Shown here: in pieces, positions 1-64,000 of the stretch
Position numbering within the stretch: the first letter of the stretch is position 1
Layout of the letters: each line of letters begins with the position of its first letter
Assembly (NCBI GenBank): GCA_014804485.1
Contig: JAAUZT010000002.1
Span: 1 to 64,000, forward strand
Reading direction: 5' to 3'
Length of the DNA stretch: 64,000 bases
Source: Lachnospiraceae bacterium
GTDB lineage: Bacteria > Bacillota > Clostridia > Lachnospirales > Lachnospiraceae
Made by a program: the position numbers and the translations under genes
Notes under the pieces: model-generated
What the model saw: only the letters and a program-made list of their open reading frames with translations
Databases searched by the model: none
Told to the model about the DNA's origin: nothing

Positions 1-117
1 AATACACCTTCTTTAATCCGGACTATACCGTCGGTTTTGGAATTTCACCAAACCCCGCGCTTTCGCGCCCGCGGACTATAACCGCCGATCGGGAATTTCA
101 CCCTGCCCTGAAGACAT
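1..117 (-). promoter_or_regulatory. FMN riboswitch (RFN element)
   Basis: Read on the minus strand, the segment carries the conserved RFN core in order: CAGGGTGAAATTCCCGA, GGCGGTTATAGTCCGC, a GC-rich variable hairpin, TGGTGAAATTCC, then ACCGACGGTATAGTCCGGAT. These are the junction signatures of the FMN aptamer. It is transcribed leftwards, so the controlled gene (usually riboflavin biosynthesis or a riboflavin transporter) lies beyond the left edge of the window and cannot be named. The aptamer looks complete; any expression platform is outside the window. Confidence 0.95.
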
Positions 118-141
118 TACTACTATTCAATTGTTTATGTG

Positions 142-170
142 ATTATACACTGAATCAATTCAAAAATCAA
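142..170 (-). promoter_or_regulatory. Promoter of the FMN riboswitch transcript
   Basis: On the minus strand a TTGATT -35 (170-165) and a perfect TATAAT -10 (147-142) are separated by 17 bp. They lie just upstream of the riboswitch, so transcription would start near 135 and run into the aptamer. Confidence 0.75.
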
Positions 171-356
171 TTACTATCATATCCGTCATAAAATGAAATA
201 TTTCTGAAATGATTTTTCTTCCATTGATTTTTCCTGTGTTCCTCATCTGCCGCAGTTATCGTTTTGCAGCACAGTATAGCATGGCAAGTTTTTTTCGTCA
301 AACTGCCTGCAACACCCACTAAAAGGTGGAAAAGGTGGAAAAGGGCAGAAAAGCAG

Positions 357-385
357 TTGACAATGCGGTAGCTGCATGATAGGTT
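357..385 (+). promoter_or_regulatory. Promoter upstream of structured leader
   Basis: A consensus TTGACA (357-362) is followed after 17 bp by TAGGTT (380-385). The -10 is weak, but the -35 is perfect and the downstream sequence is a hairpin-rich leader running to the gene at 582. The AT-rich stretch 118-356 holds only the divergent riboswitch promoter and nothing else I recognise. Confidence 0.5.
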
Positions 386-395
386 ATAGGTAATG

Positions 396-566
396 AAAAG
401 CTTCAGTGCTTTTGCGGCGACAGAGAGGAGCTACCCGTCCCGGCTTTGCGGGCAATATAAATACAAAGGTCGTCTCTGCCTATGGAGTATCATAGGTCTG
501 CTCCCAGAATTGCAATTCAAAAAGAAATGTAATGCCTGAGCCTAACCGCTCAGGCAATTTCTTTAT
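396..566 (+). ncRNA. Structured 5' leader with terminator-like hairpin
   Basis: The leader folds into several hairpins: AAAAGC/GCTTTT (396-413), a long-range pairing CAGAGA/TCTCTG (421-426 with 473-478) enclosing CCCG/CGGG (439-452), CCTATG/CATAGG (479-496), and a terminator-like GCCTGAGC/GCTCAGGC stem (534-555) followed by AATTTCTTTAT. The order of promoter, structured RNA, terminator hairpin, RBS and gene suggests attenuation or a cis-regulatory RNA. I do not recognise it as a known riboswitch class. Confidence 0.5.
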
Positions 567-581
567 ACATCGGGAGGAAAT

Positions 582-1456
582 ATGAAGGATACAAGGCTTT
601 TGCAGGTTTTCCAAAACGTAAAGGACACAATCTGCAAGTATGATTATTATATCCACACTTCCAAAAAGATCATCCATCTGTCTAACACAGAAGATAAGAT
701 ACCGCATTTGATGGGGCTCCAGTATGCAGGCAGACCAAAGCAGTACACGGGAGATTTTGGGGCATATGCGGTAAAAAGGGAAGAATCACGCTGCAGTCAC
801 TGGAAAAGTTGGTGAAGAAATATTATAAGACAGAAGAAAAGCAGCGCAGAATTTTGGATGTCATTCACTTAAAACTGGATAATCTGTCTTTCCTTCCGGA
901 GATGTTTGCATCTTATTCAAAACTGTATTTATATGATTTAGGGAAGCGTGAGGATTCTGACTTTGACAGTGATTATCTTTTGGTGCATGAAATGAGGGAT
1001 CGGACTCTTCACTTGGGAATTATAAAAACGGGCAGGCAGGAAAAAGATTTGTGCCAGTGCAATTCCTTTATGACAACGTATAAGAAGGATAAAAACAGCG
1101 ACTCATTTTACCGTGATTTGGCGCATTGCTATGAAATCACCAGAATTGTCCGTGAAGACAAGATGACAAAGCGGGCAGAGGTAATCTACTTGAGTAACAT
1201 GGCAGAGTGCAGGGAACGCACGGGGATTGAAAAAATGCTGTGGGCGGGCGGTATCGAGGCAGATGAAAAACTGGTTACGGAAATTGTAAAAGTAAATCTC
1301 AAATTCGGCATATATCACACAATGGATATGTTAAATGACAGTGCAGGGCTGTTTGCGAAATGCACGGATAAAAGGGAAAAATCCCTTGTATCAGATTTCC
1401 TTGCATTATGGGAGGAGAGAAGAAGCGGGATTGAATCTCCAAAACATGACAAATAA
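582..1456 (+). pseudogene. Frameshifted PBECR4-like protein gene
   Basis: Two overlapping frames, 582-815 and 809-1456, together form one protein of about 290 aa. The first frame starts after a good RBS (GGAGGAAAT) and reads a tract including DYYIHTSKKIIHLSN and HLMGLQYAGRPKQYTG. It then goes out of frame in an A5-G3 run near 770-780. Restoring one base gives a continuous ITLQSLEKLVKKYYKTEEKQ into the second frame. From memory the combined protein resembles the PBECR4 (phage Barnase-EndoU-ColicinE5/D-RelE-like nuclease 4) proteins carried on mobile elements of Lachnospiraceae; this family call is inference. The break could be a real mutation, a sequencing error in a homopolymer, or less likely a programmed -1 frameshift. 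Confidence 0.6.
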
Positions 1457-1661
1457 TATTCCCAATAAGAAAGTATGTACGAGCCAGTTATAGAGCAGGA
1501 AGAGGAATAGGTGTTATTCTGAATGACGCTTTTAAGGTCTTGCACGTTTTTACGTCTAAATTCCAATAGAGAAAATCACAGGGATATGATATAGTTAACG
1601 TAGCCGGATCGCTTTTTTGGATACTTGACAGCGGATCGGGATGCGCGGAGGAAACATTCTT

Positions 1662-2783
1662 ATGGAGATGGACTATAGCGGAGTGAGGATAGACGGTTTT
1701 TGTTGCAATCAGAAGACGAGAGAAAAAGCGTTTTTACGTCACTTTGGCATGGACGGACAGACCATTTCCTCAGAGGAACATATCTATCCGTTTCGGATCA
1801 CCGAGCGTGAGGGAGGGCTTTCGCTGTGCGGAAAGGTGACTTTCGTGAGGGGAACTCTGAATCATATAATCCTACAGGTGTTAAACGGTGCCGCGGGTCA
1901 GGATTTGTGCGAATTTGTGGAATCCATGCTGGGTGGCGCAAAGGACAGTGCGGAGCATATGCCGGCATACTCTTTTCGCACGATGGAGCTTCTGATCCGG
2001 AGAGATACGCTCACGGACAGTTTATATCTGGATATTTCTTTTTATCAGGCGGTGCGGCGCCCGTTCTTTCACTTTGACAACCCAAGGACTCTATCAAGAT
2101 TGTACCGTTATCGCGGTATCAGGCGGTATCTTAAGATGTATTTCCTGATTATCTGGACAGTATTCTTCGCGGTCCTGTCGTGGAGCAAGATGAAGCAGGC
2201 GGAACGAATCGCGGCGGAAGGCACGCATACATATGAGGACGGTTTCCGCTATGCTTTTACGGAGGAAGATACCTATTACGAGGAAGGGCTGCAGCGTGCC
2301 ATAGAGAGGGATCTGAGAGCAGCGCCGTTGAAGATTGAGACGTGCTATGCTGACGCAGGGAGATATGGATGCACGGCGGTGTTTTTTATGGCGATAACTC
2401 TCTACGCGGCCACCGGATTGTATCATCTGGAGCGTTCGCCGTTTGGACGTTCTGTCAGGAAATTCGTAGACGGGCGGGACAGAGGCTTGTATTTGCAGAC
2501 TCTTCGTGAAATTAATGAAGAGCTGGCGGCTCCCTTGTACAAAGATTACTATATTACAATCACCGCTCGTTGGGTGATAATGAGAGATTATCCGCTCTAC
2601 CAGGCAATATGTGTTCCGAGACGGGCGGTGACTGCCGTTACGGAGGGTGTGATCCGTTATCGTAACAAGTTTCATACGATTCGTCGTTCCTGTCTGGATA
2701 TCAGTACGCCGGACGGTCTGCTTCATAAGTACGCGCAGAGAGCGGATAAGATGCAGCAGGTGAAGGCGATTCTGGGCGGCTGA
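1662..2783 (+). CDS. Two-TM membrane protein of unknown function
   Basis: This 373-aa protein is not one I recognise. The start at 1662 follows a GGAGG (1648-1652) by about ten bases, which is better supported than the in-frame ATG 21 bases upstream. Two hydrophobic segments are visible, one near residue 160 (YFLIIWTVFFAVLSW) and one near residue 240 (CTAVFFMAITLYAATGLY), with a charged loop of about 60 residues between them. The C-terminal 80 residues alternate in a beta-rich pattern (ITITARWVIM, then VPRRAVTAVTEG) that recalls a small PH-like domain, but this is only a resemblance. It is followed 50 bp downstream by a YczE/YitT-like membrane protein gene, so the two may be co-transcribed. 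Confidence 0.6.
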   Translation: MEMDYSGVRIDGFCCNQKTREKAFLRHFGMDGQTISSEEHIYPFRITEREGGLSLCGKVTFVRGTLNHIILQVLNGAAGQDLCEFVESMLGGAKDSAEHMPAYSFRTMELLIRRDTLTDSLYLDISFYQAVRRPFFHFDNPRTLSRLYRYRGIRRYLKMYFLIIWTVFFAVLSWSKMKQAERIAAEGTHTYEDGFRYAFTEEDTYYEEGLQRAIERDLRAAPLKIETCYADAGRYGCTAVFFMAITLYAATGLYHLERSPFGRSVRKFVDGRDRGLYLQTLREINEELAAPLYKDYYITITARWVIMRDYPLYQAICVPRRAVTAVTEGVIRYRNKFHTIRRSCLDISTPDGLLHKYAQRADKMQQVKAILGG

Positions 2784-2833
2784 TTTCTTTACGATCGGTT
2801 CAACGGCAATACGGGTTATATAAGGAGAAAAGA

Positions 2834-3481
2834 ATGCAGGAGCGTACAAGAAGAATATGGATGACAATAATCGGTGTACTGATCTGCGGGTTCAGCGTCG
2901 GGATGTTTAATTTTTCGGCTCTGGGTCTGGATCCGTTTCAGGTTTTTGTACACGGGATTTTTTATATCATGCCGGAGAGTGCGCCGGGTTTCGGCACCGT
3001 ATATGCCGTGGTGAATCTGTTGATGCTGATCGTGATTTTTCTGGCGGACAGAAAGAAGATCGGGCTGGGCACTCTGATCAATATTTTTTTGCTGGGCTAT
3101 GTGGCGGATTATTCTTCGAAGCTCTTTGAAAGGCTGCTGCCGGAGCCGTCATGGCCGGTCAGATTTGGATTTCTTCTGCTGGGGATCGTCATTATGTGTT
3201 TCTCCGCGGCTCTTTATTTTACGGCGGACATGGGCGTATCCACTTACGATGCGGTTTCCCTGATCATTTCTGAGAAGAGAAAATGGAAGTTTCAGATCTG
3301 CAGGATATCTTCGGATCTGTTCTGCACGCTGGTGGGATTTTGCTTCGGTGCGACGGTGGGGATCGGCACTGTGGTGACGGCCTTTTTCATGGGACCGCTG
3401 ATCGCTTTTTTCAATCGGACGGTGGCGGAGCCGATCAGGTATGGGAAGAGACCAAATGTGCGAAAGGAAGAAGCTGACTAA
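2834..3481 (+). CDS. YczE/YyaS/YitT-like integral membrane protein
   Basis: A 215-aa protein with about five or six hydrophobic helices. The N-terminal helix ends in a GLDPF motif (GFSVGMFNFSALGLDPFQV) and a matching internal repeat gives ADMGVSTYDAVSL, the internally duplicated pattern of the YczE/YitT family. The function of that family is poorly defined (small-molecule transport has been suggested). The start has a clear GGAGAA RBS. A rho-independent terminator follows at 3533-3568, so transcription ends here. It lies 50 bp after an unknown membrane protein gene. Confidence 0.75.
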   Translation: MQERTRRIWMTIIGVLICGFSVGMFNFSALGLDPFQVFVHGIFYIMPESAPGFGTVYAVVNLLMLIVIFLADRKKIGLGTLINIFLLGYVADYSSKLFERLLPEPSWPVRFGFLLLGIVIMCFSAALYFTADMGVSTYDAVSLIISEKRKWKFQICRISSDLFCTLVGFCFGATVGIGTVVTAFFMGPLIAFFNRTVAEPIRYGKRPNVRKEEAD

Positions 3482-3532
3482 GGTGCATCGGAGCATTTTA
3501 AACTAAATTATGGTAATTATTCATAAAAATCG

Positions 3533-3568
3533 GAAACTCTTTTTGTGAAAAGAGTTTCTTGTTTTTTT
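3533..3568 (+). terminator. Rho-independent terminator
   Basis: The 11-bp stem GAAACTCTTTT/AAAAGAGTTTC has a TGTG loop and is followed by TTGTTTTTTT. Confidence 0.85.
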
Positions 3569-3588
3569 TATATAATAGTATTAGAATA

Positions 3589-3620
3589 AAGGAAACTAAA
3601 AAAAGAAAAACAGTTTCCTT
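3589..3620. promoter_or_regulatory. Inverted repeat, possible TetR operator
   Basis: AAGGAAACT (3589-3597) and AGTTTCCTT (3612-3620) form perfect 9-bp arms around a 14-bp A-rich spacer, about 115 bp upstream of the TetR gene. This could be the autoregulatory operator. The GGAAACT half also occurs in the stem of the adjacent terminator. Confidence 0.4.
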
Positions 3621-3667
3621 GGCTTATGTGTAATTCAAAATGTGATAAGCACAGAATGAAAAATTTC

Positions 3668-3700
3668 GTAATTGTGAAGAACAGGGTTCTGGACAGTTAC
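3668..3700. repeat. 33-bp palindromic repeat, copy 1
   Basis: GTAATTGT pairs with ACAGTTAC (one G-T wobble) and the inner AGAAC pairs with GTTCT. A second copy differing at two positions lies at 14210-14242. It sits in the leader of the TetR gene and looks like a REP-type dispersed palindrome. Confidence 0.7.
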
Positions 3701-3732
3701 AAAATTACTTTGATAAGAACAGGAGGCGGCGG

Positions 3733-4296
3733 ATGGAACTGAAGGAAATGATCTTAAGGGGGACGCTTCAGATTTTTAATGACAAAGGACTGAAGTTTAC
3801 CATGGATGATATCGCAGAACGGCTGAAAATCAGTAAGAAAACGCTGTATAAGGTTTTCGATGATAAGGAAGCGCTGTTTCTGACTATGGTGGATTATATG
3901 TTCGACAAGATCAAGGAAAGCGAACGGAAGGTGATCGAGGATGATAGGCTTAGCACGGCTGAGAAGATACACAAAGTGCTCGGTGTGCTTCCGGAGGGGT
4001 ATAAAGATGTGGATCTTCGTCAACTTTATCTCCTAAAGGACAAATATCCCAGAATCTATGATCAGGTGGAACTTCGGCTGGAAACCGGCTGGGAGACAAT
4101 CATCGAACTGCTGGAACAGGGAATTGCGGAAGGGTGCATTAAGCCGGTGAAGATTCCCATCCTTAAGATGATGCTGGAAGCGTCGGTGGAACAATTTTTC
4201 CGGAGGGATGTATTGATCCGAAACAAGATCACTTATCAGGATGCACTGGACGAGGTGGTGAGCATACTCATGGAGGGGATTCGAGTGCACGATTAA
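3733..4296 (+). CDS. TetR/AcrR family transcriptional regulator
   Basis: A 187-aa protein with an N-terminal TetR helix-turn-helix (residues about 8-52, including FTMDDIAERLKISKKTLYK and the FDDKEALF tail) and a variable all-helical ligand domain. TetR proteins are usually repressors released by a small ligand. The RBS is AGGAGG, eight or nine bases before the ATG. The next genes on the same strand are a GT-B-like protein, a sugar symporter and an alpha-galactosidase. Because of the 125-bp gap to the next start it may regulate that set or only itself. The ligand cannot be inferred. Confidence 0.9.
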   Translation: MELKEMILRGTLQIFNDKGLKFTMDDIAERLKISKKTLYKVFDDKEALFLTMVDYMFDKIKESERKVIEDDRLSTAEKIHKVLGVLPEGYKDVDLRQLYLLKDKYPRIYDQVELRLETGWETIIELLEQGIAEGCIKPVKIPILKMMLEASVEQFFRRDVLIRNKITYQDALDEVVSILMEGIRVHD

Positions 4297-4421
4297 CGGG
4301 AGTAAAAGATGTGAGTAGCTTAAAGTCAGAAAGGCGGCAGAATAAGGATGGAGGACAATAGTCTGACAGAATATGATGGAAGGCAACACGAAAGAACATA
4401 GTGAAAGGAGCAAGGACAGAT

Positions 4422-5903
4422 ATGAGTGAGAAATCAAAAGTTATTTTCGGTAATCCGATGCCGGAGAAGGTATATCGCAAAGCGCTGCGGTCTAAGCAGA
4501 AGTACAGCAGGAAATTCGGCGATGACAGTGACGTGGATTATCCGGTCATCATCGAGAAGAATGCGCATATCGGTGATTCTTTAGGGGTTATGGATGTACG
4601 GCTCGGGGAGCCGGGCAGCAGTAAGGAAGGCGCCGATTTTGACACAGACAAGGGAATCATCGTGGGCAACATCCGCATGGGATTCGGGCATTACAGAATA
4701 TCCATGGCAATCGCGTCGGCGGCAAACTCCATGGGGTATACACCTTACTGGATGGATCTGAATTCTTACAAACAGACTACCTGTACGAAGGTGATCAGCG
4801 CACAGAATGATCTTTATTCGCTTGGTTCCAGATTATCGGGTAAGAGCAGGCTGTTTAACAAGCTGGTGTGGGAGCCTATGAATTATGAGGGATTCCGTAA
4901 GCTGAGCTATAATGCGTCGGATCAGATGAACGCAGAGCTGATGGCTCCGGTATATCGGAATGTACCGAAGGATATGCCGGTGGTGGCGACCCACGTGTGG
5001 CCCGCGCAGGCAGCGATCCATGCGGGAATGAAGCTTGTGGTCAATGCGATACCGGACAACTGGCCGATGGCGCTTCATCTGTCGGAGGGAAGCTTTCACA
5101 CGGTGCAGACACATTATGCCTATCAGGGTTATCATATCTTAAACGGCATGCAGGGGAATGATGTTCTGCAGCCTATGCCGGACGATGCTTTGGTATATAC
5201 GGGACACTATATCGATCATGAACTGGTGAGCAATATCGAGGCGGACTGTGAGGCCAGATTGAAGCGGCAGGAGGAGGGAAAGCCAATCCGTTTCCTGCTG
5301 ACCATCGGCGGAGCGGGCGCACAGAAAGAGATCTTCTCGGCAATTATCAAGTCGCTGCTTCCGCTCATTCGCAAGAATAAGGCGGCACTCTATGTGAATG
5401 TGGGAGATTACCGCAATGTGTGGGAAGAATTAGTGAGAGAGATTCCGGCACTAAAGGAAGTATCTACAGAGCACTTCGATCAGTGGAAGGAAACGGAGCA
5501 GTTTGCCAAAGAAGCGCTTACAGGGGATGTGCAGGGTGTCCATGCATTCTGGCATATGAATATCTTCGAGGCGGTCTACTGCACGAATCTGTTAATGCGA
5601 AGCTGTGACGTGCTGGTGACGAAGCCCAGCGAACTTGCCTTTTACCCGGTACCGAAGCTGTTTATCAAGCGGGTGGGCGGACATGAACAGTGGGGCGCAA
5701 TCCATTCGGCAGAGATCGGAGACGGCACCTTAGAGTGCAGAGATATTCCGCATACGCTGCAGATGATCAGACTTTTTACGGAAGAGAGGAGCCTGTTGGC
5801 GGATATGTGTGAGAATATAATAAAGAATAAGGCTGCAGGCGTCTACGATGGCGCATACAAGGTTGTGGAGCTGGCTATGGCGGGAAAAGGTAAGCGGGCG
5901 TAA
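4422..5903 (+). CDS. GT-B-fold glycosyltransferase-like protein (MGDG synthase/MurG-like)
   Basis: A 493-aa protein. The start at 4422 has AAAGGAG eleven bases upstream; a GTG at 4401 would overlap that site. After about 75 residues, GIIVGNIRMGFGHYRISMA resembles the glycine-rich nucleotide-sugar loop of MGDG synthase/MurG enzymes. A second Rossmann-like half begins near LLTIGGAGAQKEIF, and DVLVTKPSELAFYPVPK near residue 400 matches the GT28-type C-terminal motif, with Ser-Glu where Gly-Gly is usual. No signal peptide or membrane helix is evident, so a cytoplasmic location is likely. Donor and acceptor are unknown. Its neighbours (sugar symporter and alpha-galactosidase) suggest carbohydrate metabolism. 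Confidence 0.55.
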   Translation: MSEKSKVIFGNPMPEKVYRKALRSKQKYSRKFGDDSDVDYPVIIEKNAHIGDSLGVMDVRLGEPGSSKEGADFDTDKGIIVGNIRMGFGHYRISMAIASAANSMGYTPYWMDLNSYKQTTCTKVISAQNDLYSLGSRLSGKSRLFNKLVWEPMNYEGFRKLSYNASDQMNAELMAPVYRNVPKDMPVVATHVWPAQAAIHAGMKLVVNAIPDNWPMALHLSEGSFHTVQTHYAYQGYHILNGMQGNDVLQPMPDDALVYTGHYIDHELVSNIEADCEARLKRQEEGKPIRFLLTIGGAGAQKEIFSAIIKSLLPLIRKNKAALYVNVGDYRNVWEELVREIPALKEVSTEHFDQWKETEQFAKEALTGDVQGVHAFWHMNIFEAVYCTNLLMRSCDVLVTKPSELAFYPVPKLFIKRVGGHEQWGAIHSAEIGDGTLECRDIPHTLQMIRLFTEERSLLADMCENIIKNKAAGVYDGAYKVVELAMAGKGKRA

Positions 5904-5929
5904 AATCAGCGATACAAAACTATATATGA

Positions 5930-6134
5930 ATAAGAAGCAAAACAGTAAGAAGCGGAACAAAACAGTAAGAAAAAAGTAGAACAGCAAGAAAAGAAGTAAA
6001 ACAACAAAAAGCTAAGTAAAGCAGCAAGGAACTAAGTAAAGCAGCAAGAAGTGAAGCAAAACAGCAAGGAACGAAGTAAAACAGCAAGGAACGAAGTAAG
6101 ACAGGACGACATGAAGCAGAGCAGCAAAACAGAA
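5930..6134 (+). repeat. Purine-rich 20-bp tandem repeat in transporter leader
   Basis: Six consecutive 20-bp units run from 6015 to 6134, typified by AGTAAAACAGCAAGGAACGA. More degenerate units extend upstream to about 5930. The strand is nearly free of T, so the mRNA would be unstructured. The period is not a multiple of three, so it is not a coding repeat. It fills the gap between the GT-B-like gene and the symporter RBS. Confidence 0.85.
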
Positions 6135-6160
6135 ACAAAAAAGAGGAGGAAAAGTCATAT

Positions 6161-7543
6161 ATGAAACTGACAGCGAAAGAAAAAGTATCTTATGGTTTAG
6201 GCGCAGTCGGAAAAGACATGGTATACATGCTTTCCGCAAGCTATATCCTGTATTATTATCAGGATATTCTGGGAGTGAGCGCGATTGCGATGGGAATCAT
6301 CCTGATGGCGGCGCGTGTGTTTGATGCATTTAACGATCCGATTATGGGTGTGCTGGTGGCGAAGACCAGAACAAAGTGGGGTAAATTCCGTCCATGGCTG
6401 CTGATTGGAACAATTCTGAATGCAGTGATTCTGGTAGTCATGTTTACCGCGCCGCCCGCTCTTGACGGCAGCGGTCTGGTGGCGTATGCCGCGATTACTT
6501 ATATTGTGTGGGGCGTCACTTACACGATGATGGACATTCCATATTGGTCCATGATCCCGGCTTTTACAGAGGGCGGCAGAGAGCGTGAAGGATTGACCAC
6601 GCTGGCGCGTTCCTGCGCAGGAGTAGGCTCGGCGCTTATCACCATCATCACTATGATGTGTGTACAGGCGCTGGGACAGGGCGATGAGCGCAGCGGTTTC
6701 CAGAGATTCGCATTGATTATTGCTGTGCTGTTTGTCGTTTTCATCGTCATTACTTGTATAAATATCAAAGAGAAATCCACCGTGGATGTTGAAGCGCCGT
6801 CTGTGGGACAGATGTTTAAGGCATTGATCCAGAATGACCAGACCATGATTGTGGTCATTTCGATCGTGCTGATCAACTGTTCTTTGTATATTACATCGAA
6901 TCTGCTGATTTACTTCTTTAAATACGATTTCGGCGGTGATACATGGTATAACGGATATACGCTTTTTAACACTTTCGGCGGCGGTATCCAGATTCTGTCC
7001 ATGATGCTGTTTTACCCGGTGTTACGTAAGTTTATCAGTTCCCTGCAGGTATTTTATGTGAGCTTTGTCATGGCAATCACGGGTTATGCATTGCTGTTTA
7101 TACTCATGTGTCTGGGACTTACCAATATTTTTATCTTGTTTGTTCCCGCGTTCTTCGTATTTACGGCATTTGGTATGCTGACCGTACTGACTACGGTATT
7201 CCTTGCCAATACGGTAGATTACGGAGAATTGAAAAACAACAGACGTGACGAGAGTGTCATATTTTCCATGCAGACCTTCGTAGTGAAGCTTGCCTCCGGT
7301 GTGGCGGCGCTTATCGCTTCTGTTTGTCTCTCTGTCTGTAATTTGAGTAACGATACGACAGACACTGTGGCGGCAGAGGCGGCGGGAAGCTCTGTATTCG
7401 GTCTGCGAATGACCATGACGGTAATCCCCATTGCGGGACTTCTGCTGGCAGTATTTCTTTTCCACAGAAAATATATTCTTTCCGAGCAGAAGGTGGAAGA
7501 GATTGCAGAGCAGATCAAGAGTAAGCGGCAGCAGGAAGCATAA
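6161..7543 (+). CDS. GPH family (MelB-type) sugar:cation symporter
   Basis: A 460-aa protein with about twelve membrane helices. The N-terminus KEKVSYGLGAVGKDMVYML and the following ARVFDAFNDPIMG and RTKWGKFRPW are the signature segments of the glycoside-pentoside-hexuronide:cation symporter family, including the Asp pair that in MelB coordinates cation and sugar. It lies directly upstream of an alpha-galactosidase gene, so an alpha-galactoside such as melibiose or raffinose-type sugar is the likely substrate (inference). It has a GAGGAGG RBS. The leader contains an unusual 20-bp tandem repeat. Confidence 0.9.
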   Translation: MKLTAKEKVSYGLGAVGKDMVYMLSASYILYYYQDILGVSAIAMGIILMAARVFDAFNDPIMGVLVAKTRTKWGKFRPWLLIGTILNAVILVVMFTAPPALDGSGLVAYAAITYIVWGVTYTMMDIPYWSMIPAFTEGGREREGLTTLARSCAGVGSALITIITMMCVQALGQGDERSGFQRFALIIAVLFVVFIVITCINIKEKSTVDVEAPSVGQMFKALIQNDQTMIVVISIVLINCSLYITSNLLIYFFKYDFGGDTWYNGYTLFNTFGGGIQILSMMLFYPVLRKFISSLQVFYVSFVMAITGYALLFILMCLGLTNIFILFVPAFFVFTAFGMLTVLTTVFLANTVDYGELKNNRRDESVIFSMQTFVVKLASGVAALIASVCLSVCNLSNDTTDTVAAEAAGSSVFGLRMTMTVIPIAGLLLAVFLFHRKYILSEQKVEEIAEQIKSKRQQEA

Positions 7544-7555
7544 TGTGAATGTCCT

Positions 7556-7588
7556 GAATGCGCCATGCACTTAGGGTATGGCGCATTC
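7556..7588 (+). other. Intercistronic hairpin
   Basis: A 13-bp stem GAATGCGCCATGC/GTATGGCGCATTC (one wobble) with a 7-nt loop lies between the symporter and alpha-galactosidase genes. There is no T-tract, so a processing or stabilising hairpin is more likely than a terminator. Confidence 0.7.
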
Positions 7589-7644
7589 TGAGCGTATAGG
7601 GAAATTTGCATGAGTGTGAATGGTAACGAAAAGAGGGATAACGG

Positions 7645-10023
7645 ATGATTCGGGAATATAATCAAAACTATGTGTTAGAGACAGACAATACGACATATTG
7701 CTTTCGTGTGCTTCCTACGGGACACTTAGAGCATTTGTATTACGGAAGGAAGATTACGCTGACGGATGACGAAGATATGAAGGCGTTGGTCGAGAAGCAC
7801 ACATTCATGCCCGGCAATACCAATGCATACAATCAGGAAAACACCACGTTTTCGCTGGAGGATATCCGATTGGAGATGTCTTCTTACGGCAAAGGGGATA
7901 TTAGGGAGCCTTTTATCGAGGTGATTCATGCGGACGGCAGTTACACATCGGATTTTCTGTTCGAGTCGGCACTGATCACGAAGGGCAAGGAAGCATATAA
8001 CACCCTTCCGGCATCCTATGATGAAGAAGGAGCGGTGGATCATCTGTGCGTCGTGTTAAAAGACCGGCAGTATGCGCTTACCTTGGAACTGCACTATTAT
8101 GTATATGAGGGCTGTGATGTGATTGCCAGAAGCGCACGCCTCATTAACGACAGCGAGGACGAGATCAAGCTCACAAGACTCATGAGCGCACAGGTGGATT
8201 TTGATACGCCGGAATATGTGCTTACAACGTTTAACGGTGCGTGGGCGAGAGAGATGAAGCGGACGGATACGCGCCTTAAGTCGGGCAGACATGTGAACGC
8301 CTCCTATACCGGAACGTCCTCTAACCGCGCCAATCCGTTTGTCATGCTGAGTAAGCCGGAAACTTCGGAAGACTTGGGCGACTGCTACGGATTCAACCTG
8401 ATCTACAGCGGCAATCACTATGAGGCGGCAGAAGTCAGCGGATATGGCAAGACGAGGTTGGTCATGGGGATCAATCCGCAGTCTTTCTGCTTCCGGATCG
8501 GTGTGGGAGAGTGTTTTGAGGCGCCGGAGGCGGTGATGAGCTATTCTCATGAGGGATACAACGGAATGAGCCGGCATATGCACCGGTTTGTGCGGGAGCA
8601 TATCGTGCGGGGCAAGTGGAAACACAAGACTCGTCCGATTCTGCTCAACAGCTGGGAAGCATCTTATTTTGATATCAATGAGCGTAAACTCTTACAGCTT
8701 GCGAAAGCCGGAAAAGAGGTGGGTATTGAGCTTTTTGTGATGGATGACGGATGGTTCGGCAGCAGGGATGACGATACGCAGTCACTGGGCGATTGGGAAG
8801 TGAACCGGAAGAAACTGCCTGACGGCGTGGAAGGGCTGGCGCGGAAAGTAAAAGATCTGGGACTGGATTTCGGAATCTGGGTGGAGCCGGAGATGGTCAA
8901 TGTCAAAAGCAAATTATATGAGGAACATCCGGACTGGGTTCTCATGATTCCGGACAAGCCTCATTCCGAGGGAAGGAATCAGAGAATTCTGGATCTGACG
9001 AGAAAAGAAGTTCAGGATTACATTATAGAAGAGATGAGCCGCGTATTCTCTTCGGCGGATATCGCCTATGTGAAATGGGACATGAACCGCACCGTGACGG
9101 ATTATTATTCGTCGGCGCTGTCCGCTGAGCGACAGGGAGAGGTGGCGCACCGTTATGTGATGGGGTTGTACCGCTGTATGAAGGAGCTGACGGAACGGTT
9201 TCCGGAGATACTGTTCGAAGGCTGCGCGGCGGGCGGGAACCGATTCGATTTGGGGATTTTATGCTATTTCCCGCAGATATGGGCAAGCGACGATACGGAT
9301 GCCTTGTGCCGGACGGAGATTCAGACAGGGTACAGCTACGGTTATCCGATGTCTGTGGTCAGCGCCCACGTATCCGCCTGTCCGAACCATCAGACACTCA
9401 GGACGACGCCGTTGGAGACTCGCTTCCATGTGGCATGTTTCGGTATCTGCGGCTACGAGTGCAATTTCTGCGATATGAAGAAAGAAGAGCTGGCTGCGGT
9501 AAAAGCGCAGATCGAGCTGTATAAGGAGTGGCGCGAAGTGCTGCAATGGGGCACATTCTATCGTGGCAGGACATTTTCAGAGCAGGGAGACGGCAGTTGT
9601 CTGAGCGGAAATAACGGCAATGTGACAGAGTGGACTTGTGTGTCGGAAGATCGTTCGAAAGCCGTGGGATTTCTGTTGCAGAAGCTGGTGGCGCCGAACA
9701 CACAATATGCGTTCTATAAGGCAAAAGGGCTTGATTCCGAACGGAGATATCATTTCTACAACAGAACGTTGAAATATGATGTGAGGGAATTCGGAGATCT
9801 GGTCAACACCGTATCGCCGATCCATATTAAACAGGATTCCCTGCTGCACAGGACCCTCGCCAGGTTCGTGAAGATGGACGGGGAAACGGAAGATCTCTAC
9901 GCCTACGGCGACGCGCTGATGTACGGCGGTGTCAGACTAAAACAGGCCTTCGGCGGCACGGGTTACAGCGATGAAGTGAGACATTTTCCGGATTTTGCCT
10001 CCAGAATTTATTTTATGGAATAG
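7645..10023 (+). CDS. GH36 alpha-galactosidase
   Basis: A 792-aa enzyme with a full-length GH36 architecture: N-terminal beta-supersandwich, (beta/alpha)8 barrel, C-terminal beta domain. The barrel shows FVMDDGWFGSRDDD, GIWVEPEMV and YVKWDMNR with the nucleophile Asp479, then IWASDDTDA with the acid/base Asp549. CPNHQTLRTTPLETRF is also typical. The spacing matches characterised Bacillus-type enzymes (Asp478/Asp548 in Geobacillus AgaA). It has no signal peptide, so it acts in the cytoplasm on imported alpha-1,6-galactosides. The preceding GPH symporter is its likely supplier. A short terminator follows at 10042. Confidence 0.95.
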   Translation: MIREYNQNYVLETDNTTYCFRVLPTGHLEHLYYGRKITLTDDEDMKALVEKHTFMPGNTNAYNQENTTFSLEDIRLEMSSYGKGDIREPFIEVIHADGSYTSDFLFESALITKGKEAYNTLPASYDEEGAVDHLCVVLKDRQYALTLELHYYVYEGCDVIARSARLINDSEDEIKLTRLMSAQVDFDTPEYVLTTFNGAWAREMKRTDTRLKSGRHVNASYTGTSSNRANPFVMLSKPETSEDLGDCYGFNLIYSGNHYEAAEVSGYGKTRLVMGINPQSFCFRIGVGECFEAPEAVMSYSHEGYNGMSRHMHRFVREHIVRGKWKHKTRPILLNSWEASYFDINERKLLQLAKAGKEVGIELFVMDDGWFGSRDDDTQSLGDWEVNRKKLPDGVEGLARKVKDLGLDFGIWVEPEMVNVKSKLYEEHPDWVLMIPDKPHSEGRNQRILDLTRKEVQDYIIEEMSRVFSSADIAYVKWDMNRTVTDYYSSALSAERQGEVAHRYVMGLYRCMKELTERFPEILFEGCAAGGNRFDLGILCYFPQIWASDDTDALCRTEIQTGYSYGYPMSVVSAHVSACPNHQTLRTTPLETRFHVACFGICGYECNFCDMKKEELAAVKAQIELYKEWREVLQWGTFYRGRTFSEQGDGSCLSGNNGNVTEWTCVSEDRSKAVGFLLQKLVAPNTQYAFYKAKGLDSERRYHFYNRTLKYDVREFGDLVNTVSPIHIKQDSLLHRTLARFVKMDGETEDLYAYGDALMYGGVRLKQAFGGTGYSDEVRHFPDFASRIYFME

Positions 10024-10041
10024 GAAAACGCAACAGAGGGT

Positions 10042-10069
10042 AGAGGGGATCGTCGATCTCCTCTTTATT
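10042..10069 (+). terminator. Terminator after GH36
   Basis: AGAGGGGATC/GATCTCCTCT forms a 10-bp stem (one G-T) with a 3-nt loop followed by TTATT. The T-tract is short. Confidence 0.6.
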
Positions 10070-10112
10070 GTATAGGATTTAGGGTTAAAAGGTGCATGTT
10101 GTAAACTGGGGT

Positions 10113-10343
10113 GGCAGCTTGCACAAAATGTTCCTGTAGCTGTCTGGCTCCGTCATATGGATTTTCTAAAATATTCCGGCAAGGTTATGCAAATGGACGC
10201 AACCGCCCTCTATTCGCCATCCGGGCTCATTATGGGCTTTTCGGGACATCCATGTCCCGAAATTTCTGGGTATTGAACGGAATATTAAGAAAATCTCATA
10301 TTCCTGCGCATGACAGCTTCGGGAACATTTTGTGCAAGCTGCC
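10113..10343 (+). repeat. Family-1 structured dispersed repeat, copy 1
   Basis: Arms 10113-10144 and 10312-10343 are complementary over 32 positions with two exceptions (outer part GGCAGCTTGCACAAAATG). Inside, ATTTTCT...ATATTCCG pairs with CGGAATATT...AGAAAAT. The core holds CGCCCTCTATTCGCCATCC and the perfect hairpin CGGGACAT/ATGTCCCG. Copies at 42563-42858 (+) and 47548-47778 (-) share the core nearly base for base but have different, internally complementary arms. Weak pairing continues outside the arms to about 10090 and 10367. No coding potential is evident. Confidence 0.85.
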
Positions 10344-10419
10344 TATGAAAGTTTATTTAGGTACCGGTTGACACCTGAATCTGTATAGGAGATTTCTCCG
10401 TTTTTTTAGTTCGTGAATT

Positions 10420-10452
10420 GAGTCTTGCAGTCCAGCAAGGCTCGATTTTTTT
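10420..10452 (+). terminator. Strong plus-strand terminator after repeat copy 1
   Basis: GAGTCTTGC/GCAAGGCTC (one wobble) is followed by GATTTTTTT. It faces plus-strand transcription although the last plus-strand gene ended 400 bp earlier. This leaves open that the family-1 repeat is itself part of a transcript ending here. A weaker GGAG/CTCC hairpin with seven Ts precedes it at 10388-10407. Confidence 0.7.
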
Positions 10453-10459
10453 ATCTGAT

Positions 10460-11035
10460 TTACATAAACTGTGTAAAATCGAGATACAGGTCCGGATAAA
10501 TCCCCGCTTTTACAGGTTCGGAGAAGGGATGGATCACAGGTCCTTCTCCATGCTCAAAGTCATATATTGTAACGAATTTCTGCTTCGGATCGATGATCCA
10601 GTATTCCCGAACGCCATTCTCCTGATAGAGTGAGAGCTTCCGCCCGTAATCCATGATTTTATTAGATGGTGAGGTGATCTCAATCACCCAGTCCGGCGCA
10701 CCGTGACAGCCCTTTTCGTCCAGCTTATCCGGTTTGCAGACGACGGAAAGATCAGGCTCCACATAATTGCGGGTATCGTCAGCTATATATACTCCGAATG
10801 GCAGAAATACCTCGCACGGACCATTATTCTTCTTAATATACATGTAGATCTGTACATGAAGTTCTCCGAGAATTCTCTGGTGCGTTACGGACGGGGATTC
10901 CATAATAAACATCTGGCCGTCGATCAGTTCGGCACGTTCTCCGTCCGGCAGCGCCTCAATATCCGCGGTTGTGTAGGATTTGCCTCCTTCAATGGTCATA
11001 AACTGTTCCTCTCTTTCAATTAATGCTGCTTCCAT
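10460..11035 (-). CDS. Uma2 family (DUF820) putative endonuclease
   Basis: A 191-aa protein with the Uma2 layout: YTTADIEALPDGERAELIDGQ near the N-terminus, then SVTHQRILGEL, a PD-(D/E)XK core with VEPDLSVVC and WVIEITSPSNKIMDYGRKL, and GVREYWIIDP. Acidic and Lys residues typical of the nuclease-like core are present. The family is widespread, but its physiological role is not established. The start is set by AAGGAGGG seven bases before the ATG. It is a single gene, with a CGGCAGAAG inverted repeat between its likely promoter and RBS. Confidence 0.85.
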   Translation of the reverse strand: MEAALIEREEQFMTIEGGKSYTTADIEALPDGERAELIDGQMFIMESPSVTHQRILGELHVQIYMYIKKNNGPCEVFLPFGVYIADDTRNYVEPDLSVVCKPDKLDEKGCHGAPDWVIEITSPSNKIMDYGRKLSLYQENGVREYWIIDPKQKFVTIYDFEHGEGPVIHPFSEPVKAGIYPDLYLDFTQFM

Positions 11036-11052
11036 AGTGATGCCCTCCTTTT

Positions 11053-11119
11053 CGGCAGAAGGTTCCTATGGATAACTTCTGCCGCTATTTAATTATGATT
11101 GTGAGTAAAGCGGCAGAAG
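11053..11119. promoter_or_regulatory. CGGCAGAAG repeats upstream of Uma2 gene
   Basis: CGGCAGAAG (11053-11061) and CTTCTGCCG (11076-11084) form a perfect 9-bp inverted repeat just upstream of the RBS. A third direct copy lies at 11111-11119. It could be an operator or a leader hairpin. Confidence 0.5.
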
Positions 11120-11238
11120 TTGCCTGAATGTGCGAATGCACGGTTCGTTGATTACTCATGTTGGACTTAGAATACAGCATGAATGAGAAAAAGTCAAGTG
11201 TAAAAATAAATAAATATAAACGAAATAACGTTAATTTG

Positions 11239-12249
11239 TTAAAGCAACTGTATTCCGTTTGCCAGCGCTTCGTTTGTCACATCTTCCGGCCACAGAGAAG
11301 ACTGTACCTCGCCGATGTGCGCTTTTCGCAGGAAAAACATACAGATACGGGACTGCCCGATACCGCCGCCGATGGTGAAAGGGAGTTCCTCGTTCAGAAT
11401 TGCCTTCTGGAAAGGAAGCTCGGCTCTTTCGGGGCAGCCGGCCTTGTCAAGCTGGCTAAGCAGTGAATCCCTGTCTACACGAATGCCCATGGAAGACAAC
11501 TCCAGAGCGATGTCCAGTACCGGATAGTACACTAAGATATCGGCATTCAGCGCCCAATCGTCATAGTCCGGAGCGCGTCCGTCGTGTTTTACGCCGGATT
11601 CCAGCAAATCGCCGATCTGCATAACGCAGACAGCGCCCTTCGCTTTGGTTATGTAATATTCACGCTCCTTCGGCGTATATTCGGGGAACATATTTTCCAG
11701 TTCCTGTGTCGTGATAAAGAAGATGTCGTGGGGCAGGATCTCGCTGATATAATCATAGCGGATCGCCATATATTTCTCGGTTTTGCGCAACACTTTGTAG
11801 ACGGCTTTGACAGTTTCTTGCAGATAATCGATGGTGCGCTCGTCCCGGGAGATGATCTTCTCCCAGTCCCACTGATCCACGTAAATAGAGTGAATGTTGT
11901 CTGTTATCTCGTCTCTGCGGATGGCGCTCATATCCGTGTAGAGCCCCTCACCATGTGTAAAACCGTATTTTTGCAGGGCCATGCGCTTCCATTTTGCCAG
12001 AGAGTGAACGATTTCCGCCTGTGCCTCGTTCTGCTCTTTGATGCCGAAGGACACCGGACGCTCCACGCCATTTAAGTTATCGTTCAGACCGGAAGCCGGA
12101 TCCACGAAAAGCGGTGCGGATACGCGCAGCAGGTGCAGTTCTTCCGCTAAAAGCACCTGAAAAAAGTCTTTGACCGTCTTGATGCCGATCTGCGTGTCGT
12201 GCAGATTCAGCGCTGATTTGTAATCTTTGGGAATCATTAAGTTATCCAT
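11239..12249 (-). CDS. asnA: Aspartate-ammonia ligase (asparagine synthetase A)
   Basis: A 336-aa protein; start at MDNLMIPKDYKSALNL with GAGG upstream, which fits the usual AsnA length of about 330-340 aa. The longer reading frame upstream adds 25 residues without an RBS. The class II aminoacyl-tRNA-synthetase-like fold is recognisable from FPMDNLMIP, VSAPLFVDPASGLNDNLNG, the long VDQWDWEKII segment, and the C-terminal FTIGGGIGQSRICMF. It makes asparagine from aspartate, ammonia and ATP in the cytoplasm. No T-box was seen upstream. It is monocistronic on the minus strand. Confidence 0.95.
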   Translation of the reverse strand: MDNLMIPKDYKSALNLHDTQIGIKTVKDFFQVLLAEELHLLRVSAPLFVDPASGLNDNLNGVERPVSFGIKEQNEAQAEIVHSLAKWKRMALQKYGFTHGEGLYTDMSAIRRDEITDNIHSIYVDQWDWEKIISRDERTIDYLQETVKAVYKVLRKTEKYMAIRYDYISEILPHDIFFITTQELENMFPEYTPKEREYYITKAKGAVCVMQIGDLLESGVKHDGRAPDYDDWALNADILVYYPVLDIALELSSMGIRVDRDSLLSQLDKAGCPERAELPFQKAILNEELPFTIGGGIGQSRICMFFLRKAHIGEVQSSLWPEDVTNEALANGIQLL

Positions 12250-12414
12250 AGGAAACCTCGCTTTATAAAAATTTGGATGACCGAGTTTGCGAAGCAATAC
12301 TCGTAAAGTTAATTTGCGAAGCAAATTTACTTTTATTTAACCGCGTTTTGCGGGAGAAATCAAGAGGAATTAGCAGAATAATATGTTAATACTTGAAGGT
12401 TATCTAAGACGGAC

Positions 12415-12566
12415 GCTCAGAGGGAAGGCAATATCTACGGAGTCGCGCTCCCGCTCCGTAAAAAGCGTAGCAGACGCTAAACTCGTGAGTTGCTCTGCAA
12501 CTCATAACCTCGTTAAGCGCTGACGCTTTTTAAGGGACTCCTTAAGATATTGTCTTCCCTCTGAGC
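12415..12566 (-). repeat. Family-2 structured dispersed repeat, copy A
   Basis: Arms 12415-12435 (GCTCAGAGGGAAGGCAATAT) and 12546-12566 are complementary over 21 bp with one wobble. The minus strand of the core (CTTAAAAAGCGTCAGCGC..., CGAGGTTATGAGTTGC, GCTACGCTTTTTACGGAGCG) matches copy B at 22319-22471 closely, but the arms of the two copies differ. An internal GAGTTGC/GCAACTC hairpin is shared. It lies between asnA and the SOS-controlled radical SAM gene. Confidence 0.8.
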
Positions 12567-12690
12567 TGGGGATTGAAGAGGTACCATTTGAGTGATATAT
12601 AAGGTTTCCCTCTGAGCTGGGTATTGGAGAAGTACTGCTTGAGTGTTATATAAGGCTTCTCTATGAGCTGAGGATTAAAGGAAAGGTATT
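12557..12690 (+). repeat. 51-bp direct tandem repeat, about 2.5 units
   Basis: Units at 12557-12607 and 12608-12658 share CCCTCTGAGCTGGG, TTGAGTG and ATATAAGG, and a partial third unit begins at 12659. The first unit includes the outer arm of family-2 copy A, so the repeat arose from, or spread with, the end of that element. Confidence 0.75.
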
Positions 12691-12722
12691 GTAATTAAGC
12701 AGTTACGTAAAAAGTAAATACG

Positions 12723-12794
12723 GAACAAATGTTCGAAAAAATGCTTGCCTTATAGAAGTGAGTATGATATGATACACATACAGAACAAACGTTC
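12723..12794 (+). promoter_or_regulatory. SOS promoter with two LexA boxes
   Basis: GAACAAATGTTC (12723-12734) and GAACAAACGTTC (12783-12794) match the Gram-positive LexA box GAAC-N4-GTTC. Between them lies TTGCCT (12745-12750), a 17-bp spacer and TATGAT (12768-12773). One box precedes the -35 and the other covers the start of transcription. Control of the downstream radical SAM/TIGR03915 pair by DNA damage is strongly indicated. Confidence 0.85.
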
Positions 12795-12841
12795 TGCGCA
12801 TATGGGATGATCTGTTATTAGGAAAAGGAATTGATTAGGGG

Positions 12842-14188
12842 ATGGAAGTCAGGATATCGCCGCAGATGTCGGTTATGGATAAACTGAAAATACTGGCGGA
12901 TGCCGCGAAGTATGACGTATCGTGCAGTTCCAGCGGTTCAAACCGCAAGAATGACGGTACGGGGATCGGAAATACGGTCGCGGCAGGGCTGTGTCACAGT
13001 TTTGCGGCAGACGGAAGGTGCATTTCTCTGTTGAAGATATTGTTTACCAACGAGTGTATCTATGATTGCAGATATTGTATCAACCGGAAATCCAATGACG
13101 TGCCCCGGGCATCTTTCACACCGGATGAGGTGTGTGAATTGACGATGGAATTTTACAGACGCAATTATATAGAAGGTTTGTTCTTAAGCTCGGGGATACT
13201 GTACAGTCCAAACTATACGATGGAGCTGATCTGTGAGACGGTGCATAAGCTGCGCACGTTGCATCGGTTTCAGGGATATATCCACGTGAAGGCGATTCCG
13301 GGGGCGGATCCGCTGCTCATACAGCGGGCGGGATATCTTGCGGATCGCATGAGCGTGAATCTGGAGATGGCAACAGCGGACGGACTGAGGGAGATGGCAC
13401 CGAATAAGCATCGCAAGAATATATTGAAGCCGATGCGGCAGATTCAGAACGGTATTACCCAGAGTAAGAATGAACTTGCCTTATACAGACATGCGCCGCA
13501 TTTCTGTGAGGCCGGGCAATCTACACAGATGGTGGTGGGAGCCCTGCCGGAAAGCGACTATCAGATCATGTCGGTGGCTGAGAATCTGTATGAGAAGTTT
13601 TCCTTAAAAAGGGTGTACTACTCGGCATTTGTGAACGTGAACGAGGATAAGGAACTGCCCGTCGTGACGGGCGGTCCGCCTCTTCTTCGGGAGCACAGGC
13701 TGTATCAGGCGGACTGGCTGCTTAGGTTCTATGATTTTAAAGTGGATGAATTGTTGACGACAGAACGTCCTAATTTTAACATGGCGATTGATCCGAAGGC
13801 GGATTGGGCGGTGCGCCATCTGGAAGTGTTTCCGGTGGAGATCAATCGAGCGGATTATCGGCTGCTTCTCAGGATTCCGGGGATTGGTGTCAAGAGCGCG
13901 AGGCGCATCATAGCAGCCAGACGGTTCGGCAGTCTGACCTTTGAGGATTTAAAGAAGATGGGTGTGGTGTTAAAGCGGGCGTTGTATTTTATCACTTGTG
14001 GCGGCAGGATGATGTATCCGACAAAGATTGATGAGGAATATATCGTGCGCAATCTGACCTATCAGAATCGGATGGGTCGGGGAGAGCGGCTGCCGTTTAT
14101 GCCGGATGGGACGACATACAGGCAGATATCCCTATTTGATGACGGAATGGTTCTGGGAGCACAGAATTATAGGAGTATTTCGTGGTAA
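12842..14188 (+). CDS. Putative DNA modification/repair radical SAM protein (TIGR03916-like)
   Basis: A 448-aa protein. The radical SAM cluster is C72-x3-C76-x2-C79 (TNECIYDCRYCINR). The body follows the TIGR03916 pattern with GLFLSSGI, IHVKAIPGAD and DRMSVNLE. A helix-hairpin-helix lies at about residues 341-360 (LLLRIPGIGVKSARRIIAAR), indicating DNA binding. The family is co-occurring and co-transcribed with TIGR03915-type proteins and is predicted to act in DNA repair or modification; the reaction is unknown. Two LexA boxes upstream support a damage role. The end of the gene is separated from its partner by a 33-bp palindromic repeat. Confidence 0.9.
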   Translation: MEVRISPQMSVMDKLKILADAAKYDVSCSSSGSNRKNDGTGIGNTVAAGLCHSFAADGRCISLLKILFTNECIYDCRYCINRKSNDVPRASFTPDEVCELTMEFYRRNYIEGLFLSSGILYSPNYTMELICETVHKLRTLHRFQGYIHVKAIPGADPLLIQRAGYLADRMSVNLEMATADGLREMAPNKHRKNILKPMRQIQNGITQSKNELALYRHAPHFCEAGQSTQMVVGALPESDYQIMSVAENLYEKFSLKRVYYSAFVNVNEDKELPVVTGGPPLLREHRLYQADWLLRFYDFKVDELLTTERPNFNMAIDPKADWAVRHLEVFPVEINRADYRLLLRIPGIGVKSARRIIAARRFGSLTFEDLKKMGVVLKRALYFITCGGRMMYPTKIDEEYIVRNLTYQNRMGRGERLPFMPDGTTYRQISLFDDGMVLGAQNYRSISW

Positions 14189-14209
14189 CGGTTCAGAAGG
14201 TGCATCTAC

Positions 14210-14242
14210 GTAACTGTGAAGAACAGGGTTCTGAACAGTTAC
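14210..14242. repeat. 33-bp palindromic repeat, copy 2
   Basis: GTAACTGT/ACAGTTAC and AGAAC/GTTCT arms around AGG. It is nearly identical to 3668-3700. It lies between the radical SAM gene and its partner, which argues that the partner starts downstream at 14275 rather than at the overlapping GTG at 14182. Confidence 0.75.
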
Positions 14243-14274
14243 ATTTCGTGAATGGTACATGGGAGACATATACT

Positions 14275-15048
14275 ATGGAAGAGAAATATATCATCTGTGA
14301 GGACTCGTTAGAGGGAATCTTAACGGCAGTCTATGATGCCTATGCCTTAAGGGAGGGGCATGAGCACATTCATATACAGGTGGGTGAGGAAGATAATTAC
14401 AGATTATTTGCAACTTACATGCATAGTCATCCGGATGCTGTCAAGACTGATAAGGTGATTAGGACACTGAGGAGCAGGCTGGGTGAAGAGGTGTATGTGA
14501 CGATCTGCAGGGCGGCGGCATCCTGTGACAGGTCGAAGGGTGAGGCGATCTATCGTACTGTGGTAGAGGGAATTACGGCCGGAAGCGGCAGGCGGACAAT
14601 GGAAAATCTGCGAAATCCTTACGTGGTCAGGACATTTGAACTTGCGAGACGCACTGCGAATGAAGTACACCATGAAGTGGAGTTTATACGGTTTCAGGAG
14701 CTTCAACAAGGGATTTTATATGCATTGATCGGACCGGAGAACAATGTGGTGCCTTTTGTCATGCCGCATTTTGCAGACCGGCTGGCAACGGAGAACTTCA
14801 TGATTCATGACGAGAAGCATGGACTGTACGGGATACATCCGGCGCGCAAGGAATGGTATTTGGTGTCGGAGGCGGAACAACTGTCTAAGGATCGGGTGCA
14901 GTGGTCGCAGAAGGAACAGCAGTATCAGGAATTGTTTACCATGTTCCATAAGACGATTGCGATCCGGGAACGCAGAAACATCCGTTTGCAATGTCAGATG
15001 CTGCCGCTGAGATTCCAAGATTATATGGTGGAATTTAATAAAAACTGA
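14275..15048 (+). CDS. TIGR03915-like DNA metabolism protein, partner of the radical SAM protein
   Basis: A 257-aa protein if the ATG at 14275 is used (GGGAG upstream). The N-terminus MEEKYIICEDSLEGILTAV is the conserved beginning of the family. An upstream GTG in the same frame would read through a palindromic repeat. The middle contains NPYVVRTFELARRTANEVHH and RFQELQQGILYALIGPEN, and the C-terminus ends RLQCQMLPLRFQDYMVEF. The family is known almost only from its linkage to TIGR03916 radical SAM proteins, sometimes as a fusion with uracil-DNA-glycosylase-like domains. Here it is the second gene of the SOS operon. The biochemical activity is unknown. Confidence 0.8.
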   Translation: MEEKYIICEDSLEGILTAVYDAYALREGHEHIHIQVGEEDNYRLFATYMHSHPDAVKTDKVIRTLRSRLGEEVYVTICRAAASCDRSKGEAIYRTVVEGITAGSGRRTMENLRNPYVVRTFELARRTANEVHHEVEFIRFQELQQGILYALIGPENNVVPFVMPHFADRLATENFMIHDEKHGLYGIHPARKEWYLVSEAEQLSKDRVQWSQKEQQYQELFTMFHKTIAIRERRNIRLQCQMLPLRFQDYMVEFNKN

Positions 15049-15187
15049 GTAAATTGCGGCTATGGGAGTAGGACGCAATGGCAGATAATAGACAGATTAT
15101 ACAAAAAATAATTTGAAGTTCAAAATATTTATGTAAAGTTGCAAGAAAGTGGCAATATTGTTTTTTATCAGGAACAAAAAGAGCCTC

Positions 15188-15215
15188 TTTACAAACGAAA
15201 TGAAAAGAGTATAAT
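15188..15215 (+). promoter_or_regulatory. Promoter of HPr-like gene
   Basis: TTTACA (15188-15193), 16-bp spacer, TATAAT (15210-15215), about 80 bp before the start codon. Confidence 0.75.
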
Positions 15216-15295
15216 CATTTCAAACGAGGAGTAAGTAAACAAATTTTTCTATGTGTGCCTTTTGCATACATGAATGGAAAAGGAAGGTGAATGTT

Positions 15296-15520
15296 ATGCA
15301 ACACAGAATTAAATTAAGACCGGATGAGGTGGTAGATTTTGTTTCTGCTGCGTCGAAATGCATTTATGATGTTGACATCTCCTATAACAGTTATATTGTA
15401 GATGCCAAATCGATTGTCGGGGTGTTAGGACTTAATTTTAATCAGGTTCTGACGGTTGCGTATAACGGGTACGATGCTGAGTTTGAGAAATATCTCAAAA
15501 AGTTCGCAGTGGCGTGTTAA
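15296..15520 (+). CDS. HPr-like protein lacking the phospho-histidine
   Basis: A 74-aa protein; ATG 15296 follows GGAAGGTG. The HPr fold is visible: an N-terminal strand, a helix (DEVVDFVSAASKCIYDVDI), then YIVDAKSIVGVLGLNF, which corresponds to the Ser46 region of HPr (KSIxGVxxL), and a C-terminal helix. The active-site HARP segment is replaced by KLRPDE, so the phosphate-accepting His15 is missing, while the regulatory-serine region is kept. This parallels Crh-type proteins, which act in regulation instead of sugar phosphorylation. It has its own promoter and terminator, so it is monocistronic. Confidence 0.8.
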   Translation: MQHRIKLRPDEVVDFVSAASKCIYDVDISYNSYIVDAKSIVGVLGLNFNQVLTVAYNGYDAEFEKYLKKFAVAC

Positions 15521-15605
15521 GAAGGCAGCCCGGAAGAGTTTGTCGCCGTCCCGGACGTGCAACAGTGTAAAAGGACAATAGTTTTATATGGAATTCGTTA
15601 CATTG

Positions 15606-15652
15606 ACTCCCTATTTAAGATAGCGTAATATCTTAGTAGGGAGTTTTTGTGT
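15606..15652 (+). terminator. Rho-independent terminator after HPr-like gene
   Basis: ACTCCCTA/TAGGGAGT with an inner TAAGATA/TATCTTA stem, followed by TTTTTGT. Confidence 0.85.
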
Positions 15653-15684
15653 AATGGCAGAGCTATAGAAAGAAATGGTCTGGG

Positions 15685-18105
15685 ATGGAAGTACATATTT
15701 CAGTCAGGAGTCTGGTGGAGTTTATCCTCCGCTCCGGCGATATCGACAATAGAAGAACGGCATCTCCTGAGAACGCGATGCAGGAGGGGAGCAGAATCCA
15801 CCGTATGATTCAGCGGCGCATGGGGCCGGAATATCAGGCGGAGGTGGGACTTAAGTACGTCTATGATACAGGGGAATATGAAATCATTGTGGAAGGACGT
15901 GCGGATGGGATCATTACGGAGCAGATCTTTCAGGAGCAGTTGACTCAACAAGTCAGAGTAACCATTGATGAAATCAAGGGAGTATTTCGGGACATTAAGA
16001 AAATGAAAGACTCCGTGCCGGTTCATCTGGCGCAGGCAAAGTGTTACGCTTATATCTATGCTGCACAGAACGGTCTGAATGCAATTCGTGTGCGCATGAC
16101 ATACTGCCATATGGAAACCGAGGAGATACGCTATTTTCATTATGACTATACCTATCAGGAGCTGCGGGAATGGTTCGAGGAAGTGATGGAACAGTATCGC
16201 AAATGGGCGGACTACAGCTTTGCATGGCAGAAGATGAGACAGGAATCCATCACGGCGCTTACGTTTCCGTATTCTTACAGAGAGGGGCAGAAGGAGCTGG
16301 CCTCCTATGTCTATCGGACGATCTATCATAAGCGGAAACTGTTTATTGAGGCACCCACCGGCGTGGGGAAGACGCTCTCCACGGTATTTCCGGCAGTGAA
16401 AGCTATGGGGGAGGAGCTGTGCGAGAAGATATTTTATCTGACGGCCAAGACCATTACCCGTACGGTAGCCGACCATACCTTCGCACTCCTCAGAGAGAAT
16501 GGTTTAAAGTTTAAGAGCGTTATGCTGACGGCGAAGGACAAGATCTGTTTCATGGAGGAAACGGAGTGCAATCCGGAGCATTGTCCCTACGCCAAGGGGC
16601 ATTACGACAGGATCAACGACGCAATGTACGATATGCTCACCCATGAGGATGTCTACAGCAGGGAAAAAATAGAGGAATATGCAAAGAAACACAGAGTATG
16701 TCCGTTTGAGATGTGTCTGGACATGAGCCTTTTTGCAGATGCGGTCATCTGTGATTACAATTATGTGTTTGATCCGCATGTGTATCTGCGCAGATTTTTT
16801 GCCGAGGGAATCCGGGGAGATTATATCTTCTTAATTGATGAGGCTCACAATTTAGTGGAGCGGGGCCGGGATATGTACAGTGCAGTGCTTCGCAAGGAGG
16901 ATTTTCTGGAGTTAAAAAGGACGGTCCGGGCATATGACGAGCGGATTGCCAAGAATCTGGATAAATGTAACAAGGAATTGCTTGTCCTGAAAAGAGAGTG
17001 TGAAAATTACAGAGTGGAGGAGTACATTGATCACTTCGTGCGGGCATTGACGAGGCTGAGCGCGGCGATTGACGATTACCTGGAGGAGCATGAGGACAGC
17101 CCGGTGCGCAGCGAGATATTGGATTTTTATTTTGAGGTGTCCCATTTTCTGGAGATGTATGAGCTTCTGGATGAGAATTATGTGACTTACTCGGAGATGG
17201 AGTCGGATGGCAGTTTTATACTTAAGCTTTTCTGCGTCAATCCGGCGAAGAATCTCAGAGAGTGTATGCAGCGTGGAAGAAGTACGATCCTGTTTTCGGC
17301 GACACTACTGCCGATCGGATATTATAAGACGCTGCTGGGAGCGGATGAAGGAGATTATGAGGTGTACGCCAAGTCGGTGTTTAATCCGGAGAAGATGGGC
17401 CTATACATCGGCAGCGACGTAACCAGCAGATATACGCGAAGAGGTGACGAGGAATATTATCGGATTGCTTCTTATATCCATGAGGTAGTGCGGCAGAGGC
17501 ACGGCAATTATATGCTGTTCTTTCCGTCCCATGCTTTTTTGCGAAATGTTTATGAGATTTATATGCGTTATTTCAATGCAGAGGGAACCGAGGAGTGCAT
17601 CGTGCAGGAAGATTATATGAATGAGCAGGCGCGGGAGGCGTTTCTGAACAGGTTTACCGGTAATGAGGACTGTGACCTGAATGCGCTGATCAGGATGGAA
17701 ATCGAGGTGGAGGAAGATAGAAGTCTGCTGGGATTCTGTGTGATGGGCGGTATTTTCAGTGAGGGCATCGATTTAAAGAATGACAGCCTGATTGGTGCCG
17801 TCATTATCGGCACCGGGCTTCCGCAGGTATGCAATGAGCGGGAACTGTTGAAAAATTATTTCGATGGATGGGGAGAGAACGGGTTTGACTACGCATATCG
17901 GTATCCCGGTATAAATAAGGTGTTGCAGGCAGCGGGCAGAGTCATCCGTACCGTAGAAGACTTCGGGATCGTGGCGCTCTTGGATGACAGGTTCCTGTCG
18001 CCTGCTTATCAGAGACTATTTCCCAGAGAGTGGGAAAATTATGAAGTCGTAACGGTTGACCGTATTGGTCGGCGAGTGGAACGCTTCTGGGACGAGTGGC
18101 TGTAA
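15685..18105 (+). CDS. Cas4-like nuclease fused to FeS superfamily 2 (DinG/XPD-type) helicase
   Basis: An 806-aa protein. Residues 1-180 look like a PD-(D/E)XK nuclease of the Cas4/AddB type: His40, GRAD with Asp74, DEIK with Asp95/Lys98, and a Gln117...Tyr121 motif. The helicase follows with Walker A PTGVGKT (224-230) and DEAH (385-388). Cysteines 288, 295, 300 and 339 or 344 lie where XPD-family helicases hold their 4Fe-4S cluster. The C-terminal helicase half has GGIFSEGIDL and QAAGRVIR. The protein would unwind and probably cut DNA in repair. It sits between DNA repair genes (the SOS pair and endonuclease IV), though it shows no LexA box of its own. Confidence 0.85.
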   Translation: MEVHISVRSLVEFILRSGDIDNRRTASPENAMQEGSRIHRMIQRRMGPEYQAEVGLKYVYDTGEYEIIVEGRADGIITEQIFQEQLTQQVRVTIDEIKGVFRDIKKMKDSVPVHLAQAKCYAYIYAAQNGLNAIRVRMTYCHMETEEIRYFHYDYTYQELREWFEEVMEQYRKWADYSFAWQKMRQESITALTFPYSYREGQKELASYVYRTIYHKRKLFIEAPTGVGKTLSTVFPAVKAMGEELCEKIFYLTAKTITRTVADHTFALLRENGLKFKSVMLTAKDKICFMEETECNPEHCPYAKGHYDRINDAMYDMLTHEDVYSREKIEEYAKKHRVCPFEMCLDMSLFADAVICDYNYVFDPHVYLRRFFAEGIRGDYIFLIDEAHNLVERGRDMYSAVLRKEDFLELKRTVRAYDERIAKNLDKCNKELLVLKRECENYRVEEYIDHFVRALTRLSAAIDDYLEEHEDSPVRSEILDFYFEVSHFLEMYELLDENYVTYSEMESDGSFILKLFCVNPAKNLRECMQRGRSTILFSATLLPIGYYKTLLGADEGDYEVYAKSVFNPEKMGLYIGSDVTSRYTRRGDEEYYRIASYIHEVVRQRHGNYMLFFPSHAFLRNVYEIYMRYFNAEGTEECIVQEDYMNEQAREAFLNRFTGNEDCDLNALIRMEIEVEEDRSLLGFCVMGGIFSEGIDLKNDSLIGAVIIGTGLPQVCNERELLKNYFDGWGENGFDYAYRYPGINKVLQAAGRVIRTVEDFGIVALLDDRFLSPAYQRLFPREWENYEVVTVDRIGRRVERFWDEWL

Positions 18106-18117
18106 ACGAGGATATTT

Positions 18118-18154
18118 CCCGCAGAATACAGGTTTGGGCATTGTGTTCTGCGGG
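18118..18154. terminator. Hairpin between convergent helicase and nfo genes
   Basis: CCCGCAGAA/TTCTGCGGG stem between two convergent genes. It probably terminates both directions although no long T-tract is present. Confidence 0.5.
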
Positions 18155-18175
18155 AGCTGATATTATGCCGCCGGG

Positions 18176-19039
18176 TTATTGCGCCCGCAGCAGCATAATC
18201 TCTTCCTTATAGGGCGGCACCTTCTTGTCCAGGTCAGTCAATGACGGAATGTAGGGAGTTTCCAGTATCTTGGGAAGATGTATGAAATCAGGATGGTGGA
18301 CAATGTATCGCAGAGCCTCCGTTCCGATGGTGCCCTCGCCGATGTTGGCATGGCGGTCTTTGGCCGCACCGCGCTCATTTTTGCTGTCATTGATATGAAA
18401 CAGGGCAATCTGCGATTTTCCAATCAGTTGATCAAATCGGTCAATTACCCCGTCGAAATCATTTACGATATCATAACCGGAATCGTTTAAATGGCATGTG
18501 TCCATACAAACGCGCAGTTTATCACTGTGAGTGACTTTGTCGTAGATGGCAGCCAGTTCTTCAAAACTGCGCCCGATCTCGGAACCTTTACCGGCCATGG
18601 TCTCCAGCGCAATATAGCAGTCCTGTGTTCCGGTAAGCACTTCGTTCAGGCCTTGAGCAATCCGGTCAATACCTGCCTCTGATCCTGCACCCACGTGTGC
18701 ACCGGGGTGCAGGATCAGGATATGAGAACCCATGGCGATCGTACGCTCGATTTCCAGTGCAAGGAATTCCACCGCAATTTCGTAGGTGGCGGGATTGACC
18801 GTATTAGCCAAATTGATGATATAAGGTGCATGAACAACGAAATCGTTGATTCCGTGGGCATGCATATATTCCCATGCAGGGGAGATGTTCAGTTCCCCGA
18901 TAGCCTTTCGTTTCGTATTCTGAGGTGCACCTGTGTATAACATGAAGGTGTCAGCCTCATAAGACACCGCTTCCTTCGCGGAGCCCAGCATCATTTCTTT
19001 ACCACTCATTCCCACATGAGATCCCAGTATCGGCTGCAT
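18176..19039 (-). CDS. nfo: Deoxyribonuclease IV (AP endonuclease)
   Basis: A 287-aa protein of the expected length for endonuclease IV. Metal-site segments are visible in order: [12 protein letters not shown] at the N-terminus, [78 protein letters not shown] and ILETP. These carry the His, Glu and Asp ligands of the three-zinc centre. It cleaves DNA 5' of abasic sites in base-excision repair. It is convergent with the helicase gene and has a GGAAAGG RBS. Confidence 0.95.
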
Positions 19040-19488
19040 ATCTGAATACCATCCTTTCCTATTTCGATTGACCTATAACGTCAACCCACAAAATCTATTG
19101 ACTGATATGAAAACATTATACAATATTTATTGACACCTTTCATCATGGGAAATTTAGAAAAGTGACAAAATTATAATAGAAAATTCCGAAAATGACATTC
19201 TTTTTTGACAAAAAAGGTGGAAAATTTATCATGATATGACATAGATGTCGATGTGGATAACTATGTGGAAATTGGGGATTTCTTTGGCAATTTGCAGTGT
19301 TTTTCATAAAATAATGGGTAAAATGCTGTGGAAAAGTCGACAAACGGATTTTAGTTCATTCAAAAAGATACTCTTCCGGTCAATACATCGATACTTTGCA
19401 AATATAAGGAAACAGTGATAAAATAGAGAATGTGAGAATTCAAGAAACAAAATAAAATGAGAGAGCATAAAGAAGAGGAGCGAATATT
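19040..19488. other. AT-rich intergenic region with GH13 promoter
   Basis: The only clear signal is a promoter for the next gene: TTGCAA (19396-19401), 17 bp, TAAAAT (19419-19424). A single DnaA-box-like TGTGGATAA occurs at about 19252, too little to suggest an origin. No RNA gene or credible coding sequence is seen. Confidence 0.6.
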
Positions 19489-20799
19489 ATGTGGGCTTAT
19501 GAGAGTGTTTTTTATCAGATCTATCCGTTGGGATTTTGCGGAGCGCCTTTTGAGAATGACGGACAGTTGGTACATAGAATCCTGAAAGTGAATGACTGGA
19601 TTCCCCATATGAAGAAGCTGGGAATAAACGCCATCTATTTTTCTCCCGTATTTGAATCCGATACCCACGGATACAATACGAGGGATTACCACACCATCGA
19701 CTGCAGACTGGGAACGAATGAAGATTTTAAGGAAGTATGTAAGAATCTGCATGACAACGGGATCAAAGTAGTACTGGACGGCGTCTTTAATCATGTGGGA
19801 AGAGGATTCTGGGCATTTCAGGATGTACTAAAGAATCGGGAGAATTCTCCATATCTTGGCTGGTTCAATATTAATCTGGGCGGCAACTCCAACTATAATG
19901 ATGGTCTGTGGTATGAAGGCTGGGAAGGAAATTACGATCTGGTAAAGCTTAACTTAAGACATGAGGACGTGATCAACCATATCCTGGACAGCGTCAGAGG
20001 ATGGGTGGAAGAATTCGACATCGACGGACTCAGGCTGGATGTGGCATATTGCCTGGATCATGATTTTGTCAGGAGACTGCGTGGCTTTACGGATGGTCTG
20101 AAGCCGGATTTCTATTTATTGGGAGAGATGCTTCACGGTGATTACAAAACGCTCGTCAACGGGCAGATGTTACATTCCGCTACGAACTATGAGTGTTATA
20201 AGGGGTTGTTTTCCAGCTTTAACAGCATGAACATGTTTGAGATCAATCATTCACTGCTCAGACAGTTTGGTCCTGAGAACTGGACTTTATATAAGGGAGA
20301 ACACATGTTATCTTTTGTAGATAACCATGATGTGACGAGGATCGCGAGCAATCTGAACAACGAGGCACATTTACCGTTGATTTATGCACTGTGTTTCGGT
20401 ATGCCCGGCATTCCCTGTGTATATTACGGCAGTGAATGGGGTGCGAAAGCGCACAAGAGCGAGGGAGATCCGGCGCTCAGAGCCTGCTTCGAGAAGCCGG
20501 AGTGGACTGAGCTGTGTGAATGGATCAGCAGACTCGCCGAGGCGAAGAAAAATTCCGCGGCCCTCAACTATGGAGATTTTCGTTCTGTTGTATTGACGAA
20601 TAAGCAGTGTATTTTCGAGCGTAAGTGTGACAGTGAGAGAGTGCTTGTGGCAATTAATGCGGACAGCGAGAGTTACACCGCGCATTTCGACGCGGGCTGC
20701 GGCATGGCGGTGGATCTGATCAGCGGAGAAAACCATGATTTCGGCGGCGGAAGCGAGCTGCCGGGATACAGCGCCTTTTTCTGGAAAATGGAAAAATAG
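19489..20799 (+). CDS. GH13 family alpha-glucan hydrolase, cytoplasmic
   Basis: A 436-aa enzyme with the four GH13 motifs: DGVFNHVGR (about 97-105), GLRLDVA with nucleophile Asp184, LLGEML with acid/base Glu213, and FVDNHDVTR with Asp281. There is no signal peptide or separate N-terminal domain, and the C-terminal beta domain is short. The size and the early VFYQIYPLGFCGAP resemble intracellular maltodextrin/neopullulanase-type enzymes, but the exact specificity cannot be read from the sequence. It is monocistronic with a strong terminator at 20867. Confidence 0.9.
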   Translation: MWAYESVFYQIYPLGFCGAPFENDGQLVHRILKVNDWIPHMKKLGINAIYFSPVFESDTHGYNTRDYHTIDCRLGTNEDFKEVCKNLHDNGIKVVLDGVFNHVGRGFWAFQDVLKNRENSPYLGWFNINLGGNSNYNDGLWYEGWEGNYDLVKLNLRHEDVINHILDSVRGWVEEFDIDGLRLDVAYCLDHDFVRRLRGFTDGLKPDFYLLGEMLHGDYKTLVNGQMLHSATNYECYKGLFSSFNSMNMFEINHSLLRQFGPENWTLYKGEHMLSFVDNHDVTRIASNLNNEAHLPLIYALCFGMPGIPCVYYGSEWGAKAHKSEGDPALRACFEKPEWTELCEWISRLAEAKKNSAALNYGDFRSVVLTNKQCIFERKCDSERVLVAINADSESYTAHFDAGCGMAVDLISGENHDFGGGSELPGYSAFFWKMEK

Positions 20800-20866
20800 G
20801 AAAATTAACAAAAAACTATTGACAAAATTGTAGAATTTGACTATTATTTTTCTAAGTTTCAAGGGT

Positions 20867-20901
20867 GGGACTTCTTATTATTATATAGAAGTCCCTTTTT
20901 T
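20867..20901 (+). terminator. Rho-independent terminator after GH13
   Basis: GGGACTTCT/AGAAGTCCC stem followed by TTTTTT. Confidence 0.9.
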
Positions 20902-21008
20902 GAACCTTAACCGAAAAAACTTTTTTTCAATTGCGGGATTTGTGTATGTGCGCTGCCTGTCACAAACTCGTTATGTACAAGAAGCAGCGCAGAAATGAGG
21001 AGAAGATT

Positions 21009-22283
21009 ATGAAGAAGAAAATGTTAAGTCTTGTGCTTGCAGGAGCCATGATGGCAACAGTGCTGACTGGCTGTGGTTCTACAGGCGCAGATGCCGGCAG
21101 TACGGCTGAGGGAACAACGGTTGATGCAGCAGAGGATACGGGCGCGGACAATGCGGAAACGGATGCTGCAGATACAGAGAGTGCGGATGCGACAGACGCT
21201 GCACAGACAGCCGGTGCAGGCGGCACGTTTAAGATCGGCGGTATCGGTCCTCTGACCGGTGGTGCGGCAGTATACGGTATCGCGGCGATGAACGGTTCTC
21301 AGATCGCAGTTGACGAGATCAATGCGGCAGGCGGTATATGCGGTATGACGGTTGAGTTGAATTTCCAGGACGACGAACTGGATGCGGAGAAATCCGTGAA
21401 TGCGTACAATACATTGAAGGACTGGGGTATGCAGGTGCTGGACGGCTGTGTAACCAGCGGATGTTCCATTGCAGTAGCAGCTAAGAGTGTGGAGGATCAG
21501 ATTTTCCAGTTGACTCCGTCAGGTTCTGCTGTAGAGTGTGTTACCAATGATAACTCTTTCCGCGTATGTTTCTCAGACCCTAACCAGGGATCGGCATCCG
21601 CGCAGTATATCGGTGAGAATGGTCTTGCTTCTAAGATTGCGGTCATCTATGACAGCTCCGATGTATATTCCTCAGGTATTTATGAGAAGTTTGCACAGGA
21701 AGCGGCAAATCAGCCTTTTGAGATCGTGACGGCAGGTGCTTTCACGGCGGACAACAAGACGGATTTCTCCGTACAGTTACAGCAGGCAAAAGATGCGGGA
21801 GCTGACCTTGTGTTCCTTCCGATATATTATAATGAAGCAGCTCTGATCTTAAAACAGGCTTCCGATATGGGATTTGATGTGCAGTTCTTCGGTTGTGACG
21901 GTCTGGACGGTATTTTGGGTGTTGAGAACTTCGACGCTTCCTTAGCGGAGGATGTTATGCTTCTGACTCCTTTCGCAGCAGATGCAACAGATGATCTGAC
22001 AGTGAAGTTTGTTACCACATATAATGAGAAATTCGGTGAGACCCCGAACCAGTTCGCAGCGGACGGCTACGATGCGGTTTACACCATCAAGGCAGCGGCA
22101 GAGCAGGCAGGGATCACGGCGGATATGTCCAACGAAGAGATTTGCACAGCGCTGTCAGCAGCAATGACACAGATCCAGGTAGACGGACTTACCGGTGCCG
22201 GCATTACATGGGACGCTTCCGGTGAACCCACCAAAGCTCCTAAGGCAGTTATAATCAAGAACGGCGTATATACAGCTATGTAG
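21009..22283 (+). CDS. livJ: Branched-chain amino acid ABC transporter, substrate-binding lipoprotein
   Basis: A 424-aa protein starting MKKKMLSLVLAGAMMATV with the lipobox LTGC, so it is anchored to the outer face of the membrane. A low-complexity Ala/Thr/Asp/Glu linker of about 50 residues precedes the binding domain, which opens with FKIGGIGPLTGGAAVYG, the type I periplasmic fold of Leu/Ile/Val receptors. GAGGAGAAG sets the start; the longer frame upstream lacks a signal sequence. It is the first gene of a five-gene liv cluster and is separated from livH by a 150-bp structured repeat, which may let the receptor be expressed above the membrane parts. Confidence 0.92.
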   Translation: MKKKMLSLVLAGAMMATVLTGCGSTGADAGSTAEGTTVDAAEDTGADNAETDAADTESADATDAAQTAGAGGTFKIGGIGPLTGGAAVYGIAAMNGSQIAVDEINAAGGICGMTVELNFQDDELDAEKSVNAYNTLKDWGMQVLDGCVTSGCSIAVAAKSVEDQIFQLTPSGSAVECVTNDNSFRVCFSDPNQGSASAQYIGENGLASKIAVIYDSSDVYSSGIYEKFAQEAANQPFEIVTAGAFTADNKTDFSVQLQQAKDAGADLVFLPIYYNEAALILKQASDMGFDVQFFGCDGLDGILGVENFDASLAEDVMLLTPFAADATDDLTVKFVTTYNEKFGETPNQFAADGYDAVYTIKAAAEQAGITADMSNEEICTALSAAMTQIQVDGLTGAGITWDASGEPTKAPKAVIIKNGVYTAM

Positions 22284-22318
22284 TATGATATGGATGCTTG
22301 CATATCATCCATAACCTA

Positions 22319-22471
22319 GCTCGAAGGAAAGATGATTTCTTAAGGAACCCCTTAAAAAGCGTCGGCACTTAGCGAGGTTATGAGTTGCTTTGCAACTCTT
22401 CGAGCTTAGTGACCGCTACGCTTTTTACGGAGCGAGAGCGCGGTGACGAAGAAATCATCTTTTCTTCGAGC
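22319..22471 (+). repeat. Family-2 structured dispersed repeat, copy B
   Basis: Arms GCTCGAAGGAAAGATGATTT (22319 on) and the complementary 22451-22471 pair over 21 bp with one G-T wobble. The core shares CTTAAAAAGCGTC, GCGAGGTTATGAGTTGC and CTACGCTTTTTACGGAGCG with copy A at 12415-12566. It sits between livJ and livH, directly after an ATGATATG/CATATCAT hairpin at about 22286-22309, inside an operon. Confidence 0.8.
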
Positions 22472-22523
22472 GGACCATACAAGAATATGAAACAACCATG
22501 AACAAGAGAACAGAGGTGTAAAT

Positions 22524-23405
22524 ATGAGTTTTGCAGCCCATTTGATAAACGGAATCAGTTTAGGAAGTGTGTACGCGCTGATCGCACTTGGCTACACGAT
22601 GGTATACGGTATTGCCAAGATGCTGAATTTCGCCCACGGCGATGTCATTATGATCGGCGGCTATGTGGTGTTTGTGACGGTCAGCGGCATGGGACTGAAT
22701 CCCCTCGCGTCGATCATTATATCCATGGCGGTGTGCACGATCTTAGGCGTGACGATTGAGCGGGTGGCATACAGGCCTCTTCGGGGAGCTTCACCGCTTG
22801 CCGTACTTATTACGGCAATCGGTGTCAGCTACCTGTTACAAAATATTGCGCTTCTCGTATTCGGTTCGGATACGAAGGCATTCACGAATGTAGTGACATT
22901 ACCGAATTTGGAATTGTTTGACGGACAGTTAGTCATCAAAAGCGTGACTATTGTGACTGTTATAGTCAATATTGTTATCATGGTCGGTCTTACCCTTTTT
23001 GTGAAAAAGACCAAGATCGGACGCGCCATGACGGCGGTGTCCGAAGATCAGGGCGCGGCACAGCTTATGGGAATCAACGTGAACGGCACGATTGCCGTGA
23101 CCTTTGCCATTGGTTCTTCTCTCGCGGCAATCGCGGGTGTGCTCTTATGTTCTGCTTATCCGGCGCTTACGCCATACACCGGCTCCATGCCCGGTATTAA
23201 GGCTTTCGTGGCGGCGGTATTCGGCGGGATCGGTTCGATTCCCGGCGCTTTTATCGGCGGAATTCTGCTGGGTGTTATTGAGAATCTGAGCAAAGCCTAT
23301 ATTTCTTCCCAGCTTTCCGATGCGATCGTATTCAGTATTCTGATCATCGTGTTATTAGTGAAACCTACCGGACTTCTCGGCAGGAAGATTCAGGAAAAGG
23401 TTTAA
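22524..23405 (+). CDS. livH: Branched-chain amino acid ABC transporter permease LivH
   Basis: A 293-aa membrane protein with about eight helices. The N-terminus LINGISLGSVYALIALGYTMVYGI and the following NFAHGDVIMIGGY are the classic LivH/BraD signatures. The permease-ATPase contact region is near AVSEDQGAAQLMGINV. It forms the channel with LivM. GAGGTG RBS; 20 bp before livM. Confidence 0.95.
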   Translation: MSFAAHLINGISLGSVYALIALGYTMVYGIAKMLNFAHGDVIMIGGYVVFVTVSGMGLNPLASIIISMAVCTILGVTIERVAYRPLRGASPLAVLITAIGVSYLLQNIALLVFGSDTKAFTNVVTLPNLELFDGQLVIKSVTIVTVIVNIVIMVGLTLFVKKTKIGRAMTAVSEDQGAAQLMGINVNGTIAVTFAIGSSLAAIAGVLLCSAYPALTPYTGSMPGIKAFVAAVFGGIGSIPGAFIGGILLGVIENLSKAYISSQLSDAIVFSILIIVLLVKPTGLLGRKIQEKV

Positions 23406-23425
23406 GCGAAGGGAAGGAGTAGAAT

Positions 23426-24499
23426 ATGAAAACGAAAGCGGGCAGATTAAGTAAAACAACGAAGAATGATCTGATCACCTATGCCATGGTGATCCTTGCA
23501 TATATTGTAATGCAGCTTCTGGTTTCCACAGGACATGTATCCAGTTTGATTCAGGGGCTGTTGGTGCCTTTCTGTACTTATGCGATCGTGGCGATCGCTT
23601 TAAATCTGACGGTAGGAATTCTGGGAGAGCTGAGTCTCGGACATGCGGGGTTCATGTGCGTGGGAGCTTTTTCCAGCGCAGTATTTTCCCTGGCGTTTAA
23701 AGATGCCATACCGAGCGGACCGCGGTTTTTCATTGCGCTGCTCATTGGTGCGGTTACTGCGGCTCTGGTAGGTTTTCTGGTGGGTATTCCGGTACTTCGC
23801 CTTCGGGGTGACTATCTGGCGATTGTGACACTTGCTTTTGGAGAAATCATTAAGAATATCGTTAATGCACTGTATCTCGGCGTGGATTCTAACGGTTTGC
23901 ATTTTACTATGAAGGACGCATTGTCACTTAATATGGAAGAAGACGGTGTGGTGTTGATTAAGGGAGCACAAGGAGTCACGGGCACACCGAACGATTCCAA
24001 CTTTACCGTTGGTGTGATTCTGGTTCTGGTCACACTTTTCATCGTGTTGAACTTTATCCATTCCAGAACGGGACGTGCGGTTATGTCGATTCGTGATAAT
24101 CGGATCGCCGCCGAGTCTGTAGGGATTAATGTGACGAAATATAAACTGATTGCATTTACGATCTCGGCTTCACTGGCCGGCGTGGCGGGCGTGCTCTATG
24201 CGCATAATTTGTCCTCGTTGACCGCACTGCCTAAGAACTTCGGATATAACATGTCCATTCTGATTCTCGTATTTGTTGTGCTGGGCGGTATCGGTAATAT
24301 TCGCGGCTCCATTATTGCGGCGGTGCTTCTGACACTTTTACCGGAGGTTTTAAGAGTGTTAAGCGATTATCGTATGCTGATCTACGCCATCGTGTTGATT
24401 GCTATGATGATCTTTAACTGGAGTCCGAATGCAATCTTCTTCAGAAAACGGGTGAAACAGCGTTTGACAGCGGGCAGGAAGTCCGGGAAGGAGGCATAA
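23426..24499 (+). CDS. livM: Branched-chain amino acid ABC transporter permease LivM
   Basis: A 357-aa membrane protein. LNLTVGILGELSLGHAGFMCVGAF, LRLRGDYLAIVTLAFGEI and SIRDNRIAAESVGINVTKYK are LivM/BraE family segments. The insert with MKDALSLNMEEDGVVL is a variable extracellular loop. It pairs with LivH. AAGGAG RBS; four bases before livG. Confidence 0.95.
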   Translation: MKTKAGRLSKTTKNDLITYAMVILAYIVMQLLVSTGHVSSLIQGLLVPFCTYAIVAIALNLTVGILGELSLGHAGFMCVGAFSSAVFSLAFKDAIPSGPRFFIALLIGAVTAALVGFLVGIPVLRLRGDYLAIVTLAFGEIIKNIVNALYLGVDSNGLHFTMKDALSLNMEEDGVVLIKGAQGVTGTPNDSNFTVGVILVLVTLFIVLNFIHSRTGRAVMSIRDNRIAAESVGINVTKYKLIAFTISASLAGVAGVLYAHNLSSLTALPKNFGYNMSILILVFVVLGGIGNIRGSIIAAVLLTLLPEVLRVLSDYRMLIYAIVLIAMMIFNWSPNAIFFRKRVKQRLTAGRKSGKEA

Positions 24500-24502
24500 G
24501 AT

Positions 24503-25261
24503 ATGGCATTATTGGAAGTGAAAAACTTAGGGATCTCTTTCGGCGGTCTGCGTGCGGTCAATGAATTTAATATTTCTGTGGAAAAAGGACAGCTTTACGG
24601 ATTAATCGGACCTAATGGTGCGGGTAAGACGACGGTCTTTAACCTGTTGACGGGAGTGTATCAGCCGGATGAGGGCGCCATCCTTTTAGACGGTGTAAAT
24701 CTGACAGGGAAGAAGACGATTGAAATCTGCAAAGCGGGTATTGCCAGAACTTTTCAGAATATCAGACTGTTTGGTGACATGCCTGTACTTGATAATGTTA
24801 AGGTGGGACTGCATAACCATTATCCCTATTCGACCTTAGAGGGGATTCTGCGTCTGCCTCGTTATCATAAAGTAGAGAGAGAAATGAATGAGAAGGCGAT
24901 GGAACTGCTCAAGGTGTTCGGGTTAGAGGACTATGCGGACTATCAGGCGGAGAATCTTCCTTACGGGCAGCAGAGAAAATTAGAAATCGCCAGAGCCATG
25001 GCAACTGACCCGAAGCTGCTGCTGTTAGATGAGCCGGCGGCGGGCATGAACCCTAATGAGACGAAGGAACTTATGGATACGATCCGCTTCGTGCGGGATC
25101 ATTTCGATATGACGATTCTGTTGATCGAGCATGATATGAAGCTGGTGTCCGGAATCTGCGAGAGGCTGACGGTGCTTAACTTCGGTGAGGTGCTGACACA
25201 GGGTGATACGCAGGACGTGTTGAATAATCCGGAGGTTATTACGGCATATTTAGGAAGCTAA
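24503..25261 (+). CDS. livG: Branched-chain amino acid ABC transporter ATP-binding protein LivG
   Basis: A 252-aa ATPase. Walker A GPNGAGKTT, the LivG-type linker GIARTFQNIRLF, signature region LPYGQQRKLEIARAMA, Walker B LLLLDEPAAGMNP and the switch histidine in IEHDMK are all intact. The signature is YGQQR instead of SGGQ, as is normal for LivG proteins. GGAGG RBS. Confidence 0.95.
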   Translation: MALLEVKNLGISFGGLRAVNEFNISVEKGQLYGLIGPNGAGKTTVFNLLTGVYQPDEGAILLDGVNLTGKKTIEICKAGIARTFQNIRLFGDMPVLDNVKVGLHNHYPYSTLEGILRLPRYHKVEREMNEKAMELLKVFGLEDYADYQAENLPYGQQRKLEIARAMATDPKLLLLDEPAAGMNPNETKELMDTIRFVRDHFDMTILLIEHDMKLVSGICERLTVLNFGEVLTQGDTQDVLNNPEVITAYLGS

Positions 25262-25291
25262 TTAAAGCGTATAGAAGGGAAGAATTAATGT

Positions 25292-26002
25292 ATGGCAATG
25301 TTAGAAGTGAAAGATCTTCATGTACATTATGGTGTGATAGAGGCGATCAAGGGAATCAGTTTCGAAGTGGAGCAGGGAGAGATCATCGCGCTGATCGGTG
25401 CTAACGGTGCGGGCAAGACCACAACTCTGCACACGATTACGGGTCTGATCAAGCCCACCAGCGGCAGTATCTTCTTCGAGGGCAAGGATATCACGAAGAC
25501 GCCGGGCTATAAGATCGTACCCATGGGTATGGCGCATGTGCCCGAGGGAAGGCGCGTGTTTGCCCAGATGTCGGTCTATGACAATCTGCTGATGGGTGCC
25601 TATACGAGAAAAGATAAGGACGAGATCAAGGAGAATCTGCACATGGTGTACGAACGTTTTCCGAGATTGGAGGAACGTAAGACACAGATGGCGGGAACTT
25701 TAAGCGGCGGTGAACAGCAGATGCTTGCCATGGGGCGTGCGCTTATGAGCCAGCCGAACATTATCCTGATGGACGAGCCTTCCATGGGATTATCCCCGAT
25801 CTTTGTCAATGAGATCTTCGATATCATCAGACGGGTAAGCGAGTCGGGCACAACGGTGCTGTTAGTAGAGCAGAACGCGAAGAAAGCGTTGTCTATAGCG
25901 GACAGAGCTTATGTATTGGAGACGGGTACTATTTCGCTGTCGGGTGATGCGGATGAGCTGATGCATAATGAGGCGGTGAAGAAAGCGTACTTAGGAGAAT
26001 AA
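25292..26002 (+). CDS. livF: Branched-chain amino acid ABC transporter ATP-binding protein LivF
   Basis: A 236-aa ATPase: Walker A GANGAGKTT, MAHVPEGRRVFAQMSV (typical of LivF), signature LSGGEQQMLAMGRAL, Walker B IILMDEPSMGLSP, and EQNAKKAL in place of the switch His-containing loop, as is usual for LivF. It is the last gene of the liv operon; a terminator hairpin follows at 26026. Confidence 0.95.
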   Translation: MAMLEVKDLHVHYGVIEAIKGISFEVEQGEIIALIGANGAGKTTTLHTITGLIKPTSGSIFFEGKDITKTPGYKIVPMGMAHVPEGRRVFAQMSVYDNLLMGAYTRKDKDEIKENLHMVYERFPRLEERKTQMAGTLSGGEQQMLAMGRALMSQPNIILMDEPSMGLSPIFVNEIFDIIRRVSESGTTVLLVEQNAKKALSIADRAYVLETGTISLSGDADELMHNEAVKKAYLGE

Positions 26003-26025
26003 AGGCGGAAACATAGAAATATATG

Positions 26026-26070
26026 ATTAGCTGGCTAAATTAAACAAAATTTAGTCAGCTAATTTGTTTG
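26026..26070. terminator. Terminator between liv operon and DUF2339 gene
   Basis: ATTAGCTGGCTAAATT/AATTTAGTCAGCTAAT 16-bp stem (one wobble) followed by TTGTTTG. The symmetric A/T flanks suit both directions between the two convergent units. Confidence 0.8.
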
Positions 26071-26090
26071 TTATATGTATATAGCGAAGC

Positions 26091-28451
26091 TCAGCTTTTC
26101 TTAAAATTTGTGTCAATCTTATGATAAATAAAACTGATTGCAAAGCACAGAACGCCGGATACGAAGAAGCTGACGGCATTCTCGATGGTACTGTCATACT
26201 GTATATCGATCATGATCAGCTTGACAATGCTGATCATAGATAGAATCAGGCCGTATAGGCGGAAGGTAATGTTATTCCGATAGAATCCGATGATAATACT
26301 TAAGATGGCGAACAACAGTAAGCTGATGCTGATCATATAATTGACCACGTCATAGGAATTCAGGACACAGACCATGAACGCAGTATACTTGAATGCGATA
26401 TAGTATCCAGCCCTTTGGTCGTGGAGCAATAATCTGCGCGAATTGATCAGGAACAGTAATGCGGTGATCATGATTGTGGCAGTTTTCCATGAACCATAGC
26501 CGATACCGACACATCCCGCGATCATAAGCAGGGCATTGATCGCAAGAAGCATGTATTCCACCGGTTTTGAGGTGCCGAAATAGGATAGTTTTGTCAGAAT
26601 CAGATGGATCAACGCCAGGATAAAGAAGGAAATCAGGTTCGCTTTGATCGAGGTATATTCTATGGTACGGATATATTCCGCGTTATAGTCTAGCATGAAC
26701 CGGTAGGCGCTGTCACGTACTACAATGACTAAGACCAGGTTGATCAGGATGTAGCCGATTATCTTGAAGCCGGTCAGATCCGTTGTACGGCAGACAAACA
26801 GGAAGGTAAGATATATAGCGGCGGTCATGATCAGATAATCAACACAGTGGTTTGCGAAAAAATTCGTGAACGTGTACGCTCCGTAAACGTACGCGGTAGA
26901 GAAATTCGGAATAAGCAGTTCTGCGGTAAATGCCAGACCGGCATACAGATACAGCTTTTTATCCTTTACCTTGCCATAGATCATAGCCGGTATGACAGTC
27001 AGATACGCATAAAGATGGCTCTGAATGAACGGATGGTTGTGGCAGCCCAGATAGATCACGGCGAGAAAGAAGATTTCCGAAATAATCTCATATGTGGCAT
27101 GTTTTTTATACACATAGAACAGCAGTGCGATCGCGGCAATGTACATGAATAGATAAGTAGTGTCTTTCGAAAAAAGTTCCGTCAGGTGGAACAGCCAGAT
27201 GAAAGTGACGGAGTTTACTATGGTCAATAGCTGAAAAGCAATACCGTCGCGATATTCTTCCCTATAAGAAAAATAAAATTCCGCCAGCATATAGAGCATG
27301 ATGACTAAGATGTTGATGACTCTCAACCCGGTCGGTTTCATGAGTGCTAATCCCACCAGGAAAACAATCAAGTTCATGGCTTTGCAAATGTGATTGCACA
27401 GATTCTGGACATAATTCGTACGATCCCTGCCGGCAAAGACAACGGCGGAGATAAAGTAGAAGACGGTCAGAACGAAATATTTTGCGGCATCGGCATCGTG
27501 GACACATAGAGCCGTTCCCAGAATTGTGGCGATGAGGATACCTGACTGGCCTATGATATGGAAGACCATGTTTTTCAGTCCGGGCAGATATTTCACCAGT
27601 ATGGCCCAGACTAAGATCAGCATATATAGTGTCATATCTCCGATTACTTTAAAATACAGATCGCTTAACAACAGTGAAATGTATAGGGAACCGATACCGC
27701 AGCCGATCAGTGCGGTGAAGAACTTATTGGTACGGTTCTTTCTGGAAGGTATGTATCCGGCCGCTAATATGGCGAAGCTGATGACATACAGACCGATCAG
27801 CTTTATTGTGTCGGTCAGATAGGGCAGCATGAGTGTGGCAAAAATAATCAGGCTGATAAAGATCAGCACGGAGGCAAAGATACCCATAAAATTCCTGCCG
27901 AAGAGTTTCTCATAGTCACGGGACTTAGACTGCTGTGCGGTGTCGGCAGTGGGAGCGTCCGTTGGAAACTTTGTCTGTTGAAATGCAGTCGGAGTCTGGG
28001 ATTGTATTGTCCGTTGGGGCGCAGCTGGAGCCTGGGACTGTATTGCCCGTTGGGACGCAGCCGGAGTCTGGGACTGTATTGCCTGTTGGGGCGCAGCCGG
28101 GTACGGGGACTGTACAGTCTGTTGAGCCATAGCAGAGAAGGGGGATTGTAGCATCTGTTGAGCGATAGCCTGTGAGATGGGCTCCTGTATGTCGGAGGAG
28201 ATTCCGGCAGACTGTCTGACTGGCGGAACGCTTGATATCGGTGCGTGATACGGGGATTTTTTCAATAGTTGTAATTGATTATTCAGATATCTCAGCTCTG
28301 TTTCAAAATAATTAATTTTATCCTGTTGTATTGCATTGCTTTGAAGATCCTGGTTTTGAGCTGCGTACTTATAGATTAACTCGTTCAGTTGTTTTCTCGC
28401 ATTCAACAGATCATTCTCGAATTCCAGCAGATCGGTTTCTCTTGGGTCCAT
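26091..28451 (-). CDS. DUF2339-like polytopic membrane protein
   Basis: A 786-aa protein if started at MDPRETDLLEFENDLL (GAGGA upstream); the longer frame adds 52 charged residues without an RBS. Residues 1-65 form a coiled coil. A Gln/Ala/Pro-rich linker follows with a repeated 12-13-residue unit (AIQSQTPAASQR, AIQSQAPAAPQR, TIQSQTPTAFQQ). After RDYEKLFGRNFMGIFASVL there are about twenty or more membrane helices, the layout of DUF2339 proteins. The function of this family is unknown; a role at the cell envelope is a guess. It is monocistronic and convergent with the liv operon. Confidence 0.75.
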   Translation of the reverse strand: MDPRETDLLEFENDLLNARKQLNELIYKYAAQNQDLQSNAIQQDKINYFETELRYLNNQLQLLKKSPYHAPISSVPPVRQSAGISSDIQEPISQAIAQQMLQSPFSAMAQQTVQSPYPAAPQQAIQSQTPAASQRAIQSQAPAAPQRTIQSQTPTAFQQTKFPTDAPTADTAQQSKSRDYEKLFGRNFMGIFASVLIFISLIIFATLMLPYLTDTIKLIGLYVISFAILAAGYIPSRKNRTNKFFTALIGCGIGSLYISLLLSDLYFKVIGDMTLYMLILVWAILVKYLPGLKNMVFHIIGQSGILIATILGTALCVHDADAAKYFVLTVFYFISAVVFAGRDRTNYVQNLCNHICKAMNLIVFLVGLALMKPTGLRVINILVIMLYMLAEFYFSYREEYRDGIAFQLLTIVNSVTFIWLFHLTELFSKDTTYLFMYIAAIALLFYVYKKHATYEIISEIFFLAVIYLGCHNHPFIQSHLYAYLTVIPAMIYGKVKDKKLYLYAGLAFTAELLIPNFSTAYVYGAYTFTNFFANHCVDYLIMTAAIYLTFLFVCRTTDLTGFKIIGYILINLVLVIVVRDSAYRFMLDYNAEYIRTIEYTSIKANLISFFILALIHLILTKLSYFGTSKPVEYMLLAINALLMIAGCVGIGYGSWKTATIMITALLFLINSRRLLLHDQRAGYYIAFKYTAFMVCVLNSYDVVNYMISISLLLFAILSIIIGFYRNNITFRLYGLILSMISIVKLIMIDIQYDSTIENAVSFFVSGVLCFAISFIYHKIDTNFKKS

Positions 28452-28607
28452 AGATATCCTCGTTTCTGCACATGCTTTGCCGTAAGTCTGCATGGACAGG
28501 GCACGTGTGCGATGATCTTCCCTGTGGGAACGGGAAGATGGTGGATGCTTTTTTGTTTTCATCATCGTATCATTGATGCGTGGGAACGTCAATGACATAT
28601 CAATCAA

Positions 28608-28672
28608 CCGGTATTTAATCCGGTATTTAACCAGAAAAAATAAAAATAAAAATAAAATAAAAATAAAAGGAA
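28608..28672. other. Low-complexity intergenic DNA
   Basis: A CCGGTATTTAAY duplication (28608-28632) is followed by A-rich AAAATAAAAATAA-type low-complexity DNA. It separates the DUF2339 gene from the promoter of the small peptide gene. Confidence 0.6.
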
Positions 28673-28679
28673 AAATTTG

Positions 28680-28708
28680 TTGACAAGAAAGCGTAACTGG
28701 TATAAGCT
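28680..28708 (+). promoter_or_regulatory. Promoter of small peptide gene
   Basis: TTGACA (28680-28685) with TATAAG at 28701 (15-bp spacing) or TAAGCT at 28703 (17-bp). It lies about 100 bp before the small ORF. Confidence 0.5.
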
Positions 28709-28809
28709 AACAATAATGTTGCTTAAGCTTGTGAAAACTTAGGAGTAAAAAGTTAAAAGCAGAAGTAATCCGTTTCAATCAAATAAACTAAGCAAAGGAG
28801 GTAAAAAAT

Positions 28810-28911
28810 ATGTTTAAAGATATGAAGAACAGAATCAATATGCATACAAAATCAGATTTTAATAAGGTAAACATAAAATTACCTCCGCAGATAGAGGACC
28901 ATGCCAAGTAA
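28810..28911 (+). CDS. Small 33-aa peptide, unknown function
   Basis: A reading frame from ATG 28810 to TAA encodes 33 residues beginning MFKDMKNRINMHTKSDF and ending QIEDHAK. It has a perfect AAGGAGGT Shine-Dalgarno eight bases upstream, a promoter about 100 bp upstream and a strong terminator 45 bp downstream. That combination makes real translation likely despite the length. It is basic and hydrophilic, without Cys, a Gly-Gly leader cleavage site or a membrane segment. It directly precedes genes for a heterodimeric ABC exporter, so export substrate, immunity or regulatory peptide are all possible. I do not recognise it. Confidence 0.55.
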   Translation: MFKDMKNRINMHTKSDFNKVNIKLPPQIEDHAK

Positions 28912-28954
28912 AGAATTGTGACTGGACTGGTCAATATGTGTGTTAGGCTTATTC

Positions 28955-28988
28955 AATGGCTGTGGTAATTTTACCACAGCCATTTTCT
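28955..28988 (+). terminator. Terminator after small peptide gene
   Basis: AATGGCTGTGGTAA/TTACCACAGCCATT 14-bp perfect stem followed by TTCT. It lies 29 bp before the start of the ABC exporter gene, so it may act as a partial terminator. Confidence 0.8.
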
Positions 28989-29016
28989 ATGTGTTTATGA
29001 GGGAGGGGAGGAAAAG

Positions 29017-30750
29017 ATGAAAAAAATATCAAGTTACATATGGGAGTACAGGATTCCGTACCTGGCTGCCATCGCGTCACTGCTGATTGCGGTTACGCTT
29101 GACATGATGGGACCGCGGCTGACGGCACGGGTAGTGGATGACGTTATTGTAGGCGGCAATATTGGAGAATTGAAATATCTGCTGCTGGGATTTCTGGGGA
29201 TCGGCCTTGGCAGGTGCGTTTTTCAGTATGTGAAGGAATATACCTTTGATAAGAACGGCACGAAGATATCCGGCGACATGAGAAGAGATCTGTTCAGACA
29301 CATTCAGGGACTCAGCGCAGACTTCTTTGACAGGAATAATACGGGCGAGCTGATGGCGCGTGTAAAAGAGGATATAGACCGTATCTGGGATGCAATGAGT
29401 TATGTCAGTATGCTCTTGATTGAGGTAATCTACCACACGAGCATTATTCTGGTGTGCATGTATATGCTTAACTGGAAGCTGGCGCTGATCCCTACGGCGG
29501 CAATGCTGCTCTGCGGTTTTATTGCGGTAATCATGGAGCGAAGGCTTGGAAAGGTCTATGAGGAGATCAGCGAGGAGAATGCAGTGCTCAACACGGTGGC
29601 AGAGGAGAACCTGGCGGGTGTGCGGACGGTGAAGGCTTTTGCCAGAGAGAAGTTTGAGATCGGCAAATTTCTGTCACATAATAAGAGGTACTATGATTTG
29701 AATATGGAACAGTCTAAGGTGTTCGTGCGGTATTATCCGTGTTTCTCAGTTGTGACTAAAGTATTACCGTTGTTGACTATTTTGGTCGGTGGGAAATTTG
29801 TCATAGACGGCGAGATGACGTTGGGGCAGCTGACTGCTTTCGTGGAGTATTCCACCAATATCGTATGGCCGATGGAGATGCTGGGCTGGTTGACTAACAG
29901 TTTCTCCGCGGCGGTGGCTTCCAATAAGAAAATCAAGAAGATCTATGAGGAGAAACCAAGCGTTGTGGAATCGACTAATCCGGTCAAACTAGAAAAAGTG
30001 GCCGGAAAAGTCTGCTTCGACCACGTATCATTTCATAAAGCAGATCAGTATGAGATTCTGCATGACATATCCTTTACGGTGGAGGCGGGCAGGACGTTGG
30101 GGATTATGGGCGCTACCGGTGCCGGGAAGACTTCCATCGTACAGCTTCTGCAGCGCATGTATGATGCCACGGACGGAGCCGTCTATCTGGATGATGTGAA
30201 TATTAAGGATATGTCTTTGGAGCAGCTTCGTACCAGCGTAAGCTACGTGATGCAGGATGTATTCCTGTTTTCGGATACGATCAATGACAATATTAAGCTG
30301 GGCAAGAAAGAGTACATAGATTTTAAGACGGTCAGGAAAGCTTCCAAGCAGGCACAGGCGAGCGGATTTATCGAGCGCATGGATGAGGCCTATGACACGG
30401 TGATCGGAGAGCGTGGTGTGGGTCTGTCCGGCGGACAGAAACAGCGGATCAGTATCGCAAGGGCACTGGCCAAGAGAGATCCTGTCCTTGTGCTGGACGA
30501 TTCCACGTCGGCGCTTGATATGGAGACGGAGCATTTAATCCAGCAGACACTAAAGACGCTGGAGAATACGACGAAGATTATTATCGCGCACAGGATCAGT
30601 GCGGTGCGGCATGCGGATGAGATTATTGTATTAGACGGCGGTGCAATCGCGGAGCGGGGCACCCATGAAGAACTGTTGGCTAAGAGAGGGCTCTATTATG
30701 AGACTTACGAATCACAGTACGGTGACATACAGACAGAGGCAGCCGTGTAG
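29017..30750 (+). CDS. Heterodimeric ABC exporter subunit with degenerate catalytic site
   Basis: A 577-aa half transporter: six membrane helices (residues about 15-300) then an ATPase domain with Walker A GATGAGKTS (about 365-373), signature LSGGQKQR and Walker B LVLDDSTSALD. The catalytic Glu after Walker B is Asp (DD in place of DE), as in the degenerate-site subunit of BmrC/TM287-type heterodimers. The next gene supplies the complementary subunit. Such pairs export drugs, lipids or peptides; the substrate here is unknown. GGGAGG RBS. Confidence 0.9.
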   Translation: MKKISSYIWEYRIPYLAAIASLLIAVTLDMMGPRLTARVVDDVIVGGNIGELKYLLLGFLGIGLGRCVFQYVKEYTFDKNGTKISGDMRRDLFRHIQGLSADFFDRNNTGELMARVKEDIDRIWDAMSYVSMLLIEVIYHTSIILVCMYMLNWKLALIPTAAMLLCGFIAVIMERRLGKVYEEISEENAVLNTVAEENLAGVRTVKAFAREKFEIGKFLSHNKRYYDLNMEQSKVFVRYYPCFSVVTKVLPLLTILVGGKFVIDGEMTLGQLTAFVEYSTNIVWPMEMLGWLTNSFSAAVASNKKIKKIYEEKPSVVESTNPVKLEKVAGKVCFDHVSFHKADQYEILHDISFTVEAGRTLGIMGATGAGKTSIVQLLQRMYDATDGAVYLDDVNIKDMSLEQLRTSVSYVMQDVFLFSDTINDNIKLGKKEYIDFKTVRKASKQAQASGFIERMDEAYDTVIGERGVGLSGGQKQRISIARALAKRDPVLVLDDSTSALDMETEHLIQQTLKTLENTTKIIIAHRISAVRHADEIIVLDGGAIAERGTHEELLAKRGLYYETYESQYGDIQTEAAV

Positions 30751-30863
30751 TCCGGGAAACAGGCAGAAGGAACATGTCGGTCCGGAGTACGGGATGACAG
30801 AGAATATGACACTTGTGTCGTATAAAACGGCATATATGTCAGAGTGAGAGGATGGTGATATAA

Positions 30864-32636
30864 ATGGCAGTAAATTCTTATAAAGATGACGAGCAGAGTG
30901 TGGAGCGCGGCAAAACACAGACTTTAATGCGCCTCTTTCGGTATCTGCTGGCATATAAATGGCAGATCATATTAGTGCTGCTGATTATGGGATACGGTGT
31001 ATTGATCAGTCTGGTCAATCCGCTGATTATGGAGTCGGCGATAGATGCTCACATCGCAGTGGGAGATTTAAGCGGACTTTATAAGCTTCTGGCGGTTGCG
31101 CTGGTGCTCAATCTATTGCTGGTGGTGACGGTGAAACTGCGCATGTATATTATGGCGAAGGTGTGCAACGAGATTCTGCTGACTATCAGGCAGGAGCTGT
31201 ATACGCATATCCAGAAATTGGATTTCCGTTTTTTTGACAGCAGACCGACCGGTAAAATATTATCCCGAATCATCGGAGATATTAATTCGCTCAAAGATGT
31301 GTTGTCCAACTGTGTGACGACTCTGATACCGGACGGATTGACGGTTATTGCGGTGGTGGTGATTATGATCTGGAAGAATCCGAAGCTGGCGCTTGCATCC
31401 ATGATGACGATTCCGTTTATGGCGGCGGCCATTTTGTTTATTCAGATCAAAGCGCACCCGCGATGGCAGCTGTTTCGGAAGAAATCTGCCAACTTAAATG
31501 CTTTTATCCATGAGGACATGGCGGGTATGCGGATTATACAGAGTTTCCACGCGCAGGGGGAGACGGAGGATACCTTTGAGGAGCTGTTGATGGAACATCG
31601 CACGAGTTTCTTCGATGCTGTGCGCATGAGTGACGCTTTCGGCTCGGTTATCGATCTGTCCTGGGGACTGGGATGCATACTGTTGTATTACACGGGTATT
31701 ATAGTGCTTGGCGTAGGTCAGGTGTCTGTGGGTACTTTCATTGCCTTCGGAACTTATCTGAATATGTTCTGGCAGCCGATCCACAATATCAGTAACTTCT
31801 ATAATCAGTTAGTGACCAATATTGCAGGCGCCGAGCGGATCTTCGAGATACTGGACACACCGCCGGCGATTGCGGACGGCGAGGGCGCGGCGCAGATGCC
31901 GCCGATCCGGGGAGAAGTTACTTTTGCGCATGTGAGCTTCTCCTATGACGATAAGGTAAAAGTACTGGATGACGTGAGCTTCCGGATTAAGCCGGGTGAG
32001 ACGATTGCGCTGGTAGGACCTACCGGTGCGGGTAAATCTACGATCGTCAATCTGATCAGCCGGTTTTATGATGTGCAGGAAGGAACCGTAACCGTTGACG
32101 GGCATGATGTGAAGAAGGTGTCCATTGAGAGTCTGAGAAGGCAGATGGGCATCATGACACAGGATAACTTCCTGTTTTCCGGCACAATTAAAGACAACAT
32201 ACGTTATGGAAAATTGGACGCCACGGATGAAGAGATTATTGCGGCGGCGAAGGCGGTCAATGCTCATGATTTTATCATGCGCTTGGAGAAAGGGTATGAC
32301 ACCGAGCTTTCGGAGCGGGGCGGCGGGCTATCCATCGGACAGAGACAGCTGCTGGCATTTGCCAGGACGATGGTTTCCGATCCGAAGATCCTGATATTGG
32401 ATGAGGCTACGTCCAGCATTGACACGAAGACGGAGCTGCTGGTACAAGAGGGGATCGAACATCTGCTGGCAGGCAGGACTTCTTTTGTCATAGCCCACAG
32501 GCTCTCCACGATCCAGAAAGCCGATCGGATCTTTGTTGTGGACGATGGCAGGATCGCCGAGGAAGGAAATGCACGGGAGCTGATGGAAAGAAAGGGGATA
32601 TATTATCAGTTGTATATGGCGCAGTTTTGCGCGTAA
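30864..32636 (+). CDS. Heterodimeric ABC exporter subunit with degenerate signature
   Basis: A 590-aa half transporter with six helices and an ATPase domain: Walker A GPTGAGKS (about 385-392), signature altered to LSIGQRQ, Walker B ILILDEATSSID with intact catalytic Glu, and switch AHRLST. The altered signature here and the altered catalytic residue in the preceding subunit together give one canonical and one degenerate ATP site, the hallmark of a heterodimer. A gap of 113 bp containing a GACAC/GTGTC hairpin separates the genes. Resembles BmrD/YheH-type partners. Confidence 0.9.
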   Translation: MAVNSYKDDEQSVERGKTQTLMRLFRYLLAYKWQIILVLLIMGYGVLISLVNPLIMESAIDAHIAVGDLSGLYKLLAVALVLNLLLVVTVKLRMYIMAKVCNEILLTIRQELYTHIQKLDFRFFDSRPTGKILSRIIGDINSLKDVLSNCVTTLIPDGLTVIAVVVIMIWKNPKLALASMMTIPFMAAAILFIQIKAHPRWQLFRKKSANLNAFIHEDMAGMRIIQSFHAQGETEDTFEELLMEHRTSFFDAVRMSDAFGSVIDLSWGLGCILLYYTGIIVLGVGQVSVGTFIAFGTYLNMFWQPIHNISNFYNQLVTNIAGAERIFEILDTPPAIADGEGAAQMPPIRGEVTFAHVSFSYDDKVKVLDDVSFRIKPGETIALVGPTGAGKSTIVNLISRFYDVQEGTVTVDGHDVKKVSIESLRRQMGIMTQDNFLFSGTIKDNIRYGKLDATDEEIIAAAKAVNAHDFIMRLEKGYDTELSERGGGLSIGQRQLLAFARTMVSDPKILILDEATSSIDTKTELLVQEGIEHLLAGRTSFVIAHRLSTIQKADRIFVVDDGRIAEEGNARELMERKGIYYQLYMAQFCA

Positions 32637-32688
32637 GTGTAATGTGAAATATTTGCAAAATTTATCTGCATAATTTATCGTAATCGTG

Positions 32689-32719
32689 TTGACATTATTG
32701 TAAATTACTTTATAATTTA
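32689..32719 (+). promoter_or_regulatory. LacI-gene promoter with palindrome over the -10
   Basis: TTGACA (32689-32694), 16 bp, TATAAT (32711-32716). TAAATTA-N5-TAATTTA (32701-32719) is a palindrome covering the -10. The same layout recurs at 38845-38875 before the epimerase operon with matching changes on both arms, suggesting a shared operator. Confidence 0.7.
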
Positions 32720-32845
32720 AGTGTATTGCTTAAATTTTAGTCTATAATCACTCGTAACTGGTATATTCCGGTATCGTATGCAGTTTCGGATATCACAATA
32801 CAAGGAGAAGACCGGTGTAAATACGGGCACAATATTGGGGGAATT

Positions 32846-33874
32846 ATGGCAAAAGCGGTTAAAATGGCAGACATTGCCAAAGTTATGGGGGTCAGTACGG
32901 TCACGGTATCGAAGGCGTTGTCTGACCAGAAGGGCGTCAGCGAGGAACTTCGTGCCCGAATTAAGAAACAGGCACAGGAGATGGGATACCGGACGGCGGC
33001 TTCCATAAGTCGGGAGCGGGCGAAGAAGAATGCAAGCTATACCATTGGTGTCATCGTGGCGGACCGGTTTCTGGACAAATATGAATCTTTCTACTGGACA
33101 CTGTATCAGGACGTGGCTACGGCAGCGGTACAGAAAGGGTGTTTTACCATGCTGGAGGTGCTGCAGAGTGAGGACGAGAATCAGATGATCATGCCTAAAC
33201 TACTGCAGGAGAAGAAGACGGAAGGGCTGGTGATCATCGGCAGGCTTAAGAAGGATTACCTGGAGAAGTTGATGGAATATGCTTCGATCCCCGTATTTTT
33301 TCTGGATTTCTATGATCGGGACGGGAAGTATGATGCTATTGTGTCCAACAGTTTCCACGGCATGTATATCATGACGAATTATCTGTTTGATATGGGACAC
33401 CGGGATATCGGTTTTGTAGGCAACGTGCTTGCCACGGACAGCATCACGGATCGTTATTTCGGCTACGTGAAGTCTCTGTATGAACACGGCGTCGATGTGA
33501 ATAGAGCGTGGGTATTAAACGACAGGGATCCGGACACGGGCAGATCGGATGAGGGATTTGAGATCAGGTTGCCGGAGCGGATGCCTACGGCGTTTGTATG
33601 CAATAATGATACGGCGGCGGCGATGCTCGTGCAGACATTGCAGCGGGCGGGTTATCGGATACCGCAGGATATATCGGTAGTGGGCTATGACAATTATCAG
33701 CCGCCGGGGCTGTGTGACGTAGGAATCACTACCTATGAGGCGGATATGAAGGAGATGGCAAGGCGTGCTGTCAAAAATATGATTCGCAAGATATCGGGAG
33801 ATCATTACAAGCAGGGCGTGTATATCGTGAACGGCAGGCTGATCTGTAAGGACAGTGTGGCGAGGCGGGGATAA
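32846..33874 (+). CDS. LacI family transcriptional regulator
   Basis: A 342-aa regulator. The N-terminal helix-turn-helix VKMADIAKVMGVSTVTVSKAL and the hinge-side EMGYRTAASISR are standard; the rest is a periplasmic-binding-type sugar domain (YTIGVIVADRF, PVFFLDFYDRDG, MPTAFVCNNDTAAAML, ISVVGYDNY). It probably senses a mannoside or an intermediate and represses the adjacent mannan-oligosaccharide genes (inference from position and shared promoter palindrome). GGGGGA RBS; ends against a convergent AraC gene. Confidence 0.92.
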   Translation: MAKAVKMADIAKVMGVSTVTVSKALSDQKGVSEELRARIKKQAQEMGYRTAASISRERAKKNASYTIGVIVADRFLDKYESFYWTLYQDVATAAVQKGCFTMLEVLQSEDENQMIMPKLLQEKKTEGLVIIGRLKKDYLEKLMEYASIPVFFLDFYDRDGKYDAIVSNSFHGMYIMTNYLFDMGHRDIGFVGNVLATDSITDRYFGYVKSLYEHGVDVNRAWVLNDRDPDTGRSDEGFEIRLPERMPTAFVCNNDTAAAMLVQTLQRAGYRIPQDISVVGYDNYQPPGLCDVGITTYEADMKEMARRAVKNMIRKISGDHYKQGVYIVNGRLICKDSVARRG

Positions 33875-33957
33875 ATGATCCGAACATGCACAGCCTTTAC
33901 GGAGCACGATACAGGTAACTAAGAAGTGAAGTATAAAAAGAATAATCCCGGAACAGA

Positions 33958-34002
33958 ACAGGGGTTAAAGTATAGGCGAACCGGCCTTGCTTTAACCCCT
34001 GT
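33958..34002. terminator. Hairpin between convergent LacI and AraC genes
   Basis: ACAGGGGTTAAAG/CTTTAACCCCTGT is a perfect 13-bp stem. The stop codon of the AraC gene lies within it. No T-tract, but the placement suits bidirectional termination. Confidence 0.65.
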
Positions 34003-34894
34003 GTGCATCCCGGTACGCCTGCGGTGTGGTACCCATTTCGCGCTTAAAAAGGTTGATGAAATGATTGGTGTTCTCGAAGCCCACGTCGAGAGAGATCTCG
34101 TGTATCCGTCTGTCGGTGGTCAGAAGCAGATGCGTGGCGATCTCCAGCCTTCTCAGATTCAGATAACGCACGGGTGGAGAACCGAATGCCTGAGAAAACT
34201 CGTGGCATATGCGGTACTTACTGATGTGATAGCGTTTTTCCAGATCATCCAGACGGAGCGGAGCGGTAAAATGCGTATTCAGATATTGTCTGATCTCAGA
34301 CAGATATGGTGCGCATTTGTCTGCCGGCGCTTCCATCTTCCATGCATCGATGAATAAGTCCGTTATTATGCCCTGCAGAAGTGAAGCGTCCGTCAGCTTA
34401 TTGCGGAGACTTGCGTCGGTGCTGCCCGAAAGAAGTCGCTCCATACCGCTGAGTACGGGAGAATGAGTAGATACAATGGCGTGCAGCAACAGTCCGCCAA
34501 AGGGGACAAGGGAATCCAGTGTAGCAAGAAGAGTGCCGCGAACCAGGAAAATACTGATCTGCCATGGGGATTGTGCTGCCTCCAGTGTGAAAGAAGAGGC
34601 AGAGCAGTCCATGTAGAGAAAAGTACCTTCCGTCAGGCTGTGATTTTTTTTGCCCCAAAGCAAATTTCCGCTGCCTGTGCGCGTATAGAGCAGCATGTGA
34701 CAGTCCATCGGGTCACAGGTGAGCTTATATATAGAAGGAAACTCGAGGGTGCCGCCGCACAGCACAGTGGGCAGACGGTCTGTCGTCTCTTCCGAGAGCT
34801 CATAGAAGCTTCCGACGAAAGCTTCCGGTAGAAACTCGGGTGTCAGAGGTGGCTTGACGGATATGGATTTTTCAAAAGTTTCTTGAAATGTCAT
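33992..34894 (-). CDS. AraC family transcriptional regulator
   Basis: A 300-aa protein with an N-terminal cupin-like sensing half and a C-terminal double helix-turn-helix: LRLDDLEKRYHISKYRICHEF and RRIHEISLDVGFENTNHFINLFKREMG, the AraC/XylS signature, ending TPQAYRDAHRG. It is divergent from the sugar-binding protein gene of the mannan importer, and the 420-bp gap between them carries inverted repeats. A role as activator of the importer operon is likely by position. Confidence 0.92.
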   Translation of the reverse strand: MTFQETFEKSISVKPPLTPEFLPEAFVGSFYELSEETTDRLPTVLCGGTLEFPSIYKLTCDPMDCHMLLYTRTGSGNLLWGKKNHSLTEGTFLYMDCSASSFTLEAAQSPWQISIFLVRGTLLATLDSLVPFGGLLLHAIVSTHSPVLSGMERLLSGSTDASLRNKLTDASLLQGIITDLFIDAWKMEAPADKCAPYLSEIRQYLNTHFTAPLRLDDLEKRYHISKYRICHEFSQAFGSPPVRYLNLRRLEIATHLLLTTDRRIHEISLDVGFENTNHFINLFKREMGTTPQAYRDAHRG

Positions 34895-35313
34895 ATGGTT
34901 TCCCTCAGATTGTCGGCCAAAGCTGTTTGCTTGTCTGTAGTATAACAGTCACTTAAAAAACAGTTTATTTATTAATAAAAATGCTTACTCCGAAAAAAAG
35001 TCGAAAGTAAGAGAAATATGTCTATAACATCGTCATTGTTAGCATAAAGTAAAAGTAAGCTAATTAAACTTTATAATTTAATCTAGATAATGTCAATGAC
35101 GATATTAAAATAAAGATGTGGTTCGTGAAAATGCACAAAAAATAGCGGTTAAAATTGTATAAATAGAAGAAAAGTACAAATACAGCAACAATGCTGTATA
35201 AAACACAATATTAGGTGATGATTAAAAAATAAAGTGATGTATACTTAATTTAAAGTTAATCAATTAACTAACAGCTCTTAAAAAAGAGCAAAATAAAAAG
35301 GAGGATATTTATT
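34895..35313. promoter_or_regulatory. Divergent control region of AraC gene and mannan importer
   Basis: This AT-rich 420 bp holds several signals: a 10-bp inverted repeat ATCGTCATTG (35029-35038)/CAATGACGAT (35094-35103); between its arms ACTTTATAATTTA with a TATAAT (35072-35077), the same block as in the LacI and epimerase promoters; and AGTTAATCAATTAACT (35254-35269), a palindrome also found before the esterase gene at 50907. No -35 is obvious, in keeping with an activator-dependent promoter. Confidence 0.55.
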
Positions 35314-36762
35314 ATGAAACTGAAGAAAGTATTAGCACTTACTTTAGCAGCAACGATGACTTTTTCATTAGTAGGCTGCGGCGGTGATGACACAGCAGCA
35401 AACACACCGTCAGCTGACACATCCGCAGATGATGCTGCTGATGATGCAGCGGCACCCGCAGCAGATGATACGGCGGACGACGCAGCGGCACCTGCAGGTG
35501 GTTTGACCTACGCTTCCATCACACTTGGCGAGGATTACGAGGACATCACGACAACAATCAAATTCATCCACCACAAGACAGACCGTGAAGATGACGGTAC
35601 GATGGCTGACCTGATAAGCAAGTTTAATGAGATGTATCCTAACATCACCGTTGAGACAGAAGGTATTACGGATTATGCGGAAGATGCACTTCTTCGTCTT
35701 TCGACAGGCGACTGGGGTGATGTAATGTTTATCCCGGCTGTAGACGCAGCAGATCTTCCTTCTTATTTCATTCCTTACGGAACAGTAGATGAAATGAGTG
35801 AGCTTGTGAACTTTGCTGATCAGTGGAAAGACACGGCAGGTAACTGCTATGGTATCGGCTACATGGGTAACGCACAGGGTATTCTTTACAACAACAAAGT
35901 ATTCGCAGACGCAGGTATTACAACACTTCCGACGACTCCCGATGAGTTCATCGCGGCGTTGCAGGCAATCAAGGATAACACAGACGCTATTCCGCTGTAC
36001 ACTAATTACGCGGCAGGCTGGACCATGGGCGGTCAGTGGGACGCATTCCTTGGCGCAATCACAACAGGCGACGAGACATGGTTAAATCAGAAGTTTGTTC
36101 ACACGGCAGAGCCTTTCAAGGATAACGGCGACGGCACAGGCGCATACGCTCTGTACAAGATCCTTTATGACGCAGTTGCACAGGGTCTGATCGAGGATGA
36201 CTATACGACAACCGACTGGGAAGGTTGTAAGGCAATGATCAACAATGGTGAGATCGGCACAATGGTACTTGGTTCCTGGGCAATCGCACAGATGAAAGCG
36301 GCTGGCGATAATCCGGATGACATCGGATATATGCCTTTCCCGATCACCGTAAACGGACAGCAGTACACAACAGCGGGTCCTGACTACTGCTTCGGTATCA
36401 ACATCAATGCATCTGACGATAACAAGGCGGCAGCTATGACATTTGTTAAGTTCATGGTAGAAGAGTCCGGCTGGTGTGATTTAGAAGGCGGTTACCCGAT
36501 CTCCAAGACAGCTCCTACTTCTTTCGTATTCGACGGCGTTAATGTTGTAACGAACGTAACTGCTCTGACAGGCGAGGAAGACATCATGAACGAGATGAAC
36601 GCTGAATCCGAGCTTTCCTTCAACGCCGGCGGCGACGCTAAGGTTCAGGGAATCGTAGAGGCGGCAGCTACAGGCTCCCAGAGCTTTGATGATATCATGG
36701 CAGACTGGACAGCTAAGTGGAATGACGCTCAGGAGGCACTTGGTGTAGAGGTTTCTTATTAA
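35314..36762 (+). CDS. Sugar ABC transporter substrate-binding lipoprotein (mannan-oligosaccharide importer)
   Basis: A 482-aa protein with a lipoprotein signal MKLKKVLALTLAATMTFSLV ending in the lipobox LVGC, an Ala/Asp-rich linker with repeated ADDAAAPA units, and a family 1 solute-binding domain (TIKFIHHKTDREDDGT, then YGIGYMGNAQGILYNNKVFADAG). It feeds the two permeases downstream. The neighbouring epimerase and GH130 phosphorylases suggest beta-1,4-mannooligosaccharides as ligand (inference). AAGGAGG RBS. Confidence 0.9.
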   Translation: MKLKKVLALTLAATMTFSLVGCGGDDTAANTPSADTSADDAADDAAAPAADDTADDAAAPAGGLTYASITLGEDYEDITTTIKFIHHKTDREDDGTMADLISKFNEMYPNITVETEGITDYAEDALLRLSTGDWGDVMFIPAVDAADLPSYFIPYGTVDEMSELVNFADQWKDTAGNCYGIGYMGNAQGILYNNKVFADAGITTLPTTPDEFIAALQAIKDNTDAIPLYTNYAAGWTMGGQWDAFLGAITTGDETWLNQKFVHTAEPFKDNGDGTGAYALYKILYDAVAQGLIEDDYTTTDWEGCKAMINNGEIGTMVLGSWAIAQMKAAGDNPDDIGYMPFPITVNGQQYTTAGPDYCFGININASDDNKAAAMTFVKFMVEESGWCDLEGGYPISKTAPTSFVFDGVNVVTNVTALTGEEDIMNEMNAESELSFNAGGDAKVQGIVEAAATGSQSFDDIMADWTAKWNDAQEALGVEVSY

Positions 36763-36828
36763 TTAAGAAATTAGCAGTATCAATAAGCAGCTTCATAGAG
36801 GCTTCAAGTAGGTATTAATTCCCGTGGG

Positions 36829-36897
36829 CAATGAGTCAGAGTCATGCTTGCATGACCCGCGGCATTTGAGCCGGGGATAGAATTATTACCCCGGCTC
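36829..36897 (+). other. Intercistronic hairpins after binding-protein gene
   Basis: GTCATG/CATGAC (36841-36856) inside a larger imperfect stem, then GAGCCGGGG/CCCCGGCTC (36868-36897) with a 12-nt loop. Such hairpins between a binding-protein gene and its permeases usually protect the upstream mRNA or partly end transcription. Confidence 0.65.
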
Positions 36898-36918
36898 GAA
36901 TTATCAGGAGGATAGTAT

Positions 36919-37923
36919 ATGGTGGCACAGGCAAATACAGTGGGAACACAGAAAAAGACCTTTTCACAGTGGATTAAGAGCAGAAAAGGTCAGCAGGCGA
37001 TTATCATTGTTGCATTTATGATCATTCCGCTTGCATTGTTATTTACTTTTACATACCTTCCGTTCGGTGAGATGGTAGGATACAGTTTTATGAAAATGAA
37101 ATACATCGGCAAGAGAGAGTTCGTGGGTTGGGACAATTATGTCAGTGTATTCAGCAGAAAAGACTGCTTCAGAGCTTTGAAACTGAGTCTGTATTATATG
37201 GGCGGTTCTTTGGTACAGCTTGTACTCGCGCTTTATCTGGCAACTGTCTTAAGTTTCAAGGTAAAGGGCGGCAACATATTTAAGGGATTCATGTTCTTTC
37301 CTTATCTGATCAATGGTATTGCAATCGGTTTTATCTTTAAGTTTTTCTACACCAGAGGATTTGTATTTGATACCGTACTTCAGTGGTGTGGTTTTGAATT
37401 GGATAATCTGCCTTACTGGTTGAGGGATCAGAGCATTAACAATATATCACTTGTAGGAACTTCTGTCTGGCGGTATTTCGGACAGAACATGGTGCTCTTT
37501 ATCGGAGCGATCATGTCGGTGGATGCCGAGTTGTATGAGGCGGCAATGTTGGACGGTGCGAACCGTTTCCATCAGTTCATCTATATCATCCTGCCGAGCA
37601 TTAAGACGATCGTTACTTTGAATGTGATCTTATCCATTACGGGTTCCCTGAGCGCATTTGAGCCGCCTTATGTTATCACGGATGGTGCCAACGGGACGGG
37701 AACTTACTTTATCGTAATGCATGAGATTGCCCACACGCAGCAGAAGGTAGGGCTGGCATCGGCGATGGCGGTAGTACTGCTTTTGATTATTTTCGCGGCG
37801 ACGATTCTGCAGAAGCTTTTCTTTAAGTATGTCTTTAAGAATTCGGAGGACGAAGATTTTAATGCAACTAAGCGTCGTGACAAGAAACTTGCAAAACAAG
37901 CGGCGAGAAAGGCAGGGAGATAA
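36919..37923 (+). CDS. Sugar ABC transporter permease (MalF-type)
   Basis: A 334-aa permease with six helices. The EAA-type ATPase contact loop is EAAMLDGANRFHQFIYIILP. The long N-terminal tail and the C-terminal Lys/Arg-rich end face the cytoplasm. It pairs with the next gene. No ATPase gene is present in the cluster, so a shared MsmK-type ATPase encoded elsewhere is expected. AGGAGG RBS; the stop codon directly abuts the next start. Confidence 0.92.
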   Translation: MVAQANTVGTQKKTFSQWIKSRKGQQAIIIVAFMIIPLALLFTFTYLPFGEMVGYSFMKMKYIGKREFVGWDNYVSVFSRKDCFRALKLSLYYMGGSLVQLVLALYLATVLSFKVKGGNIFKGFMFFPYLINGIAIGFIFKFFYTRGFVFDTVLQWCGFELDNLPYWLRDQSINNISLVGTSVWRYFGQNMVLFIGAIMSVDAELYEAAMLDGANRFHQFIYIILPSIKTIVTLNVILSITGSLSAFEPPYVITDGANGTGTYFIVMHEIAHTQQKVGLASAMAVVLLLIIFAATILQKLFFKYVFKNSEDEDFNATKRRDKKLAKQAARKAGR

Positions 37924-38772
37924 ATGACAGCATTACAGAAAATCGGTAAAGTTTTAATTACTTTCTTAAAATATTTTTCACTTGTATTCTTTGCTTTTGT
38001 AGCGGTTCTGCCGATCGTATCCTGCGTGATCACGGCGTTTAAGACAGAGTCAGAGTATGCGCAGACCAATGTTATGGAGCTGCCGGAGAGCTGGTTGAAC
38101 TTCCGGAACTTCGCGGATGCGTTTACAAGAGCTAACATGGGCCGGGCATTTATGAACTCTACCATTATTCTGATCAGCGTTTTAGTAGTATCTGTTCTGA
38201 TCGGAACTTCACTGGCCTATGTACTCAACCGCTTTCAGTTTCCGGGCAACGGCATCATCAGAAGCCTGTTCCTGTTCGCGACGCTGCTTCCCGGTGTTGC
38301 CATGCAGATTGCGGTATATGAGATCATGTTTAAGCTGGGACTGATCAACTCCCTGGTGGGATATATTATCATGATGTGCGGTACGGATGTCATAGCAATC
38401 TATATTTACATCCAGTTCTTCGAGAACATAAGCGTATCGCTGGATGAGTCGGCGATCATAGACGGGGCATCTTATTTCAAAATCTACTATAAAATACTGC
38501 TTCCGCTTCTGCGTCCGGCTATCGTTACGGCCTGTATCTTAAAGGGCGTGGGCACATACAATGAGTATTACTGTGCGAATCTGTATCTGCAGAATAAGAA
38601 GCTGTATCCGACGGTGGCGACTTCACTGTATACTTTCGTGGGACCGCTGGGAAGTCAATACAATCTGATCTGCGCAGGGGTTATTATTTCCCTCCTGCCG
38701 GCGCTCATTGTATTCATCCTCTTCCAGAAGCAGATTTACAGCGGCATGACAGCCGGATCGGTAAAGGGTTAA
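37924..38772 (+). CDS. Sugar ABC transporter permease (MalG-type)
   Basis: A 282-aa permease with six helices and EAA loop DESAIIDGASYFKIYYKILLPLL split across the usual position; ends QKQIYSGMTAGSVKG, the typical MalG-family C-terminus. It starts on the base after the stop of the preceding permease, indicating translational coupling. Confidence 0.92.
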   Translation: MTALQKIGKVLITFLKYFSLVFFAFVAVLPIVSCVITAFKTESEYAQTNVMELPESWLNFRNFADAFTRANMGRAFMNSTIILISVLVVSVLIGTSLAYVLNRFQFPGNGIIRSLFLFATLLPGVAMQIAVYEIMFKLGLINSLVGYIIMMCGTDVIAIYIYIQFFENISVSLDESAIIDGASYFKIYYKILLPLLRPAIVTACILKGVGTYNEYYCANLYLQNKKLYPTVATSLYTFVGPLGSQYNLICAGVIISLLPALIVFILFQKQIYSGMTAGSVKG

Positions 38773-38844
38773 TCGTACATGTAGTGAAGTTGAACAAAAA
38801 ATAAATTATATTTGGGTAAAGGTGACAGTTTTGCTCTAAGTATG

Positions 38845-38872
38845 TTGACATTATTACAAATTACCTTATAAT
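38845..38872 (+). promoter_or_regulatory. Promoter of epimerase-phosphorylase operon
   Basis: TTGACA (38845-38850), 16 bp, TATAAT (38867-38872). It is almost identical over about 30 bp to the LacI-gene promoter. The palindrome here reads CAAATTA-N5-TAATTTG instead of TAAATTA-N5-TAATTTA, so both arms changed together. Confidence 0.8.
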
Positions 38873-38888
38873 TTGAATTAAAGTTATT

Positions 38889-38938
38889 TATTTTACTCGT
38901 TTTTAAACCTAAATTTAGGTTTAAAAACGAGTAAAATA
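38889..38938. repeat. Perfect 50-bp palindrome in the operon leader
   Basis: 25-bp arms meet at CCTAAATTTAGG with no spacer; the left arm runs TATTTTACTCGTTTTTAAAC before that centre. It begins about ten bases after the expected transcription start of the epimerase operon. No T-tract follows, so it is not a standard terminator. Confidence 0.9.
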
Positions 38939-39019
38939 GTAAGTAAGAAAATTGTAAAGTAAATTAGAAAAGCAGACGGAGAGCACAGGAACAATATTGA
39001 AGAGGGGAGACAATAAGCG

Positions 39020-40207
39020 ATGATGGTAGAAGAAATCAGGAGCCATCTGACTGACTGTATCATTCCATTCTGGAAGAAGCTGCGGGATAATGAGAACGGC
39101 GGTTATTATGGATATATGGATTATGATCTGCAGGTAGATAAGAAAGCGGTGAAGGGGTGTATTTTAAACAGTCGTATCACGTGGTTTTATGCGAACGCGT
39201 ATCTGATCCTGCATGACGAATCCCTGCTTCAGGAAGCGAAACACGGTTATGAATTTATGCAGAAGTACTGTGTTGATAAGGAAAAGGGCGGTGTGTTCTG
39301 GTCGGTTGCCTATGACGGAACACCGGAAGATACGACGAAGCATACCTATAATCAGGCGTTTTCCATCTATGCGTTATCTTCCTATTATGATGCTTCTAAA
39401 GATAAAGAGGCGCTTGAGACGGCGATGGAGCTATTCCGGATCATCGAAGAGCGGTGCACGGACGAGATAGGCTATAAGGAGGCTTTCGACAGAGAGTTTA
39501 AGGAGATCGAGAACGATAAGCTGTCTGAGAACGGGGTGATCGCGGATAAGACGATGAATACGCTGCTTCACGTGTTTGAGGCGTATACGGAGTTATATCG
39601 TGTGAGCGGTGACGCTGGTGTGAAGAAGCGTCTGGAGTGGATATTAGATACCCTCGCGGATAAAATCTATAATCCGGGGCTTCACAGACAGGAGGTGTTC
39701 TTCGATAGAGAGATGAATTCGCTCTTAGACTTGCACTCTTACGGGCATGATATCGAGACAGCATGGCTGATCCGCAGGGGCACGGATGTTTTGGGTGAGA
39801 AGGCATATGAAGACAAAATGCTTCCGATTATTCTTGACTTAACCAGTCAAGTGTATAAGGTGGCTTTTGACGGACATTCTTTTGCGAATGAATGTGAGAA
39901 GGGTGTGGTGGATCAGAACCGCATCTGGTGGGTGCAGGCGGAAGCCGTAGTGGGATTTCTGAATGCCTATGCGCTGGCACCGGAGCATACGGAATATCGG
40001 GAGGCCGCCAAAGCAGAGTGGGAATTCATCAGGAATTATGTGGTTGATAAGAGAGAAGGGTCAGAATGGTTCTGGATTGTGGACAGAGAGGGTAAGGCAG
40101 TGAGCGGCAAGCCTATTGTGGAACCTTGGAAATGTCCGTATCATAACGGCAGAATGTGTCTGGAAGTGATTAGAAGAGCGGAGGGCAACAGTGATGTTAC
40201 ATGGTAA
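39020..40207 (+). CDS. AGE family cellobiose/mannobiose 2-epimerase
   Basis: A 395-aa (alpha/alpha)6-barrel enzyme of the N-acylglucosamine/cellobiose 2-epimerase family. Conserved segments include [77 protein letters not shown] and [16 protein letters not shown] with the catalytic His pair. It would convert mannobiose to mannosyl-glucose, the substrate of the following GH130_1 phosphorylase (pathway known from Roseburia and Ruminococcus). GGGGAG RBS; overlaps the next gene. Confidence 0.92.
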
Positions 40208-41366
40208 TTACTATGTGGAATTAGAGAAATACAATAAACTGATCAACAGAAAAAATGTGAAGTCCGAAATATATAACGGGATTTACGACAGATATGAGTA
40301 TCCGGTGCTGACAAGAGAGCATATTCCGCTCACGTGGAAATATGACCTGAATCCGGAGACGAATCCCTATTTCATGGAGCGTCTCGGCGTGAATGCGGTC
40401 ATGAACTCCGGAGCAATCGAGTTAAACGGCAAGTATTATCTCGTGGCGCGTATTGAGGGTAATGACAGAAAGTCTTTCTTCGGCGTGGCGGAGAGTGACA
40501 GCGGAATCGACGGTTTTAGGTTCTGGGATTATCCGATCCTTCTGCCGGATACCTGTCCGGAGGAGACAAATGTGTATGATATGCGTTTGACCAAGCATGA
40601 GGACGGCTATATCTATGGTGTGTTCTGCTCCGAGAGTAAGGATAAGACGGTGAACGATCTGTCTGCGGCGGTGGCTGCGGCAGGTATCGTAAGGACTAAA
40701 GACTTAAAGAACTGGGAGAGGTTAGATAATCTGACCACACTCCGCTCCCCGCAGCAGAGAAATGTAGTGCTTCATCCGGAGTTCGTGAACGGTAAATATG
40801 CGTTCTATACAAGACCGATGGACGACTTCATCGACACAGGTTCCGGCGGCGGTATCGGTTTCGGATTGTGCGACGATATTACCCATGCGGTGATCGACGA
40901 GGAAAAAATGACTTCCCTGCGCAAGTACCATACCATTACCGAGGCGAAGAACGGAGCGGGCGCAACCCCGATCAAGACAGACAAGGGATGGATTCATATC
41001 GCTCATGGTGTGAGAAATACAGCGGCAGGACTGCGCTATGTAATCTATGCGTTTGCCACAGATTTAAACGATCCTTCCAAGGTAATTGCGGAACCCTCCG
41101 GTATGTTGATCGGACCGAGAGAGGGCGAGCGTGTGGGCGATGTGTCGAATGTGGTATTCACCAACGGCGCGATTGCGAAAGATAACGGAGAAGTATATAT
41201 CTATTACGCCTCCAGCGATACGAGGATGCATGTGGCGACCACAACGATCGACAAGCTGATTGATTATGTATTTCATACACCGAATGATCCGCTGCGCTCT
41301 GTGGAGTGTGTGGCACAGAGGTGTGATCTGATCAAAAAGAACCTCGAATTCTTATCGAGACAGTAA
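40194..41366 (+). CDS. GH130_1 4-O-beta-D-mannosyl-D-glucose phosphorylase
   Basis: A 390-aa five-bladed propeller enzyme of family GH130. The start at ATG 40194 has GGAGGG eight bases upstream and overlaps the epimerase stop. [63 protein letters not shown] and GAGATPIKT are subgroup 1 patterns, in contrast to the next gene. Phosphorolysis of mannosyl-glucose gives mannose 1-phosphate and glucose in the cytoplasm, saving ATP. Subgroup is assigned from pattern memory. Confidence 0.88.
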
Positions 41367-41409
41367 TCATAAAATAAAAACATAGGGGCGAAAGGAGCAC
41401 AGTTACAAA

Positions 41410-42432
41410 ATGAGTGAAGTGAAAATGATCAGTCCTGCTGTAAAAAATGTGCCGTGGCAGGAGAAGCCGGAAGGCTTAAAAGGCGCACCGATCTGGCGTT
41501 ACAGCGATAATCCCGTGATCGGCAGAAATCCGGTGGAAGGTGTTGCAAGAATCTTTAACAGCGCAGTAATGCCTTACGGGGATGAGTTCATCGGCGTGTT
41601 CAGAGGTGAACAGACCAACGGTATTCCGTACATCTATCTGGGCCGCAGCAAAGATGCGATCCATTGGGAATTTGATAAGGAGAAGATTCCTTTCAAGGAT
41701 GAGGACGGCAATGATTTCATGCCGGTCTATGCATACGATCCTCGTCTTGTTAAGGTAGAGGATATATACTACATTATCTGGTGTCAGGATTTCTACGGCG
41801 CTTCCATCGGTATGGCGAAGACCACGGACTTCAAGACATTTACGAGAATCGAGAATCCTTTTATTCCGTTTAACAGAAATGCGGTGCTGTTCCCTCGTAA
41901 GATTAACGGTAAGTTCATGCTCTTAAGCAGACCTTCGGATTCCGGGCATACGCCTTTCGGCGATATCTTCTTAAGCGAGAGTCCGGATATGGTATACTGG
42001 GGCAGACACAGACATGTGATGGGCAGAAGCTCAGAGTGGTGGGAGTCCGTGAAAATCGGCGGCGGCGCTGCTCCGATCGAGACAAGTGAAGGATGGCTCC
42101 TGTTCTACCATGGCGTAAGCGGAACCTGCAACGGACTCGTATACTCCATCGGCGGCGCGATTCTCGATATCGACAATCCGTCCAAAGTACTTTACAGATG
42201 TGAGAACTTCCTGTTGACACCGGAAGAGTGGTATGAGGAGAGAGGATTCGTACCGAACGTATGTTTCCCGTGTGCAACCATTCATGATTCCGAGAGTGGC
42301 AAAATTGCCTTGTACTATGGATGTGCGGACAGCTATGTGGGTCTTGCATTCACGAAGCTGGACGAGATCGTGGACTATATCAAGAAGCACAGCCATGTAA
42401 CGGAGTCTGATACGGAGATCGGTATTAGATAA
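41410..42432 (+). CDS. GH130_2 beta-1,4-mannooligosaccharide phosphorylase
   Basis: A 340-aa GH130 enzyme. APIWRYSDNPVIGRNPVEGV, IFNSAVMPYGDEFIGVFRGE, AYDPRLVKVEDIYYIIWC with the catalytic Asp, FPRKINGKFMLLSRPSDSGHTPFGDIF and the IGGGAAPIETSEGWLLFYHGV segment match subgroup 2, which releases mannose 1-phosphate from mannooligosaccharides. It complements the preceding mannosyl-glucose enzyme. AAAGGAG RBS. A family-1 structured repeat follows 130 bp downstream. Confidence 0.9.
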   Translation: MSEVKMISPAVKNVPWQEKPEGLKGAPIWRYSDNPVIGRNPVEGVARIFNSAVMPYGDEFIGVFRGEQTNGIPYIYLGRSKDAIHWEFDKEKIPFKDEDGNDFMPVYAYDPRLVKVEDIYYIIWCQDFYGASIGMAKTTDFKTFTRIENPFIPFNRNAVLFPRKINGKFMLLSRPSDSGHTPFGDIFLSESPDMVYWGRHRHVMGRSSEWWESVKIGGGAAPIETSEGWLLFYHGVSGTCNGLVYSIGGAILDIDNPSKVLYRCENFLLTPEEWYEERGFVPNVCFPCATIHDSESGKIALYYGCADSYVGLAFTKLDEIVDYIKKHSHVTESDTEIGIR

Positions 42433-42562
42433 TACGTGTGGAATGGATGTTGAGTGGCAGGTGCCCCGTGACAGAAGTATTATAGAAGTAAAAAGAAAAT
42501 ATTGGGACCGGCGGACATATGGGAGACTGTGTGGACGCCGGTCTTTTGTTGTTGCGGGTTCC

Positions 42563-42858
42563 GAATATCAAAAGGTGCAATTGTGAAAGTGCAGGGGCAT
42601 ATTGCATAAAATGTTCTCTTGTGTCGGGCTTCGTCATATGGATTTTCTATAATATTCCGGACAAGTTGAGATAGGGGACGAAACCGCCCTCTATTCGCCA
42701 TCCGGGCTCATGTCGGGCTTTCCGGGACATCCATGTCCCGAAATTTCTGTTATGTTGAACGGAATATTAAGAAAATCTCATATTCCAACGCAGGACGACT
42801 GCGTGAACATTTTATGCAATATGCCTACGGAGTTTAGTAGAGGCGCCTTTTGATATTC
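42563..42858 (+). repeat. Family-1 structured dispersed repeat, copy 2
   Basis: The outermost pairing is GAATATCAAAAGGTGC (42563-42578) with 42843-42858, one wobble. The next arm, GGCATATTGCATAAAATGTT (42596 on), pairs perfectly over 21 bp with 42804-42824. Core identical in order and nearly in sequence to copy 1: TCATATGGATTTTCTATAAT, CGCCCTCTATTCGCCATCC, GGGACATCCATGTCCC, GGAATATTAAGAAAATCTC. The arms differ from copies 1 and 3 but keep complementarity. Confidence 0.85.
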
Positions 42859-42884
42859 AGATATTCGAATCCGACATGTATTAC

Positions 42885-42913
42885 TTGTGGATTAAGGGAA
42901 ACAATGTTACAAT
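42885..42913 (+). promoter_or_regulatory. Promoter of DUF6465 gene
   Basis: TTGTGG (42885-42890), 17 bp, TACAAT (42908-42913), about 100 bp before the start codon, directly after repeat copy 2. Confidence 0.65.
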
Positions 42914-43010
42914 AGCAATAGTTGTTATGAATATGGGGTGAGCGCAGGGGGTGCGTGCGTAACTATAGATACAGAGGAAGCCGGCGAATCGGCGTAAGGG
43001 GGAGAATTTG

Positions 43011-43367
43011 ATGGACAAGAAGGAGTTAACAGGGAACACGATGGGAACAGAGATGAAGAGTGAAGCGGTTGCTGCGGCAGTATCCGGAACAGAGGAAAGC
43101 GCAAAGCTTCAAACAGCGGCCGAAGTGAAAAGTGCAGAAGAGCAACAGGCGTCTGCAAAGAAGGAAGCGGTGCCCGAAGTATTTCTGCAGTATCGGGAGT
43201 ATGAGGTGACTATGGCGGAAGTGACTGAGCGTGTGAAATCTCATTACTGCGCTAAGGGTCATCAGAAAGACTCTATTGAAAATATGCAGATCTATATTAA
43301 ACCGGAGGATTTCACGGCTTACTATGTCATTAATGACGGTGTTGTCGGTAAAGTGAATCTTTTTTAG
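43011..43367 (+). CDS. DUF6465-like protein
   Basis: A 118-aa protein from ATG 43011 (GGGGGAG upstream). Residues 1-55 are low-complexity, rich in Ala, Glu and Lys. The C-terminal 60 residues (VFLQYREYEVTMAEVTERV, then IYIKPEDFTAYYVINDGVVG) form a compact domain common in Lachnospiraceae and, from memory, matching DUF6465. Function unknown. It is the first gene before hydE and is separated from it by a terminator-like leader. Confidence 0.65.
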   Translation: MDKKELTGNTMGTEMKSEAVAAAVSGTEESAKLQTAAEVKSAEEQQASAKKEAVPEVFLQYREYEVTMAEVTERVKSHYCAKGHQKDSIENMQIYIKPEDFTAYYVINDGVVGKVNLF

Positions 43368-43377
43368 AAACGTTTTC

Positions 43378-43514
43378 GCCGCCTGACATAAAGACTTCGG
43401 TCTGGGGGAAAGGCGCGGCTATGTGGAATAGGGCAAGGTGCGATACCGCGCGTATTGCAGCTTGGATTTCGGGTATGATAATCTGCCGTGCCTTGTATAG
43501 GGCGCGGCATTTTT
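43378..43514 (+). promoter_or_regulatory. Candidate attenuator leader before hydE
   Basis: The segment ends with a strong terminator hairpin: GCCGTGCCT (43485-43493)/GGGCGCGGC (43500-43508), then ATTTTT, placed just before the hydE RBS. Upstream are AGAC-TTCG-GTCT, a CGCCGCCT segment able to pair with AGGCGCGGC at about 43410, and GGGCAAGG at about 43430 that could pair with CCTTGT of the terminator stem. These mutually exclusive pairings suggest attenuation. I do not recognise the class. Confidence 0.45.
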
Positions 43515-43528
43515 GGTGGAGGGAGCTT

Positions 43529-43567
43529 ATGGGAACAAGGGCAGCGAGTGTGAAGTCCGATGTATGA
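43529..43567 (+). CDS. Possible 12-aa leader peptide coupled to hydE
   Basis: ATG 43529 follows GGAGGGAGC and reads MGTRAASVKSDV before a stop that overlaps the hydE start by eight bases. HydE itself has a weak RBS, so translation of this mini-ORF may deliver ribosomes to hydE. No function in its sequence. Confidence 0.35.
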   Translation: MGTRAASVKSDV

Positions 43568-44624
43568 GCGAATGGAAGAGCTGACAGAACGGTTAATCAT
43601 GAAACGAAGTCTTGACCGGGAGGAGTATCAGTATCTGATTGAAAACCGATCCGCTGATACGGCGGCTCTTCTCGCAGATCATGCTGTCAGGGCGAGGCGT
43701 GAGATCTACGGAAACACGGTGTTTGTGCGCGGGCTTATAGAGATTGGCAATATCTGCAGGAATGACTGTCTGTACTGTGGGATTCGGCGCAGCAATCGCG
43801 GTTGCGACCGCTACCGCCTGACAGAGGAGCAGATACTTGCATGTGCCGATGAGGGCTACTTACTCGGCTTTAGAACGGTTGTCCTGCAAGGAGGCGAAGA
43901 CGCGTATTTCTCGGACGAGATCGTATGCGGCATTATCCGAAAATTAAAGTCTGCGCACCCCGACTGTGCGGTGACGCTATCGCTTGGCGAGCGGAGTCTT
44001 GAGAGCTATGCGCTGTTGCGTGAGGCGGGCGCGGACAGGTATCTTCTGCGTCACGAAACTGCCGACAGAGAGCACTACGAGCACCTGCATCCGCCTGAGA
44101 TGTCGTTTGACAACCGTATGCGCTGCCTTAACGATCTGCGTGCGCTCGGCTATCAGGTGGGCTGCGGATTTATGGTGGGAGCGCCGTTTCAGACGTCGCA
44201 GCATCTTGCAGAGGACTTGAAGTTTATTGAAAGTTTCAAGCCTGATATGTGCGGGATAGGACCGTTTGTTCCGCACCATGACACGCCGTTTAAGGACGAG
44301 CCGCCGGGAACGATTGAACTGACCTGCTTTCTGCTGTCGGTCATACGGCTGATTTATCCGCCGGTGCTCCTGCCTGCGACAACGGCGCTGGGCACGATTG
44401 CCCCCGACGGCAGGGAGCGCGGCATACTCGCAGGCGCGAATGTAGTGATGCCGAATTTGTCGCCTGTTTCGGTGCGGAAAAAATACGAGCTTTACGACAA
44501 TAAGCTATGCACGGGCGATGAGTCAGCCCAGTGCATAAGCCGTCTCGAACAGCGAATGAACGCAATAGGATACGAGATCGTAACGGATATCGGAGATATC
44601 AGGAAAGGAAAATGTTATGAGTAA
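43560..44624 (+). CDS. hydE: [FeFe]-hydrogenase maturase HydE (radical SAM)
   Basis: A 354-aa radical SAM protein. Cluster motif C66-x3-C70-x2-C73 (IGNICRNDCLYCGIRRSN) and LQGGEDAYFSDE, RYLLRHETADREHYEHLHP, GFMVGAPFQTSQHLAEDL and LPATTALGTI are HydE features. It works with HydG and HydF in building the H-cluster. Starts in overlap with a mini-ORF and overlaps hydG by eight bases. No hydrogenase structural gene is in the window. The codon choice looks GC-richer than in neighbouring operons. Confidence 0.93.
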   Translation: MYERMEELTERLIMKRSLDREEYQYLIENRSADTAALLADHAVRARREIYGNTVFVRGLIEIGNICRNDCLYCGIRRSNRGCDRYRLTEEQILACADEGYLLGFRTVVLQGGEDAYFSDEIVCGIIRKLKSAHPDCAVTLSLGERSLESYALLREAGADRYLLRHETADREHYEHLHPPEMSFDNRMRCLNDLRALGYQVGCGFMVGAPFQTSQHLAEDLKFIESFKPDMCGIGPFVPHHDTPFKDEPPGTIELTCFLLSVIRLIYPPVLLPATTALGTIAPDGRERGILAGANVVMPNLSPVSVRKKYELYDNKLCTGDESAQCISRLEQRMNAIGYEIVTDIGDIRKGKCYE

Positions 44625-46065
44625 TTATGACCCTAAATCGCTAAAAGCGGAGGAATTCATCAACGATGAGGAGATCCGCGCGACCCTTGCTTATGCCGAA
44701 GAAAACAAAAACAACACGAAGCTGATTGAGGAAATACTTGAAAAGGCCCGGCCCGGGAAGACAGAGTCGGGCAGCGTATGCGCGGGGCTTACCCACCGTG
44801 AAGCGTCGGTTCTTCTGGCTTGCGAAGATCCTGAGCTGATCGAGAGGATGTACGAGATCGCCGAGGAGATCAAGCTCGCATTCTACGGCAACAGAATCGT
44901 TATTTTTGCGCCGCTCTACCTCTCGAATTACTGTGTTAACGGCTGCGTTTACTGTCCGTACCACATGAAAAACAAGCACATTACACGCAAAAAGCTCACG
45001 CAGGAGGAGGTAAGGCAGGAGGTCATAGCGCTTCAGGATATGGGACATAAGCGTCTTGCCATTGAGGCAGGGGAAGATCCAGTCAACAATCCAATTGAGT
45101 ACATACTCGACTGTATCAGGACGATTTACAGCGTTCATCACAAGAACGGCGATATCCGCCGCGTAAATGTCAATATTGCCGCGACCACCGTCGAGAACTA
45201 TCGGAAACTGAAAGAAGCGGGGATCGGTACGTATATTCTCTTTCAGGAGACTTACCACAAGGAGAGCTACCTTAATCTGCATCCTACGGGACCGAAGCAC
45301 GACTACGCCTACCACACCGAAGCAATGGACAGAGCAATGGAGGGCGGCATTGACGACGTAGGATTGGGTGTGCTGTTCGGGTTGGAGATGTACAAATACG
45401 AATTTGCAGGACTTATTATGCACGCGGAGCACTTAGAGGCTGTTCATGGCGTAGGTCCTCACACGATAAGCGTGCCGCGTGTAAAGCACGCCGATGATAT
45501 CGACCCCGCCGCGTTCGACAACGGTATTGACGATGAGACCTTCGCGAAGATCACTGCCTGCATACGTCTTGCCGTACCATATACGGGAATGATCATATCC
45601 ACGCGTGAATCCGAGCAGGTGCGCTCTCGGCTGCTCCGTCTGGGAGTTTCGCAGGTAAGCGGCGGCTCGCGCACGTCGGTCGGCGGCTACACGGAGGAAA
45701 TACGCCCGCACGACACCGAGCAGTTCGACGTTTCCGATCAGAGAACGCTTGATGAGGTGGTAAAGTGGCTTATGGAGAGCGGGCATATCCCGTCGTTTTG
45801 CACCGCATGTTATCGCGAGGGACGAACAGGCGACCGCTTTATGAGCCTGTGTAAGAGCGGACAGATACTCAACTGCTGCCACCCAAACGCGCTTATGACG
45901 CTCTCGGAGTATCTCGAGGATTACGCCTTAGAGGACACAAAACGTGTCGGCTATGAGATGGTGGAGCGCGAGCTGGAGCGTATACCCAGGGAAAAGGTGC
46001 GCGAGATCGCGCGGCGCAACATCGAGGATATTAAGAACTTAGGCCGCCGCGATTTCCGCTTTTAA
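44617..46065 (+). CDS. hydG: [FeFe]-hydrogenase maturase HydG (tyrosine lyase)
   Basis: A 482-aa radical SAM enzyme that splits tyrosine to give CO and cyanide ligands for the H-cluster. Cluster motif C106-x3-C110-x2-C113 (NYCVNGCVYCPYH), then LAIEAGEDP, YILFQETYHKESYLNLHP and the C-terminal auxiliary cluster segment CTACYREGRTG...CKSGQI with NCCHPNAL. Full length for the family. GGAAAGG RBS; middle gene of hydEGF. Confidence 0.96.
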   Translation: MSNYDPKSLKAEEFINDEEIRATLAYAEENKNNTKLIEEILEKARPGKTESGSVCAGLTHREASVLLACEDPELIERMYEIAEEIKLAFYGNRIVIFAPLYLSNYCVNGCVYCPYHMKNKHITRKKLTQEEVRQEVIALQDMGHKRLAIEAGEDPVNNPIEYILDCIRTIYSVHHKNGDIRRVNVNIAATTVENYRKLKEAGIGTYILFQETYHKESYLNLHPTGPKHDYAYHTEAMDRAMEGGIDDVGLGVLFGLEMYKYEFAGLIMHAEHLEAVHGVGPHTISVPRVKHADDIDPAAFDNGIDDETFAKITACIRLAVPYTGMIISTRESEQVRSRLLRLGVSQVSGGSRTSVGGYTEEIRPHDTEQFDVSDQRTLDEVVKWLMESGHIPSFCTACYREGRTGDRFMSLCKSGQILNCCHPNALMTLSEYLEDYALEDTKRVGYEMVERELERIPREKVREIARRNIEDIKNLGRRDFRF

Positions 46066-46080
46066 CGAAAGGACACAGCT

Positions 46081-47298
46081 ATGGGATTAAATGATACCGT
46101 ATCCGCCGAGCGCCTGCATATAGGGTTTTTCGGTATGCGCAACGCGGGAAAATCCAGTCTTGTAAACGCATTCACGGGGCAGGAGCTTTCGGTAGTGTCC
46201 GAGGTTCGCGGCACGACTACCGACCCCGTTCGTAAGGCAATGGAGCTGCTGCCGCTTGGTCCGGTTGTCGTTATCGATACGCCGGGGCTTGACGATGAGG
46301 GTGAGCTTGGGGCGCTGCGCGTCAAAAAGGCGCGTGAGATACTTGTAAGGACCGATGTTGCGGTGCTCGTTGTGGACGCGGCACGAGGGCTGTCAACAAA
46401 GGACAGGGAGCTTATGGCGCTTTTTGAGGAGCGCAGACTGCCGTATCTGATCGCGTATAACAAAGCCGATCTGCTATCCGAAAGACCACCGCTTCACGGA
46501 AATTCGCTCTACTTAAGCGCCGTAACGGGCGAGAACGTCAACCTGCTCAAAACCAGAATCGGCGAGTTTGCAGAGAGCCTGCAAAACGAAAAGCATATCG
46601 TTGCCGATCTGTTGCGTGACGGTGACGTTGTGGTTCTGGTGATTCCCGTAGACGCGGCCGCTCCCAAGGGCAGGCTGATACTTCCGCAGCAGCAGACTAT
46701 GCGCGAAATTCTGGACCATCACTGCACGTTTGTCGGCTGTCAGCCCGAGGAACTGCCGAATACGCTTGCAGCGCTGTCCGGGAAGCCGAGGATCGTCATC
46801 ACGGACTCGCAGGCATTCGGCAGAGTCTCTAAGGATGTGCCGGGTGATATCATGCTTACATCGTTTTCGATCCTGTTTGCACGGTATAAGGGCGAACTGG
46901 CGGAGCAGGTAAAGGGCGCTGTAGCGCTGTCAGGGCTTAAAGACGGCGATAAAGTGTTGATTTCGGAGGGATGTACCCACCACCGGCAATGCGGTGATAT
47001 CGGTACGGTGAAAATGCCGAAGTGGATCGAGGAATACGCGGGAGTGAAGCCTGAATATACGTTCACATCCGGCGGCGGGTTCCCCGATGATCTTTCCGGA
47101 TTTTCTCTGATCGTGCACTGCGGAGGCTGTATGCTCAACGAAAAGGAGATGCGGCGGCGCACCGAAGCGGCAAGGTCGGCGGAGGTGCCGATCGTTAACT
47201 ACGGCGTGGCAATTGCACATATACACGGGATTCTCGAACGGAGTTTAGAGCCGTTCCCTGAGGTATTGGAAATGTTATCGGACACGATGGCTGTTTAG
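46081..47298 (+). CDS. hydF: [FeFe]-hydrogenase maturation GTPase HydF
   Basis: A 405-aa scaffold GTPase. P-loop GMRNAGKS (18-25), switch region RGTTTDPV, G3 DTPGLDDEGELG, G4 NKAD. The C-terminal part has the FeS ligands CTHHRQCG and HCGGCML. It carries the H-cluster precursor and delivers it to the hydrogenase. GAAAGGA RBS, 15 bp after hydG. A terminator follows at 47347. Confidence 0.96.
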   Translation: MGLNDTVSAERLHIGFFGMRNAGKSSLVNAFTGQELSVVSEVRGTTTDPVRKAMELLPLGPVVVIDTPGLDDEGELGALRVKKAREILVRTDVAVLVVDAARGLSTKDRELMALFEERRLPYLIAYNKADLLSERPPLHGNSLYLSAVTGENVNLLKTRIGEFAESLQNEKHIVADLLRDGDVVVLVIPVDAAAPKGRLILPQQQTMREILDHHCTFVGCQPEELPNTLAALSGKPRIVITDSQAFGRVSKDVPGDIMLTSFSILFARYKGELAEQVKGAVALSGLKDGDKVLISEGCTHHRQCGDIGTVKMPKWIEEYAGVKPEYTFTSGGGFPDDLSGFSLIVHCGGCMLNEKEMRRRTEAARSAEVPIVNYGVAIAHIHGILERSLEPFPEVLEMLSDTMAV

Positions 47299-47309
47299 CA
47301 GAACGACAG

Positions 47310-47324
47310 TGACCAATTTGGTCA
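47310..47324. promoter_or_regulatory. 15-bp palindrome TGACCAATTTGGTCA
   Basis: Perfect apart from the centre base; twelve bases after hydF. A sister palindrome TGACTAAATTAGTCA lies at 50404-50418 with matched changes on both arms. Confidence 0.5.
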
Positions 47325-47346
47325 ATGCAATAAAGAAACAACGATA

Positions 47347-47374
47347 CGGTTTGTGTGGGCAAACCGTTTTTTTT
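47347..47374 (+). terminator. Terminator after hydEGF
   Basis: CGGTTTG/CAAACCG stem followed by eight T residues. Confidence 0.9.
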
Positions 47375-47547
47375 ATGCCAGAAATCAGGTAATAAGCAGA
47401 GAAACAGGGAACCGACCGCCGCGGATAGTTTGGATTCTGTATGGCGACTTGTGAAGATATTGAGGTGTGTATGGCGTTATATAATGTGAGAAGAGTTTTT
47501 AAAGCTATAAGATTAGGGCATCAAAAAGTGCATGAGACAAGTACTGA

Positions 47548-47778
47548 GGGCAGATCACACAAAAGGTTCCCGCAGTTGTCTTGCGTAGGAATATGAGATT
47601 TTCTTAATATTCCATTCAATATCCAGAAATTTCGGGACATGGATGTCCCGAAAAGCCCGTAATGAGCCCGGATGGCGAATAGAGGGCGGTTTCGTCCGTT
47701 GTCACAACTTCACCGGAATATTTAGAAAATCCATATGACGAAGCCGATAACTGCGGGAACCTTTTGTGTGATCTGCCC
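47548..47778 (-). repeat. Family-1 structured dispersed repeat, copy 3 (inverted)
   Basis: Arms 47548-47580 (beginning GGGCAGATCACACAAAAG) and 47746-47778 are complementary at 32 of 33 positions, with a G-T wobble at the last. Read on the minus strand, the core is nearly identical to copies 1 and 2, including TCATATGGATTTTCTAAA, CGCCCTCTATTCGCCATCC and GGGACATCCATGTCCC. With copy 2 in the opposite orientation it flanks the DUF6465-hydEGF block. Outside the arms CAAAAAG (47523) can pair with CTTTTTG (47799). Confidence 0.85.
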
Positions 47779-47834
47779 GTGCAATTTTACGCAGCTCCCT
47801 TTTTGTGCAAATTTTTTTCTATTCAAAATATATG

Positions 47835-47898
47835 TTGACAAATAATATTATATGTCGTATAGTATCTACAGAAACAATATTATACAGCGTATAATATT
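47835..47898 (+). promoter_or_regulatory. PadR operon promoter with operator palindromes
   Basis: TTGACA (47835-47840), 17 bp, TATAGT (47858-47863). Just downstream AATATTATAC-AGC-GTATAATATT (47876-47898) is a perfect 10-bp inverted repeat, and the promoter itself overlaps a related imperfect one (ATATTATATGTCGTATAGTAT region). The layout suits autorepression by the PadR protein encoded next. The rest of the leader to 48111 shows no other feature. Confidence 0.75.
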
Positions 47899-48111
47899 AT
47901 AACATTCAACAATATTATAATGTCCAACATATGTAGCTTCATATAATACTTTTGATGCATGATGGGATTCTTAAGACGGCGGATTAAGGGCGGAATGCCA
48001 GGAGATTTTGACAGGGAATTTCGGGATGTATCGTTATATAAAGTCTGTGGACTGGACAGAAATGGATGATTCACTATGAGGTATGTAAAAAGCAGGAAAG
48101 GAGTTTATCGC

Positions 48112-48438
48112 ATGGTTTTTAACACAGGTGCGGCACTGCTTGATGCGATCGTGCTGGCGGTGGTGTCCAGTGAACCGGAAGGGACATACGGCTATAAGAT
48201 CACGCAGGAAGTGCGGCAGGTCATTGAGATTTCGGAATCCACGTTATATCCCGTGCTCAGGAGACTGCAGAAGGATGAATGTCTGGAAGTCTACGATATG
48301 GAATGTGCGGGCAGGAACAGGCGATACTATAAGGTGACAGAGAAGGGAAGGGCGCAGCTTAATCTGTATATCAGCGAATGGTATCGGTATTCCGCCAAGT
48401 TAAACAGTATCTTTGAGGGAGGATTGAAGCATGAATAG
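48112..48438 (+). CDS. PadR family transcriptional regulator
   Basis: A 108-aa winged-helix protein. ATG 48112 follows AAAGGAG; an upstream in-frame ATG lacks an RBS. LDAIVLAVVSSEPEGTYGYKITQEV, ISESTLYPVLRRLQKDECLEVY and GRNRRYYKVTEKGRAQL are the PadR fold. First gene of an operon with DUF1700, DUF4097 and PspC proteins, a combination typical of Firmicutes envelope-stress loci. Palindromes at the promoter suggest self-control. Confidence 0.93.
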   Translation: MVFNTGAALLDAIVLAVVSSEPEGTYGYKITQEVRQVIEISESTLYPVLRRLQKDECLEVYDMECAGRNRRYYKVTEKGRAQLNLYISEWYRYSAKLNSIFEGGLKHE

Positions 48439-49330
48439 AGCAGAGTTTATGAGGCGTCTGACAGAGCTTCTTGGCGATGTATCACCGACGGAGCGGGATG
48501 AAGCTATCCAATATTATAATGATTACTTCGACGATGCCGGAGCAGAGAATGAGAGCGGTGTCATCGCGTCGTTAGGTACGCCGGAAGAGCTGGCGAGAAC
48601 GATCAAAGCGGGATTAAGTGACGGCGGTAATGCCGGCGAGTTCACGGAATCCGGTTTCAGCGGGTACACGCAGGCACCACGGGATGAACTGATTCGGACG
48701 GAGGATGCGGGACAGAACGGAAGCGCCGATACAGCAGGAAACGGGGCGGAGACATTCAAACAGGCAGGCGGTAATAACGCACAGGCGAATAATGCCTACT
48801 ACCAGGGCGGCTATTATCAGCGAAGCGGGGCGGACAGTGTCTACGGCGGCAGAGAGGACACGAGGAAACACACTAACCCGTATGAACAGACGAATACCGG
48901 TAATTCCACAGGAAATCCTTCAGGTGGTCAGTATGCGCAGCCGAAGCGTGATATGTCGGGTGGGACTATCGTACTGATTGTGCTTCTGGCAGTGCTCACT
49001 TCTCCGATTTGGATCGGGCTGCTGGGCGGACTCTTCGGCGTGGCAGTCGGACTTTTGGCAACACTGTTCGGAATTTTCCTTGCTTTTTTGGCTGTAGGTA
49101 TCGGATTGATCATAGTTGCAATTGCGCTCTTGATTACGGGCATTGCACTGTTGTTCTCCGTACCTTTGGGCGGAATAAGTTTAGTAGGAGCGGCATTTAT
49201 TGTGTTTGCCATCGGTCTTGTGTTTGTGTGGCTGATGGTGCTTATGGCAGGAACGGCAATACCGGCGTTTATCAGAGGAATCGTTTCTCTGTGTCAGAGA
49301 CTTTTTAACAGAGGAGGTGCACGGGCATGA
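48431..49330 (+). CDS. DUF1700 (HAAS domain) membrane protein
   Basis: A 299-aa protein. The first 65 residues (MNRAEFMRRLTELLGDVSPTERDEAIQYYNDYFDD and GTPEELARTIKAG) are the HAAS/DUF1700 helical domain found next to PadR regulators. A polar Gln/Asn/Gly-rich linker (70-170) follows, then about three or four close membrane helices (GTIVLIVLLAVLTSPIW onward). Overlaps padR by eight bases and the next gene by four, so translation is coupled. It likely relays between membrane and regulator, which is family-level inference. Confidence 0.85.
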   Translation: MNRAEFMRRLTELLGDVSPTERDEAIQYYNDYFDDAGAENESGVIASLGTPEELARTIKAGLSDGGNAGEFTESGFSGYTQAPRDELIRTEDAGQNGSADTAGNGAETFKQAGGNNAQANNAYYQGGYYQRSGADSVYGGREDTRKHTNPYEQTNTGNSTGNPSGGQYAQPKRDMSGGTIVLIVLLAVLTSPIWIGLLGGLFGVAVGLLATLFGIFLAFLAVGIGLIIVAIALLITGIALLFSVPLGGISLVGAAFIVFAIGLVFVWLMVLMAGTAIPAFIRGIVSLCQRLFNRGGARA

Positions 49331-50382
49331 AAACAGGAATGAGTAAGTTTACAAAAGGGTGCCTGATGACGGCGCTGGTTACGTTTATCATCGGATGTCT
49401 GATATGCGGTATAGCAGCGTTATTCGGCGGTTTCAGGGTGTTGAGAGACGTGGATGTTATGGGCATAACGGGGATTCCTTTTCACTATACCCGTACAGGC
49501 GGCGGCCTGCGGTTTGGGTTCGGCTGGGATGATGATTGGGACGATGACTTTGACTGGTCGAAATATGAGAAGTGGAACCGCATCAGTGAAAGCAACGGAG
49601 AAGTAGAACTGGAGCTGACTGCAGATACTCTTCGCTCGCTTTACATGGAGCTGGGAGCGTGCGAACTGCACATTATGGAAGCGACGGGAGATCATGTCGG
49701 GATCCGTATGACCGGGAATACGAAAAATTTCCGCTACATCGTGGAAGATGGAGATACCCTGAGAATATTGCACAGAACAGGACATGGTGTATGGAACTGG
49801 TCGGGGAACGGCATTACGGTTAAGACAGAGGCTAAGGTATATCTTTACCTGCCGAAAGGGACTAATCCGGAATACATGGACATCGAAATAGGAGCCGGCA
49901 GCATGGAATCGGTGGGTCTGCAGGCGCGTGAAATGGATATTGAAGTGGGCGCGGGCGCATGCAGTATTGACAGCCTTACGGCGGCGGACAGCATAGGAAT
50001 GTCGGTCGGCGCGGGACGGATCACATTAGGAGCGTTAAGCGCAGATGAGCTGGATATGGATGTGGGTGCAGGAGAATTGCATATTGACGGCGCACAGATA
50101 GAGCGGGAGACAGACCTTGAGCTTGGCATGGGCAAGGCGGAACTGACCGGACTGTTCAGTGGGAATATGGACATCAAATGCAGTATGGGTGATGTGCAAT
50201 TGAGCCTGGACGATGCGGAGGAAGATCACAATTATGAAATTGAGTGCTCTATGGGAAATGTGCGTGTGGGAAGCCGCAGCTATACGGGATTGACGGATGA
50301 AGTGAGTATTTCCAATGGGAGCAGCAGTACCTATCAGATCGAGTGCTCTATGGGGAATGTACATGTGGATTTTGCGGAATGA
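49327..50382 (+). CDS. DUF4097 family membrane-anchored beta-helix protein
   Basis: A 351-aa protein with an N-terminal membrane helix (FTKGCLMTALVTFIIGCLICG) and an exported domain of short beta repeats such as MDIEIGAGSM, MDIEVGAGAC, IGMSVGAGRI and LDMDVGAGEL, then IECSMGNVRV/IECSMGNVHV. That pattern is the DUF4097 adhesin-like solenoid, common in PadR/DUF1700 operons. A very acidic stretch (FGWDDDWDDDFDWSKY) lies after the helix. AGAGGAGGT RBS. Confidence 0.85.
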   Translation: MKTGMSKFTKGCLMTALVTFIIGCLICGIAALFGGFRVLRDVDVMGITGIPFHYTRTGGGLRFGFGWDDDWDDDFDWSKYEKWNRISESNGEVELELTADTLRSLYMELGACELHIMEATGDHVGIRMTGNTKNFRYIVEDGDTLRILHRTGHGVWNWSGNGITVKTEAKVYLYLPKGTNPEYMDIEIGAGSMESVGLQAREMDIEVGAGACSIDSLTAADSIGMSVGAGRITLGALSADELDMDVGAGELHIDGAQIERETDLELGMGKAELTGLFSGNMDIKCSMGDVQLSLDDAEEDHNYEIECSMGNVRVGSRSYTGLTDEVSISNGSSSTYQIECSMGNVHVDFAE

Positions 50383-50403
50383 AAACGGCAGGAAAATAAG
50401 GAA

Positions 50404-50418
50404 TGACTAAATTAGTCA
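50404..50418. promoter_or_regulatory. 15-bp palindrome TGACTAAATTAGTCA
   Basis: Perfect palindrome just before the RBS of the PspC gene; related to the one at 47310. Confidence 0.5.
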
Positions 50419-50434
50419 ATGGGAGGAAAAAGTT

Positions 50435-50644
50435 ATGAGTAATGACTATAGGAGATTAATGCGTTCACGGACAAACAGGACAATATGCGGTGTGTGCGGA
50501 GGAATCGGGGAGTATCTGAATGTGGACCCTACTTTGATTCGTCTCGTGTGGCTGCTGTGTTCTCTGGTAAGCTGCGGAACGGGTCTGGTGATCTATCTGG
50601 TGGCGGCGGTGATTATGCCGGAAGATGACGGGATCATAGGTTAA
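50435..50644 (+). CDS. PspC domain protein
   Basis: A 69-aa protein: RTICGVCGGIGEYLNVDPTLIRLVW followed by a membrane helix (LLCSLVSCGTGLVIYLVAAVIMP), which is a complete PspC domain. Such proteins sense or respond to membrane stress. Last gene of the PadR operon; GGGAGG RBS; strong terminator after it. Confidence 0.93.
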   Translation: MSNDYRRLMRSRTNRTICGVCGGIGEYLNVDPTLIRLVWLLCSLVSCGTGLVIYLVAAVIMPEDDGIIG

Positions 50645-50648
50645 GCAG

Positions 50649-50692
50649 AAAAAGCGGCGAAAGAACCACTATGGGGTTCCTGCCGCTTTTTT
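50649..50692 (+). terminator. Terminator after PspC gene
   Basis: AAAAGCGGC...GAACC/GGGTTC...GCCGCTTTTTT. Long two-part stem with a T-tract. Confidence 0.9.
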
Positions 50693-51036
50693 GTTTCATT
50701 AGGAAAGATTTCGGTATCGAGTTTGTAAAGTTAACTCTGAACTGTCATTCTTAGAATTTTAAAAAATACATTTCAATACATTTCTAAACAGTTAATCTAA
50801 ATCCATAGCTGTTAAAAGTAAATAAAAAAGCGTCACATAATTTGTGCAGATTGTGGAAAATATAGAAAAAACAATAATCGATGATAAAAAACAATTTTGA
50901 GTGAAGATTAATTGATTAATTTATAATAAACTAAATGTAAGCTATTTGATAAGCTAATATAAACTAAAAAACTAATTGGAAAAAAGTATACAGGACGTCA
51001 TTGCTGCCAAATGATAGGCGGAGATGAGATATCAAT
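50693..51036 (+). promoter_or_regulatory. AT-rich promoter region of the esterase genes
   Basis: The useful signals are TTGAGT (50897-50902), the palindrome ATTAATTGATTAAT (50907-50920) and TATAAT (50922-50927). The palindrome core TTAATTGATTAA is the reverse complement of TTAATCAATTAA before the mannan-importer binding protein gene at 35254. The 19-bp spacing is long, so help from an activator is plausible. Confidence 0.45.
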
Positions 51037-51459
51037 ATGAATGCGTCAGATTACGGCATTGATTGTAAAAAGGCAGTTTTAAATGAAGGGAATCTTCACC
51101 GCATTAAGCGGGTAATGAAACAAGCAAGCCGAAGTGAGGACGTTGTGATCGGGTTTCTGGGTGGCTCCATCACTCAGGGATGTCTGTCTTCAACGCCGGA
51201 AACCTGTTATGCATATCTTGTATATAAATGGTGGTGTGAAAAGTTTCCGAATGCAAATATCAGGTATGTGAATGCCGGAATTGGCGGCACGACCTCGCGG
51301 TTTGGCGTGGCGAGAGTTGAAGATGACCTACTCGCATATGATGTTGACATAAGCTTTTTGGAAACGGTATATGGCACGTATGATTCCCAAGATGACGGTG
51401 GTGGCATTTGTAATGACATAGATGTCAACAATGTGACAAGTGTGTCAGCTATGAAATAA
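51037..51459 (+). pseudogene. Truncated SGNH esterase (CE17-like N-terminal fragment)
   Basis: Only 140 aa. The first 110 residues match the start of an SGNH hydrolase: FLGGSITQG with the nucleophile Ser, then YVNAGIGGTTSRFGVARVEDDLLAYDVD (block II). Blocks III and V with the Asn and Asp/His residues are missing; the frame instead ends in a non-family tail after DISFLETVYGTYD. A full enzyme would need 200 or more further residues. Roseburia-type mannan loci pair a CE17 with a CE2 esterase, so a former CE17 is likely, but this is inference. RBS and promoter are still present. Confidence 0.65.
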
Positions 51460-51533
51460 TGACTATGACACAGTGATAGCAGCATGACAGCCGGAGCATA
51501 GTAAATATATCACAACAGGAGCGCGACGATAGT

Positions 51534-52667
51534 ATGTTAAAAGAATATTTGGTGAAAGATATCCCTAAATTGAAAATTCACGGAAGGACGACGACATGTA
51601 GAGAACCTCTTACCCTTTTCTGGACGGCAAGCGGATTTGAGTGCAATGTCTCGGGAACGGAACTGTCAGTGGAGGTTGAGGTTAGCTATGACACTTTCGA
51701 GCCTTGGATCAGTTATACGGTAAACGGTGATTGGGTAGGCAGACAGATGCTTGTGAAAGGTAGATACTGGATACCGCTTTTCAGGGGAATGAGTCCGGAT
51801 AAAATAAAAAATGTACGGTTTTATAAAGATTTGCAGGCGATGAGTGACGACGGGAATTCTTATATTCATATTCATGCACTGCGTCTGGACGGAACATTTT
51901 ATCCGGTAGAAGAAAAGAAGCTGAAACTGGAGTTTATCGGTGACAGCATCACTTCGGGGGAAGGGCTTTTCGGAGCGAGAGAAGAGGAAGACTGGATACC
52001 CATGTTTTTCTCTTCGCTCAGAGATTATGCCTGTCTGACGGCAAAAAAACTGGATGCGGAATATCGCGTATTTTCGCAGAGCGGGTGGGGAGTTCTGAGT
52101 GCATGGGATAATAATGTGAACGGCGCTCTTCCTAAACACTACAGAGAGATATGCAGCCTGCAGCCCGGAGAAAAAAATGAGAGATTAGGCGGAAATGCGG
52201 CACATGATTTTACAAGCTGGCAGCCCGACTATGTGATTGTCAATCTGGGCACAAATGATGCAAGCGCCTTCGAACAGCCGGAGTGGATAGATGAAAAAAC
52301 GGGCAGACATTATAAAATGCATAAAAATTCTGACGGCTCATATCTGAAAGAGGATATAGAAGCGTTTCAAACGGCGGTTAAGGACTTTTTGGGAATTATC
52401 CGCGCATGCAATCCGAAAGCGCATATCATATGGTGCTATGGCATGCTTGGTCTGAATTTGCAGATGTCGATATGCAGGGCTGTTTTTGAGTACATAGATG
52501 AGACGGAGGACAGAGCTGTTTCTTATCTGCAGTTACCGAATATGAATGAAAGCACTGTAGGTTCAAGGAGCCATCCCGGATATCTGTGCCATATGCAGGC
52601 GGCGGAGGTTCTGTGCCAATATATTGGTGATCTGATAGCAAAGAAAGGGCGATTTTATTCAGATTAA
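51534..52667 (+). CDS. CE2-like acetyl (mannan) esterase, SGNH fold
   Basis: A 377-aa protein: an N-terminal beta-sandwich (about 1-130) followed by an SGNH hydrolase domain with LEFIGDSITSGEG, GNAAHDFTSWQPDYVIVNLGTND and SRSHPGYLCHMQAAE carrying the catalytic His. This two-domain order is that of carbohydrate esterase family 2, which removes acetyl groups from mannan or xylan oligomers. No signal peptide, so intracellular. AGGAG RBS. Its last codons overlap the beginning of a manA remnant in another frame, so the natural C-terminus may be altered. Confidence 0.8.
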   Translation: MLKEYLVKDIPKLKIHGRTTTCREPLTLFWTASGFECNVSGTELSVEVEVSYDTFEPWISYTVNGDWVGRQMLVKGRYWIPLFRGMSPDKIKNVRFYKDLQAMSDDGNSYIHIHALRLDGTFYPVEEKKLKLEFIGDSITSGEGLFGAREEEDWIPMFFSSLRDYACLTAKKLDAEYRVFSQSGWGVLSAWDNNVNGALPKHYREICSLQPGEKNERLGGNAAHDFTSWQPDYVIVNLGTNDASAFEQPEWIDEKTGRHYKMHKNSDGSYLKEDIEAFQTAVKDFLGIIRACNPKAHIIWCYGMLGLNLQMSICRAVFEYIDETEDRAVSYLQLPNMNESTVGSRSHPGYLCHMQAAEVLCQYIGDLIAKKGRFYSD

Positions 52668-53118
52668 ACCGGGAACGGTTCATGCCATAAAAGGCGGCAT
52701 CGAGATACTGGAAATACAGCAGAATTCAGATATAACCTACCGTGTGTATGATTATGAGCGCCTTACTGACGGTAAGCCGAGAGAACTGCATGTGGATAAA
52801 AGCCTTGATGTGATCACGGTTCCTGCTAAGAGCGTGGAGGACAGTGTGACAAGCGCCGAGGAGATTGCCGGCAGGAGCGAGAAGAATAAGATGAATCTGC
52901 TCATTGCCTGCGACTATTACCGTGTGTGGCAGCTTGAAACGGACGGGTATGCTGCGTTCGAGCAGGATTGGCCTTTTCTTATGATGAGCATAATAGACGG
53001 TGGCGGCCTTATAAACGGACAGCGTATCAAGAAAGGAGATCACTTTATTTTGCCTAACGGTTTTGGCAAGGTAGAACTGAGAGGCCATATGAAAATAATA
53101 GCCTCCAGTGTACCTTAA
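52642..53118 (+). pseudogene. manA: 5'-deleted mannose-6-phosphate isomerase remnant
   Basis: From about 52642 the frame reads KGDFIQIKPGTVHAI, then ILEIQQNSDITYRVYDYERL and GKPRELHVDKSLDV, unmistakable C-terminal ManA class I sequence that continues to LPNGFGKVELRGHMKII. The N-terminal half, with the first metal ligands, is absent: a stop lies just upstream in this frame and the DNA before it is the CE2 gene. A deletion appears to have joined the end of the CE2 gene to the middle of manA. About 155 residues remain, with no RBS-backed start. Confidence 0.75.
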
Positions 53119-53169
53119 TAGTACTTTATACAATACGGAATTATAAGATAAAGAATAACGCAATGATAC

Positions 53170-55380
53170 TTATATGGCTTTCAAGTGCATCAATCTGCCT
53201 TTGAAATCACCCCACAGCGGCGGAATGTTGATGCCGGCATAATGCAGCGTATCACCCTTGTATTCGGTCTGCTTCATTTCCGGCCAGTCTTCCGCATTGG
53301 CTATCTCATATGTTCTCTTGGGATCAAGTCCCGGAATGTGAATGCGCCTGCTGTGGCAATTTGGTCTGTTGAGTATCTGAATATAGGTGACAAGCGCTTC
53401 GCTCTTATCTTTTGCCACCACCTCATAACAGTCATAATAATGATTATCCGCGTAGTGTGCGATACGATAATAGTCGCCGCTTCTGATTAAGTCATTGTAC
53501 TGATGATACATGGCGACCTGCTTCGGGATCAGGTTTCGATCCTCCTCGGATATCTTCGTGACATCCAATTCATAGCCGAACGTTCCGGCCAGTGATACAT
53601 AACCTCTCGTCTCAAAAGGCGTTACTCTGCCCACTGTATGGTTCGGGCAATTGGACACATGAGCTCCCATAGTGGATAGTGGATAGATCATCGCCGTGCC
53701 CGCCTGAATCGAAAGTCTTTCTATCGCATCGGTGTCATCGGAGCACCAAATCTGCGGACTGTAGTACAACATGCCCGCATCGAATCTGGCACCGCCGCCG
53801 GAGCAGTTCTCCAACAGCAAATGAGGAAACTCTCTTGTCATTCTGTCCTGCAGCTCATAGACAGCCAGTACCTGCCTGTGGAAAAGTTCTCCCTGCCTGT
53901 CGGCAGGAAGTCCGTAACTTCCAGGGTCGCTCAACTGTCTGTTCATATCCCACTTAACATATTCGATATTGGCGCTGCGAAGAATCGCAGCAAACATCTC
54001 ATACACATAATCCCGTACTTCTTGTCTGGTCAGGTCGAGCACATACTGGTTTCGGGCAAGACTGCCCACCCTGCCCGGAATGGTAATCGCCCAGTCGGGG
54101 TGTTTTTTGTAAAGATCGGAGTCCGGCGAGATCATTTCGGGCTCAAACCAGATACCAAACTTCATGCCGAGTTTGTTCACTTCGTCCACCAGATATTTTA
54201 GACCGCCGCCAATTTTCTCCTCATTGACTTGCCAGTCGCCCAGACTCGTATTGTCGTCATTTCTGTGACCGAACCATCCGTCATCCATAACAAGCATCTC
54301 AATGCCCAGCTTGGAAGCCTGTCCGGCAATATCTAATAATTTCTCCGTGTTGAAATCAAAATAGGTCGCCTCCCAGTTATTGATCAAAATGGGACGCTTC
54401 TTGTCCTTGTACTCACCTCGTATCAGGTGATTGCGGTACAGGTCGTGGAAGCATCTCGTCATGCCGCCAATCCCTTCCGAGGAATAGACGCAGATCACTT
54501 CCGGCGCCTGAAAACTCTCTCCCGACCCCAGCTTCCAACAGAAATCATGCGGGTGAATTCCCATCATGGCGCGTATGCTGCTAAATTGATCCATTTCGAT
54601 CTGTGCCAGAAAATTACCCGAATACACGAAATTCATCGCGTATATGTCTCCGCTTTCTTCCGTAGTCGTACTCTTTTTCCATGCCATGAAAGGGTGCTCT
54701 TGATGGCTGGACTCTCCCCTCACTGAAGAAACACTCTGCTTTCCCGGCATGACAGGTCTTGTCTGAATCGCGCGTTCCCTCGCCCAGGATCCATGCAGTG
54801 TGATCATCTCGTAATCGTCATTGTCCATGTCAATACATGCCGTCAGCACTTTGGTCAGATAGATCGGCTCATTTGCGTTATTTATAATCTTTACACTTCG
54901 GGCAATGGCATCACTGTCTGCAAAGATGCTGTAAGAAAGAATCACCTGCAAGTGCAAAATCTTATCCTCACATGTCAGTTCAAGCGTTTTACATTCCGAA
55001 TCCTGACCAAAGGTTGCGGGAAGTCCGCAAAGCTTCTCCTTGCCATCGTAGATTCTGTGGGATAAGTAGGACAGAGACACACCCGTGTGGCCACTCGTGG
55101 TTCTGACCTCAAGTGTTCCCTCGCGATAATCCCCCAGGTCGCTGCCTGTGTATTCCATAGGAAATGTATCTAAAAAAGAAGTTCTATCCCTGTTGTTCTC
55201 GGATGGAACATAAGGAGGTTCCTCCGTGCGCATCAAATATGCCAGATTATCTTCCGTCAGCCTTCTTCCATAATAAATATGTCCGACAAAATTTTCTTCG
55301 TCCACAATACCGATGCAGTAGCTTGTATGCACTGTATCCAGTTTGAATATTCTGTCCCGTTCCTGGTAGGTGATGTTCAT
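53170..55380 (-). CDS. GH36 alpha-galactosidase (second copy)
   Basis: A 736-aa GH36 enzyme, clearly different from the one at 7645. Motifs: LVMDDGWFGHRNDD, GIWFEPEMIS, YVKWDMNR (nucleophile Asp), IWCSDDTDA (acid/base Asp) and CPNHTVGRVTPFETR. No signal peptide. Position next to the esterases suggests removal of galactosyl side groups from galactomannan oligosaccharides in the cytoplasm. It is convergent with the manA remnant with only 51 bp between, and no terminator is apparent. Confidence 0.94.
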   Translation of the reverse strand: MNITYQERDRIFKLDTVHTSYCIGIVDEENFVGHIYYGRRLTEDNLAYLMRTEEPPYVPSENNRDRTSFLDTFPMEYTGSDLGDYREGTLEVRTTSGHTGVSLSYLSHRIYDGKEKLCGLPATFGQDSECKTLELTCEDKILHLQVILSYSIFADSDAIARSVKIINNANEPIYLTKVLTACIDMDNDDYEMITLHGSWARERAIQTRPVMPGKQSVSSVRGESSHQEHPFMAWKKSTTTEESGDIYAMNFVYSGNFLAQIEMDQFSSIRAMMGIHPHDFCWKLGSGESFQAPEVICVYSSEGIGGMTRCFHDLYRNHLIRGEYKDKKRPILINNWEATYFDFNTEKLLDIAGQASKLGIEMLVMDDGWFGHRNDDNTSLGDWQVNEEKIGGGLKYLVDEVNKLGMKFGIWFEPEMISPDSDLYKKHPDWAITIPGRVGSLARNQYVLDLTRQEVRDYVYEMFAAILRSANIEYVKWDMNRQLSDPGSYGLPADRQGELFHRQVLAVYELQDRMTREFPHLLLENCSGGGARFDAGMLYYSPQIWCSDDTDAIERLSIQAGTAMIYPLSTMGAHVSNCPNHTVGRVTPFETRGYVSLAGTFGYELDVTKISEEDRNLIPKQVAMYHQYNDLIRSGDYYRIAHYADNHYYDCYEVVAKDKSEALVTYIQILNRPNCHSRRIHIPGLDPKRTYEIANAEDWPEMKQTEYKGDTLHYAGINIPPLWGDFKGRLMHLKAI

Positions 55381-55458
55381 AGTGAAACTCCTTATGGTCT
55401 CGTCCGATTAATTTTAATCTAATAATATAATTAATTATATCTCGCAACCCCGCGAAGT

Positions 55459-56055
55459 TCAATTTTTTTTTGCAGTAGCAGCTGTTATGAAAAGTCCGGA
55501 TTTTTTAAGCGCGGGACGAAGCGCCATGTATACCGCGACGGACACGATGGTGGAGGTAAATGCGTTGATGGAGGTGGAAGCCACGTTCCATGCCAGTGTC
55601 AGTTCTGCGGCGGGTTTGCCTAAGATCAGCAGTTTGTAGAAGTAGCCGACCAGCGGATCGAAGATTACGTTGAACAACAGTCCGCCCACGGCGGCGGCAA
55701 TCGTCCATTTTAAAACCTTGGCGTTATCCTTTTCGGTGCTGATATGGCCGATCTTATGAGCAATAACACCTGTAATGAGTCCGATACAGAGCTTAAGGAT
55801 GAAGGTCTTAGGAGCGTAGGCAATGTAGACGGGATCAAACAGATCGCCGATGGTCATGCCGATGGCGCCGCCGAGACCGCCGTAGAATCCGCCCAGAAGC
55901 AGGGCACCGAGTACGCATACCGCATTGCCCAGATGGATGGAAGTGGCATCGCCTCCGGGCATGGGAATCTTGATCTGCAGGAAAGTAAACACTACGTAGG
56001 AAAGTGCGGCAAAGATACCGGTCAGTACAATTTTCAAAAGTTTTTCGTTTTTCAT
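55459..56055 (-). CDS. ECF transporter S component
   Basis: A 198-aa membrane protein with about six helices. KIVLTGIFAALSYVVFTFLQIKIP, the SIHLGNAVCVLGALLLGGFYGGLGGAIGMTIGDLFDP segment and the C-terminal helix pair are typical of energy-coupling-factor substrate-binding subunits for vitamins or related small molecules. No shared EcfA/T genes nearby, so it belongs to the group II type with a common module elsewhere. The substrate cannot be told; no riboswitch is seen upstream. GAGGAGG RBS. Confidence 0.85.
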   Translation of the reverse strand: MKNEKLLKIVLTGIFAALSYVVFTFLQIKIPMPGGDATSIHLGNAVCVLGALLLGGFYGGLGGAIGMTIGDLFDPVYIAYAPKTFILKLCIGLITGVIAHKIGHISTEKDNAKVLKWTIAAAVGGLLFNVIFDPLVGYFYKLLILGKPAAELTLAWNVASTSINAFTSTIVSVAVYMALRPALKKSGLFITAATAKKN

Positions 56056-56241
56056 AATTACATTCCTCCTCGAACGATGTTATAGATAACTATATCGCAA
56101 AATGGCATGATGGAAAGTGCCAAATTAAGTTTTTTTGACCATACCAGAAAAACGGGTAAGAGGGATTAAGAGAGAAAAAAACGGATATCCTACATCACAA
56201 AAGGAATGACTGTAATGGTCAAAAGAAGTGAGGAAGGTAAA

Positions 56242-56793
56242 ATGAGAGAGAAAATAAAGCAGTTTAGGACGGATTTCTTTTATTATGTCTGGCTTTTTGT
56301 CTTGGTGGCAGTGTTTGGGTGGCTCTGGGAGGGTTTTCTGTATCTCTTTAAAGATGACACGTATGTCAATCGCGGATTCCTGACAGGTCCCTGGCTTCCG
56401 ATCTACGGAACAGGCGCCGTTATGCTGGAAATACTGTTTCATAAGTGGCGTGACCGGCCGGTTCTGATCTTCGTGTCATCTATGTTGTTATGTACTGCAT
56501 TGGAATATCTTTCGGGATGGTATCTTGAATTGACTTGGGGAGTCAAGTGGTGGGATTACAGTGACATGCCATGGAATCTGCATGGCAGGATTTGTGTCTT
56601 GAGCAGTGCGCTTTTCGGTCTTGGCGGGATGCTTCTTGTGTGGGTGATCAGTCCTCTGTTTTATTCGCTGTACCGGAGAGTGCCGGTGAGAGTCAGGATC
56701 GGACTTGGTGTGCTGATATTATGTCTGTTTGCGGCGGATGCGGCATACAGTGCGATGCGGCCGCATGCCGGTGCGGGAATCACGTATCGTTAG
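56242..56793 (+). CDS. CmpB-like (putative ABC transporter permease, PF06541-type) membrane protein
   Basis: A 183-aa protein from ATG 56242 (GAGGAAGG upstream); ATGs at 56206 and 56215 in the same frame are alternatives. Five helices are visible. FGWLWEGFLYLF, RGFLTGPWLPIYGTGAVMLE, YLSGWYLELTWGVKWWDYS and NLHGRICVLSSALFGLGG are the conserved segments of this family, which in spite of its name has no proven transport role. Divergent from the ECF gene. Confidence 0.8.
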   Translation: MREKIKQFRTDFFYYVWLFVLVAVFGWLWEGFLYLFKDDTYVNRGFLTGPWLPIYGTGAVMLEILFHKWRDRPVLIFVSSMLLCTALEYLSGWYLELTWGVKWWDYSDMPWNLHGRICVLSSALFGLGGMLLVWVISPLFYSLYRRVPVRVRIGLGVLILCLFAADAAYSAMRPHAGAGITYR

Positions 56794-56989
56794 CAATATA
56801 TACAATTTGAGTAGCCCATATTTGTGGGTTATGACAATAAAGGAAAACTGTTGGATATCGGTAAATTATGTTATTATTATACTAATACTGTCTATTCGGC
56901 TGAACAGATGGGGAGATCTGTGAGTATGTCGGCAGAACACTAAGGAAACGTATCAGTGTCTGAACTGATAGATAATGAGGGGTCATAAG

Positions 56990-59020
56990 ATGTGGGATAA
57001 CGTCTGGTTTTATGTATTGCATGGGCTTGCCGCCTTATGCGCGACTATCTTTGCTTTCAAAAGCTATAGGAAGAAAAGCCGTCTGGGCGTGTTTACGGGA
57101 AACATGTGTCTGGCGGCAGGTATGCTGAATATTGCATACATTGCGAGAATCATTGTAAAATCGTATTTCATGGCATCTTTGTGCACCAGCATATATTTCA
57201 TATGTATGGATCTGCTGGTAGTCACGACATTTCAGTTTGCCGTGGAATTTACGAATTATAAGATACTGGCACCCAAACGCAGAAAATATATTTATCTGCT
57301 GCATGTCGGGATCGCGCTGGTTGATGCGGCGCTGCTTATCGTCAACATCTCCCATGAGATCGTGCTGCGTTATCAGTACAATTTGTACAGTATATATGCG
57401 ATCAAGTTTATGTATGTGCCCAAACCGCTATTTTATTTCCATTTTGGGTTTACGTTCTTCATGGGGGCGGTCATTGTTTATGTCCTTATTGTAAAAGTAT
57501 ATACGGTGCCTAAGATCTACAGTGGGAGATATAGGTATATGCTGACCGGGCTTGTAATTGTGATTTTGTTCAGCAGCGGATATATCTCGGGGGTGCTCCA
57601 GGTGAGCATAGATCTTTCGGTGCTGTTTTACGGTTTTGTCACGCCGGTCATATACGGCAATATATTTGATTATACGTCTAAGGGAATGCTGAATTCTACC
57701 CGTAAGATGGTTCTGGAATATATGGGAACGCCGATGGTGCTGTTTGATTACGAAGGATATGTGGCGGATACGAACCGTGACATGCGGGAGCTTTTTCCGA
57801 CATTGGATCAGCAGCATAGGAAGATCAGCATGATGGATTTCATGCAGATCGCTTCTTTCAAGGAACTGCAAAGCACGGTGACGGATCAGGTGTTTGAGTG
57901 GAGAAACACCGATGAGGGCGGCACGAAGGTGTATCAGTGCAATTTCACCTGCCTCCAGGATGAGAAGGGCAGAAATATCGGACATCTGCTTATTATGAAA
58001 AATCTGGAAGTGGAGCGGGATATGCTGACACAGCTGTATTCCAAACAGAGCTTTCATACCAGAATGAATCGCATAGTTAAGAAAAGTATCTATCCGATTA
58101 CGGTAGTGGTCTGCAACACCAACGGAATCGGACTTATAAATGATGTGTTCGGGTGGACCAAAGGCAATGAAATGCTCAGAAGAGCGGCGGATCTTCTGCG
58201 GGATAACCTGCCGAATACCGCTGTGCTTGCACGGCTGGAGGACGGGGATATGGCGGCCGGACTTGCCGAGGTCGAACAGGAGTATGCGATTCGCCTGTTT
58301 GAAAATATCAGAGAGCAGTATCGTGATAGCAATGATACCGGAATCAACACGGATCTGGAATATGGTATTGCGGTGATCAGAGATGACAGCAAGAGTGTGG
58401 AGGAAGCGCTGAAAGAAGCTTCCGACAGTATGCAGACGAAGAAACTTATGAATGTGACATCCCAGAAGAGTTCCCTGTTGGATTCGCTGACGCAGACGTT
58501 GACGGAAAGCGACTATGAGACGGAGGAGCATGTGGAGCGTACGAGAGAGATGGCTGTAAAACTGGGCAAGGCGATCAACCTGTCTGATACCGAACTGGGG
58601 CGGTTAGCGCTGCTGGCGGTGCTGCATGATATCGGTAAGATCGCGATTCCGCATGCGATACTGCTAAAACCGGGCAAGCTGACGGACGAAGAGTGGGAGG
58701 TCATGAAGAGCCACACGGAGAAGGGATACCGGATCGCCAGTGCCTCCAAGGAGCTGCAGCCTATTGCGGAGTACATATTGCACCATCATGAAAGATGGGA
58801 CGGTAACGGCTATCCGGCCGGACAGAAAGGGGAGGAGATCCCGCTGTTGTCCCGTATCATTACGGTGGTGGATTCCCATGATGTCATGGTGCACGACAGA
58901 CCTTATCACAAGGCGATGAGTCATGAACAGGCGGTGGAAGAGCTGCTTCGGTGTTCCGGTACGCAGTTTGATCCGCAGCTGGTGCAGGTGTTCTTGAAAG
59001 TCATAAACGCCGAGGCGTGA
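56990..59020 (+). CDS. 7TM sensor with degenerate GGDEF and HD-GYP domain
   Basis: A 676-aa protein from ATG 56990 (GAGGGG seven bases upstream). Residues 1-225 hold about seven membrane helices of the histidine-kinase-type 7TM sensor kind. A PAS-like segment follows (MVLEYMGTPMVLFDYEGYVADTN), then a GGDEF-like domain (DMLTQLYSKQSFHTRMNR) whose signature is EDGDM in place of GGDEF, so cyclase activity is unlikely. The C-terminal HD-GYP domain is intact: His546-Asp547 in LHDIGKIAIP, HHERWDGNGYP. It probably hydrolyses cyclic di-GMP or a related nucleotide. A terminator follows. Confidence 0.88.
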   Translation: MWDNVWFYVLHGLAALCATIFAFKSYRKKSRLGVFTGNMCLAAGMLNIAYIARIIVKSYFMASLCTSIYFICMDLLVVTTFQFAVEFTNYKILAPKRRKYIYLLHVGIALVDAALLIVNISHEIVLRYQYNLYSIYAIKFMYVPKPLFYFHFGFTFFMGAVIVYVLIVKVYTVPKIYSGRYRYMLTGLVIVILFSSGYISGVLQVSIDLSVLFYGFVTPVIYGNIFDYTSKGMLNSTRKMVLEYMGTPMVLFDYEGYVADTNRDMRELFPTLDQQHRKISMMDFMQIASFKELQSTVTDQVFEWRNTDEGGTKVYQCNFTCLQDEKGRNIGHLLIMKNLEVERDMLTQLYSKQSFHTRMNRIVKKSIYPITVVVCNTNGIGLINDVFGWTKGNEMLRRAADLLRDNLPNTAVLARLEDGDMAAGLAEVEQEYAIRLFENIREQYRDSNDTGINTDLEYGIAVIRDDSKSVEEALKEASDSMQTKKLMNVTSQKSSLLDSLTQTLTESDYETEEHVERTREMAVKLGKAINLSDTELGRLALLAVLHDIGKIAIPHAILLKPGKLTDEEWEVMKSHTEKGYRIASASKELQPIAEYILHHHERWDGNGYPAGQKGEEIPLLSRIITVVDSHDVMVHDRPYHKAMSHEQAVEELLRCSGTQFDPQLVQVFLKVINAEA

Positions 59021-59049
59021 AGGGTATAAAGATTCAATAAAAATTTACG

Positions 59050-59079
59050 GAAGCAGGGAACCTTTTCCCTGCTTCTTTT
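59050..59079 (+). terminator. Rho-independent terminator
   Basis: GAAGCAGGGAA/TTCCCTGCTTC perfect 11-bp stem, CCTT loop, TTTTAT tail. Confidence 0.9.
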
Positions 59080-59183
59080 ATCTTATTGGCAGAACGATCG
59101 TTTTAAGGGTGTATCAGGCGTATGAATGTATGCTTTGATGCCCTGTGGGAAAGAACATCAAATAAGGAGGTGCGGTGTCCGGC

Positions 59184-59645
59184 ATGGAACAAGAGACTTT
59201 TGAACGGAATATACGGGAATATGCGCCGAACATGTACCGGCTGGCGCTAGCCATGCTGCATAACAGGCAGGACGCGGAGGATGCGGTCAGTGAAGCGGTG
59301 CTTATAGCTTACGAGAAGAGGCATACGCTTAGGGACCGGAAACGATTCAAGCCGTGGATCATGCAGATCATGGCGAACGAAGCCAGAAGGATATACGGAA
59401 AAAACAGACGGATTACGCCGATGGAAGACATGGAGGCATATATGCCGTCATTCAGAGATGAGAACCATGAATTATGGGATGTGGTTATGCAGCTTGAGAC
59501 GGCGCACAGGGAAGTGATTATGCTGTATTTCTACGAGCGGTTTTCGATTAAGGAGATCGGCAGGATTCTTCGTGTACCGGAGGGAACCGTAAAATCCAGA
59601 TTATCCAGAGCGAAAAAGGCGCTGAAGGAGATGCTGGAGGAATAG
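59184..59645 (+). CDS. ECF-type RNA polymerase sigma factor
   Basis: A 153-aa sigma-70 family protein. Region 2 (YAPNMYRLALAMLHNRQDAEDAVSEAVLIAYE) and region 4 (LETAHREVIMLYFYERFSIKEIGRILRVPEGTVKSRLSRAKKAL) are complete. AGGAGGT lies 12 bases before ATG 59184; a GTG at 59175 would be too close to it. The next gene, 14 bp downstream, encodes a one-helix membrane protein fitting a cognate anti-sigma factor. Confidence 0.93.
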   Translation: MEQETFERNIREYAPNMYRLALAMLHNRQDAEDAVSEAVLIAYEKRHTLRDRKRFKPWIMQIMANEARRIYGKNRRITPMEDMEAYMPSFRDENHELWDVVMQLETAHREVIMLYFYERFSIKEIGRILRVPEGTVKSRLSRAKKALKEMLEE

Positions 59646-59659
59646 ACAGGGAAAGCGCT

Positions 59660-61300
59660 GTGAAACAGGATGAAAAATATTCCGCGAATGTGCTGTTTGC
59701 AGCAGGCAGAGAGGAGAGAACTATGCAAGACAGATGGGAAGAGACGATTTTTCATATGGCAGAACAAGAGCAGATGGTCATGCCGCATAGTATGACCGAC
59801 AGAATAGAAGAAATATTATGTAAACCTAAGACAAGACGGTTTCGCATGAACTTTAAGAAAAGCATAATCCTTGCAGCGGCGATGGTCATGCTGATCTCCG
59901 CGACGGCGGTCGCTTCGGTGGGTGCGCTCAGGGAGCGGATGGAAGCCATGAACAGAGAGAAGATGGAAGAATATTTCACACAGATATATGTATCAAAGAT
60001 CGGAGTTGACAATTATAACAGGCCTTATACCGATGCCGAGAGGGAGCGGATGAGTAAGCTGCGGGAAGCCTATGAGAACGAGGCGTGTTTCCCGAAAGGT
60101 GAGCTTACCATGATAGAGAAGGCAGAGGAGTATAAAGGCAAAGGGGTTGCTCTGTTAGGTGACACAACGACCTTTTTCTTCCCGGATAAGGAGATGAGCG
60201 ACGAAGAACTGCTGCAGATTATCGATTTCATGCACAAGAGGGATTACAGCCTGCAGAAAATGAATGAGATGATCGCGGCGGGAGAGGTACAGATGCCTGA
60301 GATCGAGGAAGAAGAGATTGAGGCAACTGACATATCGATCCTTGAAGGAGACGCGGTCTATGAACCGACGCAGGAACTGACCATTCCTTATACGGGAGAT
60401 CTGGAATTGGATCTGACGATAGCGGCAGGGAGAAATGAACTGTTCCTGGCAGGATATAACACCGTACACCGGATGGAGATCGGCAGCAGTGATTCCGAGC
60501 TTTTCTTCGATGATTTTGATGTGGAGACGAGAATCCTTGCGATGTGTCAGGATGTGAACGGGGACGTCTATATGGCGTTGTGGCAGTGGTCCGATGAGAG
60601 TGATGCGGAGAGCAGAGAGTTTGCGGTATGGGTAGTGAATAAGGACGGAGAATTGCTTCGCGAGATCGACATGTCCCCTTATATGGCACCGGAAAGAACA
60701 GGTTACGCAAGACGAATGACAATCGGTGCAGACGGTTATCTCTATCTTAGTGTGGCGGGGCTTAAGTCGCCTAAGGAAGCGCAGGAATGTGAGATCCTCG
60801 TGTTGGACCGGGAGGGAAATTATATTTCGCGCATTGCGCCCGATGAGTATGCCCTGAATCTGAACGGCGGACTGGGCGTCGGCAAGGACGGTAATGTTTA
60901 TACGTGTATAGAGAATTACTATGATCCCGAGAATCCGGAAAGAAGAATGGGAATTGCTTCTCTTAATGCGAAGGAAGGGACACTGGATGAAATCTATTAT
61001 GATATCATGCCGGAGAATACGATTATGATTGACATCATAGCGTCGGGCGCGGAGTCGGATTTCGTGTTTTGGGGATATAACGGTATCTTTACGTATAATC
61101 TGGGAGACGACAAAGCCGTGAATGTCCTGCCGGTCTATGAGGCACCCTGCGATTGGGAAGGAACAAGGTACTGCGCGCTTTGCGATGGCAGGATCGTGGT
61201 TGCGGCCGCCAGTGACTACCGTATAGAGGAGCACCCTCTGGGAAAAAGATTTCTTGCGGTTCCGGAGAAGACCTGCTTCTACTACATGCCGGGGATATAG
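59660..61300 (+). CDS. Putative anti-sigma factor with large extracellular propeller-like domain
   Basis: A 546-aa protein starting with GTG 59660. About 65 cytoplasmic residues (including MPHSMTDRIEEILCKPK) precede one membrane helix (SIILAAAMVMLISATAVASVG). The long outer part has a charged helical stretch, then repeated beta units with NGDVYMALWQWSDE, DGYLYLSVAGL, DGNVYTCIENYYDP and FVFWGYNGIFTYN, resembling a beta-propeller. The place and topology fit an anti-sigma factor that senses the cell surface; no zinc-binding HxxxCxxC is present. I do not recognise the outer domain's ligand. Confidence 0.6.
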   Translation: MKQDEKYSANVLFAAGREERTMQDRWEETIFHMAEQEQMVMPHSMTDRIEEILCKPKTRRFRMNFKKSIILAAAMVMLISATAVASVGALRERMEAMNREKMEEYFTQIYVSKIGVDNYNRPYTDAERERMSKLREAYENEACFPKGELTMIEKAEEYKGKGVALLGDTTTFFFPDKEMSDEELLQIIDFMHKRDYSLQKMNEMIAAGEVQMPEIEEEEIEATDISILEGDAVYEPTQELTIPYTGDLELDLTIAAGRNELFLAGYNTVHRMEIGSSDSELFFDDFDVETRILAMCQDVNGDVYMALWQWSDESDAESREFAVWVVNKDGELLREIDMSPYMAPERTGYARRMTIGADGYLYLSVAGLKSPKEAQECEILVLDREGNYISRIAPDEYALNLNGGLGVGKDGNVYTCIENYYDPENPERRMGIASLNAKEGTLDEIYYDIMPENTIMIDIIASGAESDFVFWGYNGIFTYNLGDDKAVNVLPVYEAPCDWEGTRYCALCDGRIVVAAASDYRIEEHPLGKRFLAVPEKTCFYYMPGI

Positions 61301-61445
61301 TCCGTTTTTATTACGGAAAAAACTTTATATTGCTCATACGGGCAGGCGCTGTCGAAAAGATGGCGTCTGCTCTTTACGATATAGGAAATTGCGCCGTTCT
61401 TTTCGAGTTTGCCAAGATGCGCAGCAACTTATAAGCAAATCCCGC

Positions 61446-61523
61446 AACCTATCGTAACGGAACCTATCGCAACCTATCGCGACTCGATTTTTTGTTGAGG
61501 ACAGAGCGGAAATATGATACTAT
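61446..61523 (+). promoter_or_regulatory. AACCTATCG repeats and promoter of two-component genes
   Basis: AACCTATCG occurs three times (61446, 61461, 61471). It is followed by TTGAGG (61495-61500), 17 bp and TACTAT (61518-61523). The repeats sit upstream of the -35, where a response regulator could bind. The rest of 61301-61642 is a small TCCG/CGGA hairpin and unassigned DNA. Confidence 0.5.
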
Positions 61524-61642
61524 ATCTAATGAGATAATGTCGGTAGGAATGGGAAACTGACAATGGGAGAAGACGGTATCAGACAGATCAATGTGATGGT
61601 TTTATGCCGGATAAACAGACAGAAACTGCTAAGGAGACTTAA

Positions 61643-62341
61643 ATGGAACGGATTTTAGTCGTGGAAGACGATCTTGCCCTCAGCACGGGCCTGTGCTTTG
61701 AACTGGATGCGGCGGGTTATGTGTCGCAGGCGGCCTACAACTGCCGCAAGGCGAGATATCTGGCGGAACAGGAAGAATATGCGCTTATGCTTTTGGATGT
61801 GAATCTGCCCGACGGAAGCGGTTTTGAACTGTGCCGGGAGATTAAGAGCCGTAACCCGCAGATTCCCGTGATCTTCCTTACGGCCAATGATTTAGAGGAA
61901 GACATACTGAACGGATTTGACCTGGGTGCGGAAGATTACATTACGAAACCTTTTAATATGAAAATACTCCTGAGACGGGTTGACGTTGCGATTCGCCGGA
62001 GCAGCGCCTGGGCGGAACCGTCAGCCGGCGGGGATTGTTATCGGGATGATTTCTTACAGGTGGATTTCACGGCGCTTGCCGCGGTCCGCGGAGGCGAGAA
62101 ACTGGCGATCACACCGAATGAATATAAATTATTAAAGATTCTGACGGCCAATGCAGGGAATGTCGTCACGAGGCAGAGCTTACTTACGCGGTTGTGGGAC
62201 TGTGACGGTAATTTCATAGATGACCATACGCTGACGGTGACCATGAACAGGCTCCGCGCCAAGATTGAGGATGAGGAACATGCCTACATCAAGACTGTGC
62301 GCGGGATGGGATATGTCTGGCAGAAGAAACAGGGGATGTGA
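61643..62341 (+). CDS. OmpR-family response regulator
   Basis: A 232-aa protein: receiver domain with phospho-acceptor Asp in LMLLDVNLPDGSG, Thr in FLTAND and Lys in DYITKPF, then a winged-helix DNA-binding domain (ITPNEYKLLKILTANAGNVVTRQSLLTRLW and RLRAKIEDEEHAYIKTVRGMGYVW). Partner of the kinase three bases downstream. Target genes unknown. Confidence 0.95.
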   Translation: MERILVVEDDLALSTGLCFELDAAGYVSQAAYNCRKARYLAEQEEYALMLLDVNLPDGSGFELCREIKSRNPQIPVIFLTANDLEEDILNGFDLGAEDYITKPFNMKILLRRVDVAIRRSSAWAEPSAGGDCYRDDFLQVDFTALAAVRGGEKLAITPNEYKLLKILTANAGNVVTRQSLLTRLWDCDGNFIDDHTLTVTMNRLRAKIEDEEHAYIKTVRGMGYVWQKKQGM

Positions 62342-62343
62342 GA

Positions 62344-63396
62344 ATGGAACAGGCACAGAGAAAACGTATAGAGAGCAGCAGGGTGGGTAACCATGTGGTC
62401 ACAGCGGTGATGGTTGCCATGGGGACGGCGTTGTTTGCAGGATTTCTGTATGCTTTGTGGATATGGGTTCCACGTGCTTCGGTGCGGTATACGTTATTGT
62501 TTTTGTGCGGAGGGACGTGTCTGACTGCGTTTATATGGTGTCTGTGGCAGCGGCGGCAGATATGTAATTTTGCGGAAGAGCTGTGCCGTACGCTGGATGA
62601 GCTTATGGCAGGACGCGAGCCGGAGAACTATTATCCTTATGAGGATACCCTGACAGCAAGGGTACAGGGCAAATTACTGCAGTTTTATGATCTGATGAAT
62701 GAAGGATGGCGGCGCAGCCTGCAGGACAAACAGACAATACAGGAGCTGGTGAGCGACATCTCTCACCAGGTCAAGACACCTATTGCCAATCTTTCAATGT
62801 TTATAGGCATTCTGCGGGAACACCGGCTGAGCGAGGAGAAACGGTCGGAATTTTTGGCGACCATAGCGGGACAGATCGACAAATTGGATTTTCTTATGCA
62901 GTCGCTCATTAAGATGTCACGATTGGAAACGGGAACATTTGTACTGCATGCTAAAGAGGCGAACTTGTACGACACGATCGCACAGGCGTTAAACGGTGTT
63001 TTTACAAAGGCGGAGAGCAAGAATATCAGATTTATTGTAGAATGTGAGGAATCCGTTCAGGTGAGACACGATCCCAAGTGGACGGCGGAGGCTCTGGGTA
63101 ATCTTCTGGACAATGGAGTCAAATATACGCCGGATGGCGGAAACATTCGTATCAGCGTCCGCCCGTGGCAGTTCTATACCCGTGTGGATATTACCGACAC
63201 CGGGATCGGCATACCGGAAGAGCACTATAACGATGTATTCAAGCGGTTCTACCGGGGAGAAGAGAGTGCCGGTCAGGAAGGAGTCGGTCTGGGTCTTTAT
63301 CTGGCGCAGGGAATCATTACCAGACAGAAGGGATATATCAGTGTGAAGTCAGAGATCGGAAAAGGCAGTACTTTTTCCGTATATCTGTTAAACTAG
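62344..63396 (+). CDS. Sensor histidine kinase
   Basis: A 350-aa kinase with two membrane helices near the N-terminus (VTAVMVAMGTALFAGFLYALWIW and LLFLCGGTCLTAFIWCLW) and almost no extracellular loop, as in intramembrane-sensing kinases. The H-box is VSDISHQVKTPIANL, followed by N, G1 (DITDTGIGIP) and G2 (GVGLGLYLAQGI) boxes. ATG three bases after the regulator's stop, so co-translated. No cognate ABC transporter is next to it within the window. Confidence 0.93.
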   Translation: MEQAQRKRIESSRVGNHVVTAVMVAMGTALFAGFLYALWIWVPRASVRYTLLFLCGGTCLTAFIWCLWQRRQICNFAEELCRTLDELMAGREPENYYPYEDTLTARVQGKLLQFYDLMNEGWRRSLQDKQTIQELVSDISHQVKTPIANLSMFIGILREHRLSEEKRSEFLATIAGQIDKLDFLMQSLIKMSRLETGTFVLHAKEANLYDTIAQALNGVFTKAESKNIRFIVECEESVQVRHDPKWTAEALGNLLDNGVKYTPDGGNIRISVRPWQFYTRVDITDTGIGIPEEHYNDVFKRFYRGEESAGQEGVGLGLYLAQGIITRQKGYISVKSEIGKGSTFSVYLLN

Positions 63397-63447
63397 AAGT
63401 AGTACAGTTGATTATATAGAAATCAATTGCAATGAAGGGAGAGTTCA

Positions 63448-64000
63448 ATGAAAAATACGATTTTGGTTGTGGATGATGATAAGACGAATCTGGCGCTGGC
63501 GCAGAAGATCCTTATGCCGAGGTATCGTATTGCCGCTTCCAATTCCGGCAGGGGCGCTTTGAAATATCTGGAAAATCATCGTCCGGAGCTGATCCTTCTG
63601 GATATCAATATGCCGGACATGGACGGGTATGAAGTGATGGAACAGATCCGGGCAAAAGAAGACACCAAGACGATTCCGGTCATTTTCCTGACGGCGGATA
63701 ATCTGGCGGAGACGGAGATCAAGTGTTTTCAGATGGGCGCCATGGACTTCGTCACCAAGCCTTTTGTTCCGGATATACTTCTAAGCCGGGTGGATAAGAC
63801 AATCGAGCTGGATCAGTATCGTCATAATCTGGAGAACATGGTAAAAGAGCAGGCGGAAAAGATCACGGAAGATGCCAGACGTATCAGTAAGATTCAGGAT
63901 TCCGTCATTGTCGGCATGGCAAATCTGATTGAGAGCAGGGACGGAAGCACGGGGAAACATGTTAAAAATACGCAGATGTATGTGCGGATGATCGCCAACG
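63448..64000 (+). CDS. Response regulator with HD-GYP domain, partial
   Basis: Starts at ATG 63448 (AGGGAGAG upstream) and runs off the right edge with 184 residues seen. Residues 1-120 are a receiver domain (ILVVDDDKTNLALAQKIL, ELILLDINMPDMDGYE with acceptor Asp, IFLTADN, MDFVTKPF). A coiled linker follows, then the start of an HD domain (ESRDGSTGKHVKNTQMYV), the RpfG-type arrangement of cyclic di-GMP phosphodiesterases. Confidence 0.88.
   Translation, partial: MKNTILVVDDDKTNLALAQKILMPRYRIAASNSGRGALKYLENHRPELILLDINMPDMDGYEVMEQIRAKEDTKTIPVIFLTADNLAETEIKCFQMGAMDFVTKPFVPDILLSRVDKTIELDQYRHNLENMVKEQAEKITEDARRISKIQDSVIVGMANLIESRDGSTGKHVKNTQMYVRMIAN

What the first reader, a model, noticed from the sequence alone, without database searches (positions are those of the whole stretch)
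10113..10343. Family-1 dispersed element whose long terminal arms covary between copies
Three roughly 230-300 bp elements (10113-10343 +, 42563-42858 +, 47548-47778 -) share a nearly identical core of about 150 bp. Their 21-33 bp terminal arms differ between copies yet pair within each copy: GGCAGCTTGCACAAAATG, GGCATATTGCATAAAATG and GGGCAGATCACACAAAAG each meet their own complement on the other side. Ordinary transposon ends are identical between copies; arms that change together indicate selection for folding as RNA or single-stranded DNA. No ORF or known RNA class explains it. It may be an undescribed structured ncRNA family or a hairpin-type non-autonomous element.
Basis: partly seen in the sequence, partly recalled or inferred. 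Interest (0 to 1): 0.85.

Follow-up and report, generated by a model that had tools for sequence, protein, structure and literature searches.

The report
Mobile hairpin carrying CsrA-type RNA sites
The repeat is a small jumping DNA element of gut Clostridia whose centre is a known but unexplained RNA motif (TwoAYGGAY), and that centre looks like a landing pad for CsrA, a protein that controls motility and metabolism.

Summary
The element is one of 33 genomic matches of Rfam RF01731, TwoAYGGAY, on the minus strand, so a known RNA class does explain it. Its arms do covary: in 28 own-genome copies 17 of 22 arm pairs changed on both sides, 0 of 500 shuffles as high. New here: it is mobile. Outside the arms lie terminal inverted repeats (GATTCGGGTGTCAAAAGG) and 7-bp target duplications (30 of 75 elements exact, 47 within one mismatch; shuffled mean 4.4). 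A same-genus genome has the empty site. The core is in 18 of 18 full-size and 0 of 12 shorter elements with these ends. Function: two hairpin loops hold near-invariant GGA 27-31 nt apart, a layout a CsrA dimer can bridge. CsrA occurs in 44 of 45 TwoAYGGAY genomes against 110 of 254 others; but flagellin occurs in 45 of 45, so CsrA is not separated from motility. CsrA binding was proposed in 2014; expression and binding are untested here. Whether RNA selection or DNA copying keeps the arms paired is unsettled. No transposase was found.

The parts
10076..10381 (-). Complete mobile element, copy 1 (strand given is that of the RNA motif)
   Evidence: Empty site in G355 / L160; terminal repeats and target duplication read directly in the sequence
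10069..10075 (.). Target-site duplication, left copy TGTATAG (two more nt, GA, are also shared)
   Evidence: 7 bp is the family's length
10382..10388 (.). Target-site duplication, right copy TGTATAG
10076..10095 (+). Left terminal inverted repeat, a changed form of GATTCGGGTGTCAAAAGGTGC
10360..10381 (-). Right terminal inverted repeat
10113..10144 (+). Left covarying arm
10312..10343 (-). Right covarying arm
10145..10311 (-). TwoAYGGAY RNA core (RF01731, 104.6 bits)
10242..10259 (-). Hairpin 1, CGGGACAUGGAUGUCCCG; GGA at 10249-10251. Its loop agrees with the CsrA SELEX consensus RUACARGGAUGU at ACA, GGA and UGU
   Evidence: Sequence; conservation; consensus quoted in PMC7652899
10216..10226 (-). 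Tip of hairpin 2, GCCCGGAUGGC; GGA at 10220-10222, 29 nt from the GGA of hairpin 1
42563..42858 (-). Copy 2, between its terminal repeats GAATATCAAAAGGTGC / GCGCCTTTTGATATTC; RF01731 at 42626-42793 minus (99.2 bits). I saw no clear target duplication
47511..47780 (+). Copy 3; RF01731 at 47581-47746 plus (111.7 bits); low-coordinate terminal repeat GATTAGGGCATCAAAAAGTGC from 47511; the other end (toward about 47817) is decayed

Best explanation
A non-autonomous, MITE-type transposable element that carries a CsrA-type RNA. Shown: about 305 bp, terminal inverted repeats, 7-bp target duplication, an empty site at one locus, 33 core matches in this genome, insertion often just after terminators, arms that change as complementary pairs. 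Inferred: a transposase acting in trans moves it; the core, when transcribed on the minus strand, offers two GGA-loop hairpins to one CsrA dimer, so each copy is a CsrA-binding RNA spread through the chromosome, acting as a decoy or as a local control site; the long arms clamp the core into one hairpin whatever transcript it lands in. Least certain: what keeps the arms complementary. Copying of one arm from the other (palindrome correction) fits this genome best, selection for pairing remains open.
For: Mobility: empty site with target duplication in G355; 75 distinct elements with these ends, 7-bp duplication exact in 30 and within 1 mismatch in 47, shuffled mean 4.4, exact 8-bp 0; RF01731 in 18 of 18 elements of 295-315 bp and in 0 of 12 loci with elements of 48-244 bp; 38 of 45 positive family genomes have 2 or more matches although only 9 candidates per genome were scored. 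Covariation: 17 of 22 arm pairs changed on both sides, 41 double-change cells against 5.4 shuffled; parsimony on a tree of the core: 35 paired events, 13 one-sided from a Watson-Crick pair (2 G-U, 7 A-C, 4 other) and 3 of other kinds. Own-arm complementarity 0.83 against 0.59 with swapped partners, 128 copies. CsrA: 8 of the 10 best-conserved of 167 core columns (one copy from each of 30 genomes) lie in the two GGA loops and their closing pairs; two or more GGA hairpins in 111 of 129 cores on the RNA strand against 6 of 129 on the other; GGA in both loops at the aligned places in 112 of 129, 27-31 nt apart, inside the 10-63 nt bridging range quoted in PMC7652899; CsrA in 44 of 45 TwoAYGGAY genomes against 110 of 254 others, p 1.7e-13, and 20 of 24 against 66 of 257 outside the window's family, p 3e-8; CsrA-like proteins read in 7 of 8 loci, one of them cut by its contig end.
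Against: Flagellin is present in 45 of 45 TwoAYGGAY genomes, so the CsrA association may only mark motile lineages. One family genome (G168) and four class-level genomes (G531, G572, G611, G629) have the element without a detected CsrA; all are drafts, but most copies read from G531 and G572 keep GGA loops. In 9 of 9 copies of G393 the simple hairpin test finds only one GGA hairpin. The hairpin stems (8-10 bp) are longer than most CsrA SELEX winners, four or fewer contiguous pairs. Promoter-like sites not above chance, no expression data. 26 of 56 copies are antisense to both neighbours against 9 in sense with both, so many may not be transcribed as the RNA strand. About 17 of 33 own-genome copies keep a mismatched inner arm segment (counted by eye). 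G-U exceeds A-C in the long stem of G122 (26:6), G176 (52:2), G042 (20:6) and G086 (19:13), though not G000 (5:14), with pairs chosen by a folding program that favours G-U: this speaks for RNA pairing and against arm copying. The Fisher tests ignore relatedness. No transposase found.
Confidence: 0.6

Rival explanations
1. The conserved structure works as folded single-stranded or cruciform DNA, recognised by the transposase or another DNA enzyme; 'TwoAYGGAY RNA' is misnamed. Loops are contacted bases, stems only need to pair.
For: Isolated arm mismatches are 57 G-T against 42 A-C in 127 copies (42 against 41 without G086), where the FMN riboswitch control gave 26 against 1 on its own pairs. 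G-U in the two core hairpins: 0 of 244 pairs in 10 Infernal-aligned sequences. A hairpin-deleted derivative exists in G340, as expected of a palindrome that folds in DNA.
Against: Elements with the same ends but no core carry the same 7-bp duplications, so the core is not needed to move. On all 129 copies with the Rfam structure G-U is 229 against 132 A-C; the long stem shows a G-U excess in 4 of 5 genomes; with Infernal the outer core stem has 8 G-U against 2 A-C, and TwoAYGGAY against FMN is not significant (9:4 against 10:1, p 0.33). The GGA loops and their spacing match an RNA-binding protein.
Confidence: 0.1
2. A purely selfish element: the hairpin is a by-product of a long palindrome and the core has no host-related role; CsrA co-occurs because motile Clostridia share the element by descent and transfer.
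For: Flagellin associates as well as CsrA does (45 of 45). Other terminal repeats flank the core in two other families. High copy numbers.
Against: The two GGA loops hold 8 of the 10 best-conserved core columns, with a spacing of 27-31 nt in the 112 copies that have both (each GGA was sought within 4 nt of its aligned place).
Confidence: 0.18
3. A domesticated terminator or insulator: long hairpins after genes that stop read-through or stabilise 3' ends.
For: 24 of 65 elements lie directly after a terminator-like hairpin (control 0.018 per side); 57 of 59 copies are not inside a long ORF.
Against: The terminator precedes the element and looks like a target preference; in G355 the site without the element keeps the upstream terminator hairpin. 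A terminator does not need two conserved GGA loops or a fixed core.
Confidence: 0.07

Closest known systems
TwoAYGGAY RNA, RF01731 (Weinberg 2010, PMC2864571; only a table row seen, in passages)
   Same: Core sequence, structure and length; all three window copies exceed the curated threshold
   Different: The Rfam model ends where the long arms begin. Mobility, terminal repeats and duplications are not mentioned in the passages read. PMC7657543 notes extra covarying pairs that lengthen a helix (passage)
CsrA-sequestering sRNAs (CsrB, CsrC, RsmX/Y/Z)
   Same: GGA in hairpin loops, spacing that a CsrA dimer can bridge; TwoAYGGAY already proposed as a Clostridia counterpart (PMC4333381, passages)
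   Different: Two sites per copy, many dispersed mobile copies; expression and binding not shown
Bacterial MITEs such as BOX, SPRITE, and the Coxiella QMITEs from which sRNAs are thought to originate (PMC10969869, passages)
   Same: Short, non-coding, terminal inverted repeats, target duplication, strong secondary structure
   Different: Carries a conserved core that is found with other terminal repeats in other families; arms vary as complementary pairs
Quasi-palindrome correction / gene conversion between palindrome arms (recalled, no call)
   Same: Would keep two arms complementary while their sequence drifts
   Different: Here only inferred from the rarity of intermediates in one genome

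Membership tests
TwoAYGGAY (RF01731) | Match to the covariance model above the gathering score | tested here: met
   3 of 3 window copies, 99.2-111.7 bits against 43; 33 in the genome
TwoAYGGAY (RF01731) | Two AYGGAY hairpin loops | tested here: met
   GGA in both loops in 112 of 129 copies; in this window the second loop reads CCGGAU rather than AYGGAY
TwoAYGGAY (RF01731) | Transcribed as RNA | not testable with these tools
   No expression data
MITE | Terminal inverted repeats shared by copies | tested here: met
   G176 has 72 sites at up to 2 mismatches, reversed-pattern control 0
MITE | Target-site duplication of fixed length | tested here: met
   7 bp: 30 exact and 47 within 1 mismatch of 75 elements
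MITE | Empty site in a relative | tested here: met
   G355 / L160, one locus tested; in G325, G341 and G343 the missing stretch is larger than the element, so they do not count
MITE | No coding capacity | tested here: met
   Core lengths of 28 own-genome copies spread over all three residues modulo 3 (10, 10, 8)
MITE | Related autonomous element with the same ends | tested here: not met
   None in the 113 loci: three longer pairs of ends were seen, each with a nearer partner; none on reading the sites listed for 4 genomes. Many MITE families lack a known parent (recalled), so this is not taken as disproof
CsrA-binding regulatory RNA | GGA in hairpin loops at bridgeable spacing | tested here: met
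   range from PMC7652899
CsrA-binding regulatory RNA | CsrA in the same genome | tested here: met
   44 of 45 and 24 of 28 genomes; five exceptions named
CsrA-binding regulatory RNA | Binds CsrA and changes its activity | not testable with these tools
   Needs a bench test

The most novel reading that the evidence does not exclude
A transposable element that spreads CsrA-binding RNA modules: tens of copies per genome form a dispersed, evolving sponge or put new neighbours under CsrA control, so that a selfish element tunes the motility and metabolic switch of gut Clostridia. Its core is a reusable cargo taken up by several unrelated terminal-repeat systems, and its arms may be kept paired by DNA copying rather than by selection on each base pair.
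Probability: 0.3. Interest if true: 0.82.

Novelty: new variant of a known kind. Interest (0 to 1): 0.6.

Why it matters
TwoAYGGAY was reported in 2010, and the passages I read give it no tested function. Showing that it is the cargo of mobile palindromes explains its scattered, multi-copy distribution, warns against annotating each copy as a cis-regulator (its Rfam type), and gives a concrete test of the 2014 CsrA proposal with a new line of support, genome co-occurrence. If copies are transcribed and bind CsrA, a mobile element would be a large source of CsrA sites in Lachnospiraceae. It is also a natural case for asking how long palindromes keep their arms complementary.

Tried and rejected
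Protein-coding element: rejected, copies differ in frame. Spacer-like acquisition of arm sequences: rejected; arm identity falls smoothly with core identity and 0 of 353 copy pairs with core identity of at least 0.85 had unrelated arms. Arms as inverted copies of the target: rejected, since terminal repeats and the empty-site boundary lie outside them. The ends in print: the one paper holding the string was on wheat (listing). T-tract near 10446 as transcript end: outside the element. 'DNA-level, not RNA' as a firm reading of the arms: held at first, given up as unsettled after the recount; the DNA rival was lowered from 0.15 to 0.1 and the selfish rival raised from 0.15 to 0.18 on that account.

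Errors made and repaired: loci from the genome search are in contig orientation, so 12 of 129 copies were reversed, and some FMN control sequences. Repeated with the right orientation; only those numbers are used. The isolated-mismatch count (86 G-T, 77 A-C) became 57 and 42, which also counts only the first 45 columns; 15 and 1 of these come from one genome, G086. The parsimony rests on one tree without support values.

Rows dropped: 5 partly matching G000 copies (L020, L024, L026, L029, L030) and 7 fragments (L031-L037) were left out of the 28-copy alignment; one search had 33. One of 30 FMN sequences (L306) was left out. In one search, 2 of 129 copies fell below the arm score. The 16 genomes were chosen for having 7 or more matches.

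Full report
WHAT IS THERE. The element at 10113-10343 and its two relatives are real. Rfam places RF01731, TwoAYGGAY, on the minus strand at 10145-10311 (104.6 bits), on the minus strand at 42626-42793 and on the plus strand at 47581-47746. The genome (3.97 Mb, 58 contigs, 85% complete) has 33 such matches. The claim that no known RNA class explains it is therefore wrong.

ANATOMY. From the outside in: target duplication; terminal inverted repeat close to GATTCGGGTGTCAAAAGGTGC; a mostly unpaired stretch of about 17 bp; an arm of 22-32 bp; the 167-bp core. The strand folds far better than shuffles (-123 kcal/mol against -72.3, z -10.0). A search of 60 same-genus genomes with 9300-11100 matched 51. 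One of them, G355, has the empty site: its sequence runs through TGTATAGGA once, where the window has it on both sides of the insert. G325, G341 and G343 lack a longer stretch and prove nothing. G340 has the same insertion with the hairpin deleted between short matching bases.

MOBILITY. A scan of the genome collection for the 18-base end stopped at its limit with 113 stretches; of the 80 records listed, 71 are titled Lachnospiraceae or a genus that I recall belongs to it, 9 otherwise. In all loci held, 75 distinct elements are bounded by two such ends; 30 have an exact 7-bp duplication and 47 one within a mismatch, against 4.4 when partners are shuffled, and none an exact 8-bp one. Forty-one of the 75 fall in the 300-319 bp bin. 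Rfam finds TwoAYGGAY in 18 of 18 full-size elements tested and in 0 of 12 loci with shorter elements. So the core is cargo, and the ends suffice for movement. Elements often sit just after terminator-like hairpins (24 of 65, control 0.018 per side). No element with these ends and a transposase was found.

DISTRIBUTION. In 299 genomes of the family, 45 have the core, 38 of them two or more times although only 9 candidates per genome were scored. Sixteen with 7 or more, searched again with laxer filters, have 7-50 matches each. In 291 genomes of the class, 28 have it, 20 above the curated cut-off. In two families outside the window's own, copies carry other terminal repeats: G393 ends in CTGCGATTCGTAATAT-like repeats with duplications of about 8-10 bp, and G572 in GAAGAATGCGACA-like repeats (read by eye).

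ARMS. On 28 own-genome copies, 22 arm pairs: 97.7% of cells paired (shuffled 89.8), 17 pairs and 41 cells with changes on both sides (shuffled 4.0 and 5.4), covariation score 0.241 (0.086), 0 of 500 shuffles as high on any measure; partners slid by 1-3 columns reach at most 9 such cells. On a tree of the core alone, parsimony gives 35 changes from one Watson-Crick pair to another and 13 one-sided changes away from pairing: 2 to G-U, 7 to A-C, 4 other; 3 events were of other kinds. Arm identity tracks core identity; 0 of 353 close pairs have replaced arms. So the arms drift gradually while staying paired.

WHAT KEEPS THEM PAIRED is unsettled. RNA selection should leave many G-U and few A-C intermediates; copying of one arm from the other should not. 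For copying: the own-genome events above; isolated arm mismatches in 127 of 129 copies, 57 G-T and 42 A-C, or 42 and 41 without G086; the core with one copy per genome, 50 and 37, against 26 and 1 in the FMN riboswitch control (29 of 30 sequences); 0 G-U in 244 hairpin pairs of 10 Infernal-aligned sequences. Against: all 129 copies with the Rfam structure, 229 G-U and 132 A-C; long-stem pairs chosen by RNAalifold, G122 26 and 6, G176 52 and 2, G042 20 and 6, G086 19 and 13, G000 5 and 14 (the program favours G-U and the counts are copies, not events); the Infernal comparison, 9 and 4 against 10 and 1, is not significant. About half of the own-genome copies (17 of 33, by eye) keep a mismatched inner arm segment, which copying has not mended.

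FUNCTION. With one copy from each of 30 genomes, 8 of the 10 best-conserved of 167 core columns lie in the two GGA loops and their closing pairs. Two or more hairpins with GGA in the loop are found in 111 of 129 cores on the RNA strand and in 6 of 129 on the other. GGA stands within 4 nt of both aligned places in 112 of 129, 27-31 nt apart. A CsrA review gives the SELEX consensus RUACARGGAUGU, GGA in hairpin loops, and bridging of two sites 10-63 nt apart (PMC7652899, passages). TwoAYGGAY was proposed as a CsrA-binding RNA in 2014 on motif grounds (PMC4333381, passages). Here a new test: in the same 299 genomes CsrA (PF02599) is found in 154, in 44 of the 45 with TwoAYGGAY and 110 of the 254 without (p 1.7e-13). 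In the class sample it is 24 of 28 against 71 of 263, and outside the window's family 20 of 24 against 66 of 257. The control is sobering: flagellin (PF00669) is in 156 of 299 and in 45 of 45 TwoAYGGAY genomes, and 151 genomes have both, so CsrA cannot be told from motility. None of these tests corrects for relatedness. In G393 the simple hairpin test found one GGA hairpin, not two, in 9 of 9 copies. CsrA-like proteins were read in 7 of 8 loci looked at, one cut by its contig end; the script missed the eighth.

CONTEXT. 57 of 59 copies lie outside long ORFs; of 56 with a neighbour on both sides, 26 are antisense to both, 14 between converging genes, 9 in sense with both, 7 between diverging ones (ORFs predicted mechanically).

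LITERATURE. Searching TwoAYGGAY found 7 papers, 5 listed; passages were read in all five and none speaks of mobility. Listings of further searches showed nothing on it. Only open-licence papers are held, so priority is not established. PMC10969869 was read in passages.

VERDICT. A known RNA motif turns out to be the cargo of a mobile palindrome. Mobility and arm covariation are shown; CsrA binding is the best-supported function but is inferred; what keeps the arms paired is open.

Noticed in passing
window 2-119, minus strand: FMN riboswitch (RF00050, 104.7 bits); used as the reason to take FMN sequences as controls.
   Followed up: partly
L031-L034 (G000 contigs C43, C45, C38, C10): A subfamily in which the GGA loop of hairpin 1 is replaced by an extra stem-loop of about 28 bp; four contigs end in it, so assembly probably broke there.
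   Followed up: no
L116, L117, L119, L123 (G086), L127, L128 (G008), L129, L130, L132, L133: Pairs of TwoAYGGAY copies in divergent orientation about 150-400 bp apart, recalling REP doublets.
   Followed up: partly
L168, L176, L180, L197, L212, L245 and others: Very short elements (38-130 bp) with the same ends and, in several, 7-bp duplications; no TwoAYGGAY core in the 12 loci tested.
   Followed up: partly
65 elements in several loci: 24 of 65 elements begin directly after a terminator-like hairpin, suggesting a transposase that targets terminator T-tracts.
   Followed up: partly
L156 (G340): Same insertion as window copy 1 with the hairpin deleted between short matching bases: a hairpin-loss derivative.
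   Followed up: no
L131 (G166): Two same-orientation copies that are tandem duplicates, 372 bp at 95% identity.
   Followed up: no
G393, G572 (L316-L329): TwoAYGGAY copies with other terminal repeats in two other families of the class: the core seems to be cargo of several end types.
   Followed up: partly
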